Part shown: positions 1 through 64,000 of the stretch, piece by piece
How the letters are laid out: each line of letters starts with the position of its first letter
Numbering within the stretch: the first letter of the stretch is position 1
Assembly (NCBI GenBank): GCA_030427505.1
Contig: JAUICH010000026.1
Location: forward strand, 1 to 64,000
DNA from: Verrucomicrobiia bacterium
GTDB lineage: Bacteria; Verrucomicrobiota; Verrucomicrobiia; Verrucomicrobiales; DEV007
Direction of reading: 5' to 3'
Length of the DNA: 64,000 nucleotides
Notes under the pieces: model-generated
What the model saw: the letters and a program-made list of their open reading frames with translations, nothing else
Databases searched by the model: none
Told to the model about the DNA's origin: nothing
Program-made: the position numbers and the translations under genes

Positions 1-257
1 TTCCACTTTCCAAAGCGGCGGGGCATCTGATTCCACATCGAACCGGTGCATAGAATCCACCAGATTCCGTTAAGAGTCGCGCGCGAATTCAACATCTTGC
101 GGCCCTTAGCACTTAGGCTAGCCGCCTTCCAGTGATCAGATCAATTTTTTTAGCCGTTGAAAAACCGGCTCCGGCATCTGATCTGCTCGATGGACATCCA
201 TCCTTTATTATTTCGTAAAACTTAACATTCTCAACCACTTATATTTGTCCACACTGC
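1..257. other. Non-coding left edge of the window
   Basis: No gene is supported here; the frames are short and without recognisable protein character. The decamer GGCATCTGAT occurs twice (24-33 and 173-182). Bases 243-261 are a 19-base remnant identical to the right terminus of element family B (ATTTGTCCACACTGCCTAG), so an older B element seems to have ended at 261 before the family A element beside it inserted. I could not find the matching left end upstream. Confidence 0.6.
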
Positions 258-456
258 CTAGGGTGTGTGGACAAATTGGCGGACTGCCCGGCGCGAGGCC
301 ATTTTTCGGCTGGCAAGGCGCGCCGAACGCTGTTGGGTGACCCCAATAGAGTGAGGCGGAACGCAGCCAGGCGTAAAATTCGCCGCTTGCGGCGCTGATT
401 CTGTCTTCCTTTTTCATCTATTCCGGGCGGTTCGGGAATTTGTCCATACACCCTAG
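258..456. mobile_element. MITE-like element, family A, copy 1 (internally deleted)
   Basis: A 199-bp element with inverted termini. The left end reads CTAGGGTGTGTGGACAAATT and the right end is its inverse with one mismatch; weaker pairing continues for about 14 more bases. It is the same element as 58279-58497 but lacks about 20 bases between two AAAAT direct repeats. Both ends are CTAG, and those four bases are shared with the neighbouring elements (remnant B on the left, element C on the right). No transposase is encoded. It resembles a non-autonomous element mobilised in trans, with TA (or CTAG) target duplication. The interior is clearly homologous to family B. Confidence 0.75.
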
Positions 457-886
457 TGTGGTGATTGCGAAATATCTAGGCAGTGTGGACAAATTGGGGG
501 CGGACCGGCGCGAGGCCATATTTTGTCTGGCAAGGCGCCGCGAACGGCATTGGGCCGACCCCCAATAGAGTGAGCGGGAACGAAGCCAGGCGAAAAATGG
601 GCCGCGTCTTCAGGTATTCGCCGCTTCGCGGCGCTGAGTTCTCTTTCCTTTTCTTCACTTCCGGTCCGTTCTCCAATTTGTCCACACTGCCTAGACGAAA
701 TCAAATAGGTCATAGAGCTGGAAATTTGGCTCGCTTCGCTCGGATATCTTTATAATCGCGGTCTTCTTTTCCAGTTTCCGCGTTGCTCGATCAATCGTTG
801 AGCTTGCTCAACTCCCTCCTCGCGCCTTGAATTTGAAAAAGAATCCTCGCGAATTTCGTCCACCTATTTCGCAAACACCACACTAG
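453..886. mobile_element. MITE-like element, family C, split by a family B insertion
   Basis: The left terminus (453-474, CTAGTGTGGTGATTGCGAAA then TA) is the inverse of 865-886 with one mismatch. When the B element at 476-694 is removed, leaving one CTAG, the left arm runs on as GACGAAAT and again matches the inverse of the right arm. This shows that B inserted into the terminal inverted repeat of a pre-existing C element. Without the insertion C would be about 215 bp, the size of the other families. No protein is encoded. Confidence 0.7.
476..694. mobile_element. MITE-like element, family B, copy 1
   Basis: A 219-bp element bounded by CTAGGCAGTGTGGACAAATT and its exact inverse. It contains a strong hairpin (CGCCGCTTCGCGGCG, near 621-635) and is about 94 percent identical by eye (some 12 differences) to the copy at 10670-10886. 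It sits inside the left terminus of the family C element. A 69-codon frame spans both copies, but most differences change the residue, so I do not call it a gene. The interior resembles family A, so A and B are branches of one superfamily. Confidence 0.78.
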
Positions 887-967
887 CAGGACAAGAATCT
901 AACGGCTTACGGAAACGGTTAGAAAACAAGGTATTGCTTGACGCGTTTTGTTTGATCCGCCGGGGGC

Positions 968-996
968 TTGGCGGGCGTATCCTTTAATGTTATAGT
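968..996 (+). promoter_or_regulatory. Putative sigma70-type promoter
   Basis: TTGGCG (968-973) and TATAGT (991-996) are separated by 17 bases. Transcription would start near 1003, leaving a leader of about 18 bases before the ATG at 1021. It lies downstream of the repeat chain, so the small gene probably has its own promoter. Confidence 0.4.
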
Positions 997-1020
997 TTCT
1001 GATACAAACCCCTGTATATT

Positions 1021-1287
1021 ATGGCCGAAGAACAAGAAGTAGTTGAGAAAAGCCCCATCGAGAAAGGACGTGATTTTATTTCTCAGCTTAAGGATATGGA
1101 GTTCCACGCTCGTCACAATGTTGAAAAGCTGGCTTCCATACAGTTGGAGATGGAAGGCGAGCTGAAACACAAAGAATTTGCCGAAAAGGTAGGCGATCTG
1201 TTTTCCGTGGAGAGCAAGTTTATCGATCAGATTCAGGAATTTGTTCATGACTACGATATTGAGCTGAATCACCTGGCTCAAGGGTAG
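1021..1287 (+). CDS. Small charged helical protein, unknown function
   Basis: An 88-residue protein that I do not recognise. It has no signal peptide or membrane segment, is rich in Glu, Lys and Asp, and looks almost wholly helical, with amphipathic segments at about residues 14-50 and 52-85. It is accepted as a gene because a good promoter (TTGGCG/TATAGT, 17-base spacer) lies just upstream and the composition looks coding. No Shine-Dalgarno is visible, as for most genes here. It stands alone between the repeat chain and the SIMPL gene. A helical adaptor or regulator is possible, but nothing in the sequence decides that. Confidence 0.5.
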   Translation: MAEEQEVVEKSPIEKGRDFISQLKDMEFHARHNVEKLASIQLEMEGELKHKEFAEKVGDLFSVESKFIDQIQEFVHDYDIELNHLAQG

Positions 1288-1397
1288 GCGAGCGTGCATC
1301 AGGCGCCTCCTTTACAGAAAAATGACAACTTCGCCTTTGGCGCGGAGAACTTCCGGGAGCAATGTCTGGGGTATCCCAAACCCAAACATTCCCTGTC

Positions 1398-2144
1398 ATG
1401 AAATTGCTACCCAAGTTCCTCGTCGCCACGGTTCTGTTCGCTGGCGGTTACAGTATTCCTGTCCGCGCCCAGCAGGAATCCGAAGAAAAGTCAGACAAGT
1501 CCTACGTGGAAGTACTGGGCACGGCCTCGAAGTCCGTGGATGCCGATGAAGCCATCTGGACGGTAACCTTGCGTGGAGAGGGAGATCCCCTGGAAGCCGC
1601 CACCAAAGCCCTGGCGGCCGCGGAAACCTACCTGGAGGAAGGCCTGAAATCGATCGATGGACTGCCTGAAAACGCGCTTCGCCTTTCCAGTATGGAATCC
1701 GGAAAGATATACGAATACATAGACCGGCGCCAAGTCATGAAAGGCTACTTCGCCCAGAGGGTGGCGCGGATATCCTTGAAAGATTTGAAGCTTCGCCCGG
1801 CCTTGGAAAAGGTGTTGTTAGGGCACGACCTGCTACAGGTCAATTCCGTGGAACTCCGGACATCGCGTCAGGAAGAAATGCGAAAAGAAGTGCTGAGCAG
1901 CGCGGTGAAAGTGGCCCGCGAGAAAGCCGCTATCATGGCGGAAGGCCTCGAGCTCGACCTGGGCATGCCCGTTCTGGTTCGCGAAGAAAGCTCCTCGCAG
2001 CCCTTTTCCACGCGAAATACCAATAACATCGCGTTCGCCGAAAATCGGATCGAGATGCCGGCGTTTGGTTCCGGGATGGAAGGAGCGGAGTTCGAGCAGA
2101 TTCGCTTTACGATCTCCGTCTATGCGAAGTTTGAGCTGGAGTAG
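1398..2144 (+). CDS. Exported SIMPL-domain (DUF541) protein
   Basis: A 248-residue exported protein of the SIMPL/DUF541 family, whose members are periplasmic or outer-membrane-associated and often linked to oxidative-stress resistance; the biochemical role is unsettled. The ATG at 1398 is preferred to the upstream frame start at 1362 because it places a signal peptide at residues 1-25 (KLLPKFLVATVLFAGG, cleavage after VRAQ). The domain fills about residues 33-247. Typical features are the opening V-x-G-x-A pattern (VEVLGTASKSV), a long helix with many Ala and Glu, and the late A-R-E-K-A segment (VAREKAAIMAEGL). It appears monocistronic. Confidence 0.8.
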   Translation: MKLLPKFLVATVLFAGGYSIPVRAQQESEEKSDKSYVEVLGTASKSVDADEAIWTVTLRGEGDPLEAATKALAAAETYLEEGLKSIDGLPENALRLSSMESGKIYEYIDRRQVMKGYFAQRVARISLKDLKLRPALEKVLLGHDLLQVNSVELRTSRQEEMRKEVLSSAVKVAREKAAIMAEGLELDLGMPVLVREESSSQPFSTRNTNNIAFAENRIEMPAFGSGMEGAEFEQIRFTISVYAKFELE

Positions 2145-2242
2145 GCTGAAGGTGATGGCCCCGGCGGGCCCGGCTGCCGGTCCGCGAAAACGGGAGCATT
2201 TTTTTCGTGTGCCGCCGTTCATTCCAGGCATGTTTGGCAGGC

Positions 2243-3532
2243 ATGAAAACTCCCTCCCTCTTCCTTCTTCGCGGCTGTGTGCTAGCCAGCTTGAGTAGCC
2301 TGTTTCTCCTGAGGTCCTTTCTTCCCGTTCACGCGGCGGAGGACACGGCGGAGTCGGTCAAGGCCTGGCTGCCAGCCGCTGTCTACGAAGTGCCCCAGTG
2401 GGAACGGATGCCGGAGATGGATGTGGATGACGTCCAAGCCATCCTTTACGAAGGCGTGCCCTACCAGGGGCACAAGACCCAGGTCTTTGCCTACCTGGGG
2501 TTGCCGGAGGGCGCTGGCGCGGAGGCGGGAAAACAAGTTCCCGCCGTGGTCTGCGTTCACGGGGGCGGCGGCACGGCGTTCTGGGAATGGGTCAAAGTCT
2601 GGAACGCGCATGGATACGCGGCCATTTCCATGGATTTGGAAGGCCGGAGGCCGGAGTCAACTGAGGGCCTGCGCACCCCTAAGGTACCGCTTGAAAATGG
2701 CGGACCCGCCCGGGCGGGACGCTGGGAGGACATCGGCCTGCCGCTGGACCAGCAATGGCCTTACCACGCGGCTTCGCAGATCATGCTGGCACATTCCCTG
2801 ATCGATTCGCTTCCCGAGGTCGATGCCACGCGCACGGCCGTGACCGGCATTTCCTGGGGTGGAGTCATGAGCAGCACCATCGCCGGCCTGGACGAGCGCT
2901 TTCAGTGTGCCGTGCCGGTTTACGGTTGCGGGTTTCTCTACGACTCCGTCGCCAACTTCCACGCCATGGGCAGCGAGAACGATCCGGAAGCCCTGGAGAA
3001 GAAGAAATTCTGGGATCCCGCCCGTTTCTTCCAATTCACGAAAATGCCTACCCTCTGGGTGAATGGGGATCAGGATGGCCACTTTTCCGTGGACATTTTT
3101 TCCCGCTCCAAGGAAGCGGCGGAGAAAGGCTCCTCCACCCTCTGCATTCATCCCGCCATGAGCCACGGTCATGGCCCGGGCTGGGACCCTAAAACCGCGC
3201 CGGAGATCTATGTGTTTGTGGACAGCATTCTAAAAGGCGGCGATCCGCTGGCCAAAGTGGTCAGTCAGCCCCAAGGCCGGCAGGCCACACTGCGCTACGA
3301 AAGTAGTCACCCCATTGTAAAGTCCACTCTCCACTACCTGGAAACGCCGCTTCTCTACGAGAACCGGAAGAAATTCACGGGGATATGGCTCTCTAAAGAG
3401 GCCTCGGTAGATGGGGAGAAGAAGGAAGTTACCGTGGAAGTGCCCGAGTCGGCCACCATGTACTACTTGAACATCGAAGATGACCGGGGTTGCCTCGTCA
3501 GCTCGAATTTGGTGAAATTGCCTTCGTCCTGA
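2243..3532 (+). CDS. Exported alpha/beta hydrolase (acetylxylan-esterase-like)
   Basis: A 429-residue secreted serine hydrolase. The start at 2243 gives a signal peptide ending near VHA (about residue 32). The oxyanion region is VCVHGGGGTAFW, the nucleophile elbow is GISWGG with Ser204, the acid is probably Asp276 in NGDQDGH, and the His is in SHGHGPGW (308 or 310). The order and length fit the peptidase S9/acetyl-xylan-esterase-like hydrolases common in PVC bacteria. A beta-rich tail (about 340-429) follows the catalytic domain. The substrate is probably an esterified polysaccharide or aryl ester, but nothing proves it. A small unknown gene follows 47 bases downstream. Confidence 0.75.
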   Translation: MKTPSLFLLRGCVLASLSSLFLLRSFLPVHAAEDTAESVKAWLPAAVYEVPQWERMPEMDVDDVQAILYEGVPYQGHKTQVFAYLGLPEGAGAEAGKQVPAVVCVHGGGGTAFWEWVKVWNAHGYAAISMDLEGRRPESTEGLRTPKVPLENGGPARAGRWEDIGLPLDQQWPYHAASQIMLAHSLIDSLPEVDATRTAVTGISWGGVMSSTIAGLDERFQCAVPVYGCGFLYDSVANFHAMGSENDPEALEKKKFWDPARFFQFTKMPTLWVNGDQDGHFSVDIFSRSKEAAEKGSSTLCIHPAMSHGHGPGWDPKTAPEIYVFVDSILKGGDPLAKVVSQPQGRQATLRYESSHPIVKSTLHYLETPLLYENRKKFTGIWLSKEASVDGEKKEVTVEVPESATMYYLNIEDDRGCLVSSNLVKLPSS

Positions 3533-3579
3533 ATGCTGGCGCGGCAGGTCGAATCCCGAATTTCATTCAGATTCCCCCC

Positions 3580-4047
3580 ATGACGGAAGCGGAAGCCCAT
3601 CAGCATTTTGCAGCGGCCTGTTTTGACGAAGCCTGGACCTGGCTGGAGAAGGAGAGCCGAACGGAAAAAGAAGACGAACGCATGGTCGCCGCAGCCCAGG
3701 CTTCCCTTTATCACTGGCTGAACCGCGGCGACTGCACGGAGCAGAATCTATCCATTGGCTACTGGCAGATCTCGCGGGTCTACGCGGTTTTAGAAAGAGC
3801 TCAGGAAGCCCGGGCCTACGCGGAAAGATGCGTGGCGGTGAGTGAGAAAGCGAACTTGACCGCCTTTTTCACGGGCTTTGCCTATGAGGCTTTGTGCCGG
3901 TCCCTGCTTTTAGATGGGGAACGGGACGAGGCCGCCGCCTGTATGGACATGGCGAAAAGCCTGGAGGCAAAAGTCACCGTGCCAGGCGATCGCGAAATGC
4001 TGGCCAAAGACCTCCAGGAATTGGAAGCCGCGTTTTCGAAAGAGTAG
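3580..4047 (+). CDS. Small TPR-like helical protein
   Basis: A 155-residue soluble protein without signal peptide. It is nearly all helix, and residues 60-140 look like two or three tetratricopeptide-like hairpins (IGYWQISRVYAVLERAQEAR, then a segment around YEALCRSLLLDGERDEAA). This suggests protein binding rather than catalysis. The ATG at 3580 is chosen because the earlier in-frame ATG at 3490 lies inside the upstream hydrolase gene and adds an unstructured lead. It may be cotranscribed with the hydrolase. It converges on typA with a 31-base gap. I do not recognise an orthologue. Confidence 0.6.
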   Translation: MTEAEAHQHFAAACFDEAWTWLEKESRTEKEDERMVAAAQASLYHWLNRGDCTEQNLSIGYWQISRVYAVLERAQEARAYAERCVAVSEKANLTAFFTGFAYEALCRSLLLDGERDEAAACMDMAKSLEAKVTVPGDREMLAKDLQELEAAFSKE

Positions 4048-4078
4048 TCAGGCGCCGGATCTGGTCTGGCACCGATGC

Positions 4079-5905
4079 TTAGTTCTTCCCGACCTTCGCC
4101 ATCCGCTTCCGCTCGTTGGAGTCCAGGATGCGCTTGCGCAGGCGGATATTTTTCGGCGTGGCTTCCACCAGTTCGTCCGGAGCGATGTACTCGATGGCAC
4201 GCTCCAGGGAGAAGCGCACCGGGGGCGAGAGCTGGATGCCCTTGCCGTCGCCGCTGGAGCGGTGGTTGGTGACGTGCTTCGCTTTGGTGGGGTTCACCGG
4301 CAGGTCATCGGCGCGCGGGTTTTCACCCACGATCATGCCTTCGTAAACGTCTTCGCCAGGGCCGATGAAGAGGCGGCCGCGGTCTTCCAGGTTTTCCAGG
4401 CTGTAGGTCATGGCCTGACCTTTCTCCATGGAGATGAGGGTACCGGTGTTCCGGGTGCGAATCTCTCCGGCGAAGGGACCGTATTCCTTGAAAAGGTGCG
4501 ACTGAATGCCTTCGCCACTGGTCAGGTTCAGCAGCTCGAACTCGAAGCCGATGATGCCGCGGGTGGGCACGGTGGCCTCGATAAAGGTGCGGCCATTCTT
4601 GGTCTCCATGTGGTCCAGCTTGCCGCGGCGTCCGTGCAGGCTTTTCATGATGCCGTTTACGGCGTCGTCCGGCGCTTCCACGTAGAGTGTTTCGTAGGGT
4701 TCCAGCTTCTGCCCCTCGACTTCCTTCTCAATGACCGTGGGCCGGGAAACGAGAACTTCGTAGCCTTCGCGGCGCATGGTTTCCACCAGTACGGCCACCT
4801 GCATGGCGCCACGGGCGCTCACGGCGAAGATGCCGGCCTCGTTGGTGTCTTCCACCTGGATGGAGATGTTCGTGCGGGCCTCGCGGAAAAGGCGGTCGCG
4901 GATCTCCCGGGAAGTGACGCGGTCGCCCTCGCGGCCGGCAAAGGGGCCATCGTTGATACTGAAGGACATGCGCACGGTGGGCGGGTCGATCTCCACGAAG
5001 GGCACGGCTTCGGTGTCTTCCGCGCTGCCCAGCGTTTCGCCAATGTCGGCGTCTTCAAAACCGGAAAGGCCCACAATGTTTCCTGCCACGCCTTCCGCGG
5101 AATCCGTCGTGGACAAGGCGCTGAACTCGAAAATCTTGGAAATCTTGGCCCGTTCGCGGCTGCCATCCCGCTTCACCCGCCAGACTGGGTCACCGATCTT
5201 GACGCTGCCACCCAGCACTTTTCCGATGGCGATCCGGCCGACGTAGTCGGACCAGTCGATGTTGGAAATTAGCATCCGGAAGGGACCATCCGCATCCGCC
5301 TTGGGCGCGGGAATCGCGGACTCGACGGTTTCGAACAGGGCTTCCATGTTGTCCGCCGTTTCGTCCGGGTTGTGCACGGCAAAGCCGTTTTTCGCGCTGC
5401 CGTAGAGGAAGGGCGCGTTGAACTGCTCTTCATTGGCGTCCAGCTCCAGGAAAAGCTCTAGGACCTTGTCATGAACCGCCAGGGGATCGGCGTTCGGACG
5501 GTCGATCTTGTTGACGAAAACGATGGGGGAAAGGCCTTCGGCCAAAGCCTTTTTGAGAACAAAGCGGGTCTGCGCTTGGGGGCCTTCGTAGGCGTCCACG
5601 ACGAGGAGGACGCCGTCCACCATCTTCATGACGCGCTCCACTTCACCACCGAAGTCCGCGTGGCCGGGAGTGTCCACGATGTTGATGATCTTGTCCTTCC
5701 AGTGAACGGAGGTGTTCTTCGCCTTGATGGTGATGCCGCGTTCCCGCTCCTGGTCCATGGAGTCCATGGCGCGCTCGGCCACGACCTGATTGTCACGAAA
5801 GGCGCCGCTCTGACGCAGCAACTGGTCAACAAGAGTGGTCTTGCCGTGATCGACGTGCGCGATGATGGCAATATTGCGGATATCCGAAGGAGTGATCTGC
5901 GACAT
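4079..5905 (-). CDS. typA: GTPase TypA/BipA
   Basis: A 608-residue translational GTPase of the TypA/BipA family, a ribosome-associated EF-G paralogue needed for 50S maturation and stress adaptation. G1 is AHVDHGKT (residues 16-23), G3 is DTPGHADF, G4 is NKID, and SAK forms G5. Domains II, III and V and the BipA-specific C-terminal domain follow, and the length matches the family. The start at 5905 ([15 protein letters not shown]) is chosen over the frame start at 5995 because it aligns with family N-termini. The C-terminus ends in a basic stretch ([12 protein letters not shown]). It is transcribed alone, convergent with the TPR-like gene. Confidence 0.95.
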
Positions 5906-6112
5906 AAGTAAATAGCTGGTGGATGCCCCGGAGGGCCGTTGGGACGGGAAAGGGAAAACCGGAGAGAGCCGGCCGGCCAACCGTTCGTGCTCCACACGCC
6001 GGGCCTGGCTTTCCTGAGGAGGGGGAGAATCCTCTATAAACCTGAAAATGCAAGTGAGAGGTTTTGGATTGCCCCGGAGGGGCGACTCGGCTTCGGAAAG
6101 GGCTCCAGCCTC

Positions 6113-6880
6113 TCAAGAAGGTTGCGGAATCAGCGTGGCGACCGTGTCCCAGCGGTCCGACTTCAGTTGGTAGCCTTCGGCGGAAAGAAGGCGGCGGCAG
6201 GATTCCGTGTCGTCTTGGGAAAGCCGCTCGTGTTCGTAGACAATGACTTCGGGTTTCGTAGTTGAGAAATCGAGCTGTCGCAGAATCATCGAATCATAGC
6301 CTTGGGCATCGATCACGAGCACGTTGAAATTGGGATTGCCGTGCTTCTGAGTCAGTCCGTTTAAAGACAGGCACGGAACGGTGAAGTGCTTGAGGAAGGG
6401 CGTAATGTCTATGCCCGGAACCTTGGTGGAGACGACTTCCTCTTTCGAAAACGATCCCAGGCCGCGGGCCCATTCAGGCAGGTGACCCACGGAGTCGTCC
6501 AGGTACCAAAATTCGCGCGGCTCCGGGGAGTCTGAAATCGCGAGATTTTCGAAGAGGAGTCCCGGTTTGGAGCCGTGGTTGGCGCGGAGCGCTTCGAAGT
6601 ACCGGGGAACGGGCTCCACCAGAATGCCGTGCCAGTGATACTTGTCGATGAAGTATTGAATGGGGTCATTGGCATCACCGTCGTTGGCGCCTATCTGGAT
6701 GAAAAAGACCTTTTGCCCCCTAAGGTGGGCCAGATCCTGAAGGCTGTCGTGAACAATAGACGGGCCTCGCCAGCTTCTCGGGAGTTGGAGAAATCCGCAG
6801 CGCAGGGTGCGGTGAACATTGGGAAAGCGAATGAGCAGGAAGCTTAGACACTTGGCGGCCTGTCTAATCGGATTGGGCAT
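6113..6880 (-). CDS. FkbM-family methyltransferase
   Basis: A 255-residue class I SAM methyltransferase of the FkbM family. The SAM-binding loop is FIQIGANDGD (about residues 60-69), with acidic residue E at LVEPVP near 88. The C-terminal half carries the FkbM pattern with LVIDAQGYDSMILRQLD and the Val-Tyr-Glu-His segment. Family members O-methylate sugars or secondary metabolites; the acceptor here is unknown. A hydrophobic N-terminal segment (CLSFLLIRFP) may associate with the membrane. It lies 132 bases upstream of a sulfatase gene on the same strand, but no functional link is evident. Confidence 0.8.
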   Translation of the reverse strand: MPNPIRQAAKCLSFLLIRFPNVHRTLRCGFLQLPRSWRGPSIVHDSLQDLAHLRGQKVFFIQIGANDGDANDPIQYFIDKYHWHGILVEPVPRYFEALRANHGSKPGLLFENLAISDSPEPREFWYLDDSVGHLPEWARGLGSFSKEEVVSTKVPGIDITPFLKHFTVPCLSLNGLTQKHGNPNFNVLVIDAQGYDSMILRQLDFSTTKPEVIVYEHERLSQDDTESCRRLLSAEGYQLKSDRWDTVATLIPQPS

Positions 6881-7012
6881 GGAACGGCGTCAGCTAGGCC
6901 GCGAACGTGGACCGCTGGGAAGCAATTTTCAATTCAAAGAAGCGGCACAGTCTTCGGCAACCGGGGGAGAATCGCTTGCGGACTGTCGAAAACTGAAGGA
7001 TTTCCCGGGCAG

Positions 7013-8497
7013 TCAGCGCCTGGGGGCGCGGGCGTTCGGTTCCCGCACCGGCGGGGTCTTGGTCAGCCAGTCGTCGATCTTCTGGCTCAGTTCCTCCTCT
7101 ACCTCGGGCAAAGTACCGGCGAGGTTCTTGAGTTCGTCCGGATCTGCTTTCAGATCGAAGAGCAGGTTTTCGCCAGCGTCCTGGCGGACGAGCTTGTAGT
7201 GGTCCGTGGCGATCATCTTCGTGGTGTGTTCTTCCGCGAAGGCGGCGGAGCGTTCGTAGGTGCCCTCTCCGATCAGGAGGGGGAGGAGGCTTTCGCCATG
7301 GCATTTTTCCAGGTCATCCGCGGAGGCTTCCGCCAGTTCCAGGAACGTGGGCGCCACGTCCAGCAGTTCGACCGGGCGGTCGATGGTCTTTCCTTTTTCG
7401 AAAGACTCGGGCCCGGCAATGACGAGGGGGGAATTGATGGAGCCTTTGTAGAAAACGCCTTTGCCCCAGAGGCCCAGGTCGCCCAGCATGGAACCCTGGT
7501 CGCCAGTGAAAACAATGACGGTATTCTCCAACTGACCGTTCGCTTCGAGCGCAGTCACGATGCGGCCGACCTGGGCATCGAGCGCGGTGATCATGGCATA
7601 GTAGCCGGCACGGAAGCGTTTGTAGGTTTCCTCCGTCCGGCCCTTGGCAAGACCTTTGAGGGGTTCGCCGGGGTTGGGCCGGGGCAGGGGGGACCGCATG
7701 TCTTTCCAGTCATACTGGCTGAGATAAGGCTCCACCGGGTCGGCGGGCGGGTGTGGGTGAACAAAGTCCACCCACAGGAAGAAAGGTTTCTTCCCGTGAT
7801 CCATGCCGAGAAAGTCGATGGCCTTGGTGGCGATGTAAGCGTCCTGTGTGTCCTCCTCGGGCAGCATGGCGGCGACCGGCGGCCCGGAGCGATTGTCTTT
7901 GTAGAACTCGTCGTAGTAGGCCTCGAACTTTTCGAGTAGCCCCTTCCCATGAAGATAAGCCCGGTAGGGATCTTCGCTGGGGCCGGCTTTGCTGGTGGCC
8001 ACGCTGACCTTTCCGGAAATGGAATGCACATGGTCGAAGCCCAGGCCGTGCGTTTCCTGGAGTTGCAGCGAGTATGGTTTTTCCGGGGTGCGGCCAGTAT
8101 AGCCGGAGTAGGGTTTGAAGTGGTTCTTGCCCACCAGAGCGGTGTGGTACCCTGCCCGCTGAAGCGCGGCGGGAAAGGTCCAGAGCGGTTCCACGAAGTT
8201 CTTGTCTTTGTTCGTGTAAATCCCGGTGTTGTGAGGGTAGGAACCGGTGAGGAGCGAGTTTCGCGACGGCGCGCAGGCCGTGCCCTGGCAGACATTGTTG
8301 CGGAACAGAATGCCGCGCGCCGCCAGGGCATCGATATTCGGTGTGTGAACCGGATCGCCAAGGCAGCCGAGCGCCTGGTAGTGATGGTCGTCCGACTCCA
8401 GGAATAACAGGTTGGGCCGCTCCGCGGCGCCGATGGTGGCGATCAGGCCAAGGACCGCGAAGAGCAGGAGGAAGAGAAAGGCAGGCAGACGTTTCAT
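7013..8497 (-). CDS. Exported formylglycine-dependent sulfatase
   Basis: A 494-residue type I sulfatase of the arylsulfatase/choline-sulfatase group. A signal peptide covers residues 1-24 when the ATG at 8497 is used. The metal-binding pair is D36-D37 in FLESDDHHY. The sulfatase signature is CAPSR at residues 75-79, where Cys75 would be oxidised to formylglycine. Further family segments are KPFFLWVDFVHPHPP, TGDQGSMLGDLGLWGKG and the C-terminal YKLVRQD region. It hydrolyses sulfate esters, probably of algal polysaccharide given the repertoire in the window. Maturation needs a formylglycine-generating enzyme or anSME, neither of which is present here. Confidence 0.88.
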   Translation of the reverse strand: MKRLPAFLFLLLFAVLGLIATIGAAERPNLLFLESDDHHYQALGCLGDPVHTPNIDALAARGILFRNNVCQGTACAPSRNSLLTGSYPHNTGIYTNKDKNFVEPLWTFPAALQRAGYHTALVGKNHFKPYSGYTGRTPEKPYSLQLQETHGLGFDHVHSISGKVSVATSKAGPSEDPYRAYLHGKGLLEKFEAYYDEFYKDNRSGPPVAAMLPEEDTQDAYIATKAIDFLGMDHGKKPFFLWVDFVHPHPPADPVEPYLSQYDWKDMRSPLPRPNPGEPLKGLAKGRTEETYKRFRAGYYAMITALDAQVGRIVTALEANGQLENTVIVFTGDQGSMLGDLGLWGKGVFYKGSINSPLVIAGPESFEKGKTIDRPVELLDVAPTFLELAEASADDLEKCHGESLLPLLIGEGTYERSAAFAEEHTTKMIATDHYKLVRQDAGENLLFDLKADPDELKNLAGTLPEVEEELSQKIDDWLTKTPPVREPNARAPRR

Positions 8498-8669
8498 ATC
8501 GGGAATTTCAGGGGAAGGTCCTTTTTGGGGGGTAACAGGTTTGGAGGAAAACTTCCAGACCGCACTGGGCACGCAAGCCTTTCCCGGTGGCGCATTCCCG
8601 GTATAGAGTGGTCAGCGACCCGGGCGGATGGCTCCGCCCCTTACAGCCCCCCTTATTCCGTTACCCCAA

Positions 8670-9593
8670 ATGAACTGGAAGAAACTTCTCCTGGGTATCC
8701 TGGCGGCCTTGGGTGGTTTGACGCTGATCGTGGTGGCGTGTCTGGGCGCGGCCTGGTGGTACTTCCATCCCTCCGTGGAGCGGGAAGGGCCTTACGTGTA
8801 CGCGCAGCGGCATGGGCACGATTTGACCTTGGAGGTGGTGCATCCCAGCGATCACAATGGTTACGCGGTGCTCTTCATGGTAAGCGGCGGCTGGGAATCC
8901 GATCCCGGGGTGTTCCAGCCCTGGATGGTGGCGCCCCTCTTGCGGCGGGGCTACACGGTGGTGCCTGTCTCCCACCTTTCCCAACCAGAGGCCACGGTCA
9001 TGGAAATCTTTGAGGATGTAAGAACCGCGGTGCGATTCGTCCGGCTACACGCGAAAGACTACGGCATCACGCATCCCGGCCGGCTCGGGGTCATGGGCGC
9101 CAGTTCGGGAGGCAATCTTTCGCTGCTGCTGGCGACGCGAGGAGAGCCGGGCGATCCCACGGCGGAAGAGGCCTTGGCCCGGCAAAGCAGCGCGGTGCAG
9201 GCGGCGGCGGTGTTCTGCCCGGTAACCGATCTCCTGGACCTGAGCGGTTCCACGGAAGATCCGGGCGACGGTGGGCCGCCCATCAGTTTCCCTGGAGCCT
9301 TCGGGCCGGACACGGACAACCCGGAAGTGTGGCAGCGGGTGGGGAGGTCGGTTTCCCCCCTCTTTCATGTGAACGAAAACCTGCCTCCGGTGCTCATCCT
9401 CCATGGGGACGCGGACACGCTGGTGCCGATCGGTCAATCAGAGCGCTTTGTGAAAGCGGCCCACGAAGCGGGAGTGAATCCGGTAAAGATCGAACTGCGG
9501 GTGAAGAAAGGCAAAGACCACGCCTGGCTGAGCATGCCATGGGACGAACGGCGATTTGCGGACTGGTTTGATAACTGGCTGAGGGAGCAGTGA
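8670..9593 (+). CDS. Membrane-anchored alpha/beta hydrolase
   Basis: A 307-residue serine hydrolase of the BD-FAE/prolyl-oligopeptidase-like type, held by an N-terminal signal anchor (residues 6-31, LLLGILAALGGLTLIVVACL). The catalytic domain follows, with FMVSGGWES as oxyanion loop, nucleophile in GASSGG (about Ser145), acid in HGDADTLVP and His in KDHAWLS. ATG 8670 is used because the earlier frame start adds only proline-rich sequence before the anchor. It overlaps the next gene by GTGA at 9590-9593, so the two are translationally coupled. The substrate is unknown. Confidence 0.72.
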   Translation: MNWKKLLLGILAALGGLTLIVVACLGAAWWYFHPSVEREGPYVYAQRHGHDLTLEVVHPSDHNGYAVLFMVSGGWESDPGVFQPWMVAPLLRRGYTVVPVSHLSQPEATVMEIFEDVRTAVRFVRLHAKDYGITHPGRLGVMGASSGGNLSLLLATRGEPGDPTAEEALARQSSAVQAAAVFCPVTDLLDLSGSTEDPGDGGPPISFPGAFGPDTDNPEVWQRVGRSVSPLFHVNENLPPVLILHGDADTLVPIGQSERFVKAAHEAGVNPVKIELRVKKGKDHAWLSMPWDERRFADWFDNWLREQ

Positions 9594-10036
9594 GCGAGGT
9601 GGAGAAAGGAACTCACGAGAATCCGGCGAAACCATGGAAAGCTGCCATCCGGGTGTTGCTCATTCCGATATGGCTTATCACCTTGGTGTTAGGTGTCTCT
9701 GCCCTGTTGTTTCGTGCCTCGTATTCGGTCGATTTCCTGATTAGAGGATCTCCCTGGTTGGGTCACAACGCGTTTCTCTTTCTCCTTTCAAGCATCTGCC
9801 TCCTCGCCGCCTGGGGGCTTGCTTTGGCTCTGCGCGGACCGGGCTGGAACCTCCGTTTCTTTGCCATCTGCTGGCTGGCGATCGCCGGCATTGGACTGCC
9901 CTGGACGAGCCGGATCGTTGACTGGAGAAGTGAGTTGCTCTCCGAATCGTTGATAGCAGGGATCATCTTGGCCAATTGCGTTTCGTTCTGGTTACTCAGA
10001 ACGAAACGCATTCACGGAGGCGGCGTCTCGAAGTGA
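9590..10036 (+). CDS. Four-helix integral membrane protein, unknown
   Basis: A 148-residue membrane protein with four predicted transmembrane helices (about 20-40, 61-82, 88-106 and 119-138) and a short cytosolic N-terminus. It starts with GTG at 9590, overlapping the stop of the upstream hydrolase (GTGA), so cotranslation with a membrane-anchored hydrolase is likely. No conserved motif is recognised. It could be an accessory subunit of that hydrolase or an unrelated passenger; the coupling is the only functional hint. Confidence 0.6.
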   Translation: MSEVEKGTHENPAKPWKAAIRVLLIPIWLITLVLGVSALLFRASYSVDFLIRGSPWLGHNAFLFLLSSICLLAAWGLALALRGPGWNLRFFAICWLAIAGIGLPWTSRIVDWRSELLSESLIAGIILANCVSFWLLRTKRIHGGGVSK

Positions 10037-10055
10037 CGCCCCCCGGAGACAGCCT

Positions 10056-10616
10056 CTATTCCTGAATCGCCGCCTCAATCGCTTCCACCACTTCCGGGGC
10101 GTCGGGCTGAGTGCCGGTCTTGAAGCGGCGTTTCAGTTTGCCGTCTTTGCCGATGAGGAACTTTTCGAAGTTCCAACCGATGTCGCCCTGTTTGTCGGGA
10201 TTTTCGGCGGAGGTGAGGTATTGGAAGAGTGGGGCCATGTCGTCGCCTTTCACGGAGACCTTGGAGAACATGGGGAAATCCACGCCGTAGTTCGTGGCGC
10301 AGAAGGTCTTGATTTCCTCGTTGGTGCCGGGTTCCTGGCCGCCGAAGTTGTTGGCGGGAAAGCCCATCACCACCAGGCCTTTTTCAGCGAAGGCTTTGTG
10401 GAGTTCCACCAGGGTCGCGTACTGCGGCGTGGCGCCGCACCTGGAAGCCACGTTCACGATGAGCAGGGGCTTCCCTTTAAACTGAGAAAGGTTGACCTCT
10501 TCACCGTTGATGTCTTTCACCGTGAATTCGTGAACGGAGTCTTCAGCCTGCGCGGACATGATGGGAAAGATGGAAAGGGAGAAGGTGAGAGCCAGGATTG
10601 CTGCGAGCGATTTCAT
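10056..10616 (-). CDS. Exported glutathione peroxidase
   Basis: A 186-residue thiol peroxidase of the glutathione-peroxidase family (Cys type). It reduces hydroperoxides, in bacteria often with thioredoxin. The tetrad is visible: Cys60 in NVASRCGATPQY, Gln94 in NNFGGQEPG, and Trp148-Asn149 in GWNFEKFLI. The start at 10616 gives a signal peptide of about 24 residues (ending SAQA), so it acts in the periplasm. The longer in-frame start at 10712 would run into the family B repeat and is rejected. That repeat lies 53 bases upstream of the ATG and may have changed the promoter. Confidence 0.9.
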   Translation of the reverse strand: MKSLAAILALTFSLSIFPIMSAQAEDSVHEFTVKDINGEEVNLSQFKGKPLLIVNVASRCGATPQYATLVELHKAFAEKGLVVMGFPANNFGGQEPGTNEEIKTFCATNYGVDFPMFSKVSVKGDDMAPLFQYLTSAENPDKQGDIGWNFEKFLIGKDGKLKRRFKTGTQPDAPEVVEAIEAAIQE

Positions 10617-10669
10617 TGTTTGAGGTAGGGTTTGGATTGAGACGTTCCGGTCGCCGGAAGGTGAAAGAT

Positions 10670-10886
10670 TAGGCAGTGTGGACAAATTGGGGGCGGAGCG
10701 GCGCGAGAGCATTTTTTGTCTGGCCAGGCGCCGTGAACGGCATTGGGCCTACCCCCAATAGAGAGAGCGGGAACGAAGCCAGGCGAAAAATGGGCCGCAT
10801 CTTCAGGTATTCGCCGCTTCGCGGCGCTGAGTTCTCTTTTCTTTTCTTCATTTCCGGTCCGTTCTCCAATTTGTCCACACTGCCTA
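10670..10886. mobile_element. MITE-like element, family B, copy 2
   Basis: Bounded by TAGGCAGTGTGGACAAATTG and its inverse, and about 94 percent identical by eye to 476-694. The left boundary is TTAG rather than CTAG while the right is CTAG, which favours TA, not CTAG, as the duplicated target. It lies between two minus-strand genes: 10 bases beyond the SDR stop and 53 bases upstream of the glutathione peroxidase start. It retains the CGCCGCTTCGCGGCG hairpin. Confidence 0.78.
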
Positions 10887-10896
10887 GATCTTTTTC

Positions 10897-11670
10897 TTAA
10901 CGGACGTTCATGAAACCGCCATCGATGGGGTAGGCGACACCGGTCAAATACGCGGCTTCGTCCGAGCAGAGATAGAGTGCCAGGTGCGCGATCTCCTCCG
11001 GTTTCGCCATGCGGCCAATGGGTTGCACTTTGGAGAGCTTCTCGAACATTTCGTCGCGATTGTCCGGGAAGTGTTTGTCCAGATAGCCGTCCACGAAAGG
11101 CGTGTGCACGCGGGCGGGGCAGATGGCGTTGCAGCGGATGCCGTTCTTGATGAAGTCCGTGGCGATCGAGTAGGTCATCGTCAGCACCGCGCCCTTGCTG
11201 GTGGAATAGGCGAAGCGGTCCGCAATGCCGGTGATGGAGGCGATGGACGCCATGTTCAGAATGACGCCGCCCCCAGCCTCGATCATGTGGGGAAGCACGG
11301 CTTGGATGCAGTTGTAAACGCCCTTCACATTGACGCGAAAGATGCGTTCGAAGTCCTCTTCCGTGGTGTTCAGAGCGGTGCCAATGTGGGCGATGCCCGC
11401 GTTGTTGACCAGGATGTCGATCTTTCCCCGGCGCTGAACGATGGCCTCTATCGCGGCGTTCACCGCGGCCTGGTTTGAGACATCGCTCACCGTGGCCTGA
11501 GCCGTGCCGCCAGCCTCCGTGATGGCGGCGGCCGTTTCCTCGCCGGCCGCCGGGTCCAGTTCGAAGATCTCGGCGATGGCGCCCTGAGCGGCGAAGGTTT
11601 CCGATATGGCGCGGCCAATGCCTTTGCCTCCCCCCGTGATGACAGCAACTTTTTCCTCCAGCGAAAACAT
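10897..11670 (-). CDS. SDR-family NAD(P)-dependent oxidoreductase
   Basis: A 257-residue classical short-chain dehydrogenase. The cofactor motif is TGGGKGIG (about residues 13-20), followed by NNAG and the catalytic pair in YSTSK; PARVHTPF and the C-terminal YLTGVAYPIDGG are typical. The arrangement resembles L-fucose/2-keto-L-fuconate-type or 3-oxoacyl-type reductases, but the substrate cannot be fixed. ATG 11670 is preferred to the frame start at 11721, which adds a non-homologous lead. Its 3' end abuts the family B element. Confidence 0.85.
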   Translation of the reverse strand: MFSLEEKVAVITGGGKGIGRAISETFAAQGAIAEIFELDPAAGEETAAAITEAGGTAQATVSDVSNQAAVNAAIEAIVQRRGKIDILVNNAGIAHIGTALNTTEEDFERIFRVNVKGVYNCIQAVLPHMIEAGGGVILNMASIASITGIADRFAYSTSKGAVLTMTYSIATDFIKNGIRCNAICPARVHTPFVDGYLDKHFPDNRDEMFEKLSKVQPIGRMAKPEEIAHLALYLCSDEAAYLTGVAYPIDGGFMNVR

Positions 11671-11739
11671 GATCAGGGGAGGATAGAGAGGGTTACCGCG
11701 AAGGGCAATGGAGGAAATCAACCTTGCTGGAAGACTGGT

Positions 11740-12540
11740 TTACTCCCCAAACACTTCCTTGAGCAGCGTCTTCAGTTCTTCCCAGGAGGCCTTGTCCGCC
11801 GCTTCGTTGTAGGCGATGGGGATGCTGAACTTCTCGCCCAGGGCGGTGGCGCCGGGGTTGGTGAAAGCATGCACGGCGCCGGGGTAGGAGACGAATTTGA
11901 AGTCCACTCCGGCGTCGTTCATTTCCTGCTGAAAAGCATCGACGTCCGCCGGGGGAATGAGCGGGTCGTCCGCGCCGTGGGCGACCAGGACACGGGCCTT
12001 GACCTTGCCCTCTTGGGCCGGATTGTCCGTGGCCAGGGTGCCGTGGAAGCTGGCCACGGCGTCCAGGTCCATGCCCACCCGGGCCATGTGCAGCACCACG
12101 GCGCCGCCGAAGCAGTAGCCAATGGCGGCGACTTTATCGGGGTCCATCTGCTCCTGGGCTTTCAGGAGTTCCAGGGCCGCTTTGAAGCGGGCTTCGCCGG
12201 CGGGCAGGTTGTTGCGGACTTCGGAAGAGAATTTTCCGGCGTCCTCGGGATGGTCGGCGGTTTTTCCGTCGCCATACATATCCACCGCCAGGGCGATGTA
12301 GCCCAGTTCGGCCAGCATCTCGGCGCGTTTACGAACATAGTCCGTGTGGCCCCACCATTCGTGCACGACCAGCACGCCGGGGCGTTTGCCTTCCTTGGCG
12401 TCGTCGTAGGCCAGGTAACCGATCATGTTGGTTTCGCCGTCGGTGTAGGTGACTTCTTTGCCGACGATTTCGGCGTGGGCGGGAGTGATAGCGGCGGCGA
12501 GGCAAACGGCCGTCGTGGCGAAAATGGCGCGAAGTTTCAT
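11740..12540 (-). CDS. Exported dienelactone hydrolase family protein
   Basis: A 266-residue alpha/beta hydrolase of the dienelactone-hydrolase family with a signal peptide (residues 1-23, ending AHA), so it is periplasmic. The nucleophile is Cys143 in GYCFGG, the acid Asp191 or Asp192 in HGADDPLIP, and the His is His224 in GAVHAFTNPG. Oxyanion-loop residues lie in VVHEWWGHTDY. The family hydrolyses lactones or esters; exported members are widespread and their substrates mostly unknown. The start at 12540 (MKLRAIFATTAV) is fixed by the signal peptide; the frame runs on upstream to 12681 without signal character. Confidence 0.85.
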   Translation of the reverse strand: MKLRAIFATTAVCLAAAITPAHAEIVGKEVTYTDGETNMIGYLAYDDAKEGKRPGVLVVHEWWGHTDYVRKRAEMLAELGYIALAVDMYGDGKTADHPEDAGKFSSEVRNNLPAGEARFKAALELLKAQEQMDPDKVAAIGYCFGGAVVLHMARVGMDLDAVASFHGTLATDNPAQEGKVKARVLVAHGADDPLIPPADVDAFQQEMNDAGVDFKFVSYPGAVHAFTNPGATALGEKFSIPIAYNEAADKASWEELKTLLKEVFGE

Positions 12541-12659
12541 GGCAGGTTGTGTATGGGTGTGAAAGGGTTCGTGGTGATTTCCCGCCGTTGTGAGACGGGC
12601 GAGTTCCTGTAAGATGACCTTACGCCACCCGTCCCGTCCTGGGGCCAGAAAATTCCGCC

Positions 12660-13328
12660 ATGAACTCACCGGGTACGCCACAAACGCCTCCGCCGCTGAA
12701 TGCCGAGTTCCGGGTGGAACTGGCGGATGGCACGCCCCTAGTCATGCGGCCCGTCACCCCGGCGGATCGCGAACGGGTTCGCACGGCCATCGAGAATCTT
12801 TCCAGCCGGTCGCGATACCAGCGCTTCTGGACGCCCCTGGGAAAACTGGATGAGGAACTGCTCGATCGTCTCACCACGGCGGACGGGGTGAATCACGTCG
12901 TCTGGGCCGCGCTGGACCCGGAAACTCCCGGCTATCCGGGCCTGGGCGCGGCGTCCTGGTTCCGCTTGGAAGATCATCCCGGCGAAGCGGAAATCTCCGT
13001 GACAGTGGCGGACGAGCACCAGGGGCAGGGGTTAGGGACCCTGCTGCTGGCCACTTTGTTGCTGATTGCCCGCCGCCTGGGCATCCGGCGTTTCCGGGGC
13101 ACCGCCATTTCCAGCAACCGGCAGGTCATCGAGTGGCTGCAAAGCCTGGGGGCGAACGCCGAATTCGGTCACGACTACTGCGAACTGACCATGGAAATCA
13201 CCTCCGAAGCCGCCCGCCACATCCCGCACTCCATCGCCGGAGACCTGCTGGTCGATTGGTTGCAACGCCTGCCGCCGCTGCTATTTTCGGACGTTGAAGA
13301 GTCTGGGGACGCGGAGCCGGATTTTTGA
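12660..13328 (+). CDS. GNAT-family N-acetyltransferase
   Basis: A 222-residue protein with a GNAT domain at about residues 15-175. The acetyl-CoA loop (Q/R-x-x-G-x-G/A) is HQGQGLGT at residues 120-127, followed by the helix TLLLATLLLIARRLG, and the fold closes with the Asn-Arg segment ISSNRQVIEWL. The domain resembles those attached to protein-lysine acetyltransferases, but no other domain is present. The last 45 residues are a helical tail. Transcription is divergent from the dienelactone hydrolase gene. The substrate is unknown. The stop codon runs into the inverted ACAGAG repeat at 13328. Confidence 0.8.
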   Translation: MNSPGTPQTPPPLNAEFRVELADGTPLVMRPVTPADRERVRTAIENLSSRSRYQRFWTPLGKLDEELLDRLTTADGVNHVVWAALDPETPGYPGLGAASWFRLEDHPGEAEISVTVADEHQGQGLGTLLLATLLLIARRLGIRRFRGTAISSNRQVIEWLQSLGANAEFGHDYCELTMEITSEAARHIPHSIAGDLLVDWLQRLPPLLFSDVEESGDAEPDF

Positions 13329-13520
13329 ACCACAGAGTACACAGAGGTCACAGAGAGGAGTGAGAAACGGAGCCGAAACGGTCTTGAGAACGCTTCAAAG
13401 CTCTGAACCACAGATGGCGCAGATAGCACTGATGATTGAGAGATCGCGGACGCCTGTGGAAGCTTCATCTGTGAAATCTGAGTCATCTGTGGTCGGAAAA
13501 TCTCTGTGTACTCTGTGGTT
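13328..13520. repeat. Nested inverted ACAGAG repeat
   Basis: AACCACAGAGTACACAGAG (13328-13346) is repeated exactly in inverse at 13502-13520. Inside it is a second, imperfect pair: ACCACAGATGGCGCAGAT from about 13407 and its inverse near 13466-13494. The structure fills nearly all of the 308-base gap after the GNAT gene, and the transcript could fold into a long cruciform-like stem. Dispersed palindromes of the CCACAGAG type are frequent in Verrucomicrobiota and Planctomycetota genomes (general recollection). No protein is encoded. Confidence 0.75.
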
Positions 13521-13636
13521 TAAAACCCCCGGTGCACCCACGGTCCAAGGGTACGCAAATCGGCCCAAAAAGTCGGGAAATTTTGGTTTTCATCGGGGGA
13601 GAGCTCTTTTTAGTAGGGGCCAAACTCCGAAAATAC

Positions 13637-15223
13637 ATGAAGCAACTCCTCACTTCCGTGGCGTCTTTGGGCGTCCTGTTGACGGTCGCCGCGTCCGCGC
13701 GGGCCGAACTGACGCTGAACCCCCTCTTTACGGACCACGCTGTCCTGCAGCGGAACATGGCGGTGCCCGTGTGGGGCACGGCGGACGCGGGCGCCAGCGT
13801 GGAAGTTTCCTTTGGCGGACAGACCAAGTCGGCCGAGGCGAACGCGGACGGAAAGTGGATGGTGAAGCTGGACTCCCTGGAAGCCAGTGCCGAAGGGCGC
13901 GAACTGACCGCCAAGGCGGGTGAAGAAACCGTGACCGTCAGCGATGTGCTGGTGGGTGAAGTCTGGGTCTGCTCCGGTCAGTCGAACATGGGCTTTTCCG
14001 TTCAGAGCAGTTTGGAAAAAGACGCGGAGGAAGCCGCCACCGAGGCGGACGCAGGCAAGTATAACTTGCTCCGTCTCTTCAAAGTACCGGTCGCGGGAGA
14101 AGACGAGCCCCAGAGCACGGTGAAGGCCGCCTGGGCCATGCCCACGAGCCAGACCGTGAAGAGTTTCACGGCCACGGGCTTCTTTTTCGGGCGTCCTCTC
14201 CAGCAGGCTCTGGGCATTCCCGTGGGGCTGATCCAATCCGCCAACGGCGGCACGAACGCCTATTCCTGGATCAACGTGGATACTTACGTGAACGATCCCG
14301 TCGCGAAACCCAGCCAGGAACATTTCAAGGGGCTGGTCGAAGTCTATCCCCAGGCCATGGAGAAGTATGAAGCCGCCAAAGTCGTTTGGGCGGAAAAAGT
14401 GAAAGCCGCCAAGGCGGAAGGCAAGACGGTGGAAGGCCGCGCGCCGCGCGAGCCCATCGGGCCGGACCACGTGAAGCGTCCCACCGGACACTACAATGCC
14501 ATGATAGCCCCCCTTCAGCCGTATGCCATCCAGGGCGCCATCTGGTACCAGGGTGAAGCGAATTCCCGGCCGCCTTTCGCGGATCAATACAAAGACCTGA
14601 TGCTGGCCCTGATTGAAGACTGGCGCTCGGACTGGGCGAAGGCTTCGGGAGGAGAGCGGCGGGACTTCCCGTTTTACCTGGTGCAGCTTCCGAACTTCGC
14701 CGGGGGCGATCCCTGGGGCTGGCCGGTCATCCGCGAGCAGATTCTGAAGGTCTGGCAGGACGGCAAGAACACCGGCGCCGTGGTCACCATCGATCTCGGT
14801 GACGCCAACGACATTCACCCGAAGAACAAGAAGCCCGTGGGCGAGCGGCTGGCGAAGTTCGCGCTGGCGCAGGCCTATAAGAAAGACGTCGTCTTCTCCG
14901 GGCCGATCTATCGCAAGATGGAAGTGGATGGCTCCAAGGCCGTGATCCGTTTTGACTACACCGGCAGCGGTCTGACCACGACGGATGGCGAAGCGCCGAA
15001 GTATGTCACCATCGCGGGTGCCGACGGCAAGTTCGTGGATGCCGAGGCCAAGATCGAAGGAGACGCCCTGGTCGTGAGCAACCCCGAGGTGAAGGAGCCG
15101 GTCTCCGTCCGCTACGCCTGGTTGAACAACCCGGAAGGCGCGAACCTGGCCAATAAGGAAGGCCTGATGGCTTCTCCCTTCCGCACGGATACGGATCCCA
15201 TTCCGAGCCCGGCGGCGCAGTGA
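13637..15223 (+). CDS. Sialate O-acetylesterase (SGNH-type), exported
   Basis: A 528-residue exported esterase of the sialate-O-acetylesterase (SASA) family, which removes acetyl groups from sialic acids or other glycans. A signal peptide ends at about residue 22 (SARA). An N-terminal beta domain (PVWGTADAGASVEVSFGG) precedes the SGNH catalytic core: VCSGQSNMGF holds the nucleophile Ser, GAIWYQGEAN is the conserved mid-block, and DLGDANDIHP supplies Asp and His. A C-terminal beta domain completes the usual architecture. ATG 13637 is chosen over the frame start at 13532 because of the signal peptide. It has no obvious operon partner. Confidence 0.9.
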   Translation: MKQLLTSVASLGVLLTVAASARAELTLNPLFTDHAVLQRNMAVPVWGTADAGASVEVSFGGQTKSAEANADGKWMVKLDSLEASAEGRELTAKAGEETVTVSDVLVGEVWVCSGQSNMGFSVQSSLEKDAEEAATEADAGKYNLLRLFKVPVAGEDEPQSTVKAAWAMPTSQTVKSFTATGFFFGRPLQQALGIPVGLIQSANGGTNAYSWINVDTYVNDPVAKPSQEHFKGLVEVYPQAMEKYEAAKVVWAEKVKAAKAEGKTVEGRAPREPIGPDHVKRPTGHYNAMIAPLQPYAIQGAIWYQGEANSRPPFADQYKDLMLALIEDWRSDWAKASGGERRDFPFYLVQLPNFAGGDPWGWPVIREQILKVWQDGKNTGAVVTIDLGDANDIHPKNKKPVGERLAKFALAQAYKKDVVFSGPIYRKMEVDGSKAVIRFDYTGSGLTTTDGEAPKYVTIAGADGKFVDAEAKIEGDALVVSNPEVKEPVSVRYAWLNNPEGANLANKEGLMASPFRTDTDPIPSPAAQ

Positions 15224-15241
15224 CGGTGTCTTCTGCCTTTG

Positions 15242-15859
15242 TTATACCGGCCAGGCTCGCATGGCGGCCTGGGCGGTGGCAAGCAGGCTGTCCCGGGACG
15301 CGCCGTCCCGTGCCTGGACGGACATGCCCTGAAGGATGGTCATGAAGAAGCGGGCCAGTTCCCGGGCGTCTGTTTTGGGGGGCAATTCGCCTTCCGCGAT
15401 GCCGTGTTCGATTCGGGCCTGAAGCCGGGCCAGGGACTTGGCGCGGCGTTCGGTCAGGGCGGCCTGGACGGAGGCCGCCGCCGGGGAGCAGTGGTTGAGG
15501 GCCAGGGAAAGCATGCACCCGGAGGGCTGATCGGGGCGGGTGAGTTCCTTCGCGGCGGCGCGGACCAGCTTTTCGAAGGCGCCTTTCGTGGTGGGCTCAT
15601 TTTCCAGGATCGGCACCATGTAGGAGCCGGGACCCTCCAGGTAGTGGTCGATGGCCATCTGGAAGAGACGCTCCTTGTCTCCGAAGGCGGAATACAGGCT
15701 GGAGGGGTTGATCCGCATGGCTTCCAGAAGTTCTTCCAGCGAAGTCCCTTCGTAGCCGCGCTCCCAGAAGACCGCCATGGCGCGGTCCAGAGCCTGGTCC
15801 CGGTCAAAGGAGCGGGGACGGCCCCGGCTCCGGCGGACCGGCTTCCTTTCCATTTTCAT
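15242..15859 (-). CDS. TetR-family transcriptional regulator
   Basis: A 205-residue TetR/AcrR repressor. An Arg-rich arm (RRSRGRPRSFDRDQAL) precedes the helix-turn-helix (about residues 25-60, with YEGTSLEELLEAMRINPSSL and YSAFGDKERLF). The C-terminal ligand domain has one Cys in GCMLSL and one in NHCSP, which could sense electrophiles, although that is only a guess. It is divergent from an SDR gene 91 bases away, the classical arrangement for local control. An inverted repeat lies 4 bases upstream of its start. ATG 15859 is used, since the frame start at 16015 lies inside the divergent gene. Confidence 0.85.
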   Translation of the reverse strand: MKMERKPVRRSRGRPRSFDRDQALDRAMAVFWERGYEGTSLEELLEAMRINPSSLYSAFGDKERLFQMAIDHYLEGPGSYMVPILENEPTTKGAFEKLVRAAAKELTRPDQPSGCMLSLALNHCSPAAASVQAALTERRAKSLARLQARIEHGIAEGELPPKTDARELARFFMTILQGMSVQARDGASRDSLLATAQAAMRAWPV

Positions 15860-15863
15860 AGCG

Positions 15864-15940
15864 ATTATTCCATAATTCGCTTGACGCCGGAATGCAAGGG
15901 AAGGATGCTCCGGTCGATTTTTGAAGTAAATATTCCAAAA
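15864..15940. promoter_or_regulatory. Probable TetR operator region between tetR and SDR genes
   Basis: The divergent gap contains the palindrome ATTATTCCATAAT (15864-15876, arms ATTAT/ATAAT around TCC) just before the tetR start, and a related AATATTCCAAAAATA at about 15929-15943 just before the SDR start. Both carry ATTCC in an AT-rich setting, unlike the surrounding GC-rich DNA. Two such sites at the two ends of the divergent gap would suit an autoregulating TetR. That the regulator binds here is inferred. Confidence 0.45.
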
Positions 15941-15950
15941 ATACCAAATC

Positions 15951-16691
15951 ATGAACTCTCTGACCCAAAAAGTCGCGCTGGTTACCGGCGCATCACGCGG
16001 CATCGGCGCCGCCATCGCTCAACGGCTGGCTGCGGATGGAGCGGCCGTGGCCATCACCCACGCTTCGTCGTCCGCCCGGGCGAAGGAGGTGGTCAAAGCC
16101 ATTGAAGACGCCGGAGGCAAAGCCATTGCCATTCAGGCAGACAGCGGGAACGTGGAAGACGTGAAGCGGGCCGTGGAAGAAACCGTCAAGACCTTCGGCG
16201 GCCTGGATATCCTGGTGAATAACGCGGGGATCCTGAAAATGGCTCCCATTGGGGATTTTCCGCTGGAGGATTTCGACCGGATCATGGACGTCAATGTGAA
16301 GGGCGTCTTTCTGATGGTCCGGGAAGCGTCCCACCATCTGAAAGAAGGGGGCCGCATCATCAACATTGGCAGCGTGAACAGTGATGCCATGCCCTTCGCG
16401 GGCGGGTCGGTTTACGCGATGACCAAGGGCGCGGTGGCCAGTTTTACCCGCGGCCTGGCGAGAGATCTGGGGCCGCGCGGCATCACGGTAAACAACGTGC
16501 AGCCTGGCCCCGTGGACACGGAGATGAATCCCGCGGAAGGTGAGTTCGCGGAGACCCTGAAGGGCATGATGGCTCTGCCTCGCTACGGCACGGTGGCCGA
16601 AATCGCTTCCCTGGTGGCTTATCTGGCCAGCCCGGATGCCGCCTACGTTACCGGTGCGAACCTTAAGATCGACGGCGGGTTCGATGCGTGA
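15951..16691 (+). CDS. SDR-family oxidoreductase under TetR control
   Basis: A 246-residue classical short-chain dehydrogenase/reductase. The cofactor motif is TGASRGIG (residues 12-19), followed by NNAG, the catalytic Ser in INIGSVNSD, and Tyr-Lys in YAMTK. The end AAYVTGANLKIDGGF is typical. It is close to the 3-oxoacyl-ACP-reductase-like SDRs often paired with a divergent TetR, so it probably reduces a reactive carbonyl or quinone that is also the inducer (inference). The first ATG at 15951 fits the family start. Confidence 0.87.
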   Translation: MNSLTQKVALVTGASRGIGAAIAQRLAADGAAVAITHASSSARAKEVVKAIEDAGGKAIAIQADSGNVEDVKRAVEETVKTFGGLDILVNNAGILKMAPIGDFPLEDFDRIMDVNVKGVFLMVREASHHLKEGGRIINIGSVNSDAMPFAGGSVYAMTKGAVASFTRGLARDLGPRGITVNNVQPGPVDTEMNPAEGEFAETLKGMMALPRYGTVAEIASLVAYLASPDAAYVTGANLKIDGGFDA

Positions 16692-16760
16692 GGACCGCCG
16701 ACCCTGACAGGAAAGAAATTGGAGCCGGCGGGAACCACTCGCCGGTCTCTAGCTCCGGAC

Positions 16761-17741
16761 TCAGCCCGGATACCAGACCTTCCGCGGATCGTCCGGATCG
16801 CGCTCGTACTCCCAGGCCGCGTCGATGAGCTTTTTCATGTTGTAGGCGGGCTGCCAGCCGAGTTCCTTCCGGATCTTGGAATTGTCCAGCCAGGTGGAGT
16901 AGAACTTGGTGGGTACGTTCACGCTTTTCAGGCCGCGGTGCTTCTTCAGGTAGTCAGCCATTTTCTGATAGTCCAGAGGCTGATCCATCGCGATGTTGAA
17001 GAGCTGTTGGCGGGCTCCGGGGTGGTTAATGGCGGTGACGATGGCGCTGACCACGTCATCCACATGAATGATGTTGCGCTTCACCGGCCGGCAATCCGGG
17101 TCCAGCATGATGGGAATGATGCCCTGATCCCGGAATTTTTTCACATGCTTCTCGGAAAAGTAACTGCTCCAGCGCGGGCCGCCGAACTGTTCCGGTCCGA
17201 AGGCAAGGGAGTACTTGAAGTCGTCCTTCTCCATGATCCATGGGGCACGGAGACAGCAGCCATTCAGGTCGTACTGGTGCCAGGACTGCATGAGCATGAC
17301 TTCCTCCAGCACTTTGGAAAGTGCATAACAGCCGGGGTAGGCTTTGTGAGGCGTCTCCTCCGTGATCGGTTCCTCGTAGGGGTAGAAAAAGTGGCCGACC
17401 GAGGCGTCGCCGCCGACGAAGATGAACTGCTCGAAGTCCGGGCTTTCCCGGGCTTCTTCCAGGAGCCAGAACATGCCCTTTACCGCCACGTTCATGACCT
17501 GATCCGGCGTTTCCTTGACCGTGGCCAGATGGAGGACATGGGTGACACCCTTCATCGCTTCCCGGACCACGGTCCGATTGGAGATGGAGCCTTGGAAAAC
17601 TTCCAGCCGGGGGTTCGGCTCCAGAAGCCGACGGTGGCAGAGCGCCCGGACCTGTGCCAGGGAGAAGGCTTCGCCCGAAAAGAAATGGTTCAGAAAGGCC
17701 ATGCCAACTTTACCGGTGGCTCCTGTGATGAGTAGACGCAT
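16761..17741 (-). CDS. NAD-dependent epimerase/dehydratase family protein
   Basis: A 326-residue extended SDR. The N-terminal motif is TGATGKVG (about residues 6-13) and the catalytic Tyr-Lys is in YALSK (about 139-143). The region with IHVDDVVSAIVTAI and the closing LGWQPAYNMKKLIDAAWEY are typical of sugar-nucleotide or sugar epimerases. The substrate cannot be told: related PVC proteins act on UDP-sugars or free hexonates. It is flanked by an SDR gene on the opposite strand and a divergent EamA transporter, with no operon. Confidence 0.82.
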   Translation of the reverse strand: MRLLITGATGKVGMAFLNHFFSGEAFSLAQVRALCHRRLLEPNPRLEVFQGSISNRTVVREAMKGVTHVLHLATVKETPDQVMNVAVKGMFWLLEEARESPDFEQFIFVGGDASVGHFFYPYEEPITEETPHKAYPGCYALSKVLEEVMLMQSWHQYDLNGCCLRAPWIMEKDDFKYSLAFGPEQFGGPRWSSYFSEKHVKKFRDQGIIPIMLDPDCRPVKRNIIHVDDVVSAIVTAINHPGARQQLFNIAMDQPLDYQKMADYLKKHRGLKSVNVPTKFYSTWLDNSKIRKELGWQPAYNMKKLIDAAWEYERDPDDPRKVWYPG

Positions 17742-17925
17742 GGGGTGGTGCCGCGTTTTGAGTATCTAGAGAGTCTAAAAGCGAAGGTTAAGGGTTCAGC
17801 ATAATGAACCGCTCTTAGAAGTTCAAACGAATCAAAACCGCTTCCGCATGACAGAAAAACTGGATGCGCGGGATTGGACGGCGGCGTTTCCGGCGTAAAC
17901 TCAGGGACTTTCCTCCCCAGAGTCC

Positions 17926-18921
17926 GTGAAATCCCCGCCCGTCAGTCAGTCCGGTCCGGCACCGGCGAAACCCCACGCCCACGAAGTTTCTCCCCTTCAC
18001 TTGGGCGGTTTGGTGGTGGGAGCGCTCTGCATTGCCTTTGCGCCGATCTTCGCGGTGCTCAGCGGGCGCGTGGGTGGCGTGGGCATGTGGGACGCCGCGT
18101 TCTGGAGGGTCTTTTTTGGCGCGGTGGCGCTGGCGCCCCTGGCCTGGTTGAGCCGGGGGAGGGGTGTGCCAGCCCGGGGAGGGAAATCGACGAGTGGTTT
18201 TTGGACCTGGGGCTGGCTGTGGTTTCCGGGCGTGATCTTCGCGGGAGACTTCTGGGCCTGGCACTGGTCCTTCGAGCACACTTCGGTGGCGAACTCCACC
18301 CTGCTGGCGAATGTGGCCATTCTGTTCGTGACGCTGTTCGCCTGGCTGGTGTGGAAGGAGCGGATCACCAGGCGCTTTGTGTTGGGGGCTTCGGTGGCTT
18401 TTGGCGGGGTGGTGTTGCTCCTGCTCAGTTCCAAGAACCGCGTGCCGCCCACGGAGGGAAATCCCGTGTTTGGCGATCTGCTCGCCCTGCTTACGGCCTG
18501 TTTTTATGCTTCCTACCAGCTCAGCATGAAGCGCTGCCGCCGGGAGCGCTCGGCTCAGTTACTGATGTTTTGCGCCAGCGCGGTGGCGGCGGTGGTGCTG
18601 CTGCCCTTGGCGTGGTTTCACGAAGATCCCTTCTGGCCGAAGAACGGCCTGGGCTGGCTGCCGTTGATAGGGCTGGGCTTCGTTTCCCATGCCGCCGGGC
18701 AGGGGATGATCGCCTGGGGACTGGCGGGCGTTCCGGCCAGCCTGGCGTCCGTCATGCTGCTGGTGCAACCCGTCTGCACGGCCCTGCTGGGGGCCGTGAT
18801 CCTGGGCCAGCCGCTGGTACCTTGGCAGATCTACGGTGGCGCGGCGGTTCTGGCGGGACTGTTTGTCGCGGTGAGGGCACAAGTCCGGCGGCCAGCAGCG
18901 GTAAAGGCGACCGGGCCCTAA
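17926..18921 (+). CDS. EamA/DMT-family transporter
   Basis: A 331-residue integral membrane protein of the drug/metabolite transporter superfamily, with two EamA repeats of five helices (about residues 28-165 and 185-315). The first repeat holds VGMWDAAFWRVFFGA and FEHTSVANSTLLANVAILFVTLFAWLVWKE, with the characteristic W-K-E-R-I motif closing helix 4. The C-terminus is basic. Members export amino acids, nucleosides or other small metabolites; the substrate here is not indicated. The start codon is GTG at 17926, since no suitable ATG precedes the first helix. Confidence 0.85.
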   Translation: MKSPPVSQSGPAPAKPHAHEVSPLHLGGLVVGALCIAFAPIFAVLSGRVGGVGMWDAAFWRVFFGAVALAPLAWLSRGRGVPARGGKSTSGFWTWGWLWFPGVIFAGDFWAWHWSFEHTSVANSTLLANVAILFVTLFAWLVWKERITRRFVLGASVAFGGVVLLLLSSKNRVPPTEGNPVFGDLLALLTACFYASYQLSMKRCRRERSAQLLMFCASAVAAVVLLPLAWFHEDPFWPKNGLGWLPLIGLGFVSHAAGQGMIAWGLAGVPASLASVMLLVQPVCTALLGAVILGQPLVPWQIYGGAAVLAGLFVAVRAQVRRPAAVKATGP

Positions 18922-19021
18922 AAATCGCAAGAGATCCCAGGAAAGCTTTGAAGTAGTCACTTTTGACCCGCTGGGCAGCCGGAAAAGGCTCGGGACTTGC
19001 CCCTTGAGACGAGGCCATTCC

Positions 19022-19040
19022 AGACCGATAGTAGCGGTCT
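19022..19040 (+). promoter_or_regulatory. Hairpin abutting the start codon of the ClpX-like gene
   Basis: AGACCGATAGTAGCGGTCT is a perfect 6-bp inverted repeat with a 7-base spacer that ends at the base before the ATG at 19041. As RNA it would form a small hairpin in the initiation region; as DNA it could be a dimeric operator. No Shine-Dalgarno is visible. Confidence 0.35.
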
Positions 19041-20753
19041 ATGTCAAAGGACGACGATCAGACTCCTAATACCCCATCTCCTCATGAAGTCGCCAAGAAG
19101 CTGGCGGATTTTATGAAAGCGAATTTTGGGGACGCGGTCTCATTTCAGACCGTAAACGAGTCCATGGGCGCCACGCCGGACGATGGTTCGCCCTACTCGA
19201 CCGAATTCAATAAGAAGGAAGAAGAAGACCGGAGCATTTTCGATTTCGACCTCCGGCCTCGTGACGTGAGAGATCACCTGGATCGCTTCGTGATCCGCCA
19301 GGAAGAGGCGAAAAAGGTGCTCTCCATCGCGGTGTGCGATCACTACAACCACGCCAAGTTCATGCGGCGCCTGGAAACTTCCGCGCCAGAAAAGGCCCGG
19401 GAATTGGAATATTCCAAGCAAAACGTCATCGTGGTGGGGCCGACCGGCGTGGGGAAAACCTACCTCGTCAAGCACATCGCGGAACTCATCGGCGTGCCCT
19501 TTGTGAAGGCAGACGCGACCAAGTTCAGCGAAACCGGTTACGTCGGCGCGGACGTGGACGACCTGGTGCGGGAGTTGGTCCGCAAGGCGGACGGCAACGT
19601 GGAACTGGCGGAATACGGCATCGTTTACATCGACGAGGTCGATAAGCTGGCCACCCAGGGAAACATGATCGGGCGCGACGTCAGCGGCCGTGGCGTGCAG
19701 ACCACGCTGCTGAAGTTGATGGAAGAGACCGAAGTGCCGCTGCGTAACCCCATGGACATTCAGTCCCAGATGCAGGCCATGATGGACCTGACCCGGGGCC
19801 GTTCCGGATCGCCGACCAAGGACATCATCAACACGCGCCACATTCTGTTCATCGTGAGCGGAGCGTTTACCGGCCTGGAAAAAATCGTGCGCGACCGCAT
19901 GCGGCAGGGCTCCATCGGCTTCGGCGCGGACATGCGCGAACTGCCCATGGACTCCGACCTGTTCCGCCATGTGGAAACCCAGGACTTCATCGATTTTGGG
20001 TTCGAAGCGGAATTCATCGGCCGCCTGCCGGTGCGGGTGGTGTGCGAACACCTGAGCGCTGACGATTTGTTCGAGATCATGAGCAATTCCGAAGGCAGTC
20101 TGATCCGTCAGTACGAACGGGAGTTTGAAGCCTACGGCATCCAGGCGCATTTCGAGGAAGACGCTTTGCGTGCCATCGCGGAGAAGGCCGAAGCTGAAAA
20201 TACTGGCGCTCGCAGCCTGATGACGGTTTGCGAGCGGGTGCTGCGGAATTTTAAATTCGAACTTCCCGGCACGGCGGTGTCCGAACTGAAAATTGACCGC
20301 GAACTGGTGGAACAACCGGTGGCGGTTTTGGAAAAGTACCGCGAAGCCGCTTCGAAAATAGGCGATTCAAAATTGCTGACCGAACTGGCCGGGTTCCGGC
20401 GGCAATTCGCGGAGGAACACGGCGTGGAGATCGCCTTTGAGGACAGCGCCATTACCCGGCTGGCGGAGATCAGCGCCAAAGAGAACATGAGCGTGCTGGC
20501 CCTTTGCCGCCAGTTGTTCCGCGACTACCAGTTCGGGCTGAAGTTGATCCAGAAGAACACCACTCAGGACCGGTTCAAGCTGCCCGCGGAAGCGGTGGAC
20601 GATCCCGACCACTACCTGAGTGACTTGGTGGTGGCTTCCTATTCTCACCGCCGGGCGAACCGGGAGGCAAACGCGCAAGCCGCCGCCGGTGAGGAGCCTT
20701 CTTCACTTGCCGGGGAAGAAGGCTCGAATCAGGATGGCAATAGTGACCAATAG
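19041..20753 (+). CDS. ClpX-like AAA+ ATPase without zinc domain
   Basis: A 570-residue AAA+ unfoldase close to ClpX. Walker A is GPTGVGKT (133-140), the pore loop is GYVG (in [12 protein letters not shown]), Walker B is IVYIDEVDK, and the ClpP-docking IGF loop is conserved (IGFGA from residue 292), followed by [10 protein letters not shown] and the sensor-2 region TGARSL. It differs from standard ClpX in three ways. It lacks the four-cysteine N-terminal zinc domain and has an acidic, Ser/Pro-rich lead instead. The RKH-loop region reads GRSGSPTKD. About 140 extra residues follow the small AAA domain, partly resembling a second copy of it ([20 protein letters not shown]). The IGF loop argues for pairing with a ClpP. 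Confidence 0.85.
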
Positions 20754-20814
20754 GCATTTATTCGAAGCCGCGACTTGACGGCTCAGTCCTGAAGCTGTCA
20801 CACCGTTTCCCGAA

Positions 20815-22128
20815 ATGCGTCGATACATTGCAGTCAGCCTGTTGGTGGGATTCCTTGCGGCATCCCTGATGGTGACGGTGCACTCGGCAGGCCTCTTCAG
20901 TGGTCTCGCGGAGTGGCTACACGGTCTCTTCCAGGCGGGGGGCTTTTTTCCGGGAGAGTTGGGCATCGAAAACGAGTGGGCTTGGCTGGAGGTCACGCTG
21001 ATTGTGGGGCTGGCCTTTGGCACGGCCTGGTGCGTCATCGACATTCCGCAGGTCAGTCATAAGTTTCTCATCTTCATGGTATTGCTGGCCACGGTGGCGG
21101 GCTTGTCTCCCACCTTGTCGATGTATGGAATTTTCGTGGAGCCGTTTTCCAGCATCGGCAGTGTCATCACCAGCGGCGTCATGGCTTTGCTCTACGCGGG
21201 GACGGAGCACGGCACGCGGAAGCGGGTCCTCCAGGCGGTGCTGGGCCACCGGGTTTCCAAGCAGACCTTCTCTCGCCTGCTGAACAATAAGGAGCGGATC
21301 AACCTGGAGGGTGGCGTGCGCATCGCCACTGTCTTGACCTGCCGGATGTTCAACCACTCCGATCTCCGGGAAAAAATGGAGCCGGCGGACATCCTGGCGA
21401 TGACGAACAAGTTCCTGAAAAACACGGCGGAGTTCCTCAAGTCCCGCGGTGGCTACGTGGATGAGTCCAGCCCGGACTGTGTGCGGGTCTTCTTTGGACT
21501 GCTGGAGGAGGAAGAACCTCATGCGGAGAATGCCTGCCGGACGGCGCTGGAGTTGAAGACGCGCTTGATGAACCTGAATGATGAGTGCGAGAACAAGTGG
21601 TTCCAGCGCCTCCAATACGGCGTGGCCATCAGCACGGGGCCGATGACCGTGGGGGTCTATGGCGCATCCTCGGATTACTACCTCAGCGCGGTGGGTAGCG
21701 AGATCGACTTCTGCCGCCGCCTGAGCGGAGCGAACACGCGGTATCATTCGGATGTATTGATCAGCGCTCATACCTACCGCTTCCTCCGGGACCGGATCGA
21801 AGTTCGGCCCATCGAAATGCTCTACGATCCCGATCACAACATCATGACGGAGTTTTACCAACTGCTGTCCATGAGCGGAAACTTCAGCGAACCGGCCGCG
21901 AAACGGCGGGACGCGTTTTGGTCAGGCGTTATCTTTTACCGGGCCGGAAAATACGAAGAAGCCTTGGAAGAATTTTCCAAGGCCAAACAGCCCGGAATCA
22001 AAGACGGTCCCCTGCGGTATTTCATCGAGCGCACGCAAACGCGCATGGCGCGGGACGAGCCGGAACCACCGGAAAATTCCCACGAGTTGACCGACCAGGG
22101 GCATGCCCGGTTGTTGAACACGCTCTAA
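20815..22128 (+). CDS. Membrane protein with degenerate class III cyclase domain
   Basis: A 437-residue protein with about three or four N-terminal membrane helices (residues 5-20, 58-75, 84-105 and 115-130), a cyclase homology domain (about 170-345) and a C-terminal TPR-like hairpin (FYRAGKYEEALEEFSKAKQP). The cyclase domain has lost key residues. The first metal Asp position (consensus VLFAD) reads VLTCR, with Arg177, and the base-contacting Lys position is Glu217; the second Asp is kept (Asp221). I expect no cyclase activity. A nucleotide-sensing or protein-interaction role is plausible but unproven. It ends 7 bases before recR. Confidence 0.75.
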   Translation: MRRYIAVSLLVGFLAASLMVTVHSAGLFSGLAEWLHGLFQAGGFFPGELGIENEWAWLEVTLIVGLAFGTAWCVIDIPQVSHKFLIFMVLLATVAGLSPTLSMYGIFVEPFSSIGSVITSGVMALLYAGTEHGTRKRVLQAVLGHRVSKQTFSRLLNNKERINLEGGVRIATVLTCRMFNHSDLREKMEPADILAMTNKFLKNTAEFLKSRGGYVDESSPDCVRVFFGLLEEEEPHAENACRTALELKTRLMNLNDECENKWFQRLQYGVAISTGPMTVGVYGASSDYYLSAVGSEIDFCRRLSGANTRYHSDVLISAHTYRFLRDRIEVRPIEMLYDPDHNIMTEFYQLLSMSGNFSEPAAKRRDAFWSGVIFYRAGKYEEALEEFSKAKQPGIKDGPLRYFIERTQTRMARDEPEPPENSHELTDQGHARLLNTL

Positions 22129-22135
22129 GACGACT

Positions 22136-22756
22136 TTGAGCCAGGTAGATTACCCGCGGCAGGTCAAGGAACTGATCCTGCACCTAAAGAAACTTCCGGG
22201 CATCGGCCCGCGCGGCGCGGAGCGGATCGCCATCTGGCTGCTTCAGCAGGATGGCGGGGTGGCGCAGTCTTTTGCCGCCACGGTGGAAAAGGCCCGGGGA
22301 GAGGTGTGGGAGTGCGGCGTCTGCGGCTTTTTCTCCACCGAGCAGGGCTGCCCCATCTGTGACGGTTCGGGCCGGGACGAGACGGTGCTGTGCGTGGTGG
22401 AACAGCCCACGGATATTCTGCCGCTGGAACGGAGCGGCGCGTTTCGGGGGCACTACCACGCGCTGCGGGGGAAAATCTCGCCGCTGGACAACGTGGGGCC
22501 GGACGACCTCAGGATTGGTGAGTTGATGGACAGGCTCAAAAAGGGAGCTTTCGAAGAAGTGATTCTGGCGCTTGGGGCTGATGTAGAGGGAGAAGCGACT
22601 TCCAATTACCTGGTGGAAGTGCTTGAGAACGAAGGGTTAAAGATTACACGCCTGGCCATGGGTATTCCCGTGGGCGGCGGGCTCGAATCGGCGGACGAAC
22701 TGACCCTGTTCCGGGCGGTACAAGGGCGGACGGCTTTGGGGCGTGGTGGGAGTTGA
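22136..22756 (+). CDS. recR: Recombination protein RecR
   Basis: A 206-residue RecR, which acts with RecO and RecF to load RecA at gaps. An N-terminal helix-hairpin-helix is visible in KKLPGIGPRGAERIAIWLL. A C4 zinc finger follows (CGVCGFF, then GCPICDGSGRD), then the Toprim domain with VEQPTDILPLERSG, and the C-terminal segment ITRLAMGIPVGG. The length and order are standard. The start is TTG at 22136, since no ATG or GTG lies upstream of the conserved N-terminus. It follows the cyclase-like gene by 7 bases, so the two are probably cotranscribed. Confidence 0.93.
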   Translation: MSQVDYPRQVKELILHLKKLPGIGPRGAERIAIWLLQQDGGVAQSFAATVEKARGEVWECGVCGFFSTEQGCPICDGSGRDETVLCVVEQPTDILPLERSGAFRGHYHALRGKISPLDNVGPDDLRIGELMDRLKKGAFEEVILALGADVEGEATSNYLVEVLENEGLKITRLAMGIPVGGGLESADELTLFRAVQGRTALGRGGS

Positions 22757-23054
22757 GGTGGCGTCTGGGGGAGCTTTGGGGTGGCCGGAGTGTTGCGCCA
22801 GACAAGGAGACAAGGAGAGGGAAAAAATGGAGCGGTGCGGAGATGGGTGGGATGGAGTGAGTGGGGGAATTTTGGTTGGGGGTGTGCGTTTTTTGGGGGC
22901 GTTTTCGGGTAGGGACCGGGGGGATTTGAAATCTTGTTGCGGGAATGGGGACTCGTACCTAGTGTTGGGCGCTTTTTCGCCGGGGGTGACATGGGACGGC
23001 AGAGGATAGAGAGCGCTTGCCGGACGGCGGGCTGACGGATAGAAGCGAAGAAAC
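22757..23054. other. Non-coding gap with short octamer repeat
   Basis: This GT-rich 298-base gap between recR and xylulokinase has no convincing frame. It contains two units of GACAAGGA (22801-22816) preceded by TGTTGCGCCA. This is the solo form of the octamer array that brackets the S23 gene at 42851-43502. Nothing else is recognised. Confidence 0.55.
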
Positions 23055-24554
23055 ATGTTTTTCATAGGCATCGATAGCGGGACCCAGAGCACCAAGGCCG
23101 TGGTGCTGGAGTTCGAGACGGGCCGGATCGTGGCCCAGGCGCAGGAGGCGTATGACCTCCTGAGCGGGCTGCCGGACGGGCACCTGGAGCAGCATCCGGA
23201 GACGTGGATTCGCGCGGTGCGGAATACCGTCGCCTCCTGCCTGGCTCAATTGGGTCCCCGGCGCGGCGAGGTGCGGGGCATCGGCGTCAGCGGTCAGCAG
23301 CACGGCCTGGTGGTGCTGAACGAGCGTGATGAAGTGGTGCGCCCGGCGAAACTGTGGTGCGACACTTCCACCGCCGACCAGTGCGACCAGTTCGCGGCGC
23401 ATTTCGCGGGGGCGGCCGGATTGATCGAACTGGCGGGCAACGCCGTTCTGCCCGGCTACACGGCGCCCAAGATCCTGTGGCTCAAGCAGAACGAGCCGGA
23501 GAACTTTGCCGCCACCAAGACGGTCCTGCTGCCGCACGACTACATCAATTTCTGGCTGACCGGCGTGAAACGCATGGAGTATGGCGATGCTTCAGGCACC
23601 GGTCTGATGAACGTGCGCACCCGGGAGTGGTGCGGGGAACTGGTGGATTTCATCGACCCGAGCGTGCGTGACATGCTGCCGCCGCTGGGTTCCTCCAACG
23701 AAAGCCATGGCCGCCTGAAAGCCGAACTGTGCGAGGAGTGGGGCCTGACCCCCGACATCGTGGTCAGCGCCGGTGGCGGCGACAACATGATGGGGGCCAT
23801 CGGCACGGGGAACATCAAGCCCGGCGTGGTGACGGCCAGTTTTGGCACTTCCGGCACCCTGTACGGCTGCGCGGCGGAACCCGTGATCGACCCGAAAGGG
23901 GAAGTGGCCGCGTTTTGCGACAGCGCGGACCAGTGGCTGCCGCTGGTGTGCACGATGAACGTGACCGTGGTGACCGAGCAGGTGCGCAAGCTGTTCGGCT
24001 GGGAACTTTCCGAACTGGAAAGCGAAATCGCCGCCTCGGCTCCGGGAGCGGATGGCCTTCAGTTTCTGCCCTACCTGACCGGAGAGCGGACCCCGAACCT
24101 GCCGAAAGGCTCGGGTGTGCTGCATGGTTTGAGGCCTTCCAACATGACGAAGGGCAACATCGGCCGGGCCGCCATGGAAGGGGCGACCCTGGGCCTGGCC
24201 TACGGGCTGCGCCGTTTCCGCGAACTGGGCATGAGCCCGGCGGAGATTCGCCTGACGGGCGGCGGGACAAAGAGCCCGGTGTGGCGACAGATTTCGGCGG
24301 ATATTTTTGGCGTTCCGGTGGTGACCTTGGCCACTTCCGAAGGCGCGGGCCTGGGCGCGGCGATTCAGGCCGCCTATGTGACACAATTGGAACTCGGCGC
24401 CGCCAGTACTTATGAAGAATTGACCGATCGGCTGGTGGAAACGGATGAAAATACCCGTTGCGAACCAGATTCCGGCCGCACCGCGCTTTACGCGGAAAAG
24501 TTGGACGGACAGTTGGAATTGACCCGCCGATTGAACGAGGCCGGATGGCTGTGA
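23055..24554 (+). CDS. xylB: Xylulokinase
   Basis: A 499-residue FGGY-family carbohydrate kinase, best fitted by xylulokinase (D-xylulose to xylulose 5-phosphate with ATP). The N-terminal phosphate loop is GIDSGTQSTK, the substrate segment is GQQHGLVVL with WCDTSTADQ, and the FGGY C-terminal segment is LTGGGTKSPVWRQISADIFG. The length is normal. No xylose isomerase or xylose transporter is nearby, so the kinase stands alone. Some 2-ketose specificity remains open, since FGGY subfamilies are hard to separate by eye. Confidence 0.88.
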   Translation: MFFIGIDSGTQSTKAVVLEFETGRIVAQAQEAYDLLSGLPDGHLEQHPETWIRAVRNTVASCLAQLGPRRGEVRGIGVSGQQHGLVVLNERDEVVRPAKLWCDTSTADQCDQFAAHFAGAAGLIELAGNAVLPGYTAPKILWLKQNEPENFAATKTVLLPHDYINFWLTGVKRMEYGDASGTGLMNVRTREWCGELVDFIDPSVRDMLPPLGSSNESHGRLKAELCEEWGLTPDIVVSAGGGDNMMGAIGTGNIKPGVVTASFGTSGTLYGCAAEPVIDPKGEVAAFCDSADQWLPLVCTMNVTVVTEQVRKLFGWELSELESEIAASAPGADGLQFLPYLTGERTPNLPKGSGVLHGLRPSNMTKGNIGRAAMEGATLGLAYGLRRFRELGMSPAEIRLTGGGTKSPVWRQISADIFGVPVVTLATSEGAGLGAAIQAAYVTQLELGAASTYEELTDRLVETDENTRCEPDSGRTALYAEKLDGQLELTRRLNEAGWL

Positions 24555-24619
24555 GTCCAAACAGGCCAGTTTCCCGCTCCGGCACGATTTTTCCCATTTA
24601 GATTTTCTGACAATCACCT

Positions 24620-25399
24620 ATGGATAGTTCCCATGCGGCTTTGGCCGAAACGACGGAAAACCCCCTTGAAATCACACTCGCCCGGCCCTGTTGCCGGCGC
24701 ATGGAAATGGCAATCCCGGGAGAGCGTAAGCGCCTGGACCCCCTGGCCGCTCCCGATCTGGTCAGTGTGAGTCCGAAAGCCCGCTTTTACGGCTGGCTGA
24801 TCGCTCTGGTCATCCGCCTGTTCAGCATGACGCTGCGCTATAAGCTTACTGACAGGGCCGGCATCACGAAAGACGATCCGGACGAACGGCTGATTTGGGC
24901 TTTCTGGCACAACCGGATGTTTGCCCTGCCGATCGCCTACCGGCGGTATTTCAGCCACCGGACGGGCGCGGTTTTGACCAGCGCCAGCCGGGACGGCGAG
25001 GTGCTGGCGGCCACGATGCAGGAATTTGGCTGCGCCGCCGTGCGGGGCTCCAGTTCCCGCCGGGGCACCCAGGCCCTGATGGGGCTGATGCGGTGGATCG
25101 AAGGCGGTTACGACGTGTGCATCACCCCCGACGGTCCTCGTGGTCCTCGCTATCGGCTTTCTCCGGGCATGATCAAGCTGGCCCAAAAGACCGGCGCCCG
25201 GATCCTGCCCATTCACGTTACATACGAAAACGCATGGAAATTGAAGAGCTGGGACCGGTTCCGGATTCCCAAACCGTTTTCAAAGGTGAGTGTCACACTG
25301 GGGCCCTACCTGACGGTAGTCGCGGACGCGGAAGACGATGCTTTTGAGCGGGAACGGGCCCGGATCGAACAAGTCCTGAGAGACGATGAAGTTGATTGA
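24620..25399 (+). CDS. DUF374 lysophospholipid acyltransferase family protein
   Basis: A 259-residue acyltransferase of the DUF374 family, which acylates a lipid precursor at the inner membrane. One hydrophobic helix ([17 protein letters not shown], about residues 55-72) precedes the catalytic domain. Visible signatures are the W-H-N-R segment ([11 protein letters not shown]), [21 protein letters not shown] and the PDGPRGPRY loop. Members act on lipid A, ornithine lipids or similar; the acceptor is not decided here. Its last 14 bases overlap folD in another frame, so the two are likely cotranscribed. The first 45 residues are poorly conserved, so the true start may lie later. Confidence 0.82.
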
Positions 25400-26279
25400 A
25401 GGAAAACCGGTCGCTGAAGCGGTTTACGAAGAGTGCCGGAGCGACCTGGAGCGCTTGAAGGCGGCGGGTCACCTGCCCGGCTTGGCGGTGATCCTGGTGG
25501 GAGACGATCCGGCTTCCCAAGCCTACGTGGCCGCCAAGGACCGGAAGTGCAAGGAACTGGGCCTGCACTCGCTGAAGATCGAACTGCCGAAAGACACCAC
25601 CCAGGAAGCTCTGCTGGAAGAAGTCCGGAAACAGAACGCGGACCCGGCCATCCACGGCATCTTGGTGCAGATGCCGCTGCCCCCGCACCTGGACGAGCGG
25701 GAGGTAATTTTGGCGATTTCTCCTGAAAAAGATGTGGATGGCCTGCACCCGGTGAACCTGGGGAAGCTGGCGATGGACGATCCCACGGGCTTCGCGCCCT
25801 GCACGCCGCTGGGCTGTCAGCGAATGCTGATGGAAAACGGCGGGGTGGAAGGCAAGAACGTGGTCATCCTGGGCCGCAGCTTGCTGGTGGGTAAAAGCCT
25901 GGCCTTTCTGCTGCTGCAAAAAGGAGCGGCGGGAAACGCCACGGTCACGGTGGCGCACTCCCGGACGAAGAACCTTTCCGAGGTCACCCGCGAGGCGGAC
26001 ATTCTGGTGGCGGCGATCGGGAAGCCCCATTTTGTCACGCCGGAAATGGTGAAAGACGGCGCCGTGGTGATCGACGTCGGCATCAACCGGGTGGAAGATC
26101 CCGCCGCCAAGAAGGGCTACCGGCTGGTGGGAGACGTGAATTTTGACGCCGTGGCGCCGAAGTGCTCCGCCATTACGCCCGTTCCCGGCGGCGTGGGCGT
26201 GATGACCATCGCCATGCTGATGGCGAATACCATCCGAAGCTGCGCCATGAAGGCGGGGTTGGCGGAAGTGTCAGAGTAG
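25386..26279 (+). CDS. folD: Bifunctional methylene-THF dehydrogenase/cyclohydrolase FolD
   Basis: A 297-residue FolD, which interconverts 5,10-methylene-THF and 10-formyl-THF in one-carbon metabolism. Catalytic Lys and Tyr lie in the first domain ([13 protein letters not shown]), followed by [23 protein letters not shown], the NAD(P) site [10 protein letters not shown], and the closing [16 protein letters not shown] (usual form PGGVGPMT). The length is normal. It overlaps the upstream acyltransferase by 14 bases. Confidence 0.95.
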
Positions 26280-26557
26280 AGCGGGTAGCTCCCCTCTTGG
26301 CTGGGGGGCAGGGGAATAGCCGCTAAAAGGCGCAAAAGGCGCAAGAAGATATCTGGCGGGATGGCCGCTCAGATGGGTTTTGGTGGCTTTGTTGGAGGGA
26401 ATGGAAGGCCATCAGGAATGATCTTGGCACGAATGCCAGTTGACGCCCGAGCTGAAAATGACCGTTGCGTGTACGTCCGCGGAAAATTTGGCCGGTGAGG
26501 GCAGGCGAGTCTGGCTCCCGAGATCCGTGGCTTTGCGGGGCCAGAGGCGGAGCGAAT
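26280..26557. other. Non-coding gap with AAAAGGCGC repeat
   Basis: This stretch between folD and a convergent membrane-protein gene has no supported frame. AAAAGGCGC occurs twice in tandem (26325-26342), next to a C-rich/G-rich pair (CCCCTC, GGGGGGCAGGGG) that may fold back. I see no clear terminator. Confidence 0.5.
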
Positions 26558-27016
26558 TTACGCTTGGGGATCTGGGTTTAGAATTTCGAGTTTCACCAAG
26601 GCTTGGAAAAGCATGATGGCCCACGCGGAAAAGAAGAAGTTCAGGATCCCAATCTCGCTGCCGTATTCGAATGTGACAGCCAGGTTTGTTTCATCTTTCG
26701 CGATCATGCTCAAGGGCCACGAGAGGTGAACCAACAGCGGCAAAAGGAAAAGCAGCCAGAGCCAGTCTCCTCTGAGTTTGTGGTCTTTGGGAATCCGCAT
26801 TCCCCGATCCAGGACTTTTCGGACAAGCTTCCAATTGGTGTAGGCGAGGACAATGGTTATTATAAAACTGGTCGCGAGGCCAAGAAATTGAAGTTTGAGC
26901 CCGGAACTGGTGGCGCCAGTTTCAGGAGTGTTGGCAAAAGTGATAGACCAATTAGTGAGGGCGAGGAAGAGGCAGTAGCCCAGAATGCAGGTGCTGACCT
27001 TCGTGGCGGGTTTCAT
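26558..27016 (-). CDS. Four-helix membrane protein, unknown
   Basis: A 152-residue membrane protein with four predicted helices (about 8-28, 42-62, 83-103 and 122-143). The loop between helices two and three is basic (RKVLDRGMRIPKDHKLRGDW). The start at 27016 places the first helix at the N-terminus; a longer frame reaches 27055. I recognise no family. It lies between folD and another unknown gene, with no operon evidence. Confidence 0.5.
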   Translation of the reverse strand: MKPATKVSTCILGYCLFLALTNWSITFANTPETGATSSGLKLQFLGLATSFIITIVLAYTNWKLVRKVLDRGMRIPKDHKLRGDWLWLLFLLPLLVHLSWPLSMIAKDETNLAVTFEYGSEIGILNFFFSAWAIMLFQALVKLEILNPDPQA

Positions 27017-27154
27017 CGTGAGGGTATCCTGGTCCAGGTGTGAGGGTAGATTCAATCCTCCAGTGGGGGATTCGTTCCCTGATCATTCGACAGGTTCAGT
27101 TCTGGAGCGGAGAAAGGACGAGTTGCGCTGGAAGGTCCAGTCGCACCGGACATA

Positions 27155-27538
27155 CTACCACCCGTTTTTACAGGACTCGGGAACGAACCGGGGCGTGTAG
27201 CCGGGATCGGTGGCGCCGTGGTCGGCCAGAATTTCGCGTTCTTCCGCGGTGACCAAGACAATTGTCCAGCGCCCCATCAGGTCCGGCCATTCGGCTTCCG
27301 CTTGTTCGAGAGCGCCGGTAAGGGTGTCGTGGCAGGTATCGGTAAGAGGAACGAAGGGTTCAATCCCGGTGAAAACGTAGTAGCCGCCGTAGGTTTCGTA
27401 ACAGCCGACGGCGATCCATGTCTGGCCGGTGATAACCGCTCCGTGAGACAGGAGGTGGTGATGGGTGGAACTGCAAACCCCCTCCAGTGATTGCCAGGCA
27501 ATCACCCGCGCGCCACCAATTTCATCCGGAATCTGCAT
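27155..27538 (-). CDS. Small soluble protein of unknown function
   Basis: A 127-residue protein with no signal or membrane segment. Residues 15-75 look like alternating strands with many aromatic residues (GQTWIAVGCYETYGGYYVF), followed by a helix-rich end. No family is recognised. ATG 27538 is used; the frame runs on to 27736, but that extension reads through the tRNA-Pro gene and gives the tell-tale peptide WVRIPPARP, so it is not real. Composition is somewhat less GC-rich than its neighbours. Confidence 0.45.
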   Translation of the reverse strand: MQIPDEIGGARVIAWQSLEGVCSSTHHHLLSHGAVITGQTWIAVGCYETYGGYYVFTGIEPFVPLTDTCHDTLTGALEQAEAEWPDLMGRWTIVLVTAEEREILADHGATDPGYTPRFVPESCKNGW

Positions 27539-27691
27539 TGCCTCTGAAGAGGAAAGCAATGGAGTTAGTCTAAACACCGGCGAGTCTCTAAACTGACGTC
27601 CGACTGATTCCCTCAGGGGGTTGAGGTTACTTAAAGAATACCTGAAAAACAGCCTGAGACAAGCCGAATTGGCCTCCTGTCGGCCTCGGAG

Positions 27692-27768
27692 TGGTCGGGC
27701 TGGCGGGATTCGAACCCACGACCTCTGCAACCCCATTGCAGCGCGCTACCAAACTGCGCCACAGCCCG
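27692..27768 (-). tRNA. tRNA-Pro (anticodon GGG)
   Basis: A 77-base cloverleaf with encoded CCA. The acceptor stem is CGGGCTG/CAGCCCG with discriminator A, and the D arm contains GCGCAGTTTGGTAGCGC. The anticodon stem CTGCA/TGCAG encloses the loop ATGGGGT with anticodon GGG. The T arm is GTGGG-TTCGAAT-CCCGC, with one T-G pair. It reads CCC and CCU proline codons. The arginine cluster is divergent from it, and an unknown small gene lies downstream on the same strand. No integrase or attachment duplicate was seen next to it. Confidence 0.96.
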
Positions 27769-28091
27769 CGCTGAGAGCGAGCGTTACTTTCGGGCCTTTT
27801 GAGTGGCGCGCAAGTACTTATGATGTGCGAGATTTCAGAGCCGCGTGAAGGGCCGGGAGATGGCCGATTTTCCGAGGAGGTCTGTTTTTCCCGGAATGAA
27901 AAATACGGGATCGGCCCCGCGTTTCGTTCGTAGGGAATAACGGGGAATTAACCAGGAAAGTTGGCGCGGAAACCCAGGGAGTAGAAACAAGGGGGTGAAA
28001 TTTCGGCTCCTGTGGGCAATTCGGGGGGTTGGAAATTGTGGAAGTCGTGCCATGATGGCTGCCCCGTCTGATGATGTGGAATGGGACTCTT
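27769..28091. other. Non-coding leader upstream of the arg cluster
   Basis: This 323-base gap separates tRNA-Pro from argC and should contain the divergent promoters. I saw no convincing ARG box (inverted TGAAT-type site), riboswitch or attenuator. The segment 27880-27990 is locally AT-richer. Confidence 0.45.
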
Positions 28092-29147
28092 ATGAGTGAG
28101 ATCAAAACAGTGTCTGTGGCCGTGGTGGGTGCGACCGGATATTCCGGGGCGGAACTGCTGCGGTTAATCTTGATGCACCCCGGAATGGAACTGGTATGCG
28201 TGACCTCGCGCCAGGCGGAAGGGACTTTATTGACGGATAATTTTCCGCGGTTCCGTGGGGCGAAGAAGTTTGAGGGGCTGCGTTTTGTGACACCCGAAAT
28301 AGACACGATAGCCGCGAGCGGGGCGGAGTGTGCGTTTCTGGCTCTACCCCATGGCGTGGCGTCTCAATTCGCGGGTCCGCTGCTGGAAAAGGGGCTCCGG
28401 GTGATCGATTTGAGCGCGGACTTCCGGCTGAATGACACGGAGACCTACGCGGAATACTACGGAGACGGACACCCGGCGCCGGAACTGCTGGGGGAGGGGA
28501 TCTATGGATTGCCGGAGATCAAGGCAGGGCCGATCCGGGACGCCCGTCTGGTGGCGTCGCCGGGGTGTTACCCGACGAGTGTAATCGTGCCACTGGTGCC
28601 CTTGTTACGGCGGGGGTTGTTGAGTCTAGTGGGAATTTCCGTCGCCAGCATGAGCGGGACGAGCGGGGCCGGGAAGAGCCTGAAAACAGACTACCTTTTT
28701 TGCGAAGTGAACGAGAGCATCCGCGCCTACGGAGCGCCCAAGCACCGGCATGTGGGAGAGATCGAACAGGAATTGACGGAGGCCGCCGGGCAGGCGGTGC
28801 GCATTTCCTTCGTGCCGCATCTCATGCCCGTAACGGCGGGTATCTGCACCACCATCTTCGCGGACCTGAAAGAAGGGGTGTCCCGCGAGCAGATCGCGGA
28901 GGCTTTTGCCCAGGACTATGGGGCGTCGCCCTTTGTCCGGATCCTGGGAGAAGGCGTTTTTCCCGACACTAAAAACGTGACCCGTACGAATTTTCTCGAT
29001 CTGGGTTGGGTGGTGGACCCGCGATTGAACCGGCTGATCCTGATGAGCACGGAGGACAACCTGGGAAAAGGAGCCTCCAGTCAGGCGGTGCAAAGTTTCA
29101 ATCTGATGTTCGATTTCCCCGAAGAAACGGGATTGCTTAATTACTAA
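28092..29147 (+). CDS. argC: N-acetyl-gamma-glutamyl-phosphate reductase ArgC
   Basis: A 351-residue ArgC, the third step of arginine synthesis: it reduces N-acetylglutamyl phosphate to the semialdehyde with NADPH. The nucleotide motif is VVGATGYSGAELLRL (about 11-25). Catalytic Cys159 lies in SPGCYPTS, a conserved His in PKHRHVGEIEQEL, and the C-terminal segment is NLGKGASSQAVQ. The start at 28092 (MSEIKTVSVAVVG) is taken over 28071 as it fits the family. It is the first gene of argC-argJ-argB-argD-argF, all on the plus strand. Confidence 0.96.
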   Translation: MSEIKTVSVAVVGATGYSGAELLRLILMHPGMELVCVTSRQAEGTLLTDNFPRFRGAKKFEGLRFVTPEIDTIAASGAECAFLALPHGVASQFAGPLLEKGLRVIDLSADFRLNDTETYAEYYGDGHPAPELLGEGIYGLPEIKAGPIRDARLVASPGCYPTSVIVPLVPLLRRGLLSLVGISVASMSGTSGAGKSLKTDYLFCEVNESIRAYGAPKHRHVGEIEQELTEAAGQAVRISFVPHLMPVTAGICTTIFADLKEGVSREQIAEAFAQDYGASPFVRILGEGVFPDTKNVTRTNFLDLGWVVDPRLNRLILMSTEDNLGKGASSQAVQSFNLMFDFPEETGLLNY

Positions 29148-29220
29148 GCCGTAAATTTCACACAGTAATTCCGCTTTACCATTGCACCGGAATCATCGTC
29201 CTCGTTAAGCTGTTCAACCC

Positions 29221-30459
29221 ATGAATTCTCCATCGGAGATTGAGTCTATTTCGGGAGGAGTCTGCGCCGCCAAAGGCTTCCGTTCCTCGGGCATTGTTTG
29301 TGGAATCAAGAATCCAAACGACAAGAGCAAGAAGGACCTGGCGCTGATTTATTCGAAGCATCCAGCCGTGGCGGCCGGGGTTTTTACTCAAAACCGGGTG
29401 AAAGCGGCGCCGGTGCATGTGTCCCAGGCCTATCTCCGCGCGGACGATCCCCGGGCGATCATCGTGAACAGTGGAAATGCCAATGCCTGCACGGGACCGG
29501 AGGGCATCCGGGACGCCAGGCGCATGGCGGAACTGACCAGCCGGGCGCTGGACATCCGGCGGCGGCAGGTGCTGGTCTGTTCCACGGGGATCATTGGCCA
29601 GCCCATGCCGATGGACCGGATCGAACCCCGTGTTCTGGAACTGGTGGAAGTTCTTGCGGCGAAAGACAGCAAGGACGCGGCGGAGGCCATCATGACGAGC
29701 GACACCGTGTCGAAGTCCGCGGCCGTACGGGTGAAGATTGGCGGCAGGAAAGTGCGCATTGGGGCCATCGCGAAAGGCGCGGGAATGATCAATCCCCATA
29801 TGGCGACGATGCTGTGCTTTGTGACGACAGATGCCAACATCGAAAAAGCGGAACTGGAACGGGCGACGCGCGAGGCGGTGGAACTGTCCTTTAACCGCAT
29901 CACCATCGACGGGGACATGAGCACGAACGACACCGTTCTCGTCATGGCGAACGGACGGGCGAAGAATCCGCAGATCACGGCGGGCGGTCCGGGGTGCCGG
30001 CAGTTTCGCGAGGCGTTGACCTACTTGATGCTGAAGATGGCGAAGAAGATCGTCTCCGACGGAGAGCGGGTAACGAAGATGGTGGAAGTGTGCGTGCACA
30101 GCGCGAAGAGCCAAAGCGACGCTGAGAAGGTGGCCCGGGCGGTGGCAAATTCCTTCCTGGTCAAAGCTTCCTGGAACGGTAACGATCCCAACTGGGGCCG
30201 GGTGATGCACGCGGTGGGCTATTCCGGAGCCCGGGTGCAGGAGGAACTGATCGATATCTATTTTGAGGGTTTGTGCGCCGTGAAGGGGGGACTGGGGAAC
30301 GGTACGCCCCTGCGGCAACTCCAGCAGGTCGCCGCGAAGAAGCGCTTCACGCTCCGGATAGACCTGAATCAGGGAAACGCGTCCTACTACGTTTTCGCCA
30401 GCGACATTTCGCCCGATTATATCGATTTCAATCGCAAGGAATACGCGGCTCCAAAGTAA
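29221..30459 (+). CDS. argJ: Bifunctional ornithine acetyltransferase/N-acetylglutamate synthase ArgJ
   Basis: A 412-residue ArgJ. It transfers acetyl from N-acetylornithine to glutamate, recycling the acetyl group, and in bifunctional forms also uses acetyl-CoA. The autocleavage site is HMATMLCF, with nucleophile Thr196; the N-terminal ends with KGAGMINP, as in the family. Other signatures are VNSGNANACTG, STGIIGQPMPMD and the closing DLNQGNASYYVFASDIS. Presence of argJ in the cluster and absence of argA or argE indicate the cyclic pathway. It lies 73 bases after argC. Confidence 0.95.
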   Translation: MNSPSEIESISGGVCAAKGFRSSGIVCGIKNPNDKSKKDLALIYSKHPAVAAGVFTQNRVKAAPVHVSQAYLRADDPRAIIVNSGNANACTGPEGIRDARRMAELTSRALDIRRRQVLVCSTGIIGQPMPMDRIEPRVLELVEVLAAKDSKDAAEAIMTSDTVSKSAAVRVKIGGRKVRIGAIAKGAGMINPHMATMLCFVTTDANIEKAELERATREAVELSFNRITIDGDMSTNDTVLVMANGRAKNPQITAGGPGCRQFREALTYLMLKMAKKIVSDGERVTKMVEVCVHSAKSQSDAEKVARAVANSFLVKASWNGNDPNWGRVMHAVGYSGARVQEELIDIYFEGLCAVKGGLGNGTPLRQLQQVAAKKRFTLRIDLNQGNASYYVFASDISPDYIDFNRKEYAAPK

Positions 30460-30572
30460 CCGGGCGGGAAAATTCCGGCTCCCGGGAGGAGAGGGAAATG
30501 TGAATGAGGGAGGATTGTTTTCGCAAAAAATCCTGAAATCCCCGGCGAAGTCCGCTAGAGTCCACCTTTCCG

Positions 30573-31484
30573 ATGGAGACTACGCCGGACCAGTTTCAGA
30601 AGCAGATTGAGAAAGCAGCCGTGCTATTGGAGGCGCTGCCGTACCTGCAATCTTTCCGCGGCTCGACCTTTTTGATCAAGGTGGGCGGTAGCGCCATGGA
30701 GGATCCCGCCCTGGTGCGCGGACTCCTGAGGGATGTGGTGTTTCTGGAGGTGGCGGGGATCAACCCCGTCCTGGTGCATGGGGGCGGAAAGGCCATTTCC
30801 GCGGCGATGGCCGAGTCCGGCTTGCAGCCGGTGTGGATAGCCGGGCAGCGGGTGACGGACGACGCGGCGATGGAGATCGTGGAGCGGACGCTGACGGACA
30901 CCATCAACCCGGAACTGGTGTCGAGCATTGAAACCTACGGCGGCCGGGCCGTCGGAGTTCCCGGGCGGGAGGCCTTCATCGGGGAACGGTTGAAAGCCTG
31001 GTCGGACGAGGAAAAGAAAGAGGTCGAGCTTGGCCGCGTGGGGCAGGTGGTGGATTTTGATCTGGAAAAGATTTTCGCGGCGATTCATGACGAACGCGTA
31101 CCGGTGGTATCCCCCATCGCGAAGGAAAAGGGGACCGGCCTGTCCCTGAACGTGAATGCCGACCTGGCGGCCAGCGCGCTGGCGGGCCGGCTGCAGGCGG
31201 CGAAGCTGGTTTTCCTGAGTGATGTGCGTGGCGTGATGAGCGACCCGCGAGACACTGGCACTTTGATTCCTTCCATTCGCGAAGACGAGGTGGAAACGAT
31301 GATCAAGGACGGAGTGATTTTTGGCGGGATGATTCCGAAGCTGCGCTCCTCCGTGGAGGCGCTGCAAGCGGGTGTGGGTAAGGTGCACATGATCGACGGA
31401 CGCATCCGCCACTCTCTATTACTGGAGATCTTTACCGACGTGGGGATCGGAACGGAAATAGTGAAAGCGGAGGCTGACGCGTAA
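30573..31484 (+). CDS. argB: Acetylglutamate kinase ArgB
   Basis: A 303-residue amino-acid-kinase-family enzyme that phosphorylates N-acetylglutamate, often the arginine-inhibited step. Visible are IKVGGSAMEDP near the N-terminus, the substrate loop LVHGGGKAISAAM, LNVNADLAASALAG, the ATP segment LVFLSDVRGVM, and GGMIPKLRSSVEAL near the C-terminus. The N-terminal helix (about residues 1-25, PDQFQKQIEKAAVLLEALPY) is of the type found in hexameric arginine-sensitive enzymes, which would fit feedback control (inference). It starts 113 bases after argJ and 14 bases before argD. Confidence 0.95.
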   Translation: METTPDQFQKQIEKAAVLLEALPYLQSFRGSTFLIKVGGSAMEDPALVRGLLRDVVFLEVAGINPVLVHGGGKAISAAMAESGLQPVWIAGQRVTDDAAMEIVERTLTDTINPELVSSIETYGGRAVGVPGREAFIGERLKAWSDEEKKEVELGRVGQVVDFDLEKIFAAIHDERVPVVSPIAKEKGTGLSLNVNADLAASALAGRLQAAKLVFLSDVRGVMSDPRDTGTLIPSIREDEVETMIKDGVIFGGMIPKLRSSVEALQAGVGKVHMIDGRIRHSLLLEIFTDVGIGTEIVKAEADA

Positions 31485-31498
31485 GATAAGACACGCTC

Positions 31499-32815
31499 AT
31501 GAGCGAGGAGAGCACGACAGATTTGATCCGGCAATATGTGATGCCGAACTATGCCCGGTTTCCCCTGTGTTTCACCCGGGGAGAAGGTGTGTGGCTGTGG
31601 GACGAGGCGGGGAAACGCTACCTGGACTTTGGCGCGGGCATCGCGGTCTGCACCTTGGGACACGCCCCGGCGTTTCTCAGTGACGCCATCGCGGCGCAGG
31701 CGAAAAAGCTCATTCACAGCTCCAACCTCTACCAGATCCGCGAGCAGGCTGAGCTGGCGCGTTTCCTGGTGGAGAAGGTGGTGAAGCTGCCGGGGAAGGT
31801 CTTCCTCTGCAACAGTGGCGCGGAAGCGAACGATTCGCTCATCAAGCTGGCGCGCATGTTCGGACACGTCACGGCCGAAGCCCACGGGCACGCGCGGTAT
31901 GAGGTGATCACCTGTGTGAACTCCTTTCATGGCCGGACTCTGGGCGGCATTGCGGCGACGGGGCAGGAGAAGGTGAAGAAGGGATTCGAGCCGTTGCTGG
32001 AAGGCTTCCGGCATGTGCCGTACAACGACATTGAAGCCCTGCGGGCAGCTGTAACGGATAAGACGGCGGCCATCCTGCTGGAAGTGATCCAGGGCGAGGG
32101 CGGCATTCATGTGGCGACGCCGGAGTATCTGCAGGCCGTGTCCGATCTTTGCCGGGAGAAGCACCTCTTGTTCATGCTGGACGAAGTGCAGTGTGGCCTG
32201 GGCCGGACCGGAGAAAGCTGTGCGTGGCGAGCCGTGCTGAAGGACAGCGGAGTGAAGATCGAGCCTGATGCCGTGAGCTGGGCAAAGGGATTGGCGGGCG
32301 GCTTTCCCATGGGCGGCATCTGGGCCAAAGCGGCGCCCATTATGGAGGGGGTCAATGACGGGCTGATTTGTGATTTGTTAGGGCCAGGAACTCACGGTTC
32401 CACCTTCGGTGGTACCCCCCTGGGTTCCGTGGCGGCTTTGGCCGTGCTCAAGGAAATCGAAGACAAAGACCTGATCCGGCACGCGGGAGAGATGGGGGAC
32501 TATGCGCGGCAGCGCGTCAAGGATGAGCCGCTGCCTTTTGTGACAGGTATGCGCGGCCTTGGATTGATGCTGGGTTTTGTGCTGGATACCGGCGCGGTGG
32601 AAACGCTACCGGCCTTCGTGGGATGCGGCCTGACGCCCAGCGCCTTTGTGGTGCGGCAACTCCAGGAAGCTGGGCTGTTAACGGTGCCGGCTGGGCCAGG
32701 CGTGGTGCGTTGGCTGCCACCTCTGAACGTAACCAAAGATGAGATGGATGAGGCGTTCGCAATCATGAAGGAGGTATTGACCCGCCTGGCGGAGACGGTG
32801 GCGGCTTCCGCCTGA
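31499..32815 (+). CDS. argD: Acetylornithine aminotransferase ArgD
   Basis: A 438-residue class III PLP aminotransferase that converts N-acetylglutamate semialdehyde to N-acetylornithine. Conserved parts are the N-terminal DFGAGIAVCTLGH, the glycine-rich NSGAEANDSLIKLAR, SFHGRTLGGIAATGQ, the aspartate region MLDEVQCGLGRTG and the PLP lysine in SWAKGLAGGFPMGG. The length is slightly above the usual 390-410, with an extra segment around residues 245-300. Its place between argB and argF identifies the role, although the family overlaps with SuccinylDAP and GABA aminotransferases. Confidence 0.94.
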   Translation: MSEESTTDLIRQYVMPNYARFPLCFTRGEGVWLWDEAGKRYLDFGAGIAVCTLGHAPAFLSDAIAAQAKKLIHSSNLYQIREQAELARFLVEKVVKLPGKVFLCNSGAEANDSLIKLARMFGHVTAEAHGHARYEVITCVNSFHGRTLGGIAATGQEKVKKGFEPLLEGFRHVPYNDIEALRAAVTDKTAAILLEVIQGEGGIHVATPEYLQAVSDLCREKHLLFMLDEVQCGLGRTGESCAWRAVLKDSGVKIEPDAVSWAKGLAGGFPMGGIWAKAAPIMEGVNDGLICDLLGPGTHGSTFGGTPLGSVAALAVLKEIEDKDLIRHAGEMGDYARQRVKDEPLPFVTGMRGLGLMLGFVLDTGAVETLPAFVGCGLTPSAFVVRQLQEAGLLTVPAGPGVVRWLPPLNVTKDEMDEAFAIMKEVLTRLAETVAASA

Positions 32816-32848
32816 AGCATCTGAATGAGAATTAGATAGGCTTAGCTT

Positions 32849-33760
32849 ATGAAACATCTGCTTTCCATTGAATCTCTGAGCGCTGAGGAGATCCGCAGTA
32901 TTGTGGACCTGGCTGACGACCTGAAGGAGCGCCGGGGCAAGGACGAACCCAAAGTGCTGGAAGGGCAGTGCTGGGCCATGCTGTTCAGCAAATCTTCCAC
33001 CCGGACCCGGGTGAGCTTTGAGGTGGGTATCCGGGAACTGGGCGGCTCGGTCATGTTTCTTTCCGCCGGCGACATGCAACTGGGCCGGGGCGAACCGATC
33101 AAGGATACCGCAAGAGTCTTGGGCCGGATGGTGCACGGAGCCGTCATCCGGACCTATGCGCAGAGCAACGTTGAGGAGTTTGCCGAGTTCGGGAAGATTC
33201 CCACCATCAATGCTTTGACCGATGAAGAACATCCCTGCCAGGTGCTGGCGGATTTGCAGACCATCCGGGAACGGATTGGTGGCTGGGATGGCAAGAAGAT
33301 CGTTTTCCTGGGCGATGGGGACTGCAATATGGCGCGGTCCTGGATGTGGGCCGCGAAGCGCCTGAACTTTGAACTGGTGATCGCTGCGCCGGAAACCTTT
33401 CAGCCGTCAGCGGAGTACCTGGAGAACCTGGGCGCCGGTAACCTGGTGAGTTGTGATACGGACCCGGCGAAGGCGGTTGTAGGCGCGGACGTGCTCTATA
33501 CCGACACCTGGGTCAGCATGGGGAAAGAAGCGGAGTCCGCCGGGCGGCTGGCGACGCTGAAGGGGTATGGCATTTCCCAGGAACTCGTGGACTTGGCGAA
33601 CCCGGGCGCGGCGGTGCTTCACTGCCTGCCGGCCTATCGTGGGCACGAGATCATGGAAGACGTGATGGAAGCGCACGCGGACGAGATCTTTCAGCAGGCG
33701 GAAAACCGGCTGCACGCGCAGAAGGCGGTCATGCTGGAACTGGCCAGCGCGTGGGCCTGA
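32849..33760 (+). CDS. argF: Ornithine carbamoyltransferase ArgF
   Basis: A 303-residue anabolic ornithine carbamoyltransferase. The carbamoyl-phosphate site is SSTRTR (residues 49-54), and RTYAQSNVEEFAEFGKIPTI, EHPCQVLADLQTI and LGDGDCNMARSW follow. The ornithine site HCLPAYRGHEI lies near the C-terminus. It is the last gene of the arg block, so the window carries every step from N-acetylglutamate to citrulline; argG and argH are not present. It converges on the PVC cytochrome gene with a 10-base gap, leaving no room for a separate terminator. Confidence 0.96.
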   Translation: MKHLLSIESLSAEEIRSIVDLADDLKERRGKDEPKVLEGQCWAMLFSKSSTRTRVSFEVGIRELGGSVMFLSAGDMQLGRGEPIKDTARVLGRMVHGAVIRTYAQSNVEEFAEFGKIPTINALTDEEHPCQVLADLQTIRERIGGWDGKKIVFLGDGDCNMARSWMWAAKRLNFELVIAAPETFQPSAEYLENLGAGNLVSCDTDPAKAVVGADVLYTDTWVSMGKEAESAGRLATLKGYGISQELVDLANPGAAVLHCLPAYRGHEIMEDVMEAHADEIFQQAENRLHAQKAVMLELASAWA

Positions 33761-33770
33761 GGGACTGGGT

Positions 33771-36755
33771 TCAATCCGCGGTGGTGACGTATTCGAGTAG
33801 GTCGGCCAAGTCCTGACGGGAGAGGGTGGCTTCCAGGCCCACGGGCATGAGGGACTGACCCATGGCCTGCATCTGGGCGAGGTCAGCGCGCGCCACGGTG
33901 GTTTCGACGCCGCCGGGCTGACGGATAGTCAGAGAATCGGCGGTTTCGTTGGCGACCAAGCCGATCAGGGTTTCGCCTTGTTTCGTGGTGGCGATATAGG
34001 CGGCGTATTGAGGGGCGACTTCGCGATTCGGGTCTATGAGGTTGGTTAGAATGGAAGCCTTTCCCGCGGTCTTGAAGGTCACGCGGTCTGGACCCACGGC
34101 AAAGCCCTGGTCACCGGAGCGGTGACAGGTCATGCAGACTTGCTGGAATTTTTCATGACCGCGTTTGGCGTCCGCTTCGAGGTCGAGGACGGAAAGGTAG
34201 TCTTCGATCACCGCCTGCCGGTCGATGGCGGTGGAGACGAGGGTTTCTTCCGCAAGGGTGCGGACCTTGGCATCTTTGTATTTTTTCAATGCGGTTTGCT
34301 GGGGAGAGGGAATCTCCGCTGCCGCGATCTTTCCGTCCCGGATGGCGGTTAGAAGCTCCACGGCGTAGTCGCCACGGCTGAGAAGACGGCCGATGGCGTG
34401 GTTGCGTTCCGCCAGGGTGAGATCCGGCCAGCGAATGACGATGGCGGATGCGAGATCCGGAGAGCGGCGTGCGGCCAGGGTATCGACGGCGGCGGTCCGG
34501 AGGGTGGTATCATTGGATGACTCAAGGAGAGACACGGCGGCGCTGGAGGGTTCGTCGCCGGGAGCATAGGCGAGCAGGCGTACGGCGGCGGCCCGGGTCT
34601 CAGGGGCAAGAGAGCCGTCCGTAGCCTGGGAAATTGCGTTGGAGAATACCGGTCCCAAGACGTTTTCGACGTCGGCTTTGGCGAGCGACGACTTGGCTTT
34701 GGCCAGACCCGAGCCCAGCGCTTCCACCAGGTCCAGGGAACGGGCGGAGGTGGGAGCGGCGGCGATGGATCTGAGGACCGTGTTGACCGAGATGGGGTCG
34801 TTCATGTGGCCGATGATCGTGGTAAGATTCTCCAACATGGAGGCGCCGGACTCGCTCTTGTCTTTCAACAGCTCGAACAGCATGGCGGCTTCTTCCGGGG
34901 ACTTAATGGCGGAAAGGATGGCGGCTTCGTTCCAGGGATCGCCGAGAGCGCTTTCAGCCATGAAAATCAGCAGGGGGTTTGACCCCGCGCCGGAGGCGCG
35001 GTTGCTGAGGGCAAGGGCGGCTTCGTAGCGGACTTCGGGATCTTCGTCTCCCGCGGCGTTGGTGGCCAGGTCCGGACCGGCCAGGCGAATGGCGTGGCGG
35101 CGAACAGCGGGTGAGGTGTCGTTCAGGGCGTTGAGAAGGGCGAAGTCATCCAGGGCGTCCAGGCTGGACAGAAGATGAAGCGCGAGGAGTTTTCCCGCGC
35201 CGGGGTTTTCCTTTTTGATGATGAAGTCTTTCAAAAGGGGAGCGGAATCCGGATCTTTTCGCTCCCAGAGGAGGCGCTGAGCGGTGGCGCGGTGCCAGCC
35301 ATTTGGATGGCCTAACAGGTTCACCAATGCTTCCGTTGACGCCTGGCTGATTGGGGAAGAAGGGCGGCGTTCGAAGTCTCTCTCAGGAACCGCGCGGTAA
35401 ATGCGGCCGCGGCGATTGCCGCTGTTGAGATCCAGGTATTGCTTGATGCCGGGCGGCAGGCTCTTGGGATGTTCGATGGTCTCGCGGTACATGTCCGCGA
35501 TGTAAAGACAGCCGTCCGGGGCATTGGTGAAAGACACGGGCCGGAACCAGTTGTCGGAGGAGGCGACGAACTCGCTCTTGGCATCGTCCGGGTGACGGCT
35601 GGCGGAGAGCGTGGCCTGGCCGGGGAGGTTCTGGATGACTTTGCGATGGACGAGGTTGCTGCCCGCGTCGCCGATGAAGGCGTTGTCCGCGAATTCCGGC
35701 CCGTAAGCGTCGCCAGTGTAGATCGTGATGCCAGTGGCGGCGGTAAAGTATCCAGAGACACGGCCGCCGCCTTCCACCACGCCGGGCACCATGCCACTGA
35801 CCCGCCACCGGGTGCGGATGATGCGCCAGGCTTCGTCCGGGCTGATGCGAAAGACTTCCGCCGAGGGACCGTCCGTGGCGATGGAGGCGAGGGCGGACGG
35901 CAGGCTGTAGTAGGGGTTGGGAGTCACCTGGCTGAGCTCATACATCACGGCCTGAATGTGGTTGCTGTTGGAGCAGACGTAGCGGCGGCCTTTGCTGTCG
36001 AAGGAGAGGCCATACTGAGCGGAGCCGCTTTCGGCCCGTAGATCGCGCTTCACGGGATCGAAGGAAAAGTCGGCGCCGCGCAGGTTCAGGGCTTCGCTTT
36101 CCGGTTGGTCCGGCCGGCGGACGAGACCGCCATTGCGGGCGGTGGCGCCGTAAATGCGGTTGTCCGGCCCCCAAGTCAGGCTGTTAACCAGGGCCTGGAC
36201 GTTCAGTTCATCCACTCCGGCGCCGAAGCCTGTGAAGACGACTTCCTTTTCTTCCGCGACGCCATCGCCGTCCTTGTCGCGGAAGTAGAGAAGGTCAGGC
36301 GTGGCGGCGACGAAGATCCCTCCATCGTAGCAGGCGACCCCCGTGGGCCATTTCAGGCCCTCGGCATAGACCGTGGCGCGGTCGAACCTGCCGTCCTGAT
36401 CTTCATCGACCAGGAGCCGGATGCGGCCTTCCTCCGAATCGCGTCGCTCGGAGTAGCCGCGCATTTCGACGGCGAAGAGCCGTCCGTCAGCATCGAATTC
36501 CAGAGCGATGGGATCCTCCACCAGGGGTTCGTGGGCCGCGAGTTCCAGCTTGAAGCCGGGCTTTACCTGGAAGGTTCCCAGCGCATCCGCCGGGTCCGTG
36601 GCGGGAAGGCGGGGCAGGTCTTCCGCCTTGGCCTGGGGTTCCGTGGCGTCTCCGGCAGCCCGAGCCGCTGGATGGGGATGAGGAAGGATGGCGATGACGA
36701 AGCACCAAAGGACTGGCAAAGTCACGGCCTGGAGAGGGCGGCGGGGGCGTTTCAT
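33771..36755 (-). CDS. PVC-type haem-binding dehydrogenase with HEAT repeats
   Basis: A 994-residue exported protein with the three-part plan typical of PVC bacteria: a signal peptide (to about residue 35), an N-terminal beta-propeller of the membrane-bound dehydrogenase/NHL type (about 50-440, with EFDADGRLFAVEMRGYSE and ADMYRETIEHP), HEAT-like helical repeats (about 460-830), and a C-terminal class I cytochrome c domain with CMTCHRSGDQG (one haem). The propeller probably oxidises a sugar or sugar alcohol and passes electrons to the haem. The substrate is unknown. Use of ATG 36755 is fixed by the signal peptide. It is divergent from the amidohydrolase gene. Confidence 0.9.
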   Translation of the reverse strand: MKRPRRPLQAVTLPVLWCFVIAILPHPHPAARAAGDATEPQAKAEDLPRLPATDPADALGTFQVKPGFKLELAAHEPLVEDPIALEFDADGRLFAVEMRGYSERRDSEEGRIRLLVDEDQDGRFDRATVYAEGLKWPTGVACYDGGIFVAATPDLLYFRDKDGDGVAEEKEVVFTGFGAGVDELNVQALVNSLTWGPDNRIYGATARNGGLVRRPDQPESEALNLRGADFSFDPVKRDLRAESGSAQYGLSFDSKGRRYVCSNSNHIQAVMYELSQVTPNPYYSLPSALASIATDGPSAEVFRISPDEAWRIIRTRWRVSGMVPGVVEGGGRVSGYFTAATGITIYTGDAYGPEFADNAFIGDAGSNLVHRKVIQNLPGQATLSASRHPDDAKSEFVASSDNWFRPVSFTNAPDGCLYIADMYRETIEHPKSLPPGIKQYLDLNSGNRRGRIYRAVPERDFERRPSSPISQASTEALVNLLGHPNGWHRATAQRLLWERKDPDSAPLLKDFIIKKENPGAGKLLALHLLSSLDALDDFALLNALNDTSPAVRRHAIRLAGPDLATNAAGDEDPEVRYEAALALSNRASGAGSNPLLIFMAESALGDPWNEAAILSAIKSPEEAAMLFELLKDKSESGASMLENLTTIIGHMNDPISVNTVLRSIAAAPTSARSLDLVEALGSGLAKAKSSLAKADVENVLGPVFSNAISQATDGSLAPETRAAAVRLLAYAPGDEPSSAAVSLLESSNDTTLRTAAVDTLAARRSPDLASAIVIRWPDLTLAERNHAIGRLLSRGDYAVELLTAIRDGKIAAAEIPSPQQTALKKYKDAKVRTLAEETLVSTAIDRQAVIEDYLSVLDLEADAKRGHEKFQQVCMTCHRSGDQGFAVGPDRVTFKTAGKASILTNLIDPNREVAPQYAAYIATTKQGETLIGLVANETADSLTIRQPGGVETTVARADLAQMQAMGQSLMPVGLEATLSRQDLADLLEYVTTAD

Positions 36756-36935
36756 TGGGAATTTCTGAACCGGTAGAGGGGGCTCTTGTTCAAAGAAGGG
36801 GAATCGCAATGGATTGGAGAGCAAGGGCTTGTTCTTGGCAAGACCGTGTTGCGAATGGTAGTACCAAATGTCCATTCAGAAGAACCGGTTTGTCCTCGGT
36901 GACCCACCCCCAACGTTTTCCGTCTTAAAGCTCCC

Positions 36936-37886
36936 ATGAAACGCAGACAGTTTATTCGCTATGCGGCGGCTTCGGCTGCCGCGCCGTTGCTCGTTTCCGA
37001 TATCTCGAAATCCGTGGCCGCGGAGAAGGAAGCTGAGTTGGAGATCATCGACATCCATCAGCACGTGAATTTTCATGGGCGGATGAATGAAGCCTTGGTG
37101 GCGCACCAGAGGACCATGGGAGTGAGCAAGACCGTGTTGCTTCCCGCCGGTTCGCAGATCATGAGTGCGTCCACCCACCAGGGGAAGTCGAATGGGTTGG
37201 CGGCGAGGGTGTTCGGGACGGAAGCCTCCGCGAGGCTGGCGGCGGCGCATCCGGATGAGTTTATCTACTTCACCAATGAGGTGCCGGATCTGGAGGGAGC
37301 CAAGGCGGAACTGGAAAAGTGGCTGGAGCGAGGCGCGCGGGGCATCGGGGAGATGAAGTATGGCATGGACTGCGACTCCGAGCCGATGCAGATGGTCTAC
37401 CAGATTGCCCGGCACTATGACGTGCCGGTGCTCCTGCATTTCCAGCACGAAAAGTATAATATGGGTTTCGACCGGTTTTATAAAATGCTGGAGAAATACC
37501 CGGAGGTGAACTTTTTTGGGCATGCCCAGACTTGGTGGGGGAACATCGATAAGAGCCACCAACAGGAAGAGATGTATCCGAAAGGACCGGTGACCCCCGG
37601 TGGTCTGACGGACAAGTATTTGTCAGACTATCCCAACATGTTTGGCGATCTGTCCGCCGGGTCGGGCCGGAATGCGCTGACCCGGGACGAGGAGCACGCC
37701 GCGGCCTTCCTGGAGAAACACCAGGATAAGCTATGTTACGGGACAGACTGCGCGGACCCGGAAGGCAGCGGTGAAAAATGCAGTGGCAGCCAGACTCAGG
37801 CGATTGTGAAGCGGTTGCTGACGGATCCGGTGGCGCAAAGGAAAGTGTTTTCGTCGAACGCCCGGAGGGTAATTCGGTTCGACTAG
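36936..37886 (+). CDS. Exported metal-dependent amidohydrolase
   Basis: A 316-residue TIM-barrel amidohydrolase of the amidohydrolase-2 (PF04909-like) group. The N-terminus MKRRQFIRYAAASAAA looks like a twin-arginine signal (RRQFIR), so it would be exported folded with its metal. Metal ligands are probably in IDIHQHVN (about 40-47), a His in LLHFQHEKY, a His in FFGHAQTWWG and the Asp in YGTDCADPEG. Members act as decarboxylases or lactonases on aromatic or sugar acids; the substrate is unknown. It is followed 64 bases later by a glycerophosphodiesterase. Confidence 0.83.
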   Translation: MKRRQFIRYAAASAAAPLLVSDISKSVAAEKEAELEIIDIHQHVNFHGRMNEALVAHQRTMGVSKTVLLPAGSQIMSASTHQGKSNGLAARVFGTEASARLAAAHPDEFIYFTNEVPDLEGAKAELEKWLERGARGIGEMKYGMDCDSEPMQMVYQIARHYDVPVLLHFQHEKYNMGFDRFYKMLEKYPEVNFFGHAQTWWGNIDKSHQQEEMYPKGPVTPGGLTDKYLSDYPNMFGDLSAGSGRNALTRDEEHAAAFLEKHQDKLCYGTDCADPEGSGEKCSGSQTQAIVKRLLTDPVAQRKVFSSNARRVIRFD

Positions 37887-37950
37887 ACGGTTCTCAAGAA
37901 AACCGGAGCAAAAGAGAACGTAACGTGCGGGAACAGATCGGGGTATTCGC

Positions 37951-38763
37951 ATGAGAATGAGGTATGTCTTTGGATTCGTGTGGTTCTTGCTGAATGCCGT
38001 CTGTCAGGGCGAGGAACAAGGTATGTCGTCAAGCCCACTCATCATTGCTCATCGGGGAGCCAGCGCGGAAGCGCCGGAGAACACCTTGGCGTCGATCAAG
38101 TTGGCGCAGGAAAAGAAGACGGACTGGATTGAATTCGATGTGCGGGTGACGGCGGATGGCGTGCTGATGTTGCAACACGACAAGACACTGGAGCGATTTA
38201 CGGGTGAGACGGCGGCATTTGAAACGCTCTCTTTGGCTGAGGTTGAACGAAAGGACGTGGGCCGGTGGTTTGGGGAAGCATTTACCGGCGAAAAGATGCC
38301 CAGCTTTGCCCAGGCCATAGAGGCGTGCTTGCCGGAAGCCACGCCCTTGATCGAGCAGAAGACAGGTAGCGCGGAGGCCTACGCGGCGGTCTTGAGGGAC
38401 TTGAATGCGGTGGACCGCGTGGTGGTGCAGAGTTTTGATTGGCAGTTTTTGAGCGAGATCCGGGAGTTGCTTCCTGACCTGACTATTGGAGCGCTGGGGG
38501 ACAAGGAAGTGACCGCCGAAAAGAAGAGTCAGCTAGAGGCTTTGAAGCCTGAGTGGGTGGGGTGGAACCAGAAGTACCTGACTGAGGCGGCGATCAGCGG
38601 GTTTCAGGAATCCGGTTATCGGGTGGCGGTCTGGACGGTGAATGACGTGCGCGGATATCAACGTTTCGTCACCTGGGGGGTGGACGGCATCATTACCGAC
38701 CGGCCGGATACGGCTCGGGAAGTGGCGGAGGATTTGGCGAAGCCAGCTCAGCCGGAGAATTAG
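37951..38763 (+). CDS. Glycerophosphodiester phosphodiesterase family protein
   Basis: A 270-residue GDPD-type TIM barrel with an N-terminal signal peptide (about 1-22). The opening signature is IAHRGASAEAPENTLASIKLA, with HR and E for metal and phosphate; the second metal pair is in WIEFDVRVTADG and the general base in LQHDKTLERFTG. Further matches are VVVQSFDWQFL and VDGIITDRPD. It hydrolyses glycerophosphodiesters to glycerol 3-phosphate, or possibly other lipid or teichoic headgroups. It lies in a run of exported catabolic enzymes with PL6 and esterase genes downstream. Confidence 0.9.
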   Translation: MRMRYVFGFVWFLLNAVCQGEEQGMSSSPLIIAHRGASAEAPENTLASIKLAQEKKTDWIEFDVRVTADGVLMLQHDKTLERFTGETAAFETLSLAEVERKDVGRWFGEAFTGEKMPSFAQAIEACLPEATPLIEQKTGSAEAYAAVLRDLNAVDRVVVQSFDWQFLSEIRELLPDLTIGALGDKEVTAEKKSQLEALKPEWVGWNQKYLTEAAISGFQESGYRVAVWTVNDVRGYQRFVTWGVDGIITDRPDTAREVAEDLAKPAQPEN

Positions 38764-38819
38764 CCGCTTGCGGCATTTGAACTCTGCTACATTCGCGGAG
38801 GCTTTTCCCACCCCTTCCC

Positions 38820-40109
38820 ATGCAACCCACTTCATCTTTCTTGCGCACGGCACGACGCTTGGTCGCGATTGTGAGTGTGGTTTTCGGCGGGATCTTTTTG
38901 TGTTTTGTTTCGTCGTTCGGAGCCGAACGGGTGAGCCTGGATGAATTGGCGAAAGCCTTGGAGGGCAAGGCGTCGGAGACCGAGTTTGTCGTGCGGGATG
39001 GCGAGTATAAGGATCTGAAGTTGAAGCTGGAGGTTTCGGGGAAGGAGGACGCAAGAGTTCAGATCCGGGCGGAGACGCCGGGTGGCGTGGTGATAAGTGG
39101 GGAGTCCTGCCTTTTGCTCAAAGGAGAGTATGTGACGGTGGAGGGCTTTCTCTTTCGCGAGGGGCATTCGCCTATTGAAGGGGTAATCGAGTTTGAAGGA
39201 AGTCATTGCCGTCTGACGAACTGTGCTATAGATGCCTTTAATCACCCGGACCCCAAGAGGAAGGACAAATGGGTATCTCTGAAAGGGCAGCATCACGAAG
39301 TAGATCACTGCACGTTTCGGGGGAAGGCCTCCTTCAGCGTCTTACTGACGGTATGGCATGCGCCAGGGGTGCCCAACCACATTCACATCCATCACAATCA
39401 CTTCGTGGACCGGGCCCAAATCAAGGGGAAGAACGGCTACGAAACGATACGTATCGGGACCAGTGAAGTGGCGCACAGCGATTCCATTACACTGGTGGAG
39501 GAGAATCTTTTCGAGCGGTGCGATGGGGAGATCGAAACCATTTCCTGCAAGTCAGGGGCGAACATCTTTCGCCGCAACACCTTCCGGGAGTGTGCCGGCA
39601 CCCTGACGCTGCGCCATGGGAATGGCTCGCTGGTGGAGGAGAACTATTTTGACGGCGGCGGAAAGAAAGAAACCGGGGGCGTGCGGGTCTACGGAGAGAA
39701 TCACATCATCCGGGGAAACTACATCACGAGAACCACGGGCCGGGCCGACGGAGCCATCGCCTTCATGGCGGGGAACCCGAAACCTGAGCCGCACGAATGG
39801 CAACAGGTGCGGAACGTGAGCCTGGAGAACAACATTGTGGCTCTGAATCGCGGACCGGCGCTGAAGTATGACGAGAACTACGGCGAAGACAACCGGGTGG
39901 TTCTTCCGGAGGGACTGAGGTTTGTGGGGAACACTTTCGTGATCGGGAAAGAAGGTACATTTTCCGAGGGCTCGAAACAAGACACGGTGAGCCAGTGGGA
40001 GAACAACGCCATCCTGGAAATGGATGAGTTGCCGGAAGACTTGAAGGAGAAACTCCCCAAGGCCATGACGGTGAAGGAGGCGGGAGCGTCCTGGTTCGAG
40101 AACCAGTAA
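38820..40109 (+). CDS. Polysaccharide lyase family 6 (alginate lyase/chondroitinase B type)
   Basis: A 429-residue exported right-handed beta-helix lyase of family PL6, which cleaves alginate or dermatan-type uronans by beta-elimination. A signal peptide or anchor covers about residues 14-35. PL6 signatures are ENLFERCDGEIETISCKSG, where the two Glu bind Ca2+ and the Lys is the base, and TLRHGNGSLVEENYF, where the Arg is catalytic. TGGVRVYGENHIIRGNYI follows. The Lys/Arg spacing fits chondroitinase B and alginate lyases; alginate is more likely in a marine setting, but that is inference. It is followed 89 bases later by an esterase gene. Confidence 0.88.
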   Translation: MQPTSSFLRTARRLVAIVSVVFGGIFLCFVSSFGAERVSLDELAKALEGKASETEFVVRDGEYKDLKLKLEVSGKEDARVQIRAETPGGVVISGESCLLLKGEYVTVEGFLFREGHSPIEGVIEFEGSHCRLTNCAIDAFNHPDPKRKDKWVSLKGQHHEVDHCTFRGKASFSVLLTVWHAPGVPNHIHIHHNHFVDRAQIKGKNGYETIRIGTSEVAHSDSITLVEENLFERCDGEIETISCKSGANIFRRNTFRECAGTLTLRHGNGSLVEENYFDGGGKKETGGVRVYGENHIIRGNYITRTTGRADGAIAFMAGNPKPEPHEWQQVRNVSLENNIVALNRGPALKYDENYGEDNRVVLPEGLRFVGNTFVIGKEGTFSEGSKQDTVSQWENNAILEMDELPEDLKEKLPKAMTVKEAGASWFENQ

Positions 40110-40198
40110 GCGGTATCGCGAGACTTCCGCGACGCTGGCGTTGATCGGGAAAACCTTCGTCTTGCACTGAGCGGACGGAAGCCATAGCCTGCCGGGCC

Positions 40199-41347
40199 GT
40201 GAGAACCCCGAATTCCCTGGGCTGCTGGATGGCGGCCATTCTGTTGTCGATGAGCCTGGTCCCTCGAACGATTGCCGATGTTTTCAACGTGCCCAAGTCT
40301 CCCGAAGTGGGCGCGGATGGGACAGTGACTTTCCGGGTGCTGGCACCGAAGGCGAAAGAGGTGCTTTTGGCCGGTCTGCCAGGGAAGAAAGTACCGCTGT
40401 CCAAGGAGAAAGATGGGCTGTGGACCGTGACGGCCGGGCCGCTGGAGCCGGGACTTTACAGCTACACGTTTGAGATTGATGGCGCGGCGGTGGCCGACCA
40501 ATTCAACCGGAAGGTGAAAGCCTGGCGCCGCATGGCCAGCCTGGTGGAAGTGCCGGGGAATCCGCCTACGATCGAACAGCTCAGGGACGTGCCGCATGGG
40601 GAGGTCCACCTGCATACCTACTGGTCGGAGGCCCTTCAGGAACATCGTTCCTACCGCGTTTATACGCCGCCGGGGTATGCCGATAACGCGGAAAGCCGGG
40701 CGTATCCCGTGCTCTACCTGCTCCATGGATCGGGCGATGACGAGTCCGGGTGGACCGCGATCGGGCAGGCGAATGTGATCGCGGACAATCTGATCGCTGA
40801 GGACAAGGCGAAGCCGATGATCATCGTGATGCCGCACGGGCACGCCGCGCCTCCAGGGGTAGACATGGAGGCCATCGAAGACCGGGGCGAGTGGTATAAG
40901 CTGAACAACGAAGCCGTTTTCGCGGAGTTGAAGGAACGGATTCAGCCTCAGGTCGAGCAGCGCTACCGCGTCGCGGCGGCGCCGGACAGCCGCGCGGTGG
41001 CGGGTTTATCCATGGGGGGAGGACAGGCGGTTGCCTTAGGCCTGAGTGATCCGGAACGCTACCACTGGGTGGCGGGCTTCAGTTCCGCGGTGCCGGAAAC
41101 GGAAAAAGCGGCCGCGGAGATGTTTCCCGGGATCGTGGAGAAGGGAAAAGAATACGGCGAGGCCTACCGGCTGATCTGGATTGCTTGCGGTGAGGACGAT
41201 TTCCTCTTGGAGCGAAATGAGACGTTTCACGGGTTTCTGACCTCCCATGGTGTTGAGCATCAGTATTTGCTGACCGAAGGGGCCCATTCCTGGGATGTCT
41301 GGCGCGGCTACCTGGCGGAACTGTTGCCCCTCTTGTTTCAATCCTGA
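40199..41347 (+). CDS. Exported CE1-like esterase with N-terminal CBM48-like domain
   Basis: A 382-residue exported esterase. After a signal peptide (about 1-26) comes a small beta-sandwich of the CBM48/E-set type (about 32-98; FRVLAPKAKEVLLAG, PGLYSYTFEIDG). The esterase-D-like catalytic domain follows, with PVLYLLHGSGDDES, nucleophile Ser271 in GLSMGGGQ, acid near CGEDDFLL and His in EGAHSWDVW. This layout is that of feruloyl and acetyl esterases acting on decorated polysaccharides. The start is GTG at 40199. It sits between the PL6 lyase and a GDSL hydrolase, so cooperative breakdown of an acylated glycan is plausible. Confidence 0.87.
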   Translation: MRTPNSLGCWMAAILLSMSLVPRTIADVFNVPKSPEVGADGTVTFRVLAPKAKEVLLAGLPGKKVPLSKEKDGLWTVTAGPLEPGLYSYTFEIDGAAVADQFNRKVKAWRRMASLVEVPGNPPTIEQLRDVPHGEVHLHTYWSEALQEHRSYRVYTPPGYADNAESRAYPVLYLLHGSGDDESGWTAIGQANVIADNLIAEDKAKPMIIVMPHGHAAPPGVDMEAIEDRGEWYKLNNEAVFAELKERIQPQVEQRYRVAAAPDSRAVAGLSMGGGQAVALGLSDPERYHWVAGFSSAVPETEKAAAEMFPGIVEKGKEYGEAYRLIWIACGEDDFLLERNETFHGFLTSHGVEHQYLLTEGAHSWDVWRGYLAELLPLLFQS

Positions 41348-41368
41348 ACTCTCCGATAACCTCACTTC

Positions 41369-42805
41369 ATGAATAAGAAACGGAACATTGCAGACTTGGT
41401 AAGACTCGTGGCCGTGGCGGGAAGCCTGGTCCTCTCGGCGGGAACCTATGCCCAGAAGGCGCCGGAGGCGGAAAAACCCGCTGCCGCGCCGCCAAAACCT
41501 GAGACCGTGCTGGATCTTCAAGACGGGGACACCTTTGTCTTCCTGGGAGATTCGATCACTCACCAGTGTCTCTACACGCAGTATGTGGAGGACTTTTTCT
41601 ACACCCGCTATCCCGACCGGAAGATTCATTTTCACAATGCCGGGGTGAGTGGCGACCGGGCGGCGGATGCCCTGCGCCGGTTTGACGCGGACGTGGCGGC
41701 CTTCAAGCCGAAGTACGTCAGCGTGTTGCTGGGGATGAACGATGGAGAGTATCAGAACTTCAACAGCGAGACCTTTGGTCTCTATGAAAAGGGGATGACC
41801 GAGATCCTGGGCCGGATCCGGGAGATCGGGGCGGCTCCGATTGTGATGTCGCCCACGATGTTCGATCACCATCAGTTGGCGATCCGCAAGCAGGAAGAGG
41901 ACTTCCGCTTTGGCGACCGGCCGTTCGATCCGTATTACAATTCCGTGCTGGCCTACTACGGCGCATGGTTGCGGGAACAGGCCGGGGAACAAGGCCTGCC
42001 GTTTGTGAACCTGTGGGCGCCGACAAACGACTACACGACCCTGCAACGCAGGACGGAGCCTGACTTTACGCTGGTGCCAGACGCGATTCACCCGGGACCG
42101 GGCGGACAGTTCATCATGGCGTATGAGATGATTTCCCAACTTGGGACGGAGCGGAAAAACGTCAGTAGCATCACCGTGGTGAACCGTGGTGGAGCCTGGA
42201 AGGGTAACGCGAGCGGTGGAGAACTGAGCGAGGTGAAGGGCTCTCCCGAAGCGGACCACGTGACCTTTACCTTTGCCGCCCAGGCACTGCCCTGGGTGGT
42301 GCCGGATGAAGCTTTTGGAGAAGGGGCCAGCAAATGGGAGGACTACCCGAAACCTTCCGTGGGGGCCGCTCTGACGAAGGCCGGTCACCACTGGAGCAAC
42401 GAACGGGTGAAAATCGTGGGCCTGGAGCCGGGCACCTACGAGGTGTTGATCGATGGGCAATCCGCCGGCAAAAAGTTTTCCCATGTATCGCTGGGGGCAA
42501 AGATTGAACTGCAAAGCAATCCGGCCACGCCGCAGTATCAACAGGCCATGGAGGTGGCGCTGCTCAATCGCGAGCGGAATGACATGGCGGTGCGGATGTT
42601 GCGGAACCGCTGGAGTCACATCAAAGGAGTCCGCAATCGCTACGCCGAAGCTGCCGAGCCCGATCCCGTCAAGTTAGAGGAGGACATTGCCAAGGCCATG
42701 TCCGACATCGAGGAACTGATCAAGCTCGCGGATGACTACGAAGCGCGGATCTGGGAGCTGGCCCAGCCGAAGGCGCGGACTTACGAGATCCGGAAAGTGG
42801 ATTGA
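41369..42805 (+). CDS. Exported SGNH/GDSL hydrolase
   Basis: A 478-residue exported hydrolase. The signal peptide runs to about residue 29, followed by an Ala/Pro-rich linker. SGNH blocks are clear: FLGDSITHQ (nucleophile Ser), NAGVSGDRAADAL, VLLGMNDGEY (Asn) and PDAIHPGPGG (Asp and His). The roughly 200 residues after the core are beta-rich and then helical (LLNRERNDMAVRMLRNRWSH) and probably hold an accessory domain. It is likely a carbohydrate acetylesterase, given its neighbours. It follows the CE1-like gene by 21 bases, so they may be cotranscribed. Confidence 0.85.
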   Translation: MNKKRNIADLVRLVAVAGSLVLSAGTYAQKAPEAEKPAAAPPKPETVLDLQDGDTFVFLGDSITHQCLYTQYVEDFFYTRYPDRKIHFHNAGVSGDRAADALRRFDADVAAFKPKYVSVLLGMNDGEYQNFNSETFGLYEKGMTEILGRIREIGAAPIVMSPTMFDHHQLAIRKQEEDFRFGDRPFDPYYNSVLAYYGAWLREQAGEQGLPFVNLWAPTNDYTTLQRRTEPDFTLVPDAIHPGPGGQFIMAYEMISQLGTERKNVSSITVVNRGGAWKGNASGGELSEVKGSPEADHVTFTFAAQALPWVVPDEAFGEGASKWEDYPKPSVGAALTKAGHHWSNERVKIVGLEPGTYEVLIDGQSAGKKFSHVSLGAKIELQSNPATPQYQQAMEVALLNRERNDMAVRMLRNRWSHIKGVRNRYAEAAEPDPVKLEEDIAKAMSDIEELIKLADDYEARIWELAQPKARTYEIRKVD

Positions 42806-42850
42806 GGGGGGAAGGGGGGAGCGGTGCTTTGTGGCGGTGGCGCTGCGACA

Positions 42851-42962
42851 GACAGGGAGACAGGGAGACAGGGAGACAGGGAGACAGGGAGACAGGGAGA
42901 CAGGGAGACAGGGAGACAGGGAGACAGGGAGACAGGGAGACAGGGAGACAGGGAGACAGGGG
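42851..42962 (+). repeat. Tandem octamer array, 14 units of GACAGGGA
   Basis: Fourteen contiguous 8-bp units cover 112 bases; all read GACAGGGA except the last, GACAGGGG. The array has no spacers, so it is not CRISPR. It is preceded by GGTGGCGCTGCGACA and lies 43 bases upstream of the S23-type gene. Related units in the opposite orientation lie downstream of that gene (43471-43502). Unit number is likely to vary between strains, since perfect short repeats are slippage-prone. Confidence 0.95.
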
Positions 42963-43005
42963 TGGCCGATTTTGATAAGCGGGTTTTGTGGTATTGGTAT
43001 GCGAA

Positions 43006-43401
43006 ATGGAGCGAAAGACCAAGATCACCCGATACACTGACCTTGAGGTGTATCAGCGTGCGTTTTCCGCGGCGATGGAGATTTTTCGACTGAGCCGGAG
43101 CTTTCCCTCTGAAGAGAGATTCTCTCTGACAGACCAATTGAGGCGTTCCTCGCGATCCGTCGCTGCGAATATTGCAGAGGGTTGGCGAAAGCGAGTCTAT
43201 CGAGCTTCGTTGATCAGCAAACTCGTGGATAGCGAAGGAGAAGCCGCTGAGACTCGATCTTGGCTACAGTTTGCGGTCGAGTGTTCGTATCTCGATCCCG
43301 GAGTGGCCCGGCGTCTCTATGCTGAATACGACGATTTGATTTCCATGCTTGTTAGCATGAGAAATCATTCCGAATCCTGGGAAATCACCCTATTAACCTG
43401 A
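43006..43401 (+). CDS. S23-type four-helix-bundle protein (23S rRNA IVP family)
   Basis: A 131-residue protein of the four-helix-bundle/S23 family (PF05635-like), first known from ORFs inside 23S rRNA intervening sequences and structurally related to the Avd protein of diversity-generating retroelements. The family hallmark is the segment YTDLEVYQRAF, then LTDQLRRSSRSVAANIAEGW; helices three and four contain DSEGEAAETRSWLQFA and YDDLISMLVSMRNH. ATG 43006 is preferred to 42988. The gene is bracketed by inverted octamer arrays (42851-42962 and 43471-43502), suggesting gene and repeats form one unit. No rRNA, reverse transcriptase or template repeat is nearby. The function is unknown. Confidence 0.88.
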   Translation: MERKTKITRYTDLEVYQRAFSAAMEIFRLSRSFPSEERFSLTDQLRRSSRSVAANIAEGWRKRVYRASLISKLVDSEGEAAETRSWLQFAVECSYLDPGVARRLYAEYDDLISMLVSMRNHSESWEITLLT

Positions 43402-43470
43402 CGCTACCTCCTAACGGCCGTATCAGCTCTTTCATCTGACATGGATCTTTGAGGAGTACCCACGTCAAAA

Positions 43471-43502
43471 TCCCTGTCTCCTTGTCTCCCCTTCTCCTTG
43501 TC
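43471..43502 (-). repeat. Inverted octamer array downstream of the S23 gene
   Basis: Four 8-bp units on the minus strand: GACAAGGA, GAAGGGGA, GACAAGGA, GACAGGGA. The flank beyond them, read on the minus strand (GGTCGCGCTACCC then CAGACAAGG), resembles the flank of the upstream array (GGTGGCGCTGCGA then CAGACAGGG). The two arrays are therefore inverted copies of the same sequence around the S23 gene. Confidence 0.8.
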
Positions 43503-43503
43503 T

Positions 43504-43549
43504 GGGGTAGCGCGACCGCATACTCTCCACGGTCGCGCCCTTTCTACCC
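43504..43549. terminator. Strong hairpin between S23 gene and hppA (possible terminator)
   Basis: GCGCGACCG (43510-43518) pairs perfectly with CGGTCGCGC (43530-43538), and the outer GGGTAG/CTACCC adds to the stem. It lies just beyond the 3' end of hppA (minus strand) and downstream of the S23 gene. Neither side has a clear T run, so intrinsic termination is uncertain; it may instead be the terminal structure of the octamer-repeat unit. Confidence 0.35.
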
Positions 43550-43570
43550 GCTCGCGGCGGGCTCGAAACC

Positions 43571-45748
<2,178 letters not shown>

Positions 45749-46304
45749 ATGGGTTTGTCAGCGTTCTGGGGAGTTTTTGGGGGATAGGAAAGTTTAGAAG
45801 AGAGAGGGGGTAAAAAGTTCAACCGCGACGCAGGAAAGCGGGCCTGGGCTGTCCGAAATTTCCTGAGGCTAGGCTAAACATAAGAGTTATGAATTTCTGA
45901 AACTGGAATCGGGAAAAGTGGGGCGAGGGGGTCCCGAGCCCGGGGGTGGAAAAGGGGGAATCTAGCTCAGAGGAAAACGATGGCAATTCCCGGATTTACC
46001 TTTTGTTGGGAACGTCACACCCAGAGAGACCTCTCGGTCCCGAGCTCAAAGGGGTTTTGAAAATTACAGTAAACTTTACAATAATGAATTCTAAAGTAAG
46101 ATTCAGTTCCTTTTGGAGACCCCGGACGTGCTGGGGCGGAAAGGCGGCAACCTAGTGATGATTTTTACCTTCGCAACGGAAAATCAGTTTCCCGAACCGG
46201 TTCGGAGGATGGAACGCAGTCCTGACTTGCCGCGCTTGTTCCGGCCTTAATTCCGAGTAACCTTGTCCGTTTACACTGTCTTGCCGAATGGCACTCCTCG
46301 CTGC
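45749..46304. other. Long non-coding gap before the amidase gene
   Basis: This 556-base gap has no supported gene. An AT-rich island at about 46050-46110 holds a promoter-like pair (see 46057-46085). The distance from there to the amidase ATG is over 200 bases, which leaves room for a long leader or a small RNA. Bases 46109-46135 contain a small CCCC/GGGG hairpin. A 69-codon GTG frame at 45946-46155 does not look like protein. Confidence 0.5.
46057..46085 (+). promoter_or_regulatory. Putative sigma70-type promoter in an AT-rich island
   Basis: TTGAAA (46057-46062), spacer ATTACAGTAAACTTTAC (17 bases), then AATAAT (46080-46085). It is one of the better promoter matches in this GC-rich window. 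It could drive the amidase gene through a leader of about 215 bases, or a transcript of its own. Confidence 0.4.
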
Positions 46305-46985
46305 ATGAATCCCAACCGTAGCAGGCCCAGGAAAAAGCGGAGCACGGGCCGCCCGAATCAGCTTCCCATTTGGTCCCGCCGCCGGAGCTTGTGGGCGCTG
46401 TTGTTGGCGGGATTGGGAATTTTGGGCGTGCGGGTGGCCCCAGCGTCCGGAGCGCGCTTCAGCCGCGTGGTGCTGGACCCCGGACACGGTGGGAAGGACG
46501 GCGGCTCGAAGTGGTATGGGGTGACGGAAAAGGACCTGACGCTGGACGTGGCCCAGCGCGTGCAGCGGCTGCTGCAGGCAAAGGGCATGCCCACGGTCCT
46601 GACCCGGACGAGTGACGTTTTCGTGGAGCTGGACGACCGGGCCATCAAGGCCAACAAATACAGCGACGTGGTGTTTGTGAGCATTCACTTCAACGCTCAC
46701 CGCGACCGCAGCATCAAGGGCATCGAGACGTTTTATTACCCGGGCAGCAATGACGGAAAGGCCCTGGCCAGCGCCATTCAAAAAGAACTGGGCAGCCGCA
46801 TCCGGTCGACGGACCGCGGGGTCAAACCCGCGAAATTGAAAGTGTTGCGTTTGACCAAAGGGACCGCCGCGCTGGTGGAGTGCGGCTTCATTTCCAATCG
46901 CTGGGAGTGCCAGAGGTGCGCCACCACGTGGTTCCGGCAAATTCTGGCGGAAGAGATCGCGGAGGGGATTTTGAATTACCGTTGA
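46305..46985 (+). CDS. N-acetylmuramoyl-L-alanine amidase (Amidase_3)
   Basis: A 226-residue zinc amidase that cleaves the bond between MurNAc and the stem peptide, as in cell separation and wall turnover. A very basic N-terminus (RSRPRKKRSTGRP) precedes one hydrophobic helix (LWALLLAGLGILGV, about 43-56), acting as signal or anchor. Zinc and catalytic residues are H in LDPGHGGKDGG, E in GVTEKDLTLD, H in VSIHFNAH, and E in ALVECGFISN. ATG 46305 is used; a TTG 42 bases earlier is possible. It ends 283 bases before the decayed RAYT. Confidence 0.9.
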   Translation: MNPNRSRPRKKRSTGRPNQLPIWSRRRSLWALLLAGLGILGVRVAPASGARFSRVVLDPGHGGKDGGSKWYGVTEKDLTLDVAQRVQRLLQAKGMPTVLTRTSDVFVELDDRAIKANKYSDVVFVSIHFNAHRDRSIKGIETFYYPGSNDGKALASAIQKELGSRIRSTDRGVKPAKLKVLRLTKGTAALVECGFISNRWECQRCATTWFRQILAEEIAEGILNYR

Positions 46986-47136
46986 GGGGTGTGGGGCGGA
47001 CTGCTGTTTGTGGCCGATAGAATTGTTTGGTTGGGCTCTACGCCCTTACCCAACAATGATTCGAGCAACCAGCCGGATCTTAGCGGTTTGATTCTGAAAA
47101 CCGGAGTTTCTCTTTAGGGACAGACAAAATCGTTCA

Positions 47137-47225
47137 AGGCTGAAGGCCTTGCGGCGCCTAGCCAGGGGTGTAAGCCCCTGGAATCCGTAGTCCTCCGAAG
47201 TTTGCGAGCTGAAGGCTCGCCGGCG
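47137..47225 (+). repeat. Left REP block of the RAYT unit
   Basis: A block of three small hairpins: GGCTGAAGGCCTT, then CCAGGGGTGTAAGCCCCTGG inside the 28-base core at 47159-47186, then GCGAGCTGAAGGCTCGCC at 47204-47221. The core and the last hairpin recur exactly, in inverse orientation, at 47878-47942 on the far side of the transposase. This is the usual layout of REP-associated tyrosine transposases. Confidence 0.82.
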
Positions 47226-47268
47226 AATACTCGCGTTGTCTTTTTGCGTTCCCTTCGTTGCGGTTCTC

Positions 47269-47741
47269 TCAATCCCACACGTAGCGTTCGTCGAATTCGA
47301 TCCGGTATTTTCGGAGGAAGCCGCGGAATTCGTCTTCGAAGGTCACTTTCCGGTGATGTTCCTTTTGGTTTTTGACGTAACTGGCCGCGACTTCCATATC
47401 CGCGGGGCTGACGCTGAACCAGCCGTAGCCTTTTGCCAGGCGAAGTCGGGCGAAAGGGTTGGTGAAGCGGAAGAGGATCTCAGGGTGTTTTTCATCCACC
47501 GGGATGAATTGGATTTGAGGTCCCGCATGAAATCCTGCACCGCGATGGACTTGGATTCCTGGATGAGGAGGTGCAGATGGTTTGGGGTGCCGTTGATTTC
47601 GATCAGGCGTGCCTTCATGTCCCGGACGATGCCGCCCAGGTATTGGTAGAGGCGTTCTTCTATTTCAGGTGAGATGAGAGGGTAGCGGTCCTTGGTGGAA
47701 AAGATGATGTGTCCGTAAGCGCAGTGGAGGGAATGGGGCGT
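47269..47741 (-). pseudogene. Decayed REP-associated Y1 transposase (RAYT/TnpA_REP)
   Basis: The remains of an IS200-like HUH transposase of about 155 codons. The expected start MPHSLHCAYGHIIFSTK is present, but the initiator position reads ACG (47739-47741 on the minus strand), and no in-frame ATG, GTG or TTG is close. The HUH motif is intact (NGTPNHLHLLIQ). The segment FAWQK is followed in the next frame by GYGWFSVSPADMEVAASYVK, so one base is missing in a four-T run at 47431-47434 (plus strand). The C-terminal NQKEHHR segment follows and is intact. It is bracketed by inverted REP blocks. Two lesions make it non-functional unless the indel is a sequencing error. Confidence 0.82.
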
Positions 47742-47877
47742 GGCGGCTCGACGGCGGAGTGGGCGAGAGGTGAGGAAGTGTGGGGAGGCTCACCCGCGGG
47801 TCGATGATCTGCAATCCTAATTGGTGGAATGGGATGCCGGGGGGTTGGGGATTTCGGCTTTTGGAATGGAGGGCGCC

Positions 47878-47970
47878 CGCCGGCGAGCCTTCAGCTCGCG
47901 ACATGAGGGGGCGTGGATTCCAGGGGCTTACACCCCTGGCTAAGCGCCGGCGAGCCGTTGGCTCGCTGGG
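47878..47970 (-). repeat. Right REP block of the RAYT unit (inverted)
   Basis: The inverted copy of 47137-47225. 47878-47899 matches 47204-47225 and 47915-47942 matches 47159-47186, both exactly; the outer hairpin differs (GCGAGCCAACGGCTCGC instead of the GGCTGAAGGCC form). The spacers between the hairpins are not conserved, as expected when structure rather than sequence is selected. Confidence 0.82.
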
Positions 47971-48058
47971 AGGAAAGGGAGGTTTTTGGGTAACCGGTGA
48001 TTCAAGGGATGCACGATGCACGTTAGGCTGTCCGGCGGGTGGCGGGGATTTTGGAGGC

Positions 48059-50023
48059 CTAGGACCGGATGCGTTCTTCGGCGGCTTTCAGGATGAGGCC
48101 GAGCATGTCTGAGTAGTTATGCCCGGCCAGGGCGGCCATTTTGGCGAGGTGGCCGTCCCAGCACCAGCCGGGGTTGGGGTTGGCTTCCAGGAGGCGCGGA
48201 GTGCCGTGGGAATCCATGCGCCAGTCAAAGCGGGCATAGTCCCGGCAGCCGAGGCGTTCGAAAAGCCGCAGGCAACTGGCGATGAGGAAGCCGTGGGTCT
48301 TCTCCGGCAGTTCGGCGGGGATGGATCGCAGGGCGGACCAGTAGGGAGATTCGGGGTCCCACTTCGCTTCGTAGCCGCAGATCTTGGGCAGGCCGTCCGG
48401 CAGGGATGAGTAATCCTCTTCGATGACGGGAAGGGCGGTGTAAGGTCCGGGCGGATTCCCGATGATGCCGACACTGAGGTCTTTGCCGGTGAGGAACTGC
48501 TCGATCAGGACCGGGTGCTTGTAGCCGAAGGTATCGCGCGCCTTGAGGATGGCGTTTTCGAGTTGGGCCACGTCGTGACAGACGCTGTCCACGGTGATGC
48601 CGAAGGACGAGTCTCCAAAGTTCGGCTTCACGATGAAGGGAAAAGGCAGCGTCAATTCGTAGAACGTGGTGTCGTCCGCTTTGATGATGAAGGCTTCCGG
48701 CACGGGGATGTCCATCTCCTTGGCCACGCCGCGGACGAGGGATTTGTCGTAGCAATACGCCAGACACTGGGGATTTCCGCCGGTGTAGCGGATGCCGTTC
48801 ATTTCGAGTAAAGCGGGGACGTGAAGTTCCTGCGTGGCCTGGTTCCCGAAACCTTCGTCGCAGAGGTTCAGCACCAAGTCGAACTCCGCGCGAATGCGCC
48901 GGACGTCGGTCTGAAGGGTGTCGTGATTGTCGAAGAACTGAAACCGGTAGCCGTTCAGCTCGGACAGCGCTTCCTTCAGGCGGTGGATGGTGGCGAAATC
49001 GTCTTCGTCGAAGGTGCCGTCGGGTTTGACGATGTCCGTTTTCCGGGGGTCGCCCATGACGACGGCCACGTTGCGCAGGGCTTTTTCCTTTTTACGGGGC
49101 GCGGCCCATTCTTTCTTGGGGCGGCTGGTATAGATCATCCGGCGGCCCATCATGCCCAGGTCCTGGTTGCGCTGGCTTTCAGTGGTGACCTGCTCGCACA
49201 GTTCCGTTTCCATGTAGCCGCACTCTTTCAACAGGTCGCGCATTTGGGGTTCGGAATAGAGCCGCTCGGCGTAGAACTGGTCGGAGATCACGCCTTTGCT
49301 GACGTGGGTGATGACCTCCCGTGAAATGAGGCGGTCATCGTCCGTGAGGGAACGCTCCCGGCAGACGAAGTAGTTTTTGTCGATCCACTCCCAACTGCGA
49401 GGTTCGAAGCGCGCGCGCATGAAGTCGCCATCGGTCAGATCCAGCAGGAGTTTTCCGGTAGGCTTAAGGATGCGGCGGATCTCGCGCAGTACGGTTTGGT
49501 CGTCGTTGCGGGACTCGAAATAGCCGAAGCTGTTGCCGAGGATGAGGACGAAATCGAAGTGATCCGTGGGCCAGGGGAGCTTCCGGGCATCGCCTTCACG
49601 GAAGGAGACGTTCAGCCCTTCCTTCCGGGCGGTGCCGCGGGCGCGGGTGATGAGGTAGTGGGACCGGTCCAGCCCCGTGGCTTGGTCAAAGCCGCGCCGG
49701 GCCAGGCCCAGCGTGTGGCGGCCCTGACCGCAGCATAGGTCAAGGATGCGAGCCTCCGGCGCGGGCTGGAGGATGTCCACAAGCAGATCGACTTCCCGGT
49801 CCGTGATCGCGGCGTCATTGACGACATCGCCGTCGGTGCGCAGGTAGTTGGCGTTGAAGATATGACGCCACCAGTCTGCTTTAACGTAGCTTTGCAGGTC
49901 TTCGACGGGGCCGAGGACCTCTGTGAGCTTGATGGATTTCGCCGCGGACCCCTCTTGGGCCTTGGGTCGGCGAACCGCCTTGGGAGCTTTGGATGATGCC
50001 GCTCCCCCGGCAAGCGTTTTCAT
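48059..50023 (-). CDS. Fusion of SAM methyltransferase and D-Ala-D-Ala-ligase-like ATP-grasp
   Basis: A 654-residue two-domain protein. After a basic linker (1-30), residues 50-300 form a class I SAM methyltransferase (ILDLCCGQGRHTLGLARRGF, motif I; acidic LDRSHY; GKLLLDLTDGDF). Residues 315-645 form an ATP-grasp ligase like D-Ala-D-Ala ligase: LVLNLCDEGFGNQ and YDKSLVRGVAKE in the N-terminal part, VKPNFGDSSFGI and VLIEQFLTGKDLSVG at the nucleotide site, and the metal end RLLEANPNPGW. The reaction is probably ATP-dependent ligation of two amino or carboxyl groups plus N- or O-methylation, which suggests a small peptide-like metabolite rather than cell-wall Ddl. No other biosynthetic genes adjoin it. 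Confidence 0.85.
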   Translation of the reverse strand: MKTLAGGAASSKAPKAVRRPKAQEGSAAKSIKLTEVLGPVEDLQSYVKADWWRHIFNANYLRTDGDVVNDAAITDREVDLLVDILQPAPEARILDLCCGQGRHTLGLARRGFDQATGLDRSHYLITRARGTARKEGLNVSFREGDARKLPWPTDHFDFVLILGNSFGYFESRNDDQTVLREIRRILKPTGKLLLDLTDGDFMRARFEPRSWEWIDKNYFVCRERSLTDDDRLISREVITHVSKGVISDQFYAERLYSEPQMRDLLKECGYMETELCEQVTTESQRNQDLGMMGRRMIYTSRPKKEWAAPRKKEKALRNVAVVMGDPRKTDIVKPDGTFDEDDFATIHRLKEALSELNGYRFQFFDNHDTLQTDVRRIRAEFDLVLNLCDEGFGNQATQELHVPALLEMNGIRYTGGNPQCLAYCYDKSLVRGVAKEMDIPVPEAFIIKADDTTFYELTLPFPFIVKPNFGDSSFGITVDSVCHDVAQLENAILKARDTFGYKHPVLIEQFLTGKDLSVGIIGNPPGPYTALPVIEEDYSSLPDGLPKICGYEAKWDPESPYWSALRSIPAELPEKTHGFLIASCLRLFERLGCRDYARFDWRMDSHGTPRLLEANPNPGWCWDGHLAKMAALAGHNYSDMLGLILKAAEERIRS

Positions 50024-50219
50024 TCTGGATGAATACTTGAGGGTAGTAAGGCGGAAGATCGATTATGCGTTTCCCCCCGCAATGGAATTTTTTGGGCGGG
50101 GGAGAGATTTATTGGGAGCGTGGAGGCGTGGGGGTGAACGTGGGGCGTGGCGGCGTTTGGCGACAGGCAAGGAGACAAGGAGACAAGGAGACAAGGAGAC
50201 GAGGAGGGGCTTGCTGGAG
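50024..50219. repeat. Gap with solo octamer array
   Basis: The gap holds about five units of the octamer family at 50166-50205 (partial GGCAAGGA, three GACAAGGA, one GACGAGGA), preceded by GGCGTTTGGCGACA. It is the third locus of the repeat that brackets the S23 gene. The array ends 14 bases from the FMN-reductase stop, and the rest of the gap is G-rich without a gene. Confidence 0.7.
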
Positions 50220-50804
50220 TCAGGCCTTTAGTTTGGTGAGGAGGGTTACGAGATTCGTCGTCATGGCCTTTACCTTTTCGGCGTGGCCCGCGTGGGCGAG
50301 CGAACCGCCGTCGTTGAAGGCTTCGTAGGCCTTACCGACGGCCAGTTGTTCAGGTAGGACGGTGACGCCGATGTTTCCCAGGATGGCGCGTAGGTGGACG
50401 AGGCCTCGCAGACCGCCGAGGGCGCCGGGGGAGGCGGCGAAGAGGAGGGCCACCTTGTTCCGGTAGGCGGCCAGGGCCGGTTCGTCATCGGTTTCGGAGC
50501 GGGAGACCCAGTCGAGGGTGTTTTTCAAGGCGGCGGTAACGCTGCTATTGTACTCGGGTGAGGAGATGATGAGCGCGTCGTGATCCAGGAAAAGCTGCTT
50601 CAACTTTTTGGCGTTTTCCGGCAGGCCGGAGGCTTCTTCCTCGTCGGCATCGAAAATTGGTAGGGGAAAGTCCCGCAGGGAGATCAGGGTGACATCCGCG
50701 CCAGCCTCACGCGCGGCGGCTGCCGCGACGGCGGCGAGTGTCTGATTGTAGGAATCTTTCCGGAGGCTGCCTCCGAAAGCGAGAATACGTGGTGGTTGGG
50801 ACAT
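50220..50804 (-). CDS. NADPH-dependent FMN reductase
   Basis: A 194-residue flavodoxin-like FMN reductase of the ChrR/azoreductase-like family. The FMN phosphate loop is FGGSLRKDSYNQTLA (about 10-24), the second FMN segment is IISSPEYNSSVTAALKNTLDW, and ASPGALGGLRGLVHLR closes the site. It reduces FMN or quinones with NAD(P)H. ATG 50804 (MSQPPRILAFG) is preferred to the frame start at 50870, which adds a non-family lead. An AraC gene is divergent from it, 164 bases away; regulation of one by the other is possible but unproven. Confidence 0.87.
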   Translation of the reverse strand: MSQPPRILAFGGSLRKDSYNQTLAAVAAAAAREAGADVTLISLRDFPLPIFDADEEEASGLPENAKKLKQLFLDHDALIISSPEYNSSVTAALKNTLDWVSRSETDDEPALAAYRNKVALLFAASPGALGGLRGLVHLRAILGNIGVTVLPEQLAVGKAYEAFNDGGSLAHAGHAEKVKAMTTNLVTLLTKLKA

Positions 50805-50968
50805 GGTAATGGGTGAGTGAAGTGCGTGCCGCAAGACGATCCGAGATGGGATAGGGATACAAGCAAACAATTTGCCATGAGGAAGCCTCTTCCGCCGGAA
50901 TCCGCCGAAGCGGCCCTTGATCTTGCTTTCGAAAGCGTGGGAAGATAAAGAGCGGATACGGAGATGGC

Positions 50969-51778
50969 ATGATCGTTCTCGGATACAAACCCGCGCCTCC
51001 TTTGGCGGCTTTGGTCAGCCAGTTCTGGTACTGCGAAGACTTCGTGTTGCCGCACGGGTGGGACCGGATGATGCCCTCCACCAGGATGGCGTTGCTCATT
51101 AATTTACGGGAAGACGAATTGCGCTACCGGGACCTGTCGGGAGAGTCGCACCGGATGAAAGGTTTTGGCGTGACTGGGCCATCTTTGGGGGCATTTGAAA
51201 TCGATACCTTTCAGCAGCGCCATATCATGGGTGTGGAATTCTTGCCCGGCGGCGCGGCGCCGTTTCTGAACGTGCCAGCCGGCGAACTGTGCTCGGCGCA
51301 TGTTTCCATGGAAGATCTGGCGGGCCACGGGGCAAGAGAATTGCAGGAGCGATTGGTGGATGCCCCCTCCATTTCCGAGAAATTCCGGCTGCTGGAAACC
51401 TGGTTGGTGCGGCGGTGGAAAGAGGCCCGGACCACGAACAAGCCGGGTCTGGTGCCGAGAGCGATGGAGATGTTCGACCGGCTGCCGATCGGGAAATCCG
51501 CCGGGGCATTGGGGGTGACGGCGAAGCGGTTGATCCGCGCCTTTGAATCCGAGGTGGGATTACGCCCCAAGCAGTTCCTCCGGGTGCGCCGGTTTGAGCG
51601 GCTGTTGGCGGCTTTGGTAACCGAAAAGGAAGCCGACTGGTGCGGCGCGGCCTTTGACCATGGGTATTGCGACCAGGCACACTTGATTCATGAGTTCCGG
51701 GAGCTGTCAGGGTTCTCGCCGACTGAGTATTGGGCGCTGAAAGGTCCGTATGCCCACCACGTTCCGTTGCCGGATTGA
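50969..51778 (+). CDS. AraC-family transcriptional regulator
   Basis: A 269-residue regulator. The N-terminal ligand-binding region (DUF6597-like; MIVLGYKPAPPLAALVSQFWYCED) is followed by the AraC helix-turn-helix pair in residues 170-260. The first HTH is IGKSAGALGVTAKRLIRAFESEVGL and the second contains AAFDHGYCDQAHLIHEFRELSG, then FSPTEYWA. The inducer is unknown. It is divergent from the FMN reductase and is followed 106 bases later by a VOC protein on the same strand, a common AraC/VOC pairing. Confidence 0.88.
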   Translation: MIVLGYKPAPPLAALVSQFWYCEDFVLPHGWDRMMPSTRMALLINLREDELRYRDLSGESHRMKGFGVTGPSLGAFEIDTFQQRHIMGVEFLPGGAAPFLNVPAGELCSAHVSMEDLAGHGARELQERLVDAPSISEKFRLLETWLVRRWKEARTTNKPGLVPRAMEMFDRLPIGKSAGALGVTAKRLIRAFESEVGLRPKQFLRVRRFERLLAALVTEKEADWCGAAFDHGYCDQAHLIHEFRELSGFSPTEYWALKGPYAHHVPLPD

Positions 51779-51884
51779 AGGTCCGGGAACCGGCGAAACC
51801 GGGCCGCCAATGCCACCCGAAAAACTTCCCAGGGGGGAAATTTCTTACAATACGGCGGCGCGCGCGGCGGGGTATGTTGGGGGT

Positions 51885-52346
51885 ATGAAAGACGATCCCG
51901 CTTCAAAGGTTCCAGCTGGTTCCACCGCCATTTCGGCGCTGCTTTATCGTGACGCGCCAGCCGCCATCGACTGGCTGTGCGAGGTCTTCGGGTTTGCGAG
52001 GCGAATGGTATGCGAAGGCGACAAGCCAGGTGTTATCGCGCATGCCGAACTGACGTTGGGCGGGCGGGGCATGATCATGCTGGGCTCCACGGGCAAAGGT
52101 GGGGAGTATGAAAAGCACATCAAACAGCCGGATGAGATTGGCGGGGTGGAAACACAGAGCCAGTACCTCGTGGTGCCGGACGCGGATGTGGTGTACGGGC
52201 GAGCCAAAGAAGCCGGCGCGGAGATCGTGATCGACATCCGTGACGAGGACTACGGCGGCCGGGGCTTTTCCTGTAAAGATCCGGAAGGGCACCTCTGGTA
52301 TGTGGGCACCTACGATCCGTGGTCGGCGGCATCCGGGGAGTCCTGA
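51885..52346 (+). CDS. VOC/glyoxalase superfamily protein
   Basis: A 153-residue vicinal-oxygen-chelate protein of the glyoxalase/bleomycin-resistance type, with two beta-alpha-beta-beta-beta modules (about 20-80 and 90-145). The first contains [20 protein letters not shown], the second [21 protein letters not shown], with the metal-ligand Glu or His positions at E-G-H. The start at 51885 is used; the frame extends upstream to 51750 without VOC features. The family includes metal-dependent lyases, dioxygenases and antibiotic-binding proteins; the substrate is unknown. Confidence 0.82.
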
Positions 52347-52467
52347 CCCGGCCGGCGCCCGGATTGCTCGGGACTGGCGCAAAGACGGTCTTGATACCGG
52401 CGCGGGCTTCGGGGAGGATGACTCCGCTGCTTCAATTCAGCGCAACCCCAACCCGACCCCAGATTCC

Positions 52468-54177
52468 ATGCGTTTTTTGCCTTTGGCTCACCCCGTGTCC
52501 CGCCGCGTCTCCGACGCACTTCGTCTGCTAGTATTGACCTTGGCCGTGCTGCTGGTCCTGCCCATGCCGGCCAGCTTTGCGCAGGGTGATAAACCGGCGA
52601 AGAAGCCGAACATCTTCTTCGCCTTTGCGGACGACTGGGGCCGCTACGCCAGCATCTACGCGGAGCATGAGGCCAAGCCCACGGCGAACTCCTTCATCAA
52701 GACACCGAACTTCGACCGCGTGGCGCGGGAAGGGGTGCTGTTTACCAACGCGTTTGTGACCGCGCCGTCTTGCACGCCGTGCCGCAGCTCGCTGCTGTCG
52801 GGGCAGTATTTCTGGCGGACGGGGATGGGGGCCATCCTTTCCGGGGCGCACTGGGATCCGGCGATTCCGTCCTACCCGCTGATCCTGCACAATGAGGCCG
52901 GTTATCATATTGGGCAGACCTATAAAGTTTGGAGCCCGGGCACGCCCAACGACGCGCCGTACGGAGAGCGGGAGTACGAATACGAAAAGGCGGGCCGGGC
53001 ATTTAACAGCTTTTCCCAGAACGTGACGAAGCTGGTGGAACAGGGGAAGAGCCTGGAGGAAGCGAAGCAGAAGATGTATGACGAAGTTCTGGGGAACTTT
53101 CAGGACTTCCTGGACGCTCGGGAGGGAGACAAACCCTTCTGCTACTGGTTCGGCCCGACGAACGTCCACCGGAAGTGGATCAAGGGCTCGGGCAAAGCGT
53201 TGTGGGGCTTGGACCCGGACGATCTGAAAGGGAAGATGCCAGGTTTCCTGCCGGATGTGCCAGCCATTCGCGAAGACTTCGCGGACTATTTGGGAGAGGC
53301 GATGGCCTTCGACACGGCTTGGGGGCTCCTCCTGAAGAAGCTGGAGGAGACCGGTGAACTGGACAACACCATCGTGGTGGTGAGCGGCGACCATGGCGTT
53401 CCAGGTTTCCCGCATGGAAAGACCAATCTCTATGATTTCGGCACCAATGTGGCGCTGGCCATCCGCTGGCCCGACGGGGTGAAGGGCGGACGCGTGGTCA
53501 CGGACTTTGTAAACCTGATGGACCTGGCTCCCACCTTCGTGGAAGCGGGCGGCGCCAAGGTGCCGGATGTGATGACGGGCCGCAGTCTGATGAGCGTGCT
53601 GAAGTCCAGCGAAGAAGGGCGGGTGGACCCGAGTCGCGATCACGTGGTGACGGGCCGGGAACGGCATGTGGACGATGCCCGGGAAGGCTTTTTACCCTAT
53701 CCCCACCGGGCCATCCGGACGGACAAATTTCTGTTCATCCACAACTTCAAGGCGGACCGCTGGCCGGAGGGCGAGCCCAAGGGCATCACGGAAGATTCCG
53801 CGCCTTCGGAAGAGGAGCTGACCGAAAATACCCGCGTGACGCTCTCGGATATGGATGCGGGACCGACGAAGGCCTGGCTGGTGCTGAACCGGAATGCCGA
53901 GGAGGTAAAGCCATTCTATGAAATGGCCTTTGGTAAGCGGCCGGTGGAGGAACTCTACGACCTGAGCAAAGATCCCGACCAGATGCACAATGTGGCGGAC
54001 GACCCGGCCTACAAGGAGGCGAAGCAGGAACTGGCCGGCCGCCTTTCGGACGTACTGGTCACCACGGGCGATCCACGGGTGATGGGGGACGGTTCCACCT
54101 TTGATAAGCCGCCCTTCGCGGGCCCGATTCCGGAAAAGGAAAATGCCGGAAAAGGGAAAAAGAAGAAAAAGGAGTAG
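52468..54177 (+). CDS. Exported sulfatase with CTPCR active site
   Basis: A 569-residue type I sulfatase. A signal peptide runs to about residue 39 (ASFAQG). Metal-binding Asp55-Asp56 lie in [10 protein letters not shown]. The formylglycine signature is [13 protein letters not shown], Cys102 being the modified residue and Arg106 conserved; Cys occupies the usual Ser/Ala position of the core. [17 protein letters not shown] gives the C-terminal metal and His residues, and [16 protein letters not shown] closes the domain. The C-terminus ends in a Lys-rich tail. ATG 52468 is chosen by the signal peptide. It borders the sulfotransferase-bearing exopolysaccharide locus. Confidence 0.88.
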
Positions 54178-54230
54178 CCGAAATTCGACCGGGGGAGCAG
54201 AGGGACAAGATTTGAGCCAGTCTTGCCCGT

Positions 54231-55358
54231 TTACTTGCGCTCTCGTTCCCTGCCTCCGCTCAGCCACTCAACCCATTGCTTCAGGGCAATGGTGCGCCGC
54301 CGCCGCATCTTGGCCAGAATCTGCTTGTGAGTCAGCGGCTTCTTCCGTGGAGCGTTGAATTGTTTCTCCAGGAAGCTGGCGATGGCGGAGACTTCCCGTG
54401 GAGCGAAGGAAAACTTGGTCAGTTTGGTCGGCGGCCCGACCCACAGCACGGGTTTTCCCAGATCGCGGAGCATGGCCATCTTGCTTGGCCAGAGCAGACC
54501 GGAGGTCTCAGGGCGCTGAGTGACGACGAGAACGTCCGCGGCCAGCAGAGTAGTGAGAAACTCATCGTCCGCGGCGGGCTCCAGCCATTCGCATTGTTTC
54601 AGGCCGAACTGACTGGCTGTTTCCCGGGCTTCGTCCATGGCGGGGCCGGTGCCCTGGAAACGCAGCCAGATGGGCAGGCCGCGCACTTCCAGGAGACGCT
54701 GCACTTCGAGCAGTGTTTCCCATTCGTGGGCGCGGCCAAGGTTTCCAGAGTAAAGCCAGATAAAGCGATCCTTTTTCTCCGTGGGCTGGGTTTTGGCTTC
54801 GCGCGCGTTTTCAGTCGTGATGCCGTCGTACAGAGACGGCAGCGGCCAAGGCAGAGAGACATGGATGGGCCGGTCGGTGATGTGACTCAGGCGGTCCGCC
54901 ATGGCCTTGTCCAGAGCCACTATGTAGTCACACTGGCGGTAAGCCCGGCGCATGGCGTCGCTGGAAATTTTGGCCGCGGAACTGTCGGGATTCAGCATCC
55001 CCAGGGCAATGGCGGTTTCTGGGTAAACGTCCATGGCCCAGTGGATGAGACGAGACCCGGGATGCCACTTTGAAAGGAGAGAAGCGGTCACCAAGAGACA
55101 GGCGGGCGAACTGAGGGCAATGATGACATCCACATTCCGGCGGAATCTGCCCGCGACGAAGATGTAAGCGTGCATGCAGATCTCCCGCCAGAGGCGCGCC
55201 CGGAGGGAGCCGTCCCGCCGGTCCCGGTAGCCGCGGGGGCTGCCGAGGTATTGGACCTGGTGTCCAGCCTCGATCAGCGCCGAACCCAGTTCCTCCATAT
55301 AACGGCCCGTGGGCGCGTCGGTAGGCGGTTTGTAGGCGTTGATGAGCAGGAAGCGCAT
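54231..55358 (-). CDS. Glycosyltransferase (GT4/WcaI-like)
   Basis: A 375-residue GT-B glycosyltransferase. The N-terminal domain has NAYKPPTDAPTGRYMEELGS, then HWAMDVYPETAIALGML and the C-terminal domain FIWLYSGNLGRAHEWETLLE. The donor site is the WcaI-like SGLLWPSKMAMLRDLGKPVLW. It transfers a sugar from an NDP-sugar onto the lipid-linked repeat unit. It is the last gene of the minus-strand exopolysaccharide run: its start lies 5 bases after the stop of the sulfotransferase gene, so translation is probably coupled. Confidence 0.85.
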   Translation of the reverse strand: MRFLLINAYKPPTDAPTGRYMEELGSALIEAGHQVQYLGSPRGYRDRRDGSLRARLWREICMHAYIFVAGRFRRNVDVIIALSSPACLLVTASLLSKWHPGSRLIHWAMDVYPETAIALGMLNPDSSAAKISSDAMRRAYRQCDYIVALDKAMADRLSHITDRPIHVSLPWPLPSLYDGITTENAREAKTQPTEKKDRFIWLYSGNLGRAHEWETLLEVQRLLEVRGLPIWLRFQGTGPAMDEARETASQFGLKQCEWLEPAADDEFLTTLLAADVLVVTQRPETSGLLWPSKMAMLRDLGKPVLWVGPPTKLTKFSFAPREVSAIASFLEKQFNAPRKKPLTHKQILAKMRRRRTIALKQWVEWLSGGRERERK

Positions 55359-55363
55359 GACTT

Positions 55364-56263
55364 TTAAGAGCCGGGGAAGGGTTCCTTGTCCAGTGCAGAG
55401 TCGTCTAGTTTTTCTAATAAATGGCCTGCTTCTACAATCATGGCTTCTTGTAACGCGGGGGACAGGGTCCAGGCATCGGTTCCGGCGCGGTCTGGATCGA
55501 TGATCTTTTTCGCCAGGGCCATGACTTCATCAGACGGAGGCAAGCTCGCGAATTCGAGCAGTTTGGGGAGGGTGTGGGAGAAGTCCCGGAGAAGGTCGTC
55601 ATGGTGAATCTCGATCCAGTTCTCCGGAGGCAAAGCGTGCAGGTCCCGGAGGCCGATTTCCATGAGCGAGCGCCATTGCCGGGCCACCATTCTTTCGGGG
55701 GGAAGCGAAAGCCATTCCTTCCAGCCGGGCGGCCGGGGACCCCAATACGCCTTCCGGCCGCCGCGGAGCCGCCGGGCAATGACGTCGCGAAAGAAAAGCG
55801 GGACCAGGGCGGGCCAGGCGGAGAGCGGCGTTTCGCGCAGCCGGGCCCAGACGCGGTGGCGCCGGGGAGGCTTGCTCAGCCGTTCCAGCATGGAAGCCAC
55901 GGCTGGCCGTCCGTCCCGGAGGATGTGGATGATCCGGCAGTCCGGGTAGAGGGCGTGAATGAAGCGCAGCCGCAGCAGGTTACTGGGGGTCTTTTCGGCG
56001 AAGCGGGACTTGCCGGATTTTTTAAGAAACCGGTGGAAAGCCCCGTCAATGCGCCGGGCGATCCGTGGCGTCAGGCGCCGTTCGTCCAGCACGTCGTCCG
56101 GCAGAGATTCATTCCCGAGGCTCCAGATGGGGCGGGGTTCTTCCCAGTAGGCGACGTCCGGATGGGCCGCGAAGAGGCGGCCGAGCAGGGTGGTTCCAGA
56201 GCGAGGGCAGCCCACGAGGATGATGGGCGCGCGAACTTGGGGAATGGTTGCCGAATCAGTCAT
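55364..56263 (-). CDS. Sulfotransferase 1
   Basis: A 299-residue PAPS-dependent sulfotransferase. The 5'-phosphosulfate loop is VGCPRSGTTLLGRLF (about 14-28), and the 3'-phosphate site is IIHILRDGRPAVASML with its Arg and Ser. The middle, FAEKTPSNLLRLRFIHALYPD, fits the Sulfotransfer_3/heparan-type group. The start at 56263 overlaps the stop of the acetyltransferase gene by 8 bases, and the frame extends upstream to 56458 only as shadow. Its place among glycosyltransferases suggests the polymer repeat unit is sulfated. Confidence 0.87.
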   Translation of the reverse strand: MTDSATIPQVRAPIILVGCPRSGTTLLGRLFAAHPDVAYWEEPRPIWSLGNESLPDDVLDERRLTPRIARRIDGAFHRFLKKSGKSRFAEKTPSNLLRLRFIHALYPDCRIIHILRDGRPAVASMLERLSKPPRRHRVWARLRETPLSAWPALVPLFFRDVIARRLRGGRKAYWGPRPPGWKEWLSLPPERMVARQWRSLMEIGLRDLHALPPENWIEIHHDDLLRDFSHTLPKLLEFASLPPSDEVMALAKKIIDPDRAGTDAWTLSPALQEAMIVEAGHLLEKLDDSALDKEPFPGS

Positions 56264-56864
56264 TTCCGGGGGAGCGGCCGTCCCCGTGGCCGGCGGGAGG
56301 GCTTGCGCCACCGGGCGGCTGGTCCCGTAGCGTCCGGGTCCGGACAAAGGTGGCGGGATTGCCCGAATAGACTCCCCAGGCATCCAGGGACTTTGACGCG
56401 ACCGACCCGGCAGTGAGGACCGCGCATTCGCCAAGGACCACCCCGGGGCAAACGACACTACGCGCCGCGGCCCAGGCGCCTTGCTTGAGTTCTATGGGGG
56501 CCAGCATGAGATCGAAACCTGGGGAGTTCATGTCGTGATTTCCCGTAACGAGGTAAACATCCTGGGAAACCACCGCGTGGTCGCCCAAGGTGACGGGCGC
56601 GAGATTGTCGATCCAGGCGTGCTCGCCAATCCAGCAAAAATTGCCCACGCTTAGGTTCCAGGGAAATTTGATCTTCACGCTGGGTTTGATGACGGCGCGC
56701 TCGCCGATGGCGGCTCCAAAGAGCCGGAGCAGCCCGCGCTTCCACCCGCGAGGCCAAGGCCAGGGACTTTCGAAAAATACCACGCTGGCGACATACCAGA
56801 GAACCCGCCGCCAGGAGGGGCCCGGATCGTAGCTGCCGGTATCGTAGTTAGACAGGTCGATCAC
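56256..56864 (-). CDS. WcaF-type sugar acetyltransferase
   Basis: A 202-residue left-handed beta-helix acetyltransferase of the WcaF/NodL/LacA group, which O-acetylates a sugar in a growing exopolysaccharide unit. Hexapeptide turns are seen from about residue 52 (IGERAVIKPSVKI, VGNFCWIGEHAWIDNLAPVTLGDHAVVS), with the active His in TGNHDMNSP and the closing GEYAVL-like VLGECAVLTAGSVASKSL. The N-terminal half holds a hydrophobic segment (RRVLWYVASVVFFESPW). It overlaps the sulfotransferase gene by 8 bases and lies 47 bases downstream of a glycosyltransferase gene. Confidence 0.87.
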   Translation of the reverse strand: MIDLSNYDTGSYDPGPSWRRVLWYVASVVFFESPWPWPRGWKRGLLRLFGAAIGERAVIKPSVKIKFPWNLSVGNFCWIGEHAWIDNLAPVTLGDHAVVSQDVYLVTGNHDMNSPGFDLMLAPIELKQGAWAAARSVVCPGVVLGECAVLTAGSVASKSLDAWGVYSGNPATFVRTRTLRDQPPGGASPPAGHGDGRSPGND

Positions 56865-56911
56865 GTTTCGATAAGTAGAGAACCGGTGACTCTTGTATTC
56901 ATGTGACGTTC

Positions 56912-58075
56912 CTATTCCCGGACATCGGCCGGTTTTTCGCCGCGACCCAGAACATACTCATAGAAACTCAGCAGGCGTTTCGCAATGGCGTTCCCATCAA
57001 ATTCGCGGGCTATCAGCGCCTGGCCCCGCTGGCCCATGGCCTGGAGTTCGTTTGGTTCGAGACAAACGGCGGCATCTAGCGCCTGGCGAATCTCCTCCCC
57101 GGTGGGGGCTACCCACCAGCCGCAATCTTCCTTCTCCAAGCATTGCCACGGAGTACCCGTGGTGGTGATGGCGGGCAGGCCGTATTGCAGCGCCTCCGCA
57201 ATGACGATGCCGAAGTTCTCCGAATACGTGGGGAGAATGAAGAGATCCGCGCGGCGGAGTGCCGTGTCTTTGGCCGCGCCATGCAGGGGGCCGAGGAAAT
57301 GGATGGTTTCTTCAAGGTCCTGATGATTCAGGCCAGCTTTCAATTGGTTGAAGTAGGATGGCGGACCCGGACCGGCCAAGTGAAGTTCCCAGCCCTTGGG
57401 GCGCAGGCGGGACCAGGCGTCCAGAAGCAAGGGTATGCCCTTCTTGGGGTGGACCCGGGAAAGGAAGAGGGCGATCCGTTTTTCCTTCGGGGCGGCTACC
57501 GCCGCAGGGTCCAGCGGCGCTGGAGGAATGGGGGGAAGGATATGGGGCAGGACTCCGGTGGGCTGGGTCAGGCCGAGTTTCCGGAGCTGCGCGGCTTCCA
57601 TTTCCGAAGTGGCCAAGAGAGCGTTTGCCCGGTGCAACTGGCCGCGCTGGTAGAGCCACCAGGCAAGCCGTTTCCGTCCGCGATGATGCCCCAGCGCCCA
57701 GGGCTCCAGCATTCCGTGCGGCGAGACGACGAGAGGAATCCTCTGCTCGCGGGAGAACTTGGCAACGGCTCGTCCTCCGGCGGTCCACAGACCGTGCTGA
57801 TGGACCAGGTCGAAGGGCCGGACCGAGTGAGCGTCCGTGAGGGTTTGAAGGTAGGGCTTGGAATTGAAAGCGCGGTGGAGCAGCGAATCTCCGGCGGAAA
57901 CCGGGAAAATTTCCACCGGTTCCGGAGGCAAGACCCATTCGTTCTGACCGGCGGCCGAGGAAAGAATGGCGGCTTCGTGGCCCAGGGAGGTCAAGCCTTC
58001 CGCCAGAGCCACGGCCGCCACGGGCAGCCCGCCCTGACTGCGGCGGAGGGATTGAACACTGTGGAGAACTCGCAT
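56912..58075 (-). CDS. Glycosyltransferase family 4
   Basis: A 387-residue GT4 glycosyltransferase. The acceptor-side loop is QSLRRSQGGLPVAAVALA, LVHQHGLWTAGGRAVAKF follows, and the donor domain has ALFLSRVHPKKGIPLLLDAW and the EX7E motif in PTYSENFGIVIAEALQYGLP. It adds a sugar to the lipid-linked unit. The start at 58075 lies 5 bases from a family D element at 58081, so its promoter region consists of repeat DNA or lies farther upstream. It belongs to the polymerase-acetyltransferase-sulfotransferase run. Confidence 0.9.
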   Translation of the reverse strand: MRVLHSVQSLRRSQGGLPVAAVALAEGLTSLGHEAAILSSAAGQNEWVLPPEPVEIFPVSAGDSLLHRAFNSKPYLQTLTDAHSVRPFDLVHQHGLWTAGGRAVAKFSREQRIPLVVSPHGMLEPWALGHHRGRKRLAWWLYQRGQLHRANALLATSEMEAAQLRKLGLTQPTGVLPHILPPIPPAPLDPAAVAAPKEKRIALFLSRVHPKKGIPLLLDAWSRLRPKGWELHLAGPGPPSYFNQLKAGLNHQDLEETIHFLGPLHGAAKDTALRRADLFILPTYSENFGIVIAEALQYGLPAITTTGTPWQCLEKEDCGWWVAPTGEEIRQALDAAVCLEPNELQAMGQRGQALIAREFDGNAIAKRLLSFYEYVLGRGEKPADVRE

Positions 58076-58080
58076 GAAAT

Positions 58081-58282
58081 CTAGTAGCCCGTCAATTTTG
58101 AAGTGAGAGATGCTTGGACTGAAACGAAAGCCGTTAGCTGATGGACGCGGACCGGTCTTTTTGGCCGGGGCCTTCGTTGCTCTTCAGTCAGTTATGATTC
58201 ACATAGCCTCCTTCCTCGCTCCTTGCCCCCGGCCAAAAATCCTCGCCAATCACCCCTCACCTCAAAATTGACGGACTACTAG
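58081..58282. mobile_element. MITE-like element, family D
   Basis: A 202-bp element whose left end (CTAGTAGCCCGTCAATTTTG, continuing to 58112) is the inverse of 58251-58282 with about 4 mismatches in 32 bases. Both ends are CTAG, and the right CTAG is shared with the neighbouring family A element. It has the size and end type of families A to C but no sequence relation to them outside CTAG. It lies 5 bases upstream of a glycosyltransferase start. It encodes nothing. Confidence 0.72.
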
Positions 58283-58497
58283 GGTGTGTGGACAAATTGG
58301 CGGACTGCCCGGCGCGAGGCCATTTTTCGGCTGGCAAGGCGCGCCGAACGCCGTTGGGTGACCCCAATAGAGTGAGGCGGAACGCAGCCAGGCGTAAAAT
58401 GGGCCGCGTTTTTGGAAAATTCGCCGCTTGCGGCGCTGATTCTGTCTTCCTTTTTCATCTATTCCGGGCGGTTCGGGAATTTGTCCATACACCCTAG
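58279..58497. mobile_element. MITE-like element, family A, copy 2 (full length)
   Basis: A 219-bp element with ends CTAGGGTGTGTGGACAAATT and its near-inverse. It is nearly identical to 258-456 apart from the roughly 20 extra internal bases. It shares CTAG (58279-58282) with the family D element, and its right-hand CTAG (58494-58497) contains the TAG stop codon of the polymerase gene on the minus strand. With element D it fills the entire gap between two exopolysaccharide genes. Confidence 0.78.
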
Positions 58498-60017
58498 GCT
58501 GAATCCGGCTCCGATCCGGAGAGGTGGCGGCCGGATCTCCAGCCGCTACGCCTTTCCCGGGTCAGCCATACCAAAGCACTCATTACCGCGAGATGCAGCG
58601 TCATTTGGAAAAGGCCGTAGCCGAGGCTGCTTCCCACCGCGTTGAAACCCAGGGTCATGGGTCCCGCCACGTAGAGGGCCGCGCGCCATGTTTCGCCGCC
58701 GTGTACGGGGAGAAAGTTTTTCTCTAGCCACCTGAGTCCGGTCCCGAAAAGGAAGCCGCCCAGGAGTACGCCGGGAAGGCTGAAGTTCCAGAACAGTTCC
58801 GCCACCAGTGCCGGTGGCACGCCCGCCACGGCCTGACCGTAGATCTGATGGCCGATGATGGGGCCGGGGGGAATGATGGGTTTGTCAGGCCACAGCGCGC
58901 GGGGGACGGGCGCCGCCAGCCAGATCCAGATGGTTTGCCCGTAGCGAAAGCCGAGTTCGTCCGGAACCGCGTGCAGAATGTGGGCGGTCTTGGCCAGCTC
59001 GATCTGATTGCGGTTCAGGACCACGGCATTGAGGGCTTCCGGGGCGGACGGTAGGCGAGAGAAGGCGGCCGCGTTGTCCCGTTCTGAGCGCAGGATGGTC
59101 ATCACGGACATCATGAGGATCACGGCTCCGCCCAACGCCGCGAGGCGGGGAAGGGACCGTTTCCGGCCCGAAAAGTGAAACATGGCGGCGGAGAGACACA
59201 GGTTGAGCGCGACCGTGCTCCGCAGGCTGGCGTAAAAAGGAATGACGCAGGCGGTCAGCAGGAGGAGAACCGCCAGGGTTCCTTTCCAGATCCGCCGGTT
59301 CGAGGTGGGGCGTAGAGATTCCCCCAATACCAGCAGGTGAGCATAGATGGCCAGGCCTCCGAGAAACCGGAGCGTGCCGTAAGATTGGTAGCCGGACGAG
59401 CCGAGATCCAGAGAGGGAATGGGGGTGCGTTTTGCCGAGAGCAGTCCGGATTCCAACCCCCCGGTCAGGCGAATGTAGAGCAGGGAGGAAGTTAGCGAGA
59501 CTAACAAGATCACGATCGACAGGCCGTAGAGCCACCGGGAGCTTGTTTCTGATCTTCTTCCGGAAAAAGGAGGGGTGGTGGATTGGGAGTGGCGTTTCCA
59601 AGTGAAGAGGAAGCCGCCGGTGAGGCAGGCCAGGCCCGTCAGCAAGACCACGGCGGGCTTTGCGAAAAAGGAGGGATCTTGGCCCAAGAGAAAAAGCCCC
59701 TGAATCCGGTCTGTATCCGGATAGTCAAAGCTGATGTAGAAGCCCCGCAGTGTCAGGCCGATGGCGACGGTCAGGATGACAAAGGACCAGGTGGAGAAGA
59801 GATCGTACCTCGGCAGCAAAGCGGGGGGCAGCAGGACAATGGACAGCGCCCACATGCCCGTGGCGGCGAAGAGCACGGCCTGGTCTCCCAGGGCTAGGAT
59901 TGAAAGACCGATGGCAACGAACACGCTCAGGACGGTGGCGGCTCCGTAGAGATTGCGGCGCGATCTCTCGGTATGGAGAAACCGCCCGAGAATCTGACTG
60001 GGAACCGGAAAATTCAT
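58494..60017 (-). CDS. Exopolysaccharide/O-antigen polymerase (Wzy-like)
   Basis: A 507-residue membrane protein with about 11-12 helices, and a long loop near residues 320-390 typical of oligosaccharide repeat-unit polymerases; RSERDNAAAFSRLPSAPEAL and PRALWPDKPIIPPGP resemble the PG/WzyE-type pattern. It would polymerise lipid-linked repeat units at the periplasmic face. Its stop codon lies in the terminal CTAG of the adjacent family A element, so the original C-terminus was probably changed. The start at 60017 overlaps the stop of the next gene by ATGA. ATG 60017 (MNFPVPSQILG) is chosen for that coupling. Confidence 0.8.
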   Translation of the reverse strand: MNFPVPSQILGRFLHTERSRRNLYGAATVLSVFVAIGLSILALGDQAVLFAATGMWALSIVLLPPALLPRYDLFSTWSFVILTVAIGLTLRGFYISFDYPDTDRIQGLFLLGQDPSFFAKPAVVLLTGLACLTGGFLFTWKRHSQSTTPPFSGRRSETSSRWLYGLSIVILLVSLTSSLLYIRLTGGLESGLLSAKRTPIPSLDLGSSGYQSYGTLRFLGGLAIYAHLLVLGESLRPTSNRRIWKGTLAVLLLLTACVIPFYASLRSTVALNLCLSAAMFHFSGRKRSLPRLAALGGAVILMMSVMTILRSERDNAAAFSRLPSAPEALNAVVLNRNQIELAKTAHILHAVPDELGFRYGQTIWIWLAAPVPRALWPDKPIIPPGPIIGHQIYGQAVAGVPPALVAELFWNFSLPGVLLGGFLFGTGLRWLEKNFLPVHGGETWRAALYVAGPMTLGFNAVGSSLGYGLFQMTLHLAVMSALVWLTRERRSGWRSGRHLSGSEPDSA

Positions 60018-60925
60018 GAGAGTGGTTTTTCCCGGACAGACTTCGCGGCTTCGTCGAGATCCCAAAGTGGTTCCGGTAATCCTAACAGTATGCTGAACTG
60101 TGCGACGTCTTCTTTCAATCGAGAGACGATGTAGTTCACCGCTTCGGGATCTGGTGGAGATGGCAAGTCGTCCGGCTTTGGCAGGAGAAGGTTACGGAAG
60201 CGTTCGCGAAGAGGTGGCGGTACCAGCCGGCGAAGGCCTTGGCGGTAGAGTCCGGTCTGGATGATTCGCTTCCAGAAAGTGGTCAATACGGGACGGGATT
60301 TTGTGGAATTGTAGATGGCCGCTTCGTCGATGGTGGCCAGACTTTCCTCCACTCCCAGGAAGGAAAAAACCTGTCGCATCGTTTCTTTCCGGCGCCGGAT
60401 GTAGTCCTCAAACCGGATGACCAGGAGATGATCCCTCCCGAAGGCTTCCAGCCAGGGACGCACTTGCATGGCGTAGCGGCTGTAGTCGATGAGGCAGGGA
60501 AAGTCGCGGAGCGATTGATTCAGGTCCGGGCCCATGGGGACACGGTCTTCCGCCCCCTGGGTGCTGACAAAGGCATGGTGACTGAGCGTCCGGCTCAGCG
60601 GATCCCGGACGATGTAGAGAAGCTTGAGATCATCGCCGGAAAAGAGGCAGCGGGCCCGGGGCGCCACGCTGGCGGACTCGGGCAGCTTGGCATAGTCCGG
60701 GGAAACGTCGCCCCGGATCTGTCCCGGCCGGGCGGCGCGCAGAGCGGCCGCGTATCGCTCCGCCGCGTCGTCGCCGCAAAGGAAATTGGCCTCTTTGTCA
60801 GGAAGGAAAATGCCGGGGTGAGCCTTCAGGTCATGATAGAGGGTGGTGGTTCCGCACTTCATCGCGCCGATGACGAGAAAATCCGGCAAGGGGGCACCGG
60901 ACGGCTGCTGGGGCGAACTCATCAT
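60014..60925 (-). CDS. Sulfotransferase 2
   Basis: A 303-residue PAPS-dependent sulfotransferase of the Sulfotransfer_1/heparan-sulfate-like group. The 5'-phosphosulfate loop is FLVIGAMKCGTTTLYHDL (about 15-32), the 3'-phosphate site is LLYIVRDPLSRTLSHHAF, and LLVIRFEDYIRRRKETM follows. Two adjacent ATG codons (60925 and 60922) can start it; the long upstream frame to 61579 runs antisense through the Wzz gene and is rejected. It overlaps the polymerase gene by 4 bases (ATGA). With sulfotransferase 1 it makes a sulfated product likely. Confidence 0.88.
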   Translation of the reverse strand: MMSSPQQPSGAPLPDFLVIGAMKCGTTTLYHDLKAHPGIFLPDKEANFLCGDDAAERYAAALRAARPGQIRGDVSPDYAKLPESASVAPRARCLFSGDDLKLLYIVRDPLSRTLSHHAFVSTQGAEDRVPMGPDLNQSLRDFPCLIDYSRYAMQVRPWLEAFGRDHLLVIRFEDYIRRRKETMRQVFSFLGVEESLATIDEAAIYNSTKSRPVLTTFWKRIIQTGLYRQGLRRLVPPPLRERFRNLLLPKPDDLPSPPDPEAVNYIVSRLKEDVAQFSILLGLPEPLWDLDEAAKSVREKPLS

Positions 60926-61129
60926 TCGGGAGAGAATACCATGGGGAAACCGAAGATTCACCCGCTGCGTGCCCTCGGGATTCGGTTCGGCGCTACCGCG
61001 AGCCCGTGATCCGGGGGTGAAATTGCTTCCCGGGCAGTCCACGGGACCTGGCCCCGGGAGCGCCAAAACGATACCGATGGGTTGACGACTGGGGAGGGGG
61101 GAATCATTCTCCCCTCTGTAATATCCGGT

Positions 61130-62278
61130 ATGGAAGAAAACCCAGACGCCTTTTTCTCTGACAAAGCCTCCGCGGTACCTGGCGACGTGGATCTCGGCGG
61201 GATCACGAGGGCGCTCCGGGGGGGGCTGACCGTGTTTCTGGTGTGCGCTGGACTGGGAGGGTTTGCGGGTTTGGGATTCGCGGTCCTGAGCCCTTCGAAA
61301 TATCAGGCAACCACGACGCTGGAAGTCTTTGGACCTTCTCCCAAGGAAGACCCGAGCGAAATGGAACTGAGGACCGTGGTGGAGAAATTGCGGGCGGACT
61401 CCTTGTACGAACGCGTGATAAACAGCGCGGTGGTGACGGATAAGCTGGGACTTTCTCCGAAGGAGACAGACGCGAAGAAGGTAGAGAAGAAGAGGGCCGA
61501 AGCGGTTAGGGCTTTGAAAGAAAATACCCACATCAACCTGCGTCCCCGGACCAGGCTGATCGCCATCACGGCGGGACACCGGCAGCCGGAACTGGCCAAG
61601 CTTCTGGCCGATGGCCTGGCGGAGGAGTTTCTGGCGTCGGAACGCCAGGACCGGCAGGAGGAGGCGCGGGAGCAGGTCGCGTTGTTGAAGAAACAGGAGA
61701 CCACTCTGCAGAACGAAATGGGTGGTTATGAAGTGGCTCTGATGAAGCTCGAGCCTCTTAAGGGGCTAAGGGAGATCTTCGAGGGCATCATGACCGAGAG
61801 GAAAGAAATGCTCAATCACCAGCTCTATTACAGCGAAGACCATCCGGTCTTTGCCGAGCGGAAAGCCCGGGTGGAGATCTTTCAGCAGAAACTTCAGGAG
61901 GGATTGGAAGGACTCTCGGAACGGGCGGGAGATCAGGTGCCCGAGCACATTCGGTCGTTTCGGGAACATGATGCCTCAAACCTTTCTGAATACGAGCGGC
62001 TCCTGGTAGAGTGGAAGCTATGGGAACAGCAACGCGAAGCGATCGAGCAAAAGGCGAACGCGGCCCGGGAGCTTTACGTTTCCGCGGTCGAGAAGATGGA
62101 GAGTCTTCCCGTGGCCGGAGAGTTCAGCCTGGGGACGGTCCAGATCTTTCGGTCCGCCCAGCTTCCCGAGAAACCGGAGGGCCCGCCACGCGTTCTGGCA
62201 TTTGGCCTTTTCGTCTTCATGGGGTTGATGGCGGGGCTTTGCGCGGTATGGATGCGGAGCATTTTCGCATTTGGTTAG
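61130..62278 (+). CDS. Wzz-type chain-length determinant
   Basis: A 382-residue polysaccharide co-polymerase. There are two membrane helices, at about residues 32-52 (LTVFLVCAGLGGFAGLG) and 355-375 (VLAFGLFVFMGLMAGLC), with a long periplasmic coiled-coil region between them (about 100-320). The Pro-rich segment SAQLPEKPEGPPRV before helix two is the Wzz/PCP motif. No Walker motif or tyrosine kinase follows, so it is a Wzz- rather than Wzc-type protein. ATG 61130 is used, since the TTG at 61082 adds only a lead. It is divergent from sulfotransferase 2. Confidence 0.87.
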   Translation: MEENPDAFFSDKASAVPGDVDLGGITRALRGGLTVFLVCAGLGGFAGLGFAVLSPSKYQATTTLEVFGPSPKEDPSEMELRTVVEKLRADSLYERVINSAVVTDKLGLSPKETDAKKVEKKRAEAVRALKENTHINLRPRTRLIAITAGHRQPELAKLLADGLAEEFLASERQDRQEEAREQVALLKKQETTLQNEMGGYEVALMKLEPLKGLREIFEGIMTERKEMLNHQLYYSEDHPVFAERKARVEIFQQKLQEGLEGLSERAGDQVPEHIRSFREHDASNLSEYERLLVEWKLWEQQREAIEQKANAARELYVSAVEKMESLPVAGEFSLGTVQIFRSAQLPEKPEGPPRVLAFGLFVFMGLMAGLCAVWMRSIFAFG

Positions 62279-62297
62279 GCAGAGAGGAGGCGGTTTC

Positions 62298-63032
62298 GTG
62301 AGTCGCTTCAGGGCCATGCCAGGTCCAGTCAAGGCGCTGACGGGTTGGGCATTCCTGCTGATGGGAGCGATTCCGGCGCAGGGACATCCAGCGCTCTACC
62401 ACACTCTGGAAGTGGATCTGCGGGATGCCGCCACGGTGACGTTTTTCTTCTCCGTTCACGCGCCCGAATTGCCGTCTGCTATGAGTGCCGGAGTGGATCC
62501 CCTGGGGGTGGACCCGGAGTGGCTGGGCAACCGCACGACGGAGGAACTTTCTCTGCTTCTCGAAGAAGCCGGGGACTTGCTGGACGAGCTTTATGTGTTG
62601 TCCCTTGCGGATTTCGAAGATGCGGGCGTGGGGGAAAGGCTGCGCTTACCCTTGATCTGGGAAACTCCGGAACAGCTTCACGATCCGGCTCATGACAATG
62701 GGTTGCCTCCGGGGTGTTTCCTGGTGACGGCCAGCATGCGAAATCCGGGCGCGCCTCGACAATTGGTGGTCCGGTATTCGGAGACGGCGGACAAACGGCT
62801 GCTGCTTTCCGTCTTCCGGCCCGGCGGATTCCCCAAAGTCCGGGACCTGGCGCCGGGTGACTTGGTCAGGATTGATTTACCAAAGGCACCGGTGGCCAAG
62901 CAGGAACCGCAGACGGAAGAAATGTCGCATTCCCATTGGAGTCAGAGAGAAATAGCGGTGCTCATCGGAGCGGGAGCCGTGGTTTTCGGCTTCCTGCTCT
63001 TTTGGTGGTTACGCCGCTGCCGGGAAGAGTAG
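62298..63032 (+). CDS. Exported single-pass protein, unknown
   Basis: A 244-residue protein that I do not recognise. A signal peptide (about 1-29, WAFLLMGAIPAQG) is followed by an extracytoplasmic domain of about 170 residues with mixed strand and helix, and by one helix near the C-terminus (IAVLIGAGAVVFGFLLFWWL, about 219-238) and a basic end. The start is GTG at 62298, preceded by AGGAGG (62285-62290) at 7 bases, the best Shine-Dalgarno in the window; the frame also runs on to a TTG at 62271. It follows Wzz by 19 bases, so a role in surface polysaccharide assembly is possible. Confidence 0.65.
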   Translation: MSRFRAMPGPVKALTGWAFLLMGAIPAQGHPALYHTLEVDLRDAATVTFFFSVHAPELPSAMSAGVDPLGVDPEWLGNRTTEELSLLLEEAGDLLDELYVLSLADFEDAGVGERLRLPLIWETPEQLHDPAHDNGLPPGCFLVTASMRNPGAPRQLVVRYSETADKRLLLSVFRPGGFPKVRDLAPGDLVRIDLPKAPVAKQEPQTEEMSHSHWSQREIAVLIGAGAVVFGFLLFWWLRRCREE

Positions 63033-63047
63033 CTTCTTCCGCTACTC
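63027..63047. terminator. Convergent hairpin across two stop codons
   Basis: GAGTAGC (63027-63033) pairs perfectly with GCTACTC (63041-63047) around a 7-base loop. It spans the TAG stop of the exported protein (63030-63032) and the stop of the convergent hydrolase (63042-63044). No T run follows on either strand, so it may be a weak bidirectional stop or chance. Confidence 0.3.
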
Positions 63048-64000
63048 CGCCGCCTTGAGGTTTTGAATCATGAATTCCGGTAGACTTCCGTAGGGATCTC
63101 CCTCCTGGTGATCGGGAGACACCACCACGCATTCCATTCCCAGATCCTGCATGACCTCCTGAAGCTTCAGGCCGAGCCGGACGTGATGCACCCAGGTACC
63201 CTGGCTGGTGTTGGCGTCCACGGGGTCATCGCCGCGGCCATAGACCATGTAAACCGGCACATCATCTTTCGTCAGGTGCGTGATGGCGGAGGCATCGGTC
63301 ATGAGCGCCTGGACCCGTTCGCTTTCCCAGTCCGCGCCGGACTTGATTCCGTAGAAGTCGATCAAAGCATCGTGCGCCACCAGGTCCGGCACGCCGAACC
63401 ATTCGCGGAAAGTCCGCAGGTCATAGGTGGACTGGCCGTTCTGGGTGGCGGCGGCCACGATGCGGGTGGACAGGCGGGCCACGGGGTCCTCGGCGTCCGG
63501 GTCCGCCAAGTCGTCGTGGAAGCCCAGCCACAGCGAGATACCCGCGCCCGCCGATCCGCCGTAGCAGGCGACCCGTTCCGGATCGAGATTCCACTCTTTG
63601 GACTTCGAGCGGATGAACTGAAGGCCACGCGCCGCGTCTTGCATGGGGATGGGGTAGGGATACTTCCCTCCATCCGTCAGCCGGTAGTTCATGGAGGCAA
63701 AGGAGATGCCTTCCCGCAAGTAGCTTTCCGGCGTTCCAGCATTTACCTTTTTGTCGCCGCCCCGGAATCCGCCGCCGTGAATGTAGATGCAAAGGGGCGT
63801 TGGCTTTCCGTCTTTGGACTCCGCGAGCCAGATATCGAAGCGCTGTTGTTCGTGTTCTCCGTAGGCCACATCCGCATGGGTTGGGGCCATGGCCTCTGGG
63901 CGGCCGCCGCTGGGCTCGCCGCGCCGCTTTTGGTTGAAGGCCCGAATCTCTTCGCGGCTCAGTTCGCCGTCTTTGTTCGCGTCACTTTCCGGGAAGCGTT
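63042..64000 (-). CDS. EF-hand/alpha-beta hydrolase, 5' end beyond the window
   Basis: A partial gene; the reading frame stays open to the window edge. The visible N-terminal part carries an EF-hand loop (DANKDGELSREEI, about 63932-63971) and a Gly/Arg-rich linker, then an alpha/beta hydrolase domain of the BD-FAE type: IYIHGGGFRGGDK (oxyanion), YGGSAGAG (nucleophile Ser), YGRGDDPVDANT (acid) and SPDHQEGDP (His). The ATG at 63890 lies in the linker and is probably not the true start. PVC bacteria often fuse EF-hands to exported hydrolases. It converges on the 62298 gene with 9 bases between stops. Confidence 0.85.
   Translation of the reverse strand, partial: RFPESDANKDGELSREEIRAFNQKRRGEPSGGRPEAMAPTHADVAYGEHEQQRFDIWLAESKDGKPTPLCIYIHGGGFRGGDKKVNAGTPESYLREGISFASMNYRLTDGGKYPYPIPMQDAARGLQFIRSKSKEWNLDPERVACYGGSAGAGISLWLGFHDDLADPDAEDPVARLSTRIVAAATQNGQSTYDLRTFREWFGVPDLVAHDALIDFYGIKSGADWESERVQALMTDASAITHLTKDDVPVYMVYGRGDDPVDANTSQGTWVHHVRLGLKLQEVMQDLGMECVVVSPDHQEGDPYGSLPEFMIQNLKAAE

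Follow-up and report, generated by a model that had tools for sequence, protein, structure and literature searches.

What are the small repeats that lie end to end at the start of this contig, and why do they share their junctions? The window, a stretch of 64,000 nucleotides from a Verrucomicrobiia bacterium (assembly GCA_030427505.1, JAUICH010000026.1), begins at the first base of a contig (here denoted C40) of a 6.41-Mb genome. The original prediction described a chain of inverted-terminal elements of three families (a B remnant at 243-261, A, and C with B inserted), in which neighbours share the four bases CTAG. Reading of positions 1-900 and comparison with the genome showed that the chain is real. 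CTAG occurs at 258-261, 453-456, 476-479, 691-694 and 883-886. A second chain and a lone B element lie further downstream. The features are as follows; the cores named here, with E values of a covariance model built from related copies (denoted R1), are described below.

1-261, minus strand: 5' end of an IS5-family insertion sequence (IS) with a B-type terminus, cut by the contig start; the transposase reading frame starts at 3-95 (protein match on the minus strand, 31 aa at 100%)
258-261: CTAG shared by the IS end and A
258-456, plus strand: A, a 199-bp deletion form, termini CTAGGGTGTGTGGACAAATT / AATTTGTCCATACACCCTAG
292-387, plus strand: conserved core in A (E 1.9e-16)
453-456: CTAG shared by A and C
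453-475, minus strand: left part of C, terminus CTAGTGTGGTGATTGCGAAATA
476-694, plus strand: B (219 bp) inserted into C, termini CTAGGCAGTGTGGACAAATT
509-606, plus strand: conserved core in B (E 2.6e-17; this copy is in the model)
691-886, minus strand: right part of C, 88% identical to the C copy at 684050-684267 of contig C6
757-851, minus strand: conserved core in C (E 2.8e-16)
10669-10887, plus strand: B, target TTAG; core at 10702-10799
58081-58282, minus strand: F, terminus CTAGTAGTCCGTCAATTTTGA; core at 58151-58247, minus strand
58279-58497, plus strand: A (219 bp), chained to F through a shared CTAG; core at 58313-58408

To examine whether the repeats could be due to chance, we searched the genome with A and with the termini. 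The A query gave 49 matches, of which some are B elements, fragments or bare termini. The C terminus, at up to 3 mismatches, gave 43 matches and the B terminus 186, whereas reversed control patterns gave 0. No complete ORF of 100 aa or more overlaps 243-886. Short length, lack of a transposase gene, terminal inverted repeats (TIRs), target duplication (see below) and high copy number identify A, B and C as miniature inverted-repeat transposable elements (MITEs). The A element at 258-456 lacks 20 bp next to the 3' arm of its core; 5 such forms were found among 29 copies, most others being about 219 bp. As the deletion form sits at several sites, that part is not needed for movement. Elsewhere in the window we noticed tandem arrays of the 8-mer AGACAGGG / AGACAAGG at 42850-42961, 22757-22818 and 50122-50220, each next to a G-rich stretch.

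We next looked for the transposase. Many B termini lie 100-200 bases inside contig ends, a sign of collapsed repeats; of 14 such contig ends examined, 11 run into a B MITE and 3 into an IS. Contigs C3, C11, C12, C14, C17, C22, C25, C26, C39, C40, C43, C50 and C51 end inside or near a B element or the IS, hence the copy number of both is probably underestimated. Contig C48 holds an 862-bp element with TIRs CTAGGCAG(A/T)GTGGACAAAT at both ends and CTAG flanks. Its 231-aa frame is an IS5-family DDE transposase (NF033580, 224.9 bits, cut-off 110; PF01609, 64.6 bits, cut-off 23; PF13340 also above cut-off). Window 1-261 is 98.9% identical to positions 602-862 of the IS on C48, its 5' end, indicating that 243-261 is not a remnant of MITE B, as first proposed, but the terminus of this IS, cut by the assembly. 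The main frame begins near profile position 30, and in the locus carrying the IS (L091, 1227-1330, minus strand) a run of seven A lies upstream in another frame, so that frameshifting or another start is possible. The IS427 group of IS5 has elements of 800-1000 bp, TA duplication and two frames joined by a frameshift; length and TA, the duplication itself being shown on the MITEs, fit this group, to which the IS may belong.

No autonomous IS with the A, C, D, E or F termini was found among the transposase genes located in this genome. Two further IS4/IS5-type transposase genes (C28:9016-9520 and C48:54191-54895) gave no recognizable termini. In relatives, IS5_3 genes were found in 9 of 16 genomes, none with the matching MITE termini; only a 12-letter start is shared in one of them (G286). 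Of 15 IS4/IS5-type loci scanned for IS-sized inverted repeats (14 from relatives, one own), five from relatives gave 824-941 bp with (C/T/A)TAG ends, one of them CTAGGCAAGGTGGACAAATT; nine gave none and one an implausible pair. IS630 elements use CTAG and duplicate TA, and in an Azotobacter chroococcum HR1 plasmid (L400/L401, locus L400 about 845-890) an annotated IS630-family transposase starts just beyond the CTAG end of a core element, suggesting that a second transposon family may also use the CTAG that these elements create. However, a search of the window's genome for the IS630-type DDE_3 domain (PF13358) returned 0 matches, and the IS with B termini is of the IS5 family. An IS630/Tc1-mariner origin is thus refuted for B here, and we consider it very unlikely overall.

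To define the target site, we collected 91 complete copies (A 30, B 28, C 16, D 7, D2 4, F 4, E 2); copies under 93% of the query length or too near a locus edge were dropped and duplicates removed by sequence, so that the set is what our loci covered and not all copies in the genome. Of these, 67 have TA at both ends: CTAG 46, CTAA 9, TTAG 7, TTAA 4 and ATAG 1, so 66 of the 67 lie in YTAR. The other 24 lack TA at one or both ends, among them 2 E copies that could not be scored. In CTAA and TTAG sites only TA is repeated, indicating that the duplication is TA. Lack of fixed ends, or of CTAG boundaries in most copies, had been set beforehand as grounds for rejection, and the repeats passed. In addition, C is split by B at an internal TATCTAG that is still uninterrupted in 12 of 16 complete C copies elsewhere, an empty-site test inside one genome.

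The element begins with G and ends with C, hence insertion at C-TA-G recreates CTAG on both sides and elements can stack end to end. To learn whether the chains require more than this, we counted CTAG in 1.264 Mb (C6 1-800000, C43 1-320000, C51 1-80000 and the window). CTAG occurs 482 times against a Markov expectation of 1416, about three times rarer than its parts predict. Of these, 312 are in the coding mask (a simple ORF mask, as for all gene calls here), 124 are non-coding and 46 lie in or at elements, element ends holding 39. The window and C51 had been chosen knowing of their chains and hold 5 of the 7 shared junctions of this sample, hence we recounted on C6 and C43, which were chosen without regard to chains. 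These hold 23 complete elements (37 pieces), 110 free non-coding and 279 coding CTAGs, 24 CTAGs at element ends and 2 shared junctions. Random insertion gives 3.3 junctions (95% 1-6) into non-coding CTAG and 1.2 (0-3) into all CTAG; if all 37 pieces are counted, 7.3 (3-12) and 2.9 (0-6). If all 49 pieces of the full sample count, the model with coding CTAG included gives 4.5 (1-8). Chains in C6 and C43 thus follow from CTAG use, scarcity and regeneration, and no preference for element ends, as originally proposed, is needed there. Nor do composites moving as one unit account for the two B-D pairs on C6, which differ in relative orientation and so are not copies of one composite. Nevertheless, some preference is not excluded. 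All five IS 5' ends that we saw abut another element, and 12 of 30 complete A copies have a chained end, somewhat more than the roughly 28% that the model for C6 and C43 implies (B, 8 of 28; C, 6 of 16). Over all 91 copies 40 have a chained end, but this count is biased because D, E and F copies were mostly found as neighbours of A, B and C. We regard a preference for element ends, or movement of composites, as doubtful, although the selected origin of 5 of the 7 junctions makes it slightly less so.

The original prediction held that A and B share their interior. To examine how far this extends, we compared profiles of A+B, C and D+E+F. They find each other's interior at the same position and in the same orientation: A+B to D2 1e-6, C to E 2.5e-6, D-F to C 5.2e-6 and to A 2.2e-5, the best of 910 shuffled sequences per profile being 1.0-1.8. 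A+B against C directly is weak (0.5, and 0.02-0.17 the other way). The homology therefore reaches well beyond A and B, to D, E and F clearly and to C through D-F. The shared part is a core of ~95 nt at about the same distance from the left end, which the alignment shows as CGCGAGG..TTTTT-[arm]-CAAGGCGCGA.GA.GG..-[hairpin]-..GA.GAGCAACG..G-[arm'], with arms replaced wholesale between families. D, E and F differ in the outer ~30 bp (identity 0.39-0.61) more than inside (0.76-0.84, which rules out our initial estimate that their interiors are about 95% alike). Mixed copies exist: A interiors with B-type ends (loci L012:1501 and L015:1501), a B interior with A-type ends (L165:13472), one A-like and one B-like end (L106:170), and one F and one E end (L012:1716). 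A and B ends differ at few positions, so those swaps are small, whereas D/E/F swaps are large.

Thirty-six cores not chosen by any loop pattern (alignment A2: up to 8 per family, two A deletion copies left out, 5 from relatives) have nearly invariant loops. They pair in 92.4% of cells against 74.0% in shuffles, and the covariation score is 0.482 against 0.166, reached by 0 of 500 shuffles. Two of five measures did not exceed the shuffles: pairs with a change on both sides (14 against 13.5) and further pair types (30 against 33.5).

To learn whether the core exists beyond this genome, we used R1, which finds it in 30 of 74 genomes of the family (9 of 18 genera) and in 10 of 288 sampled genomes of the phylum, own included in both, between quite different TIRs. 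R1 finds 146 copies in the window's genome, possibly a lower bound, as 150 candidates were scored. A pattern made only of loop letters, run on named GTDB genomes, returned at least 113 stretches, of which 80 loci were examined. By record titles, many of them of metagenome bins, these represent at least eight phyla, and are examples rather than a census: Verrucomicrobiota (among them Verrucomicrobiales bacterium CSSed162cmB_98, Verrucomicrobium sp. BvORR034 and Verrucomicrobia bacterium REEB427), Acidobacteria, Myxococcota, Desulfobacteraceae, Alpha- and Gammaproteobacteria (Novosphingobium, Sphingomonas, Aureimonas, Pseudomonas, Alloalcanivorax, Thiodiazotropha), Chitinophagales and Saprospiraceae, Planctomycetota, Omnitrophota and Elusimicrobiota. 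A second model, R2, finds 3 to 140 copies in each of 28 named genomes, which were chosen because they had a hit and most of which gave one row to R2. The strict pattern gave 0 matches in viral contigs.

Of 82 pattern hits, 62 had enough flank. Of these, 45 have a TIR of 14 bp or more with at most one mismatch per 14, against 5 of 257 control positions in the same loci, and 17 have none; hits of one genome were not merged. Of the 45, 23 have YTAR at one or both placed outer ends (background 1.7% per 10-mer) and 22 at neither. Sixty-five elements with TIRs (50 from these loci and 15 typed representatives from own, relatives and Azotobacter) form 36 TIR clusters at 11 of 14 letters, with approximate TIR starts and clusters (28 of the 50 scanned elements have TA(G/A) at the placed start).

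In the named loci the loop letters are conserved by the choice of pattern, and only arms and TIRs are independent. We therefore examined the arms in 52 named-genome rows (alignment A3, from 73 usable hits, near-duplicates left out by eye). Nine arm pairs give Watson-Crick 360, G·U 51, A·C 8 and other 48; 0.880 of cells pair against 0.510 when rows are permuted (best of 1000: 0.589). The excess of G·U over A·C has p 4.5e-9 if cells are independent, the statistics being uncorrected for phylogeny. A2 shows the same, 32 against 6, and the strand folds better than its complement in 55 of 58. On the other strand each G·U would read as A·C, hence we infer that selection acts on this strand as a single strand. 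We read an inner helix C-GA-N-GA-R / Y-GA-N'-GA-G with a covarying N-N' pair (columns 36 and 72: G-C 29, C-G 15, U-A 3, A-U 2 of 58); that the G-A steps are sheared pairs is an inference.

These data bear on two other readings. In the first, these are ordinary IS5-family MITEs, the core similarity is leftover ancestry and the hairpin a by-product of inverted-repeat DNA. The families of this genome are indeed alike in size and layout, and MITE transcripts often form stable stem-loops (PMC10969869). However, neutral decay predicts neither compensated arms with a 51 to 8 wobble bias nor nearly invariant loops, and we consider this reading unlikely. In the second, the core works as single-stranded DNA, a strand-specific hairpin formed during excision or replication. 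G·T wobble is also tolerated in DNA, and tandem G-A steps and GAA triloops are very stable in DNA. Hairpins with a GAA triloop (such as CGGCGAAGCCG) occur in about 11% of 66 regions 3' of the core in named loci against under 0.5% of 290 controls, and are thus not a general feature. On the other hand, DDE transposons with TIRs are understood to move as double strands, so a preferred strand is not expected, and no ssDNA enzyme was linked to the element. This reading remains possible but less likely than an RNA.

To examine whether the core could serve a neighbouring gene, we scored its position and orientation. Own-sample elements are scarce between divergent genes (2, against 17 tandem, 10 convergent and 1 inside an ORF; background 138, 299 and 82) and show no clear orientation preference (5 with, 12 against), which is also compatible with a DNA role. 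Named loci show neither bias (10 divergent, 23 tandem, 13 convergent, 10 inside an ORF; 12 with and 11 against). This argues against an RNA that needs read-through from the upstream gene. The core does not look like a leader or terminator of the neighbouring gene, and we think that it most likely serves the element itself.

Together, the original observation is confirmed, and its interpretation is supported in part: fixed ends, TA/CTAG targeting, non-autonomous elements, a transposase-bearing element with the B termini and frequent insertion at existing ends hold, whereas the B remnant, the extent of the shared interior and the need for an end preference had to be corrected, and the core and its spread had been missed. 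We are fairly confident that the window shows MITEs moved in trans by an IS5-family transposase. The analysis itself establishes the IS with B-type termini, the TA ends mostly within YTAR, the regeneration of CTAG, and the shared core, present with other termini in many bacteria, whose stems covary and whose wobble pairs are biased to one strand. Inferred from sequence alone are the mobilization of A to F by this or related transposases, the action of the core as a folded single strand, most likely an RNA, kept because it helps the mini-element spread or be tolerated, and its passage between IS vehicles by exchange of termini, through recombination between elements that leaves hybrid copies and later matching of the second end.

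A bolder reading, which we hold to be about as likely as not, is a pan-bacterial superfamily of mini-transposons built around one conserved, strand-specific structured RNA. In this view the RNA-bearing core is the lasting unit; it would change vehicles by swapping terminal repeats, and so use the transposases of many different insertion sequences, and in hosts where it uses CTAG it would multiply its own target sites. Bacterial MITEs are usually seen as decayed IS remnants defined by their ends, whereas here the interior is what lasts, the loops staying nearly the same while ends and stems change. If the core is a functional RNA, many unannotated intergenic copies in environmental bacteria have a testable role, and covariance models now exist to find them. 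CTAG regeneration also explains element chains and predicts where new ones form. Annotation of intergenic repeats and of candidate non-coding RNAs would change.

MITEs and IS5 elements are already known; for the core we found no earlier description. Rfam 15 gave only 4 weak matches far below the gathering scores for window 1-1000 and L091, and none at E up to 1 for loci L200, L203, L204 and L215, copies from other phyla not being included in the scan. Searches of the open literature by sequence letters gave nothing relevant and those by topic gave general MITE, repeat or RNA papers, none of whose listings describes this core, although PMC2864571 names motifs not deposited in Rfam ('Transposase-resistance' and others), and prior description there or in ISfinder is possible.

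Among known systems, IS5-family insertion sequences (NF033580, transpos_IS5_3; possibly the IS427-like group) match in the transposase model and in the IS-sized inverted repeats with (C/T/A)TAG ends at five of the 15 loci, but the MITEs carry no gene and have the conserved core, which was not noticed inside the IS. Bacterial MITEs in general (PMC10969869) are likewise short, gene-less, bounded by TIRs and able to form stem-loops; what differs here is one conserved structured core shared between elements with different termini and across phyla. By analogy, the highly conserved domains of SINEs (V-domain; PMC6887750) are conserved inner modules carried by different non-autonomous elements, in one case riding a DNA transposon, but they are eukaryotic and retro-element based. 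REP/REPIN palindromes (PMC3733652, PMC2817692) are also high-copy intergenic palindromes in bacteria, whereas the elements described here are of 134-326 bp with long TIRs.
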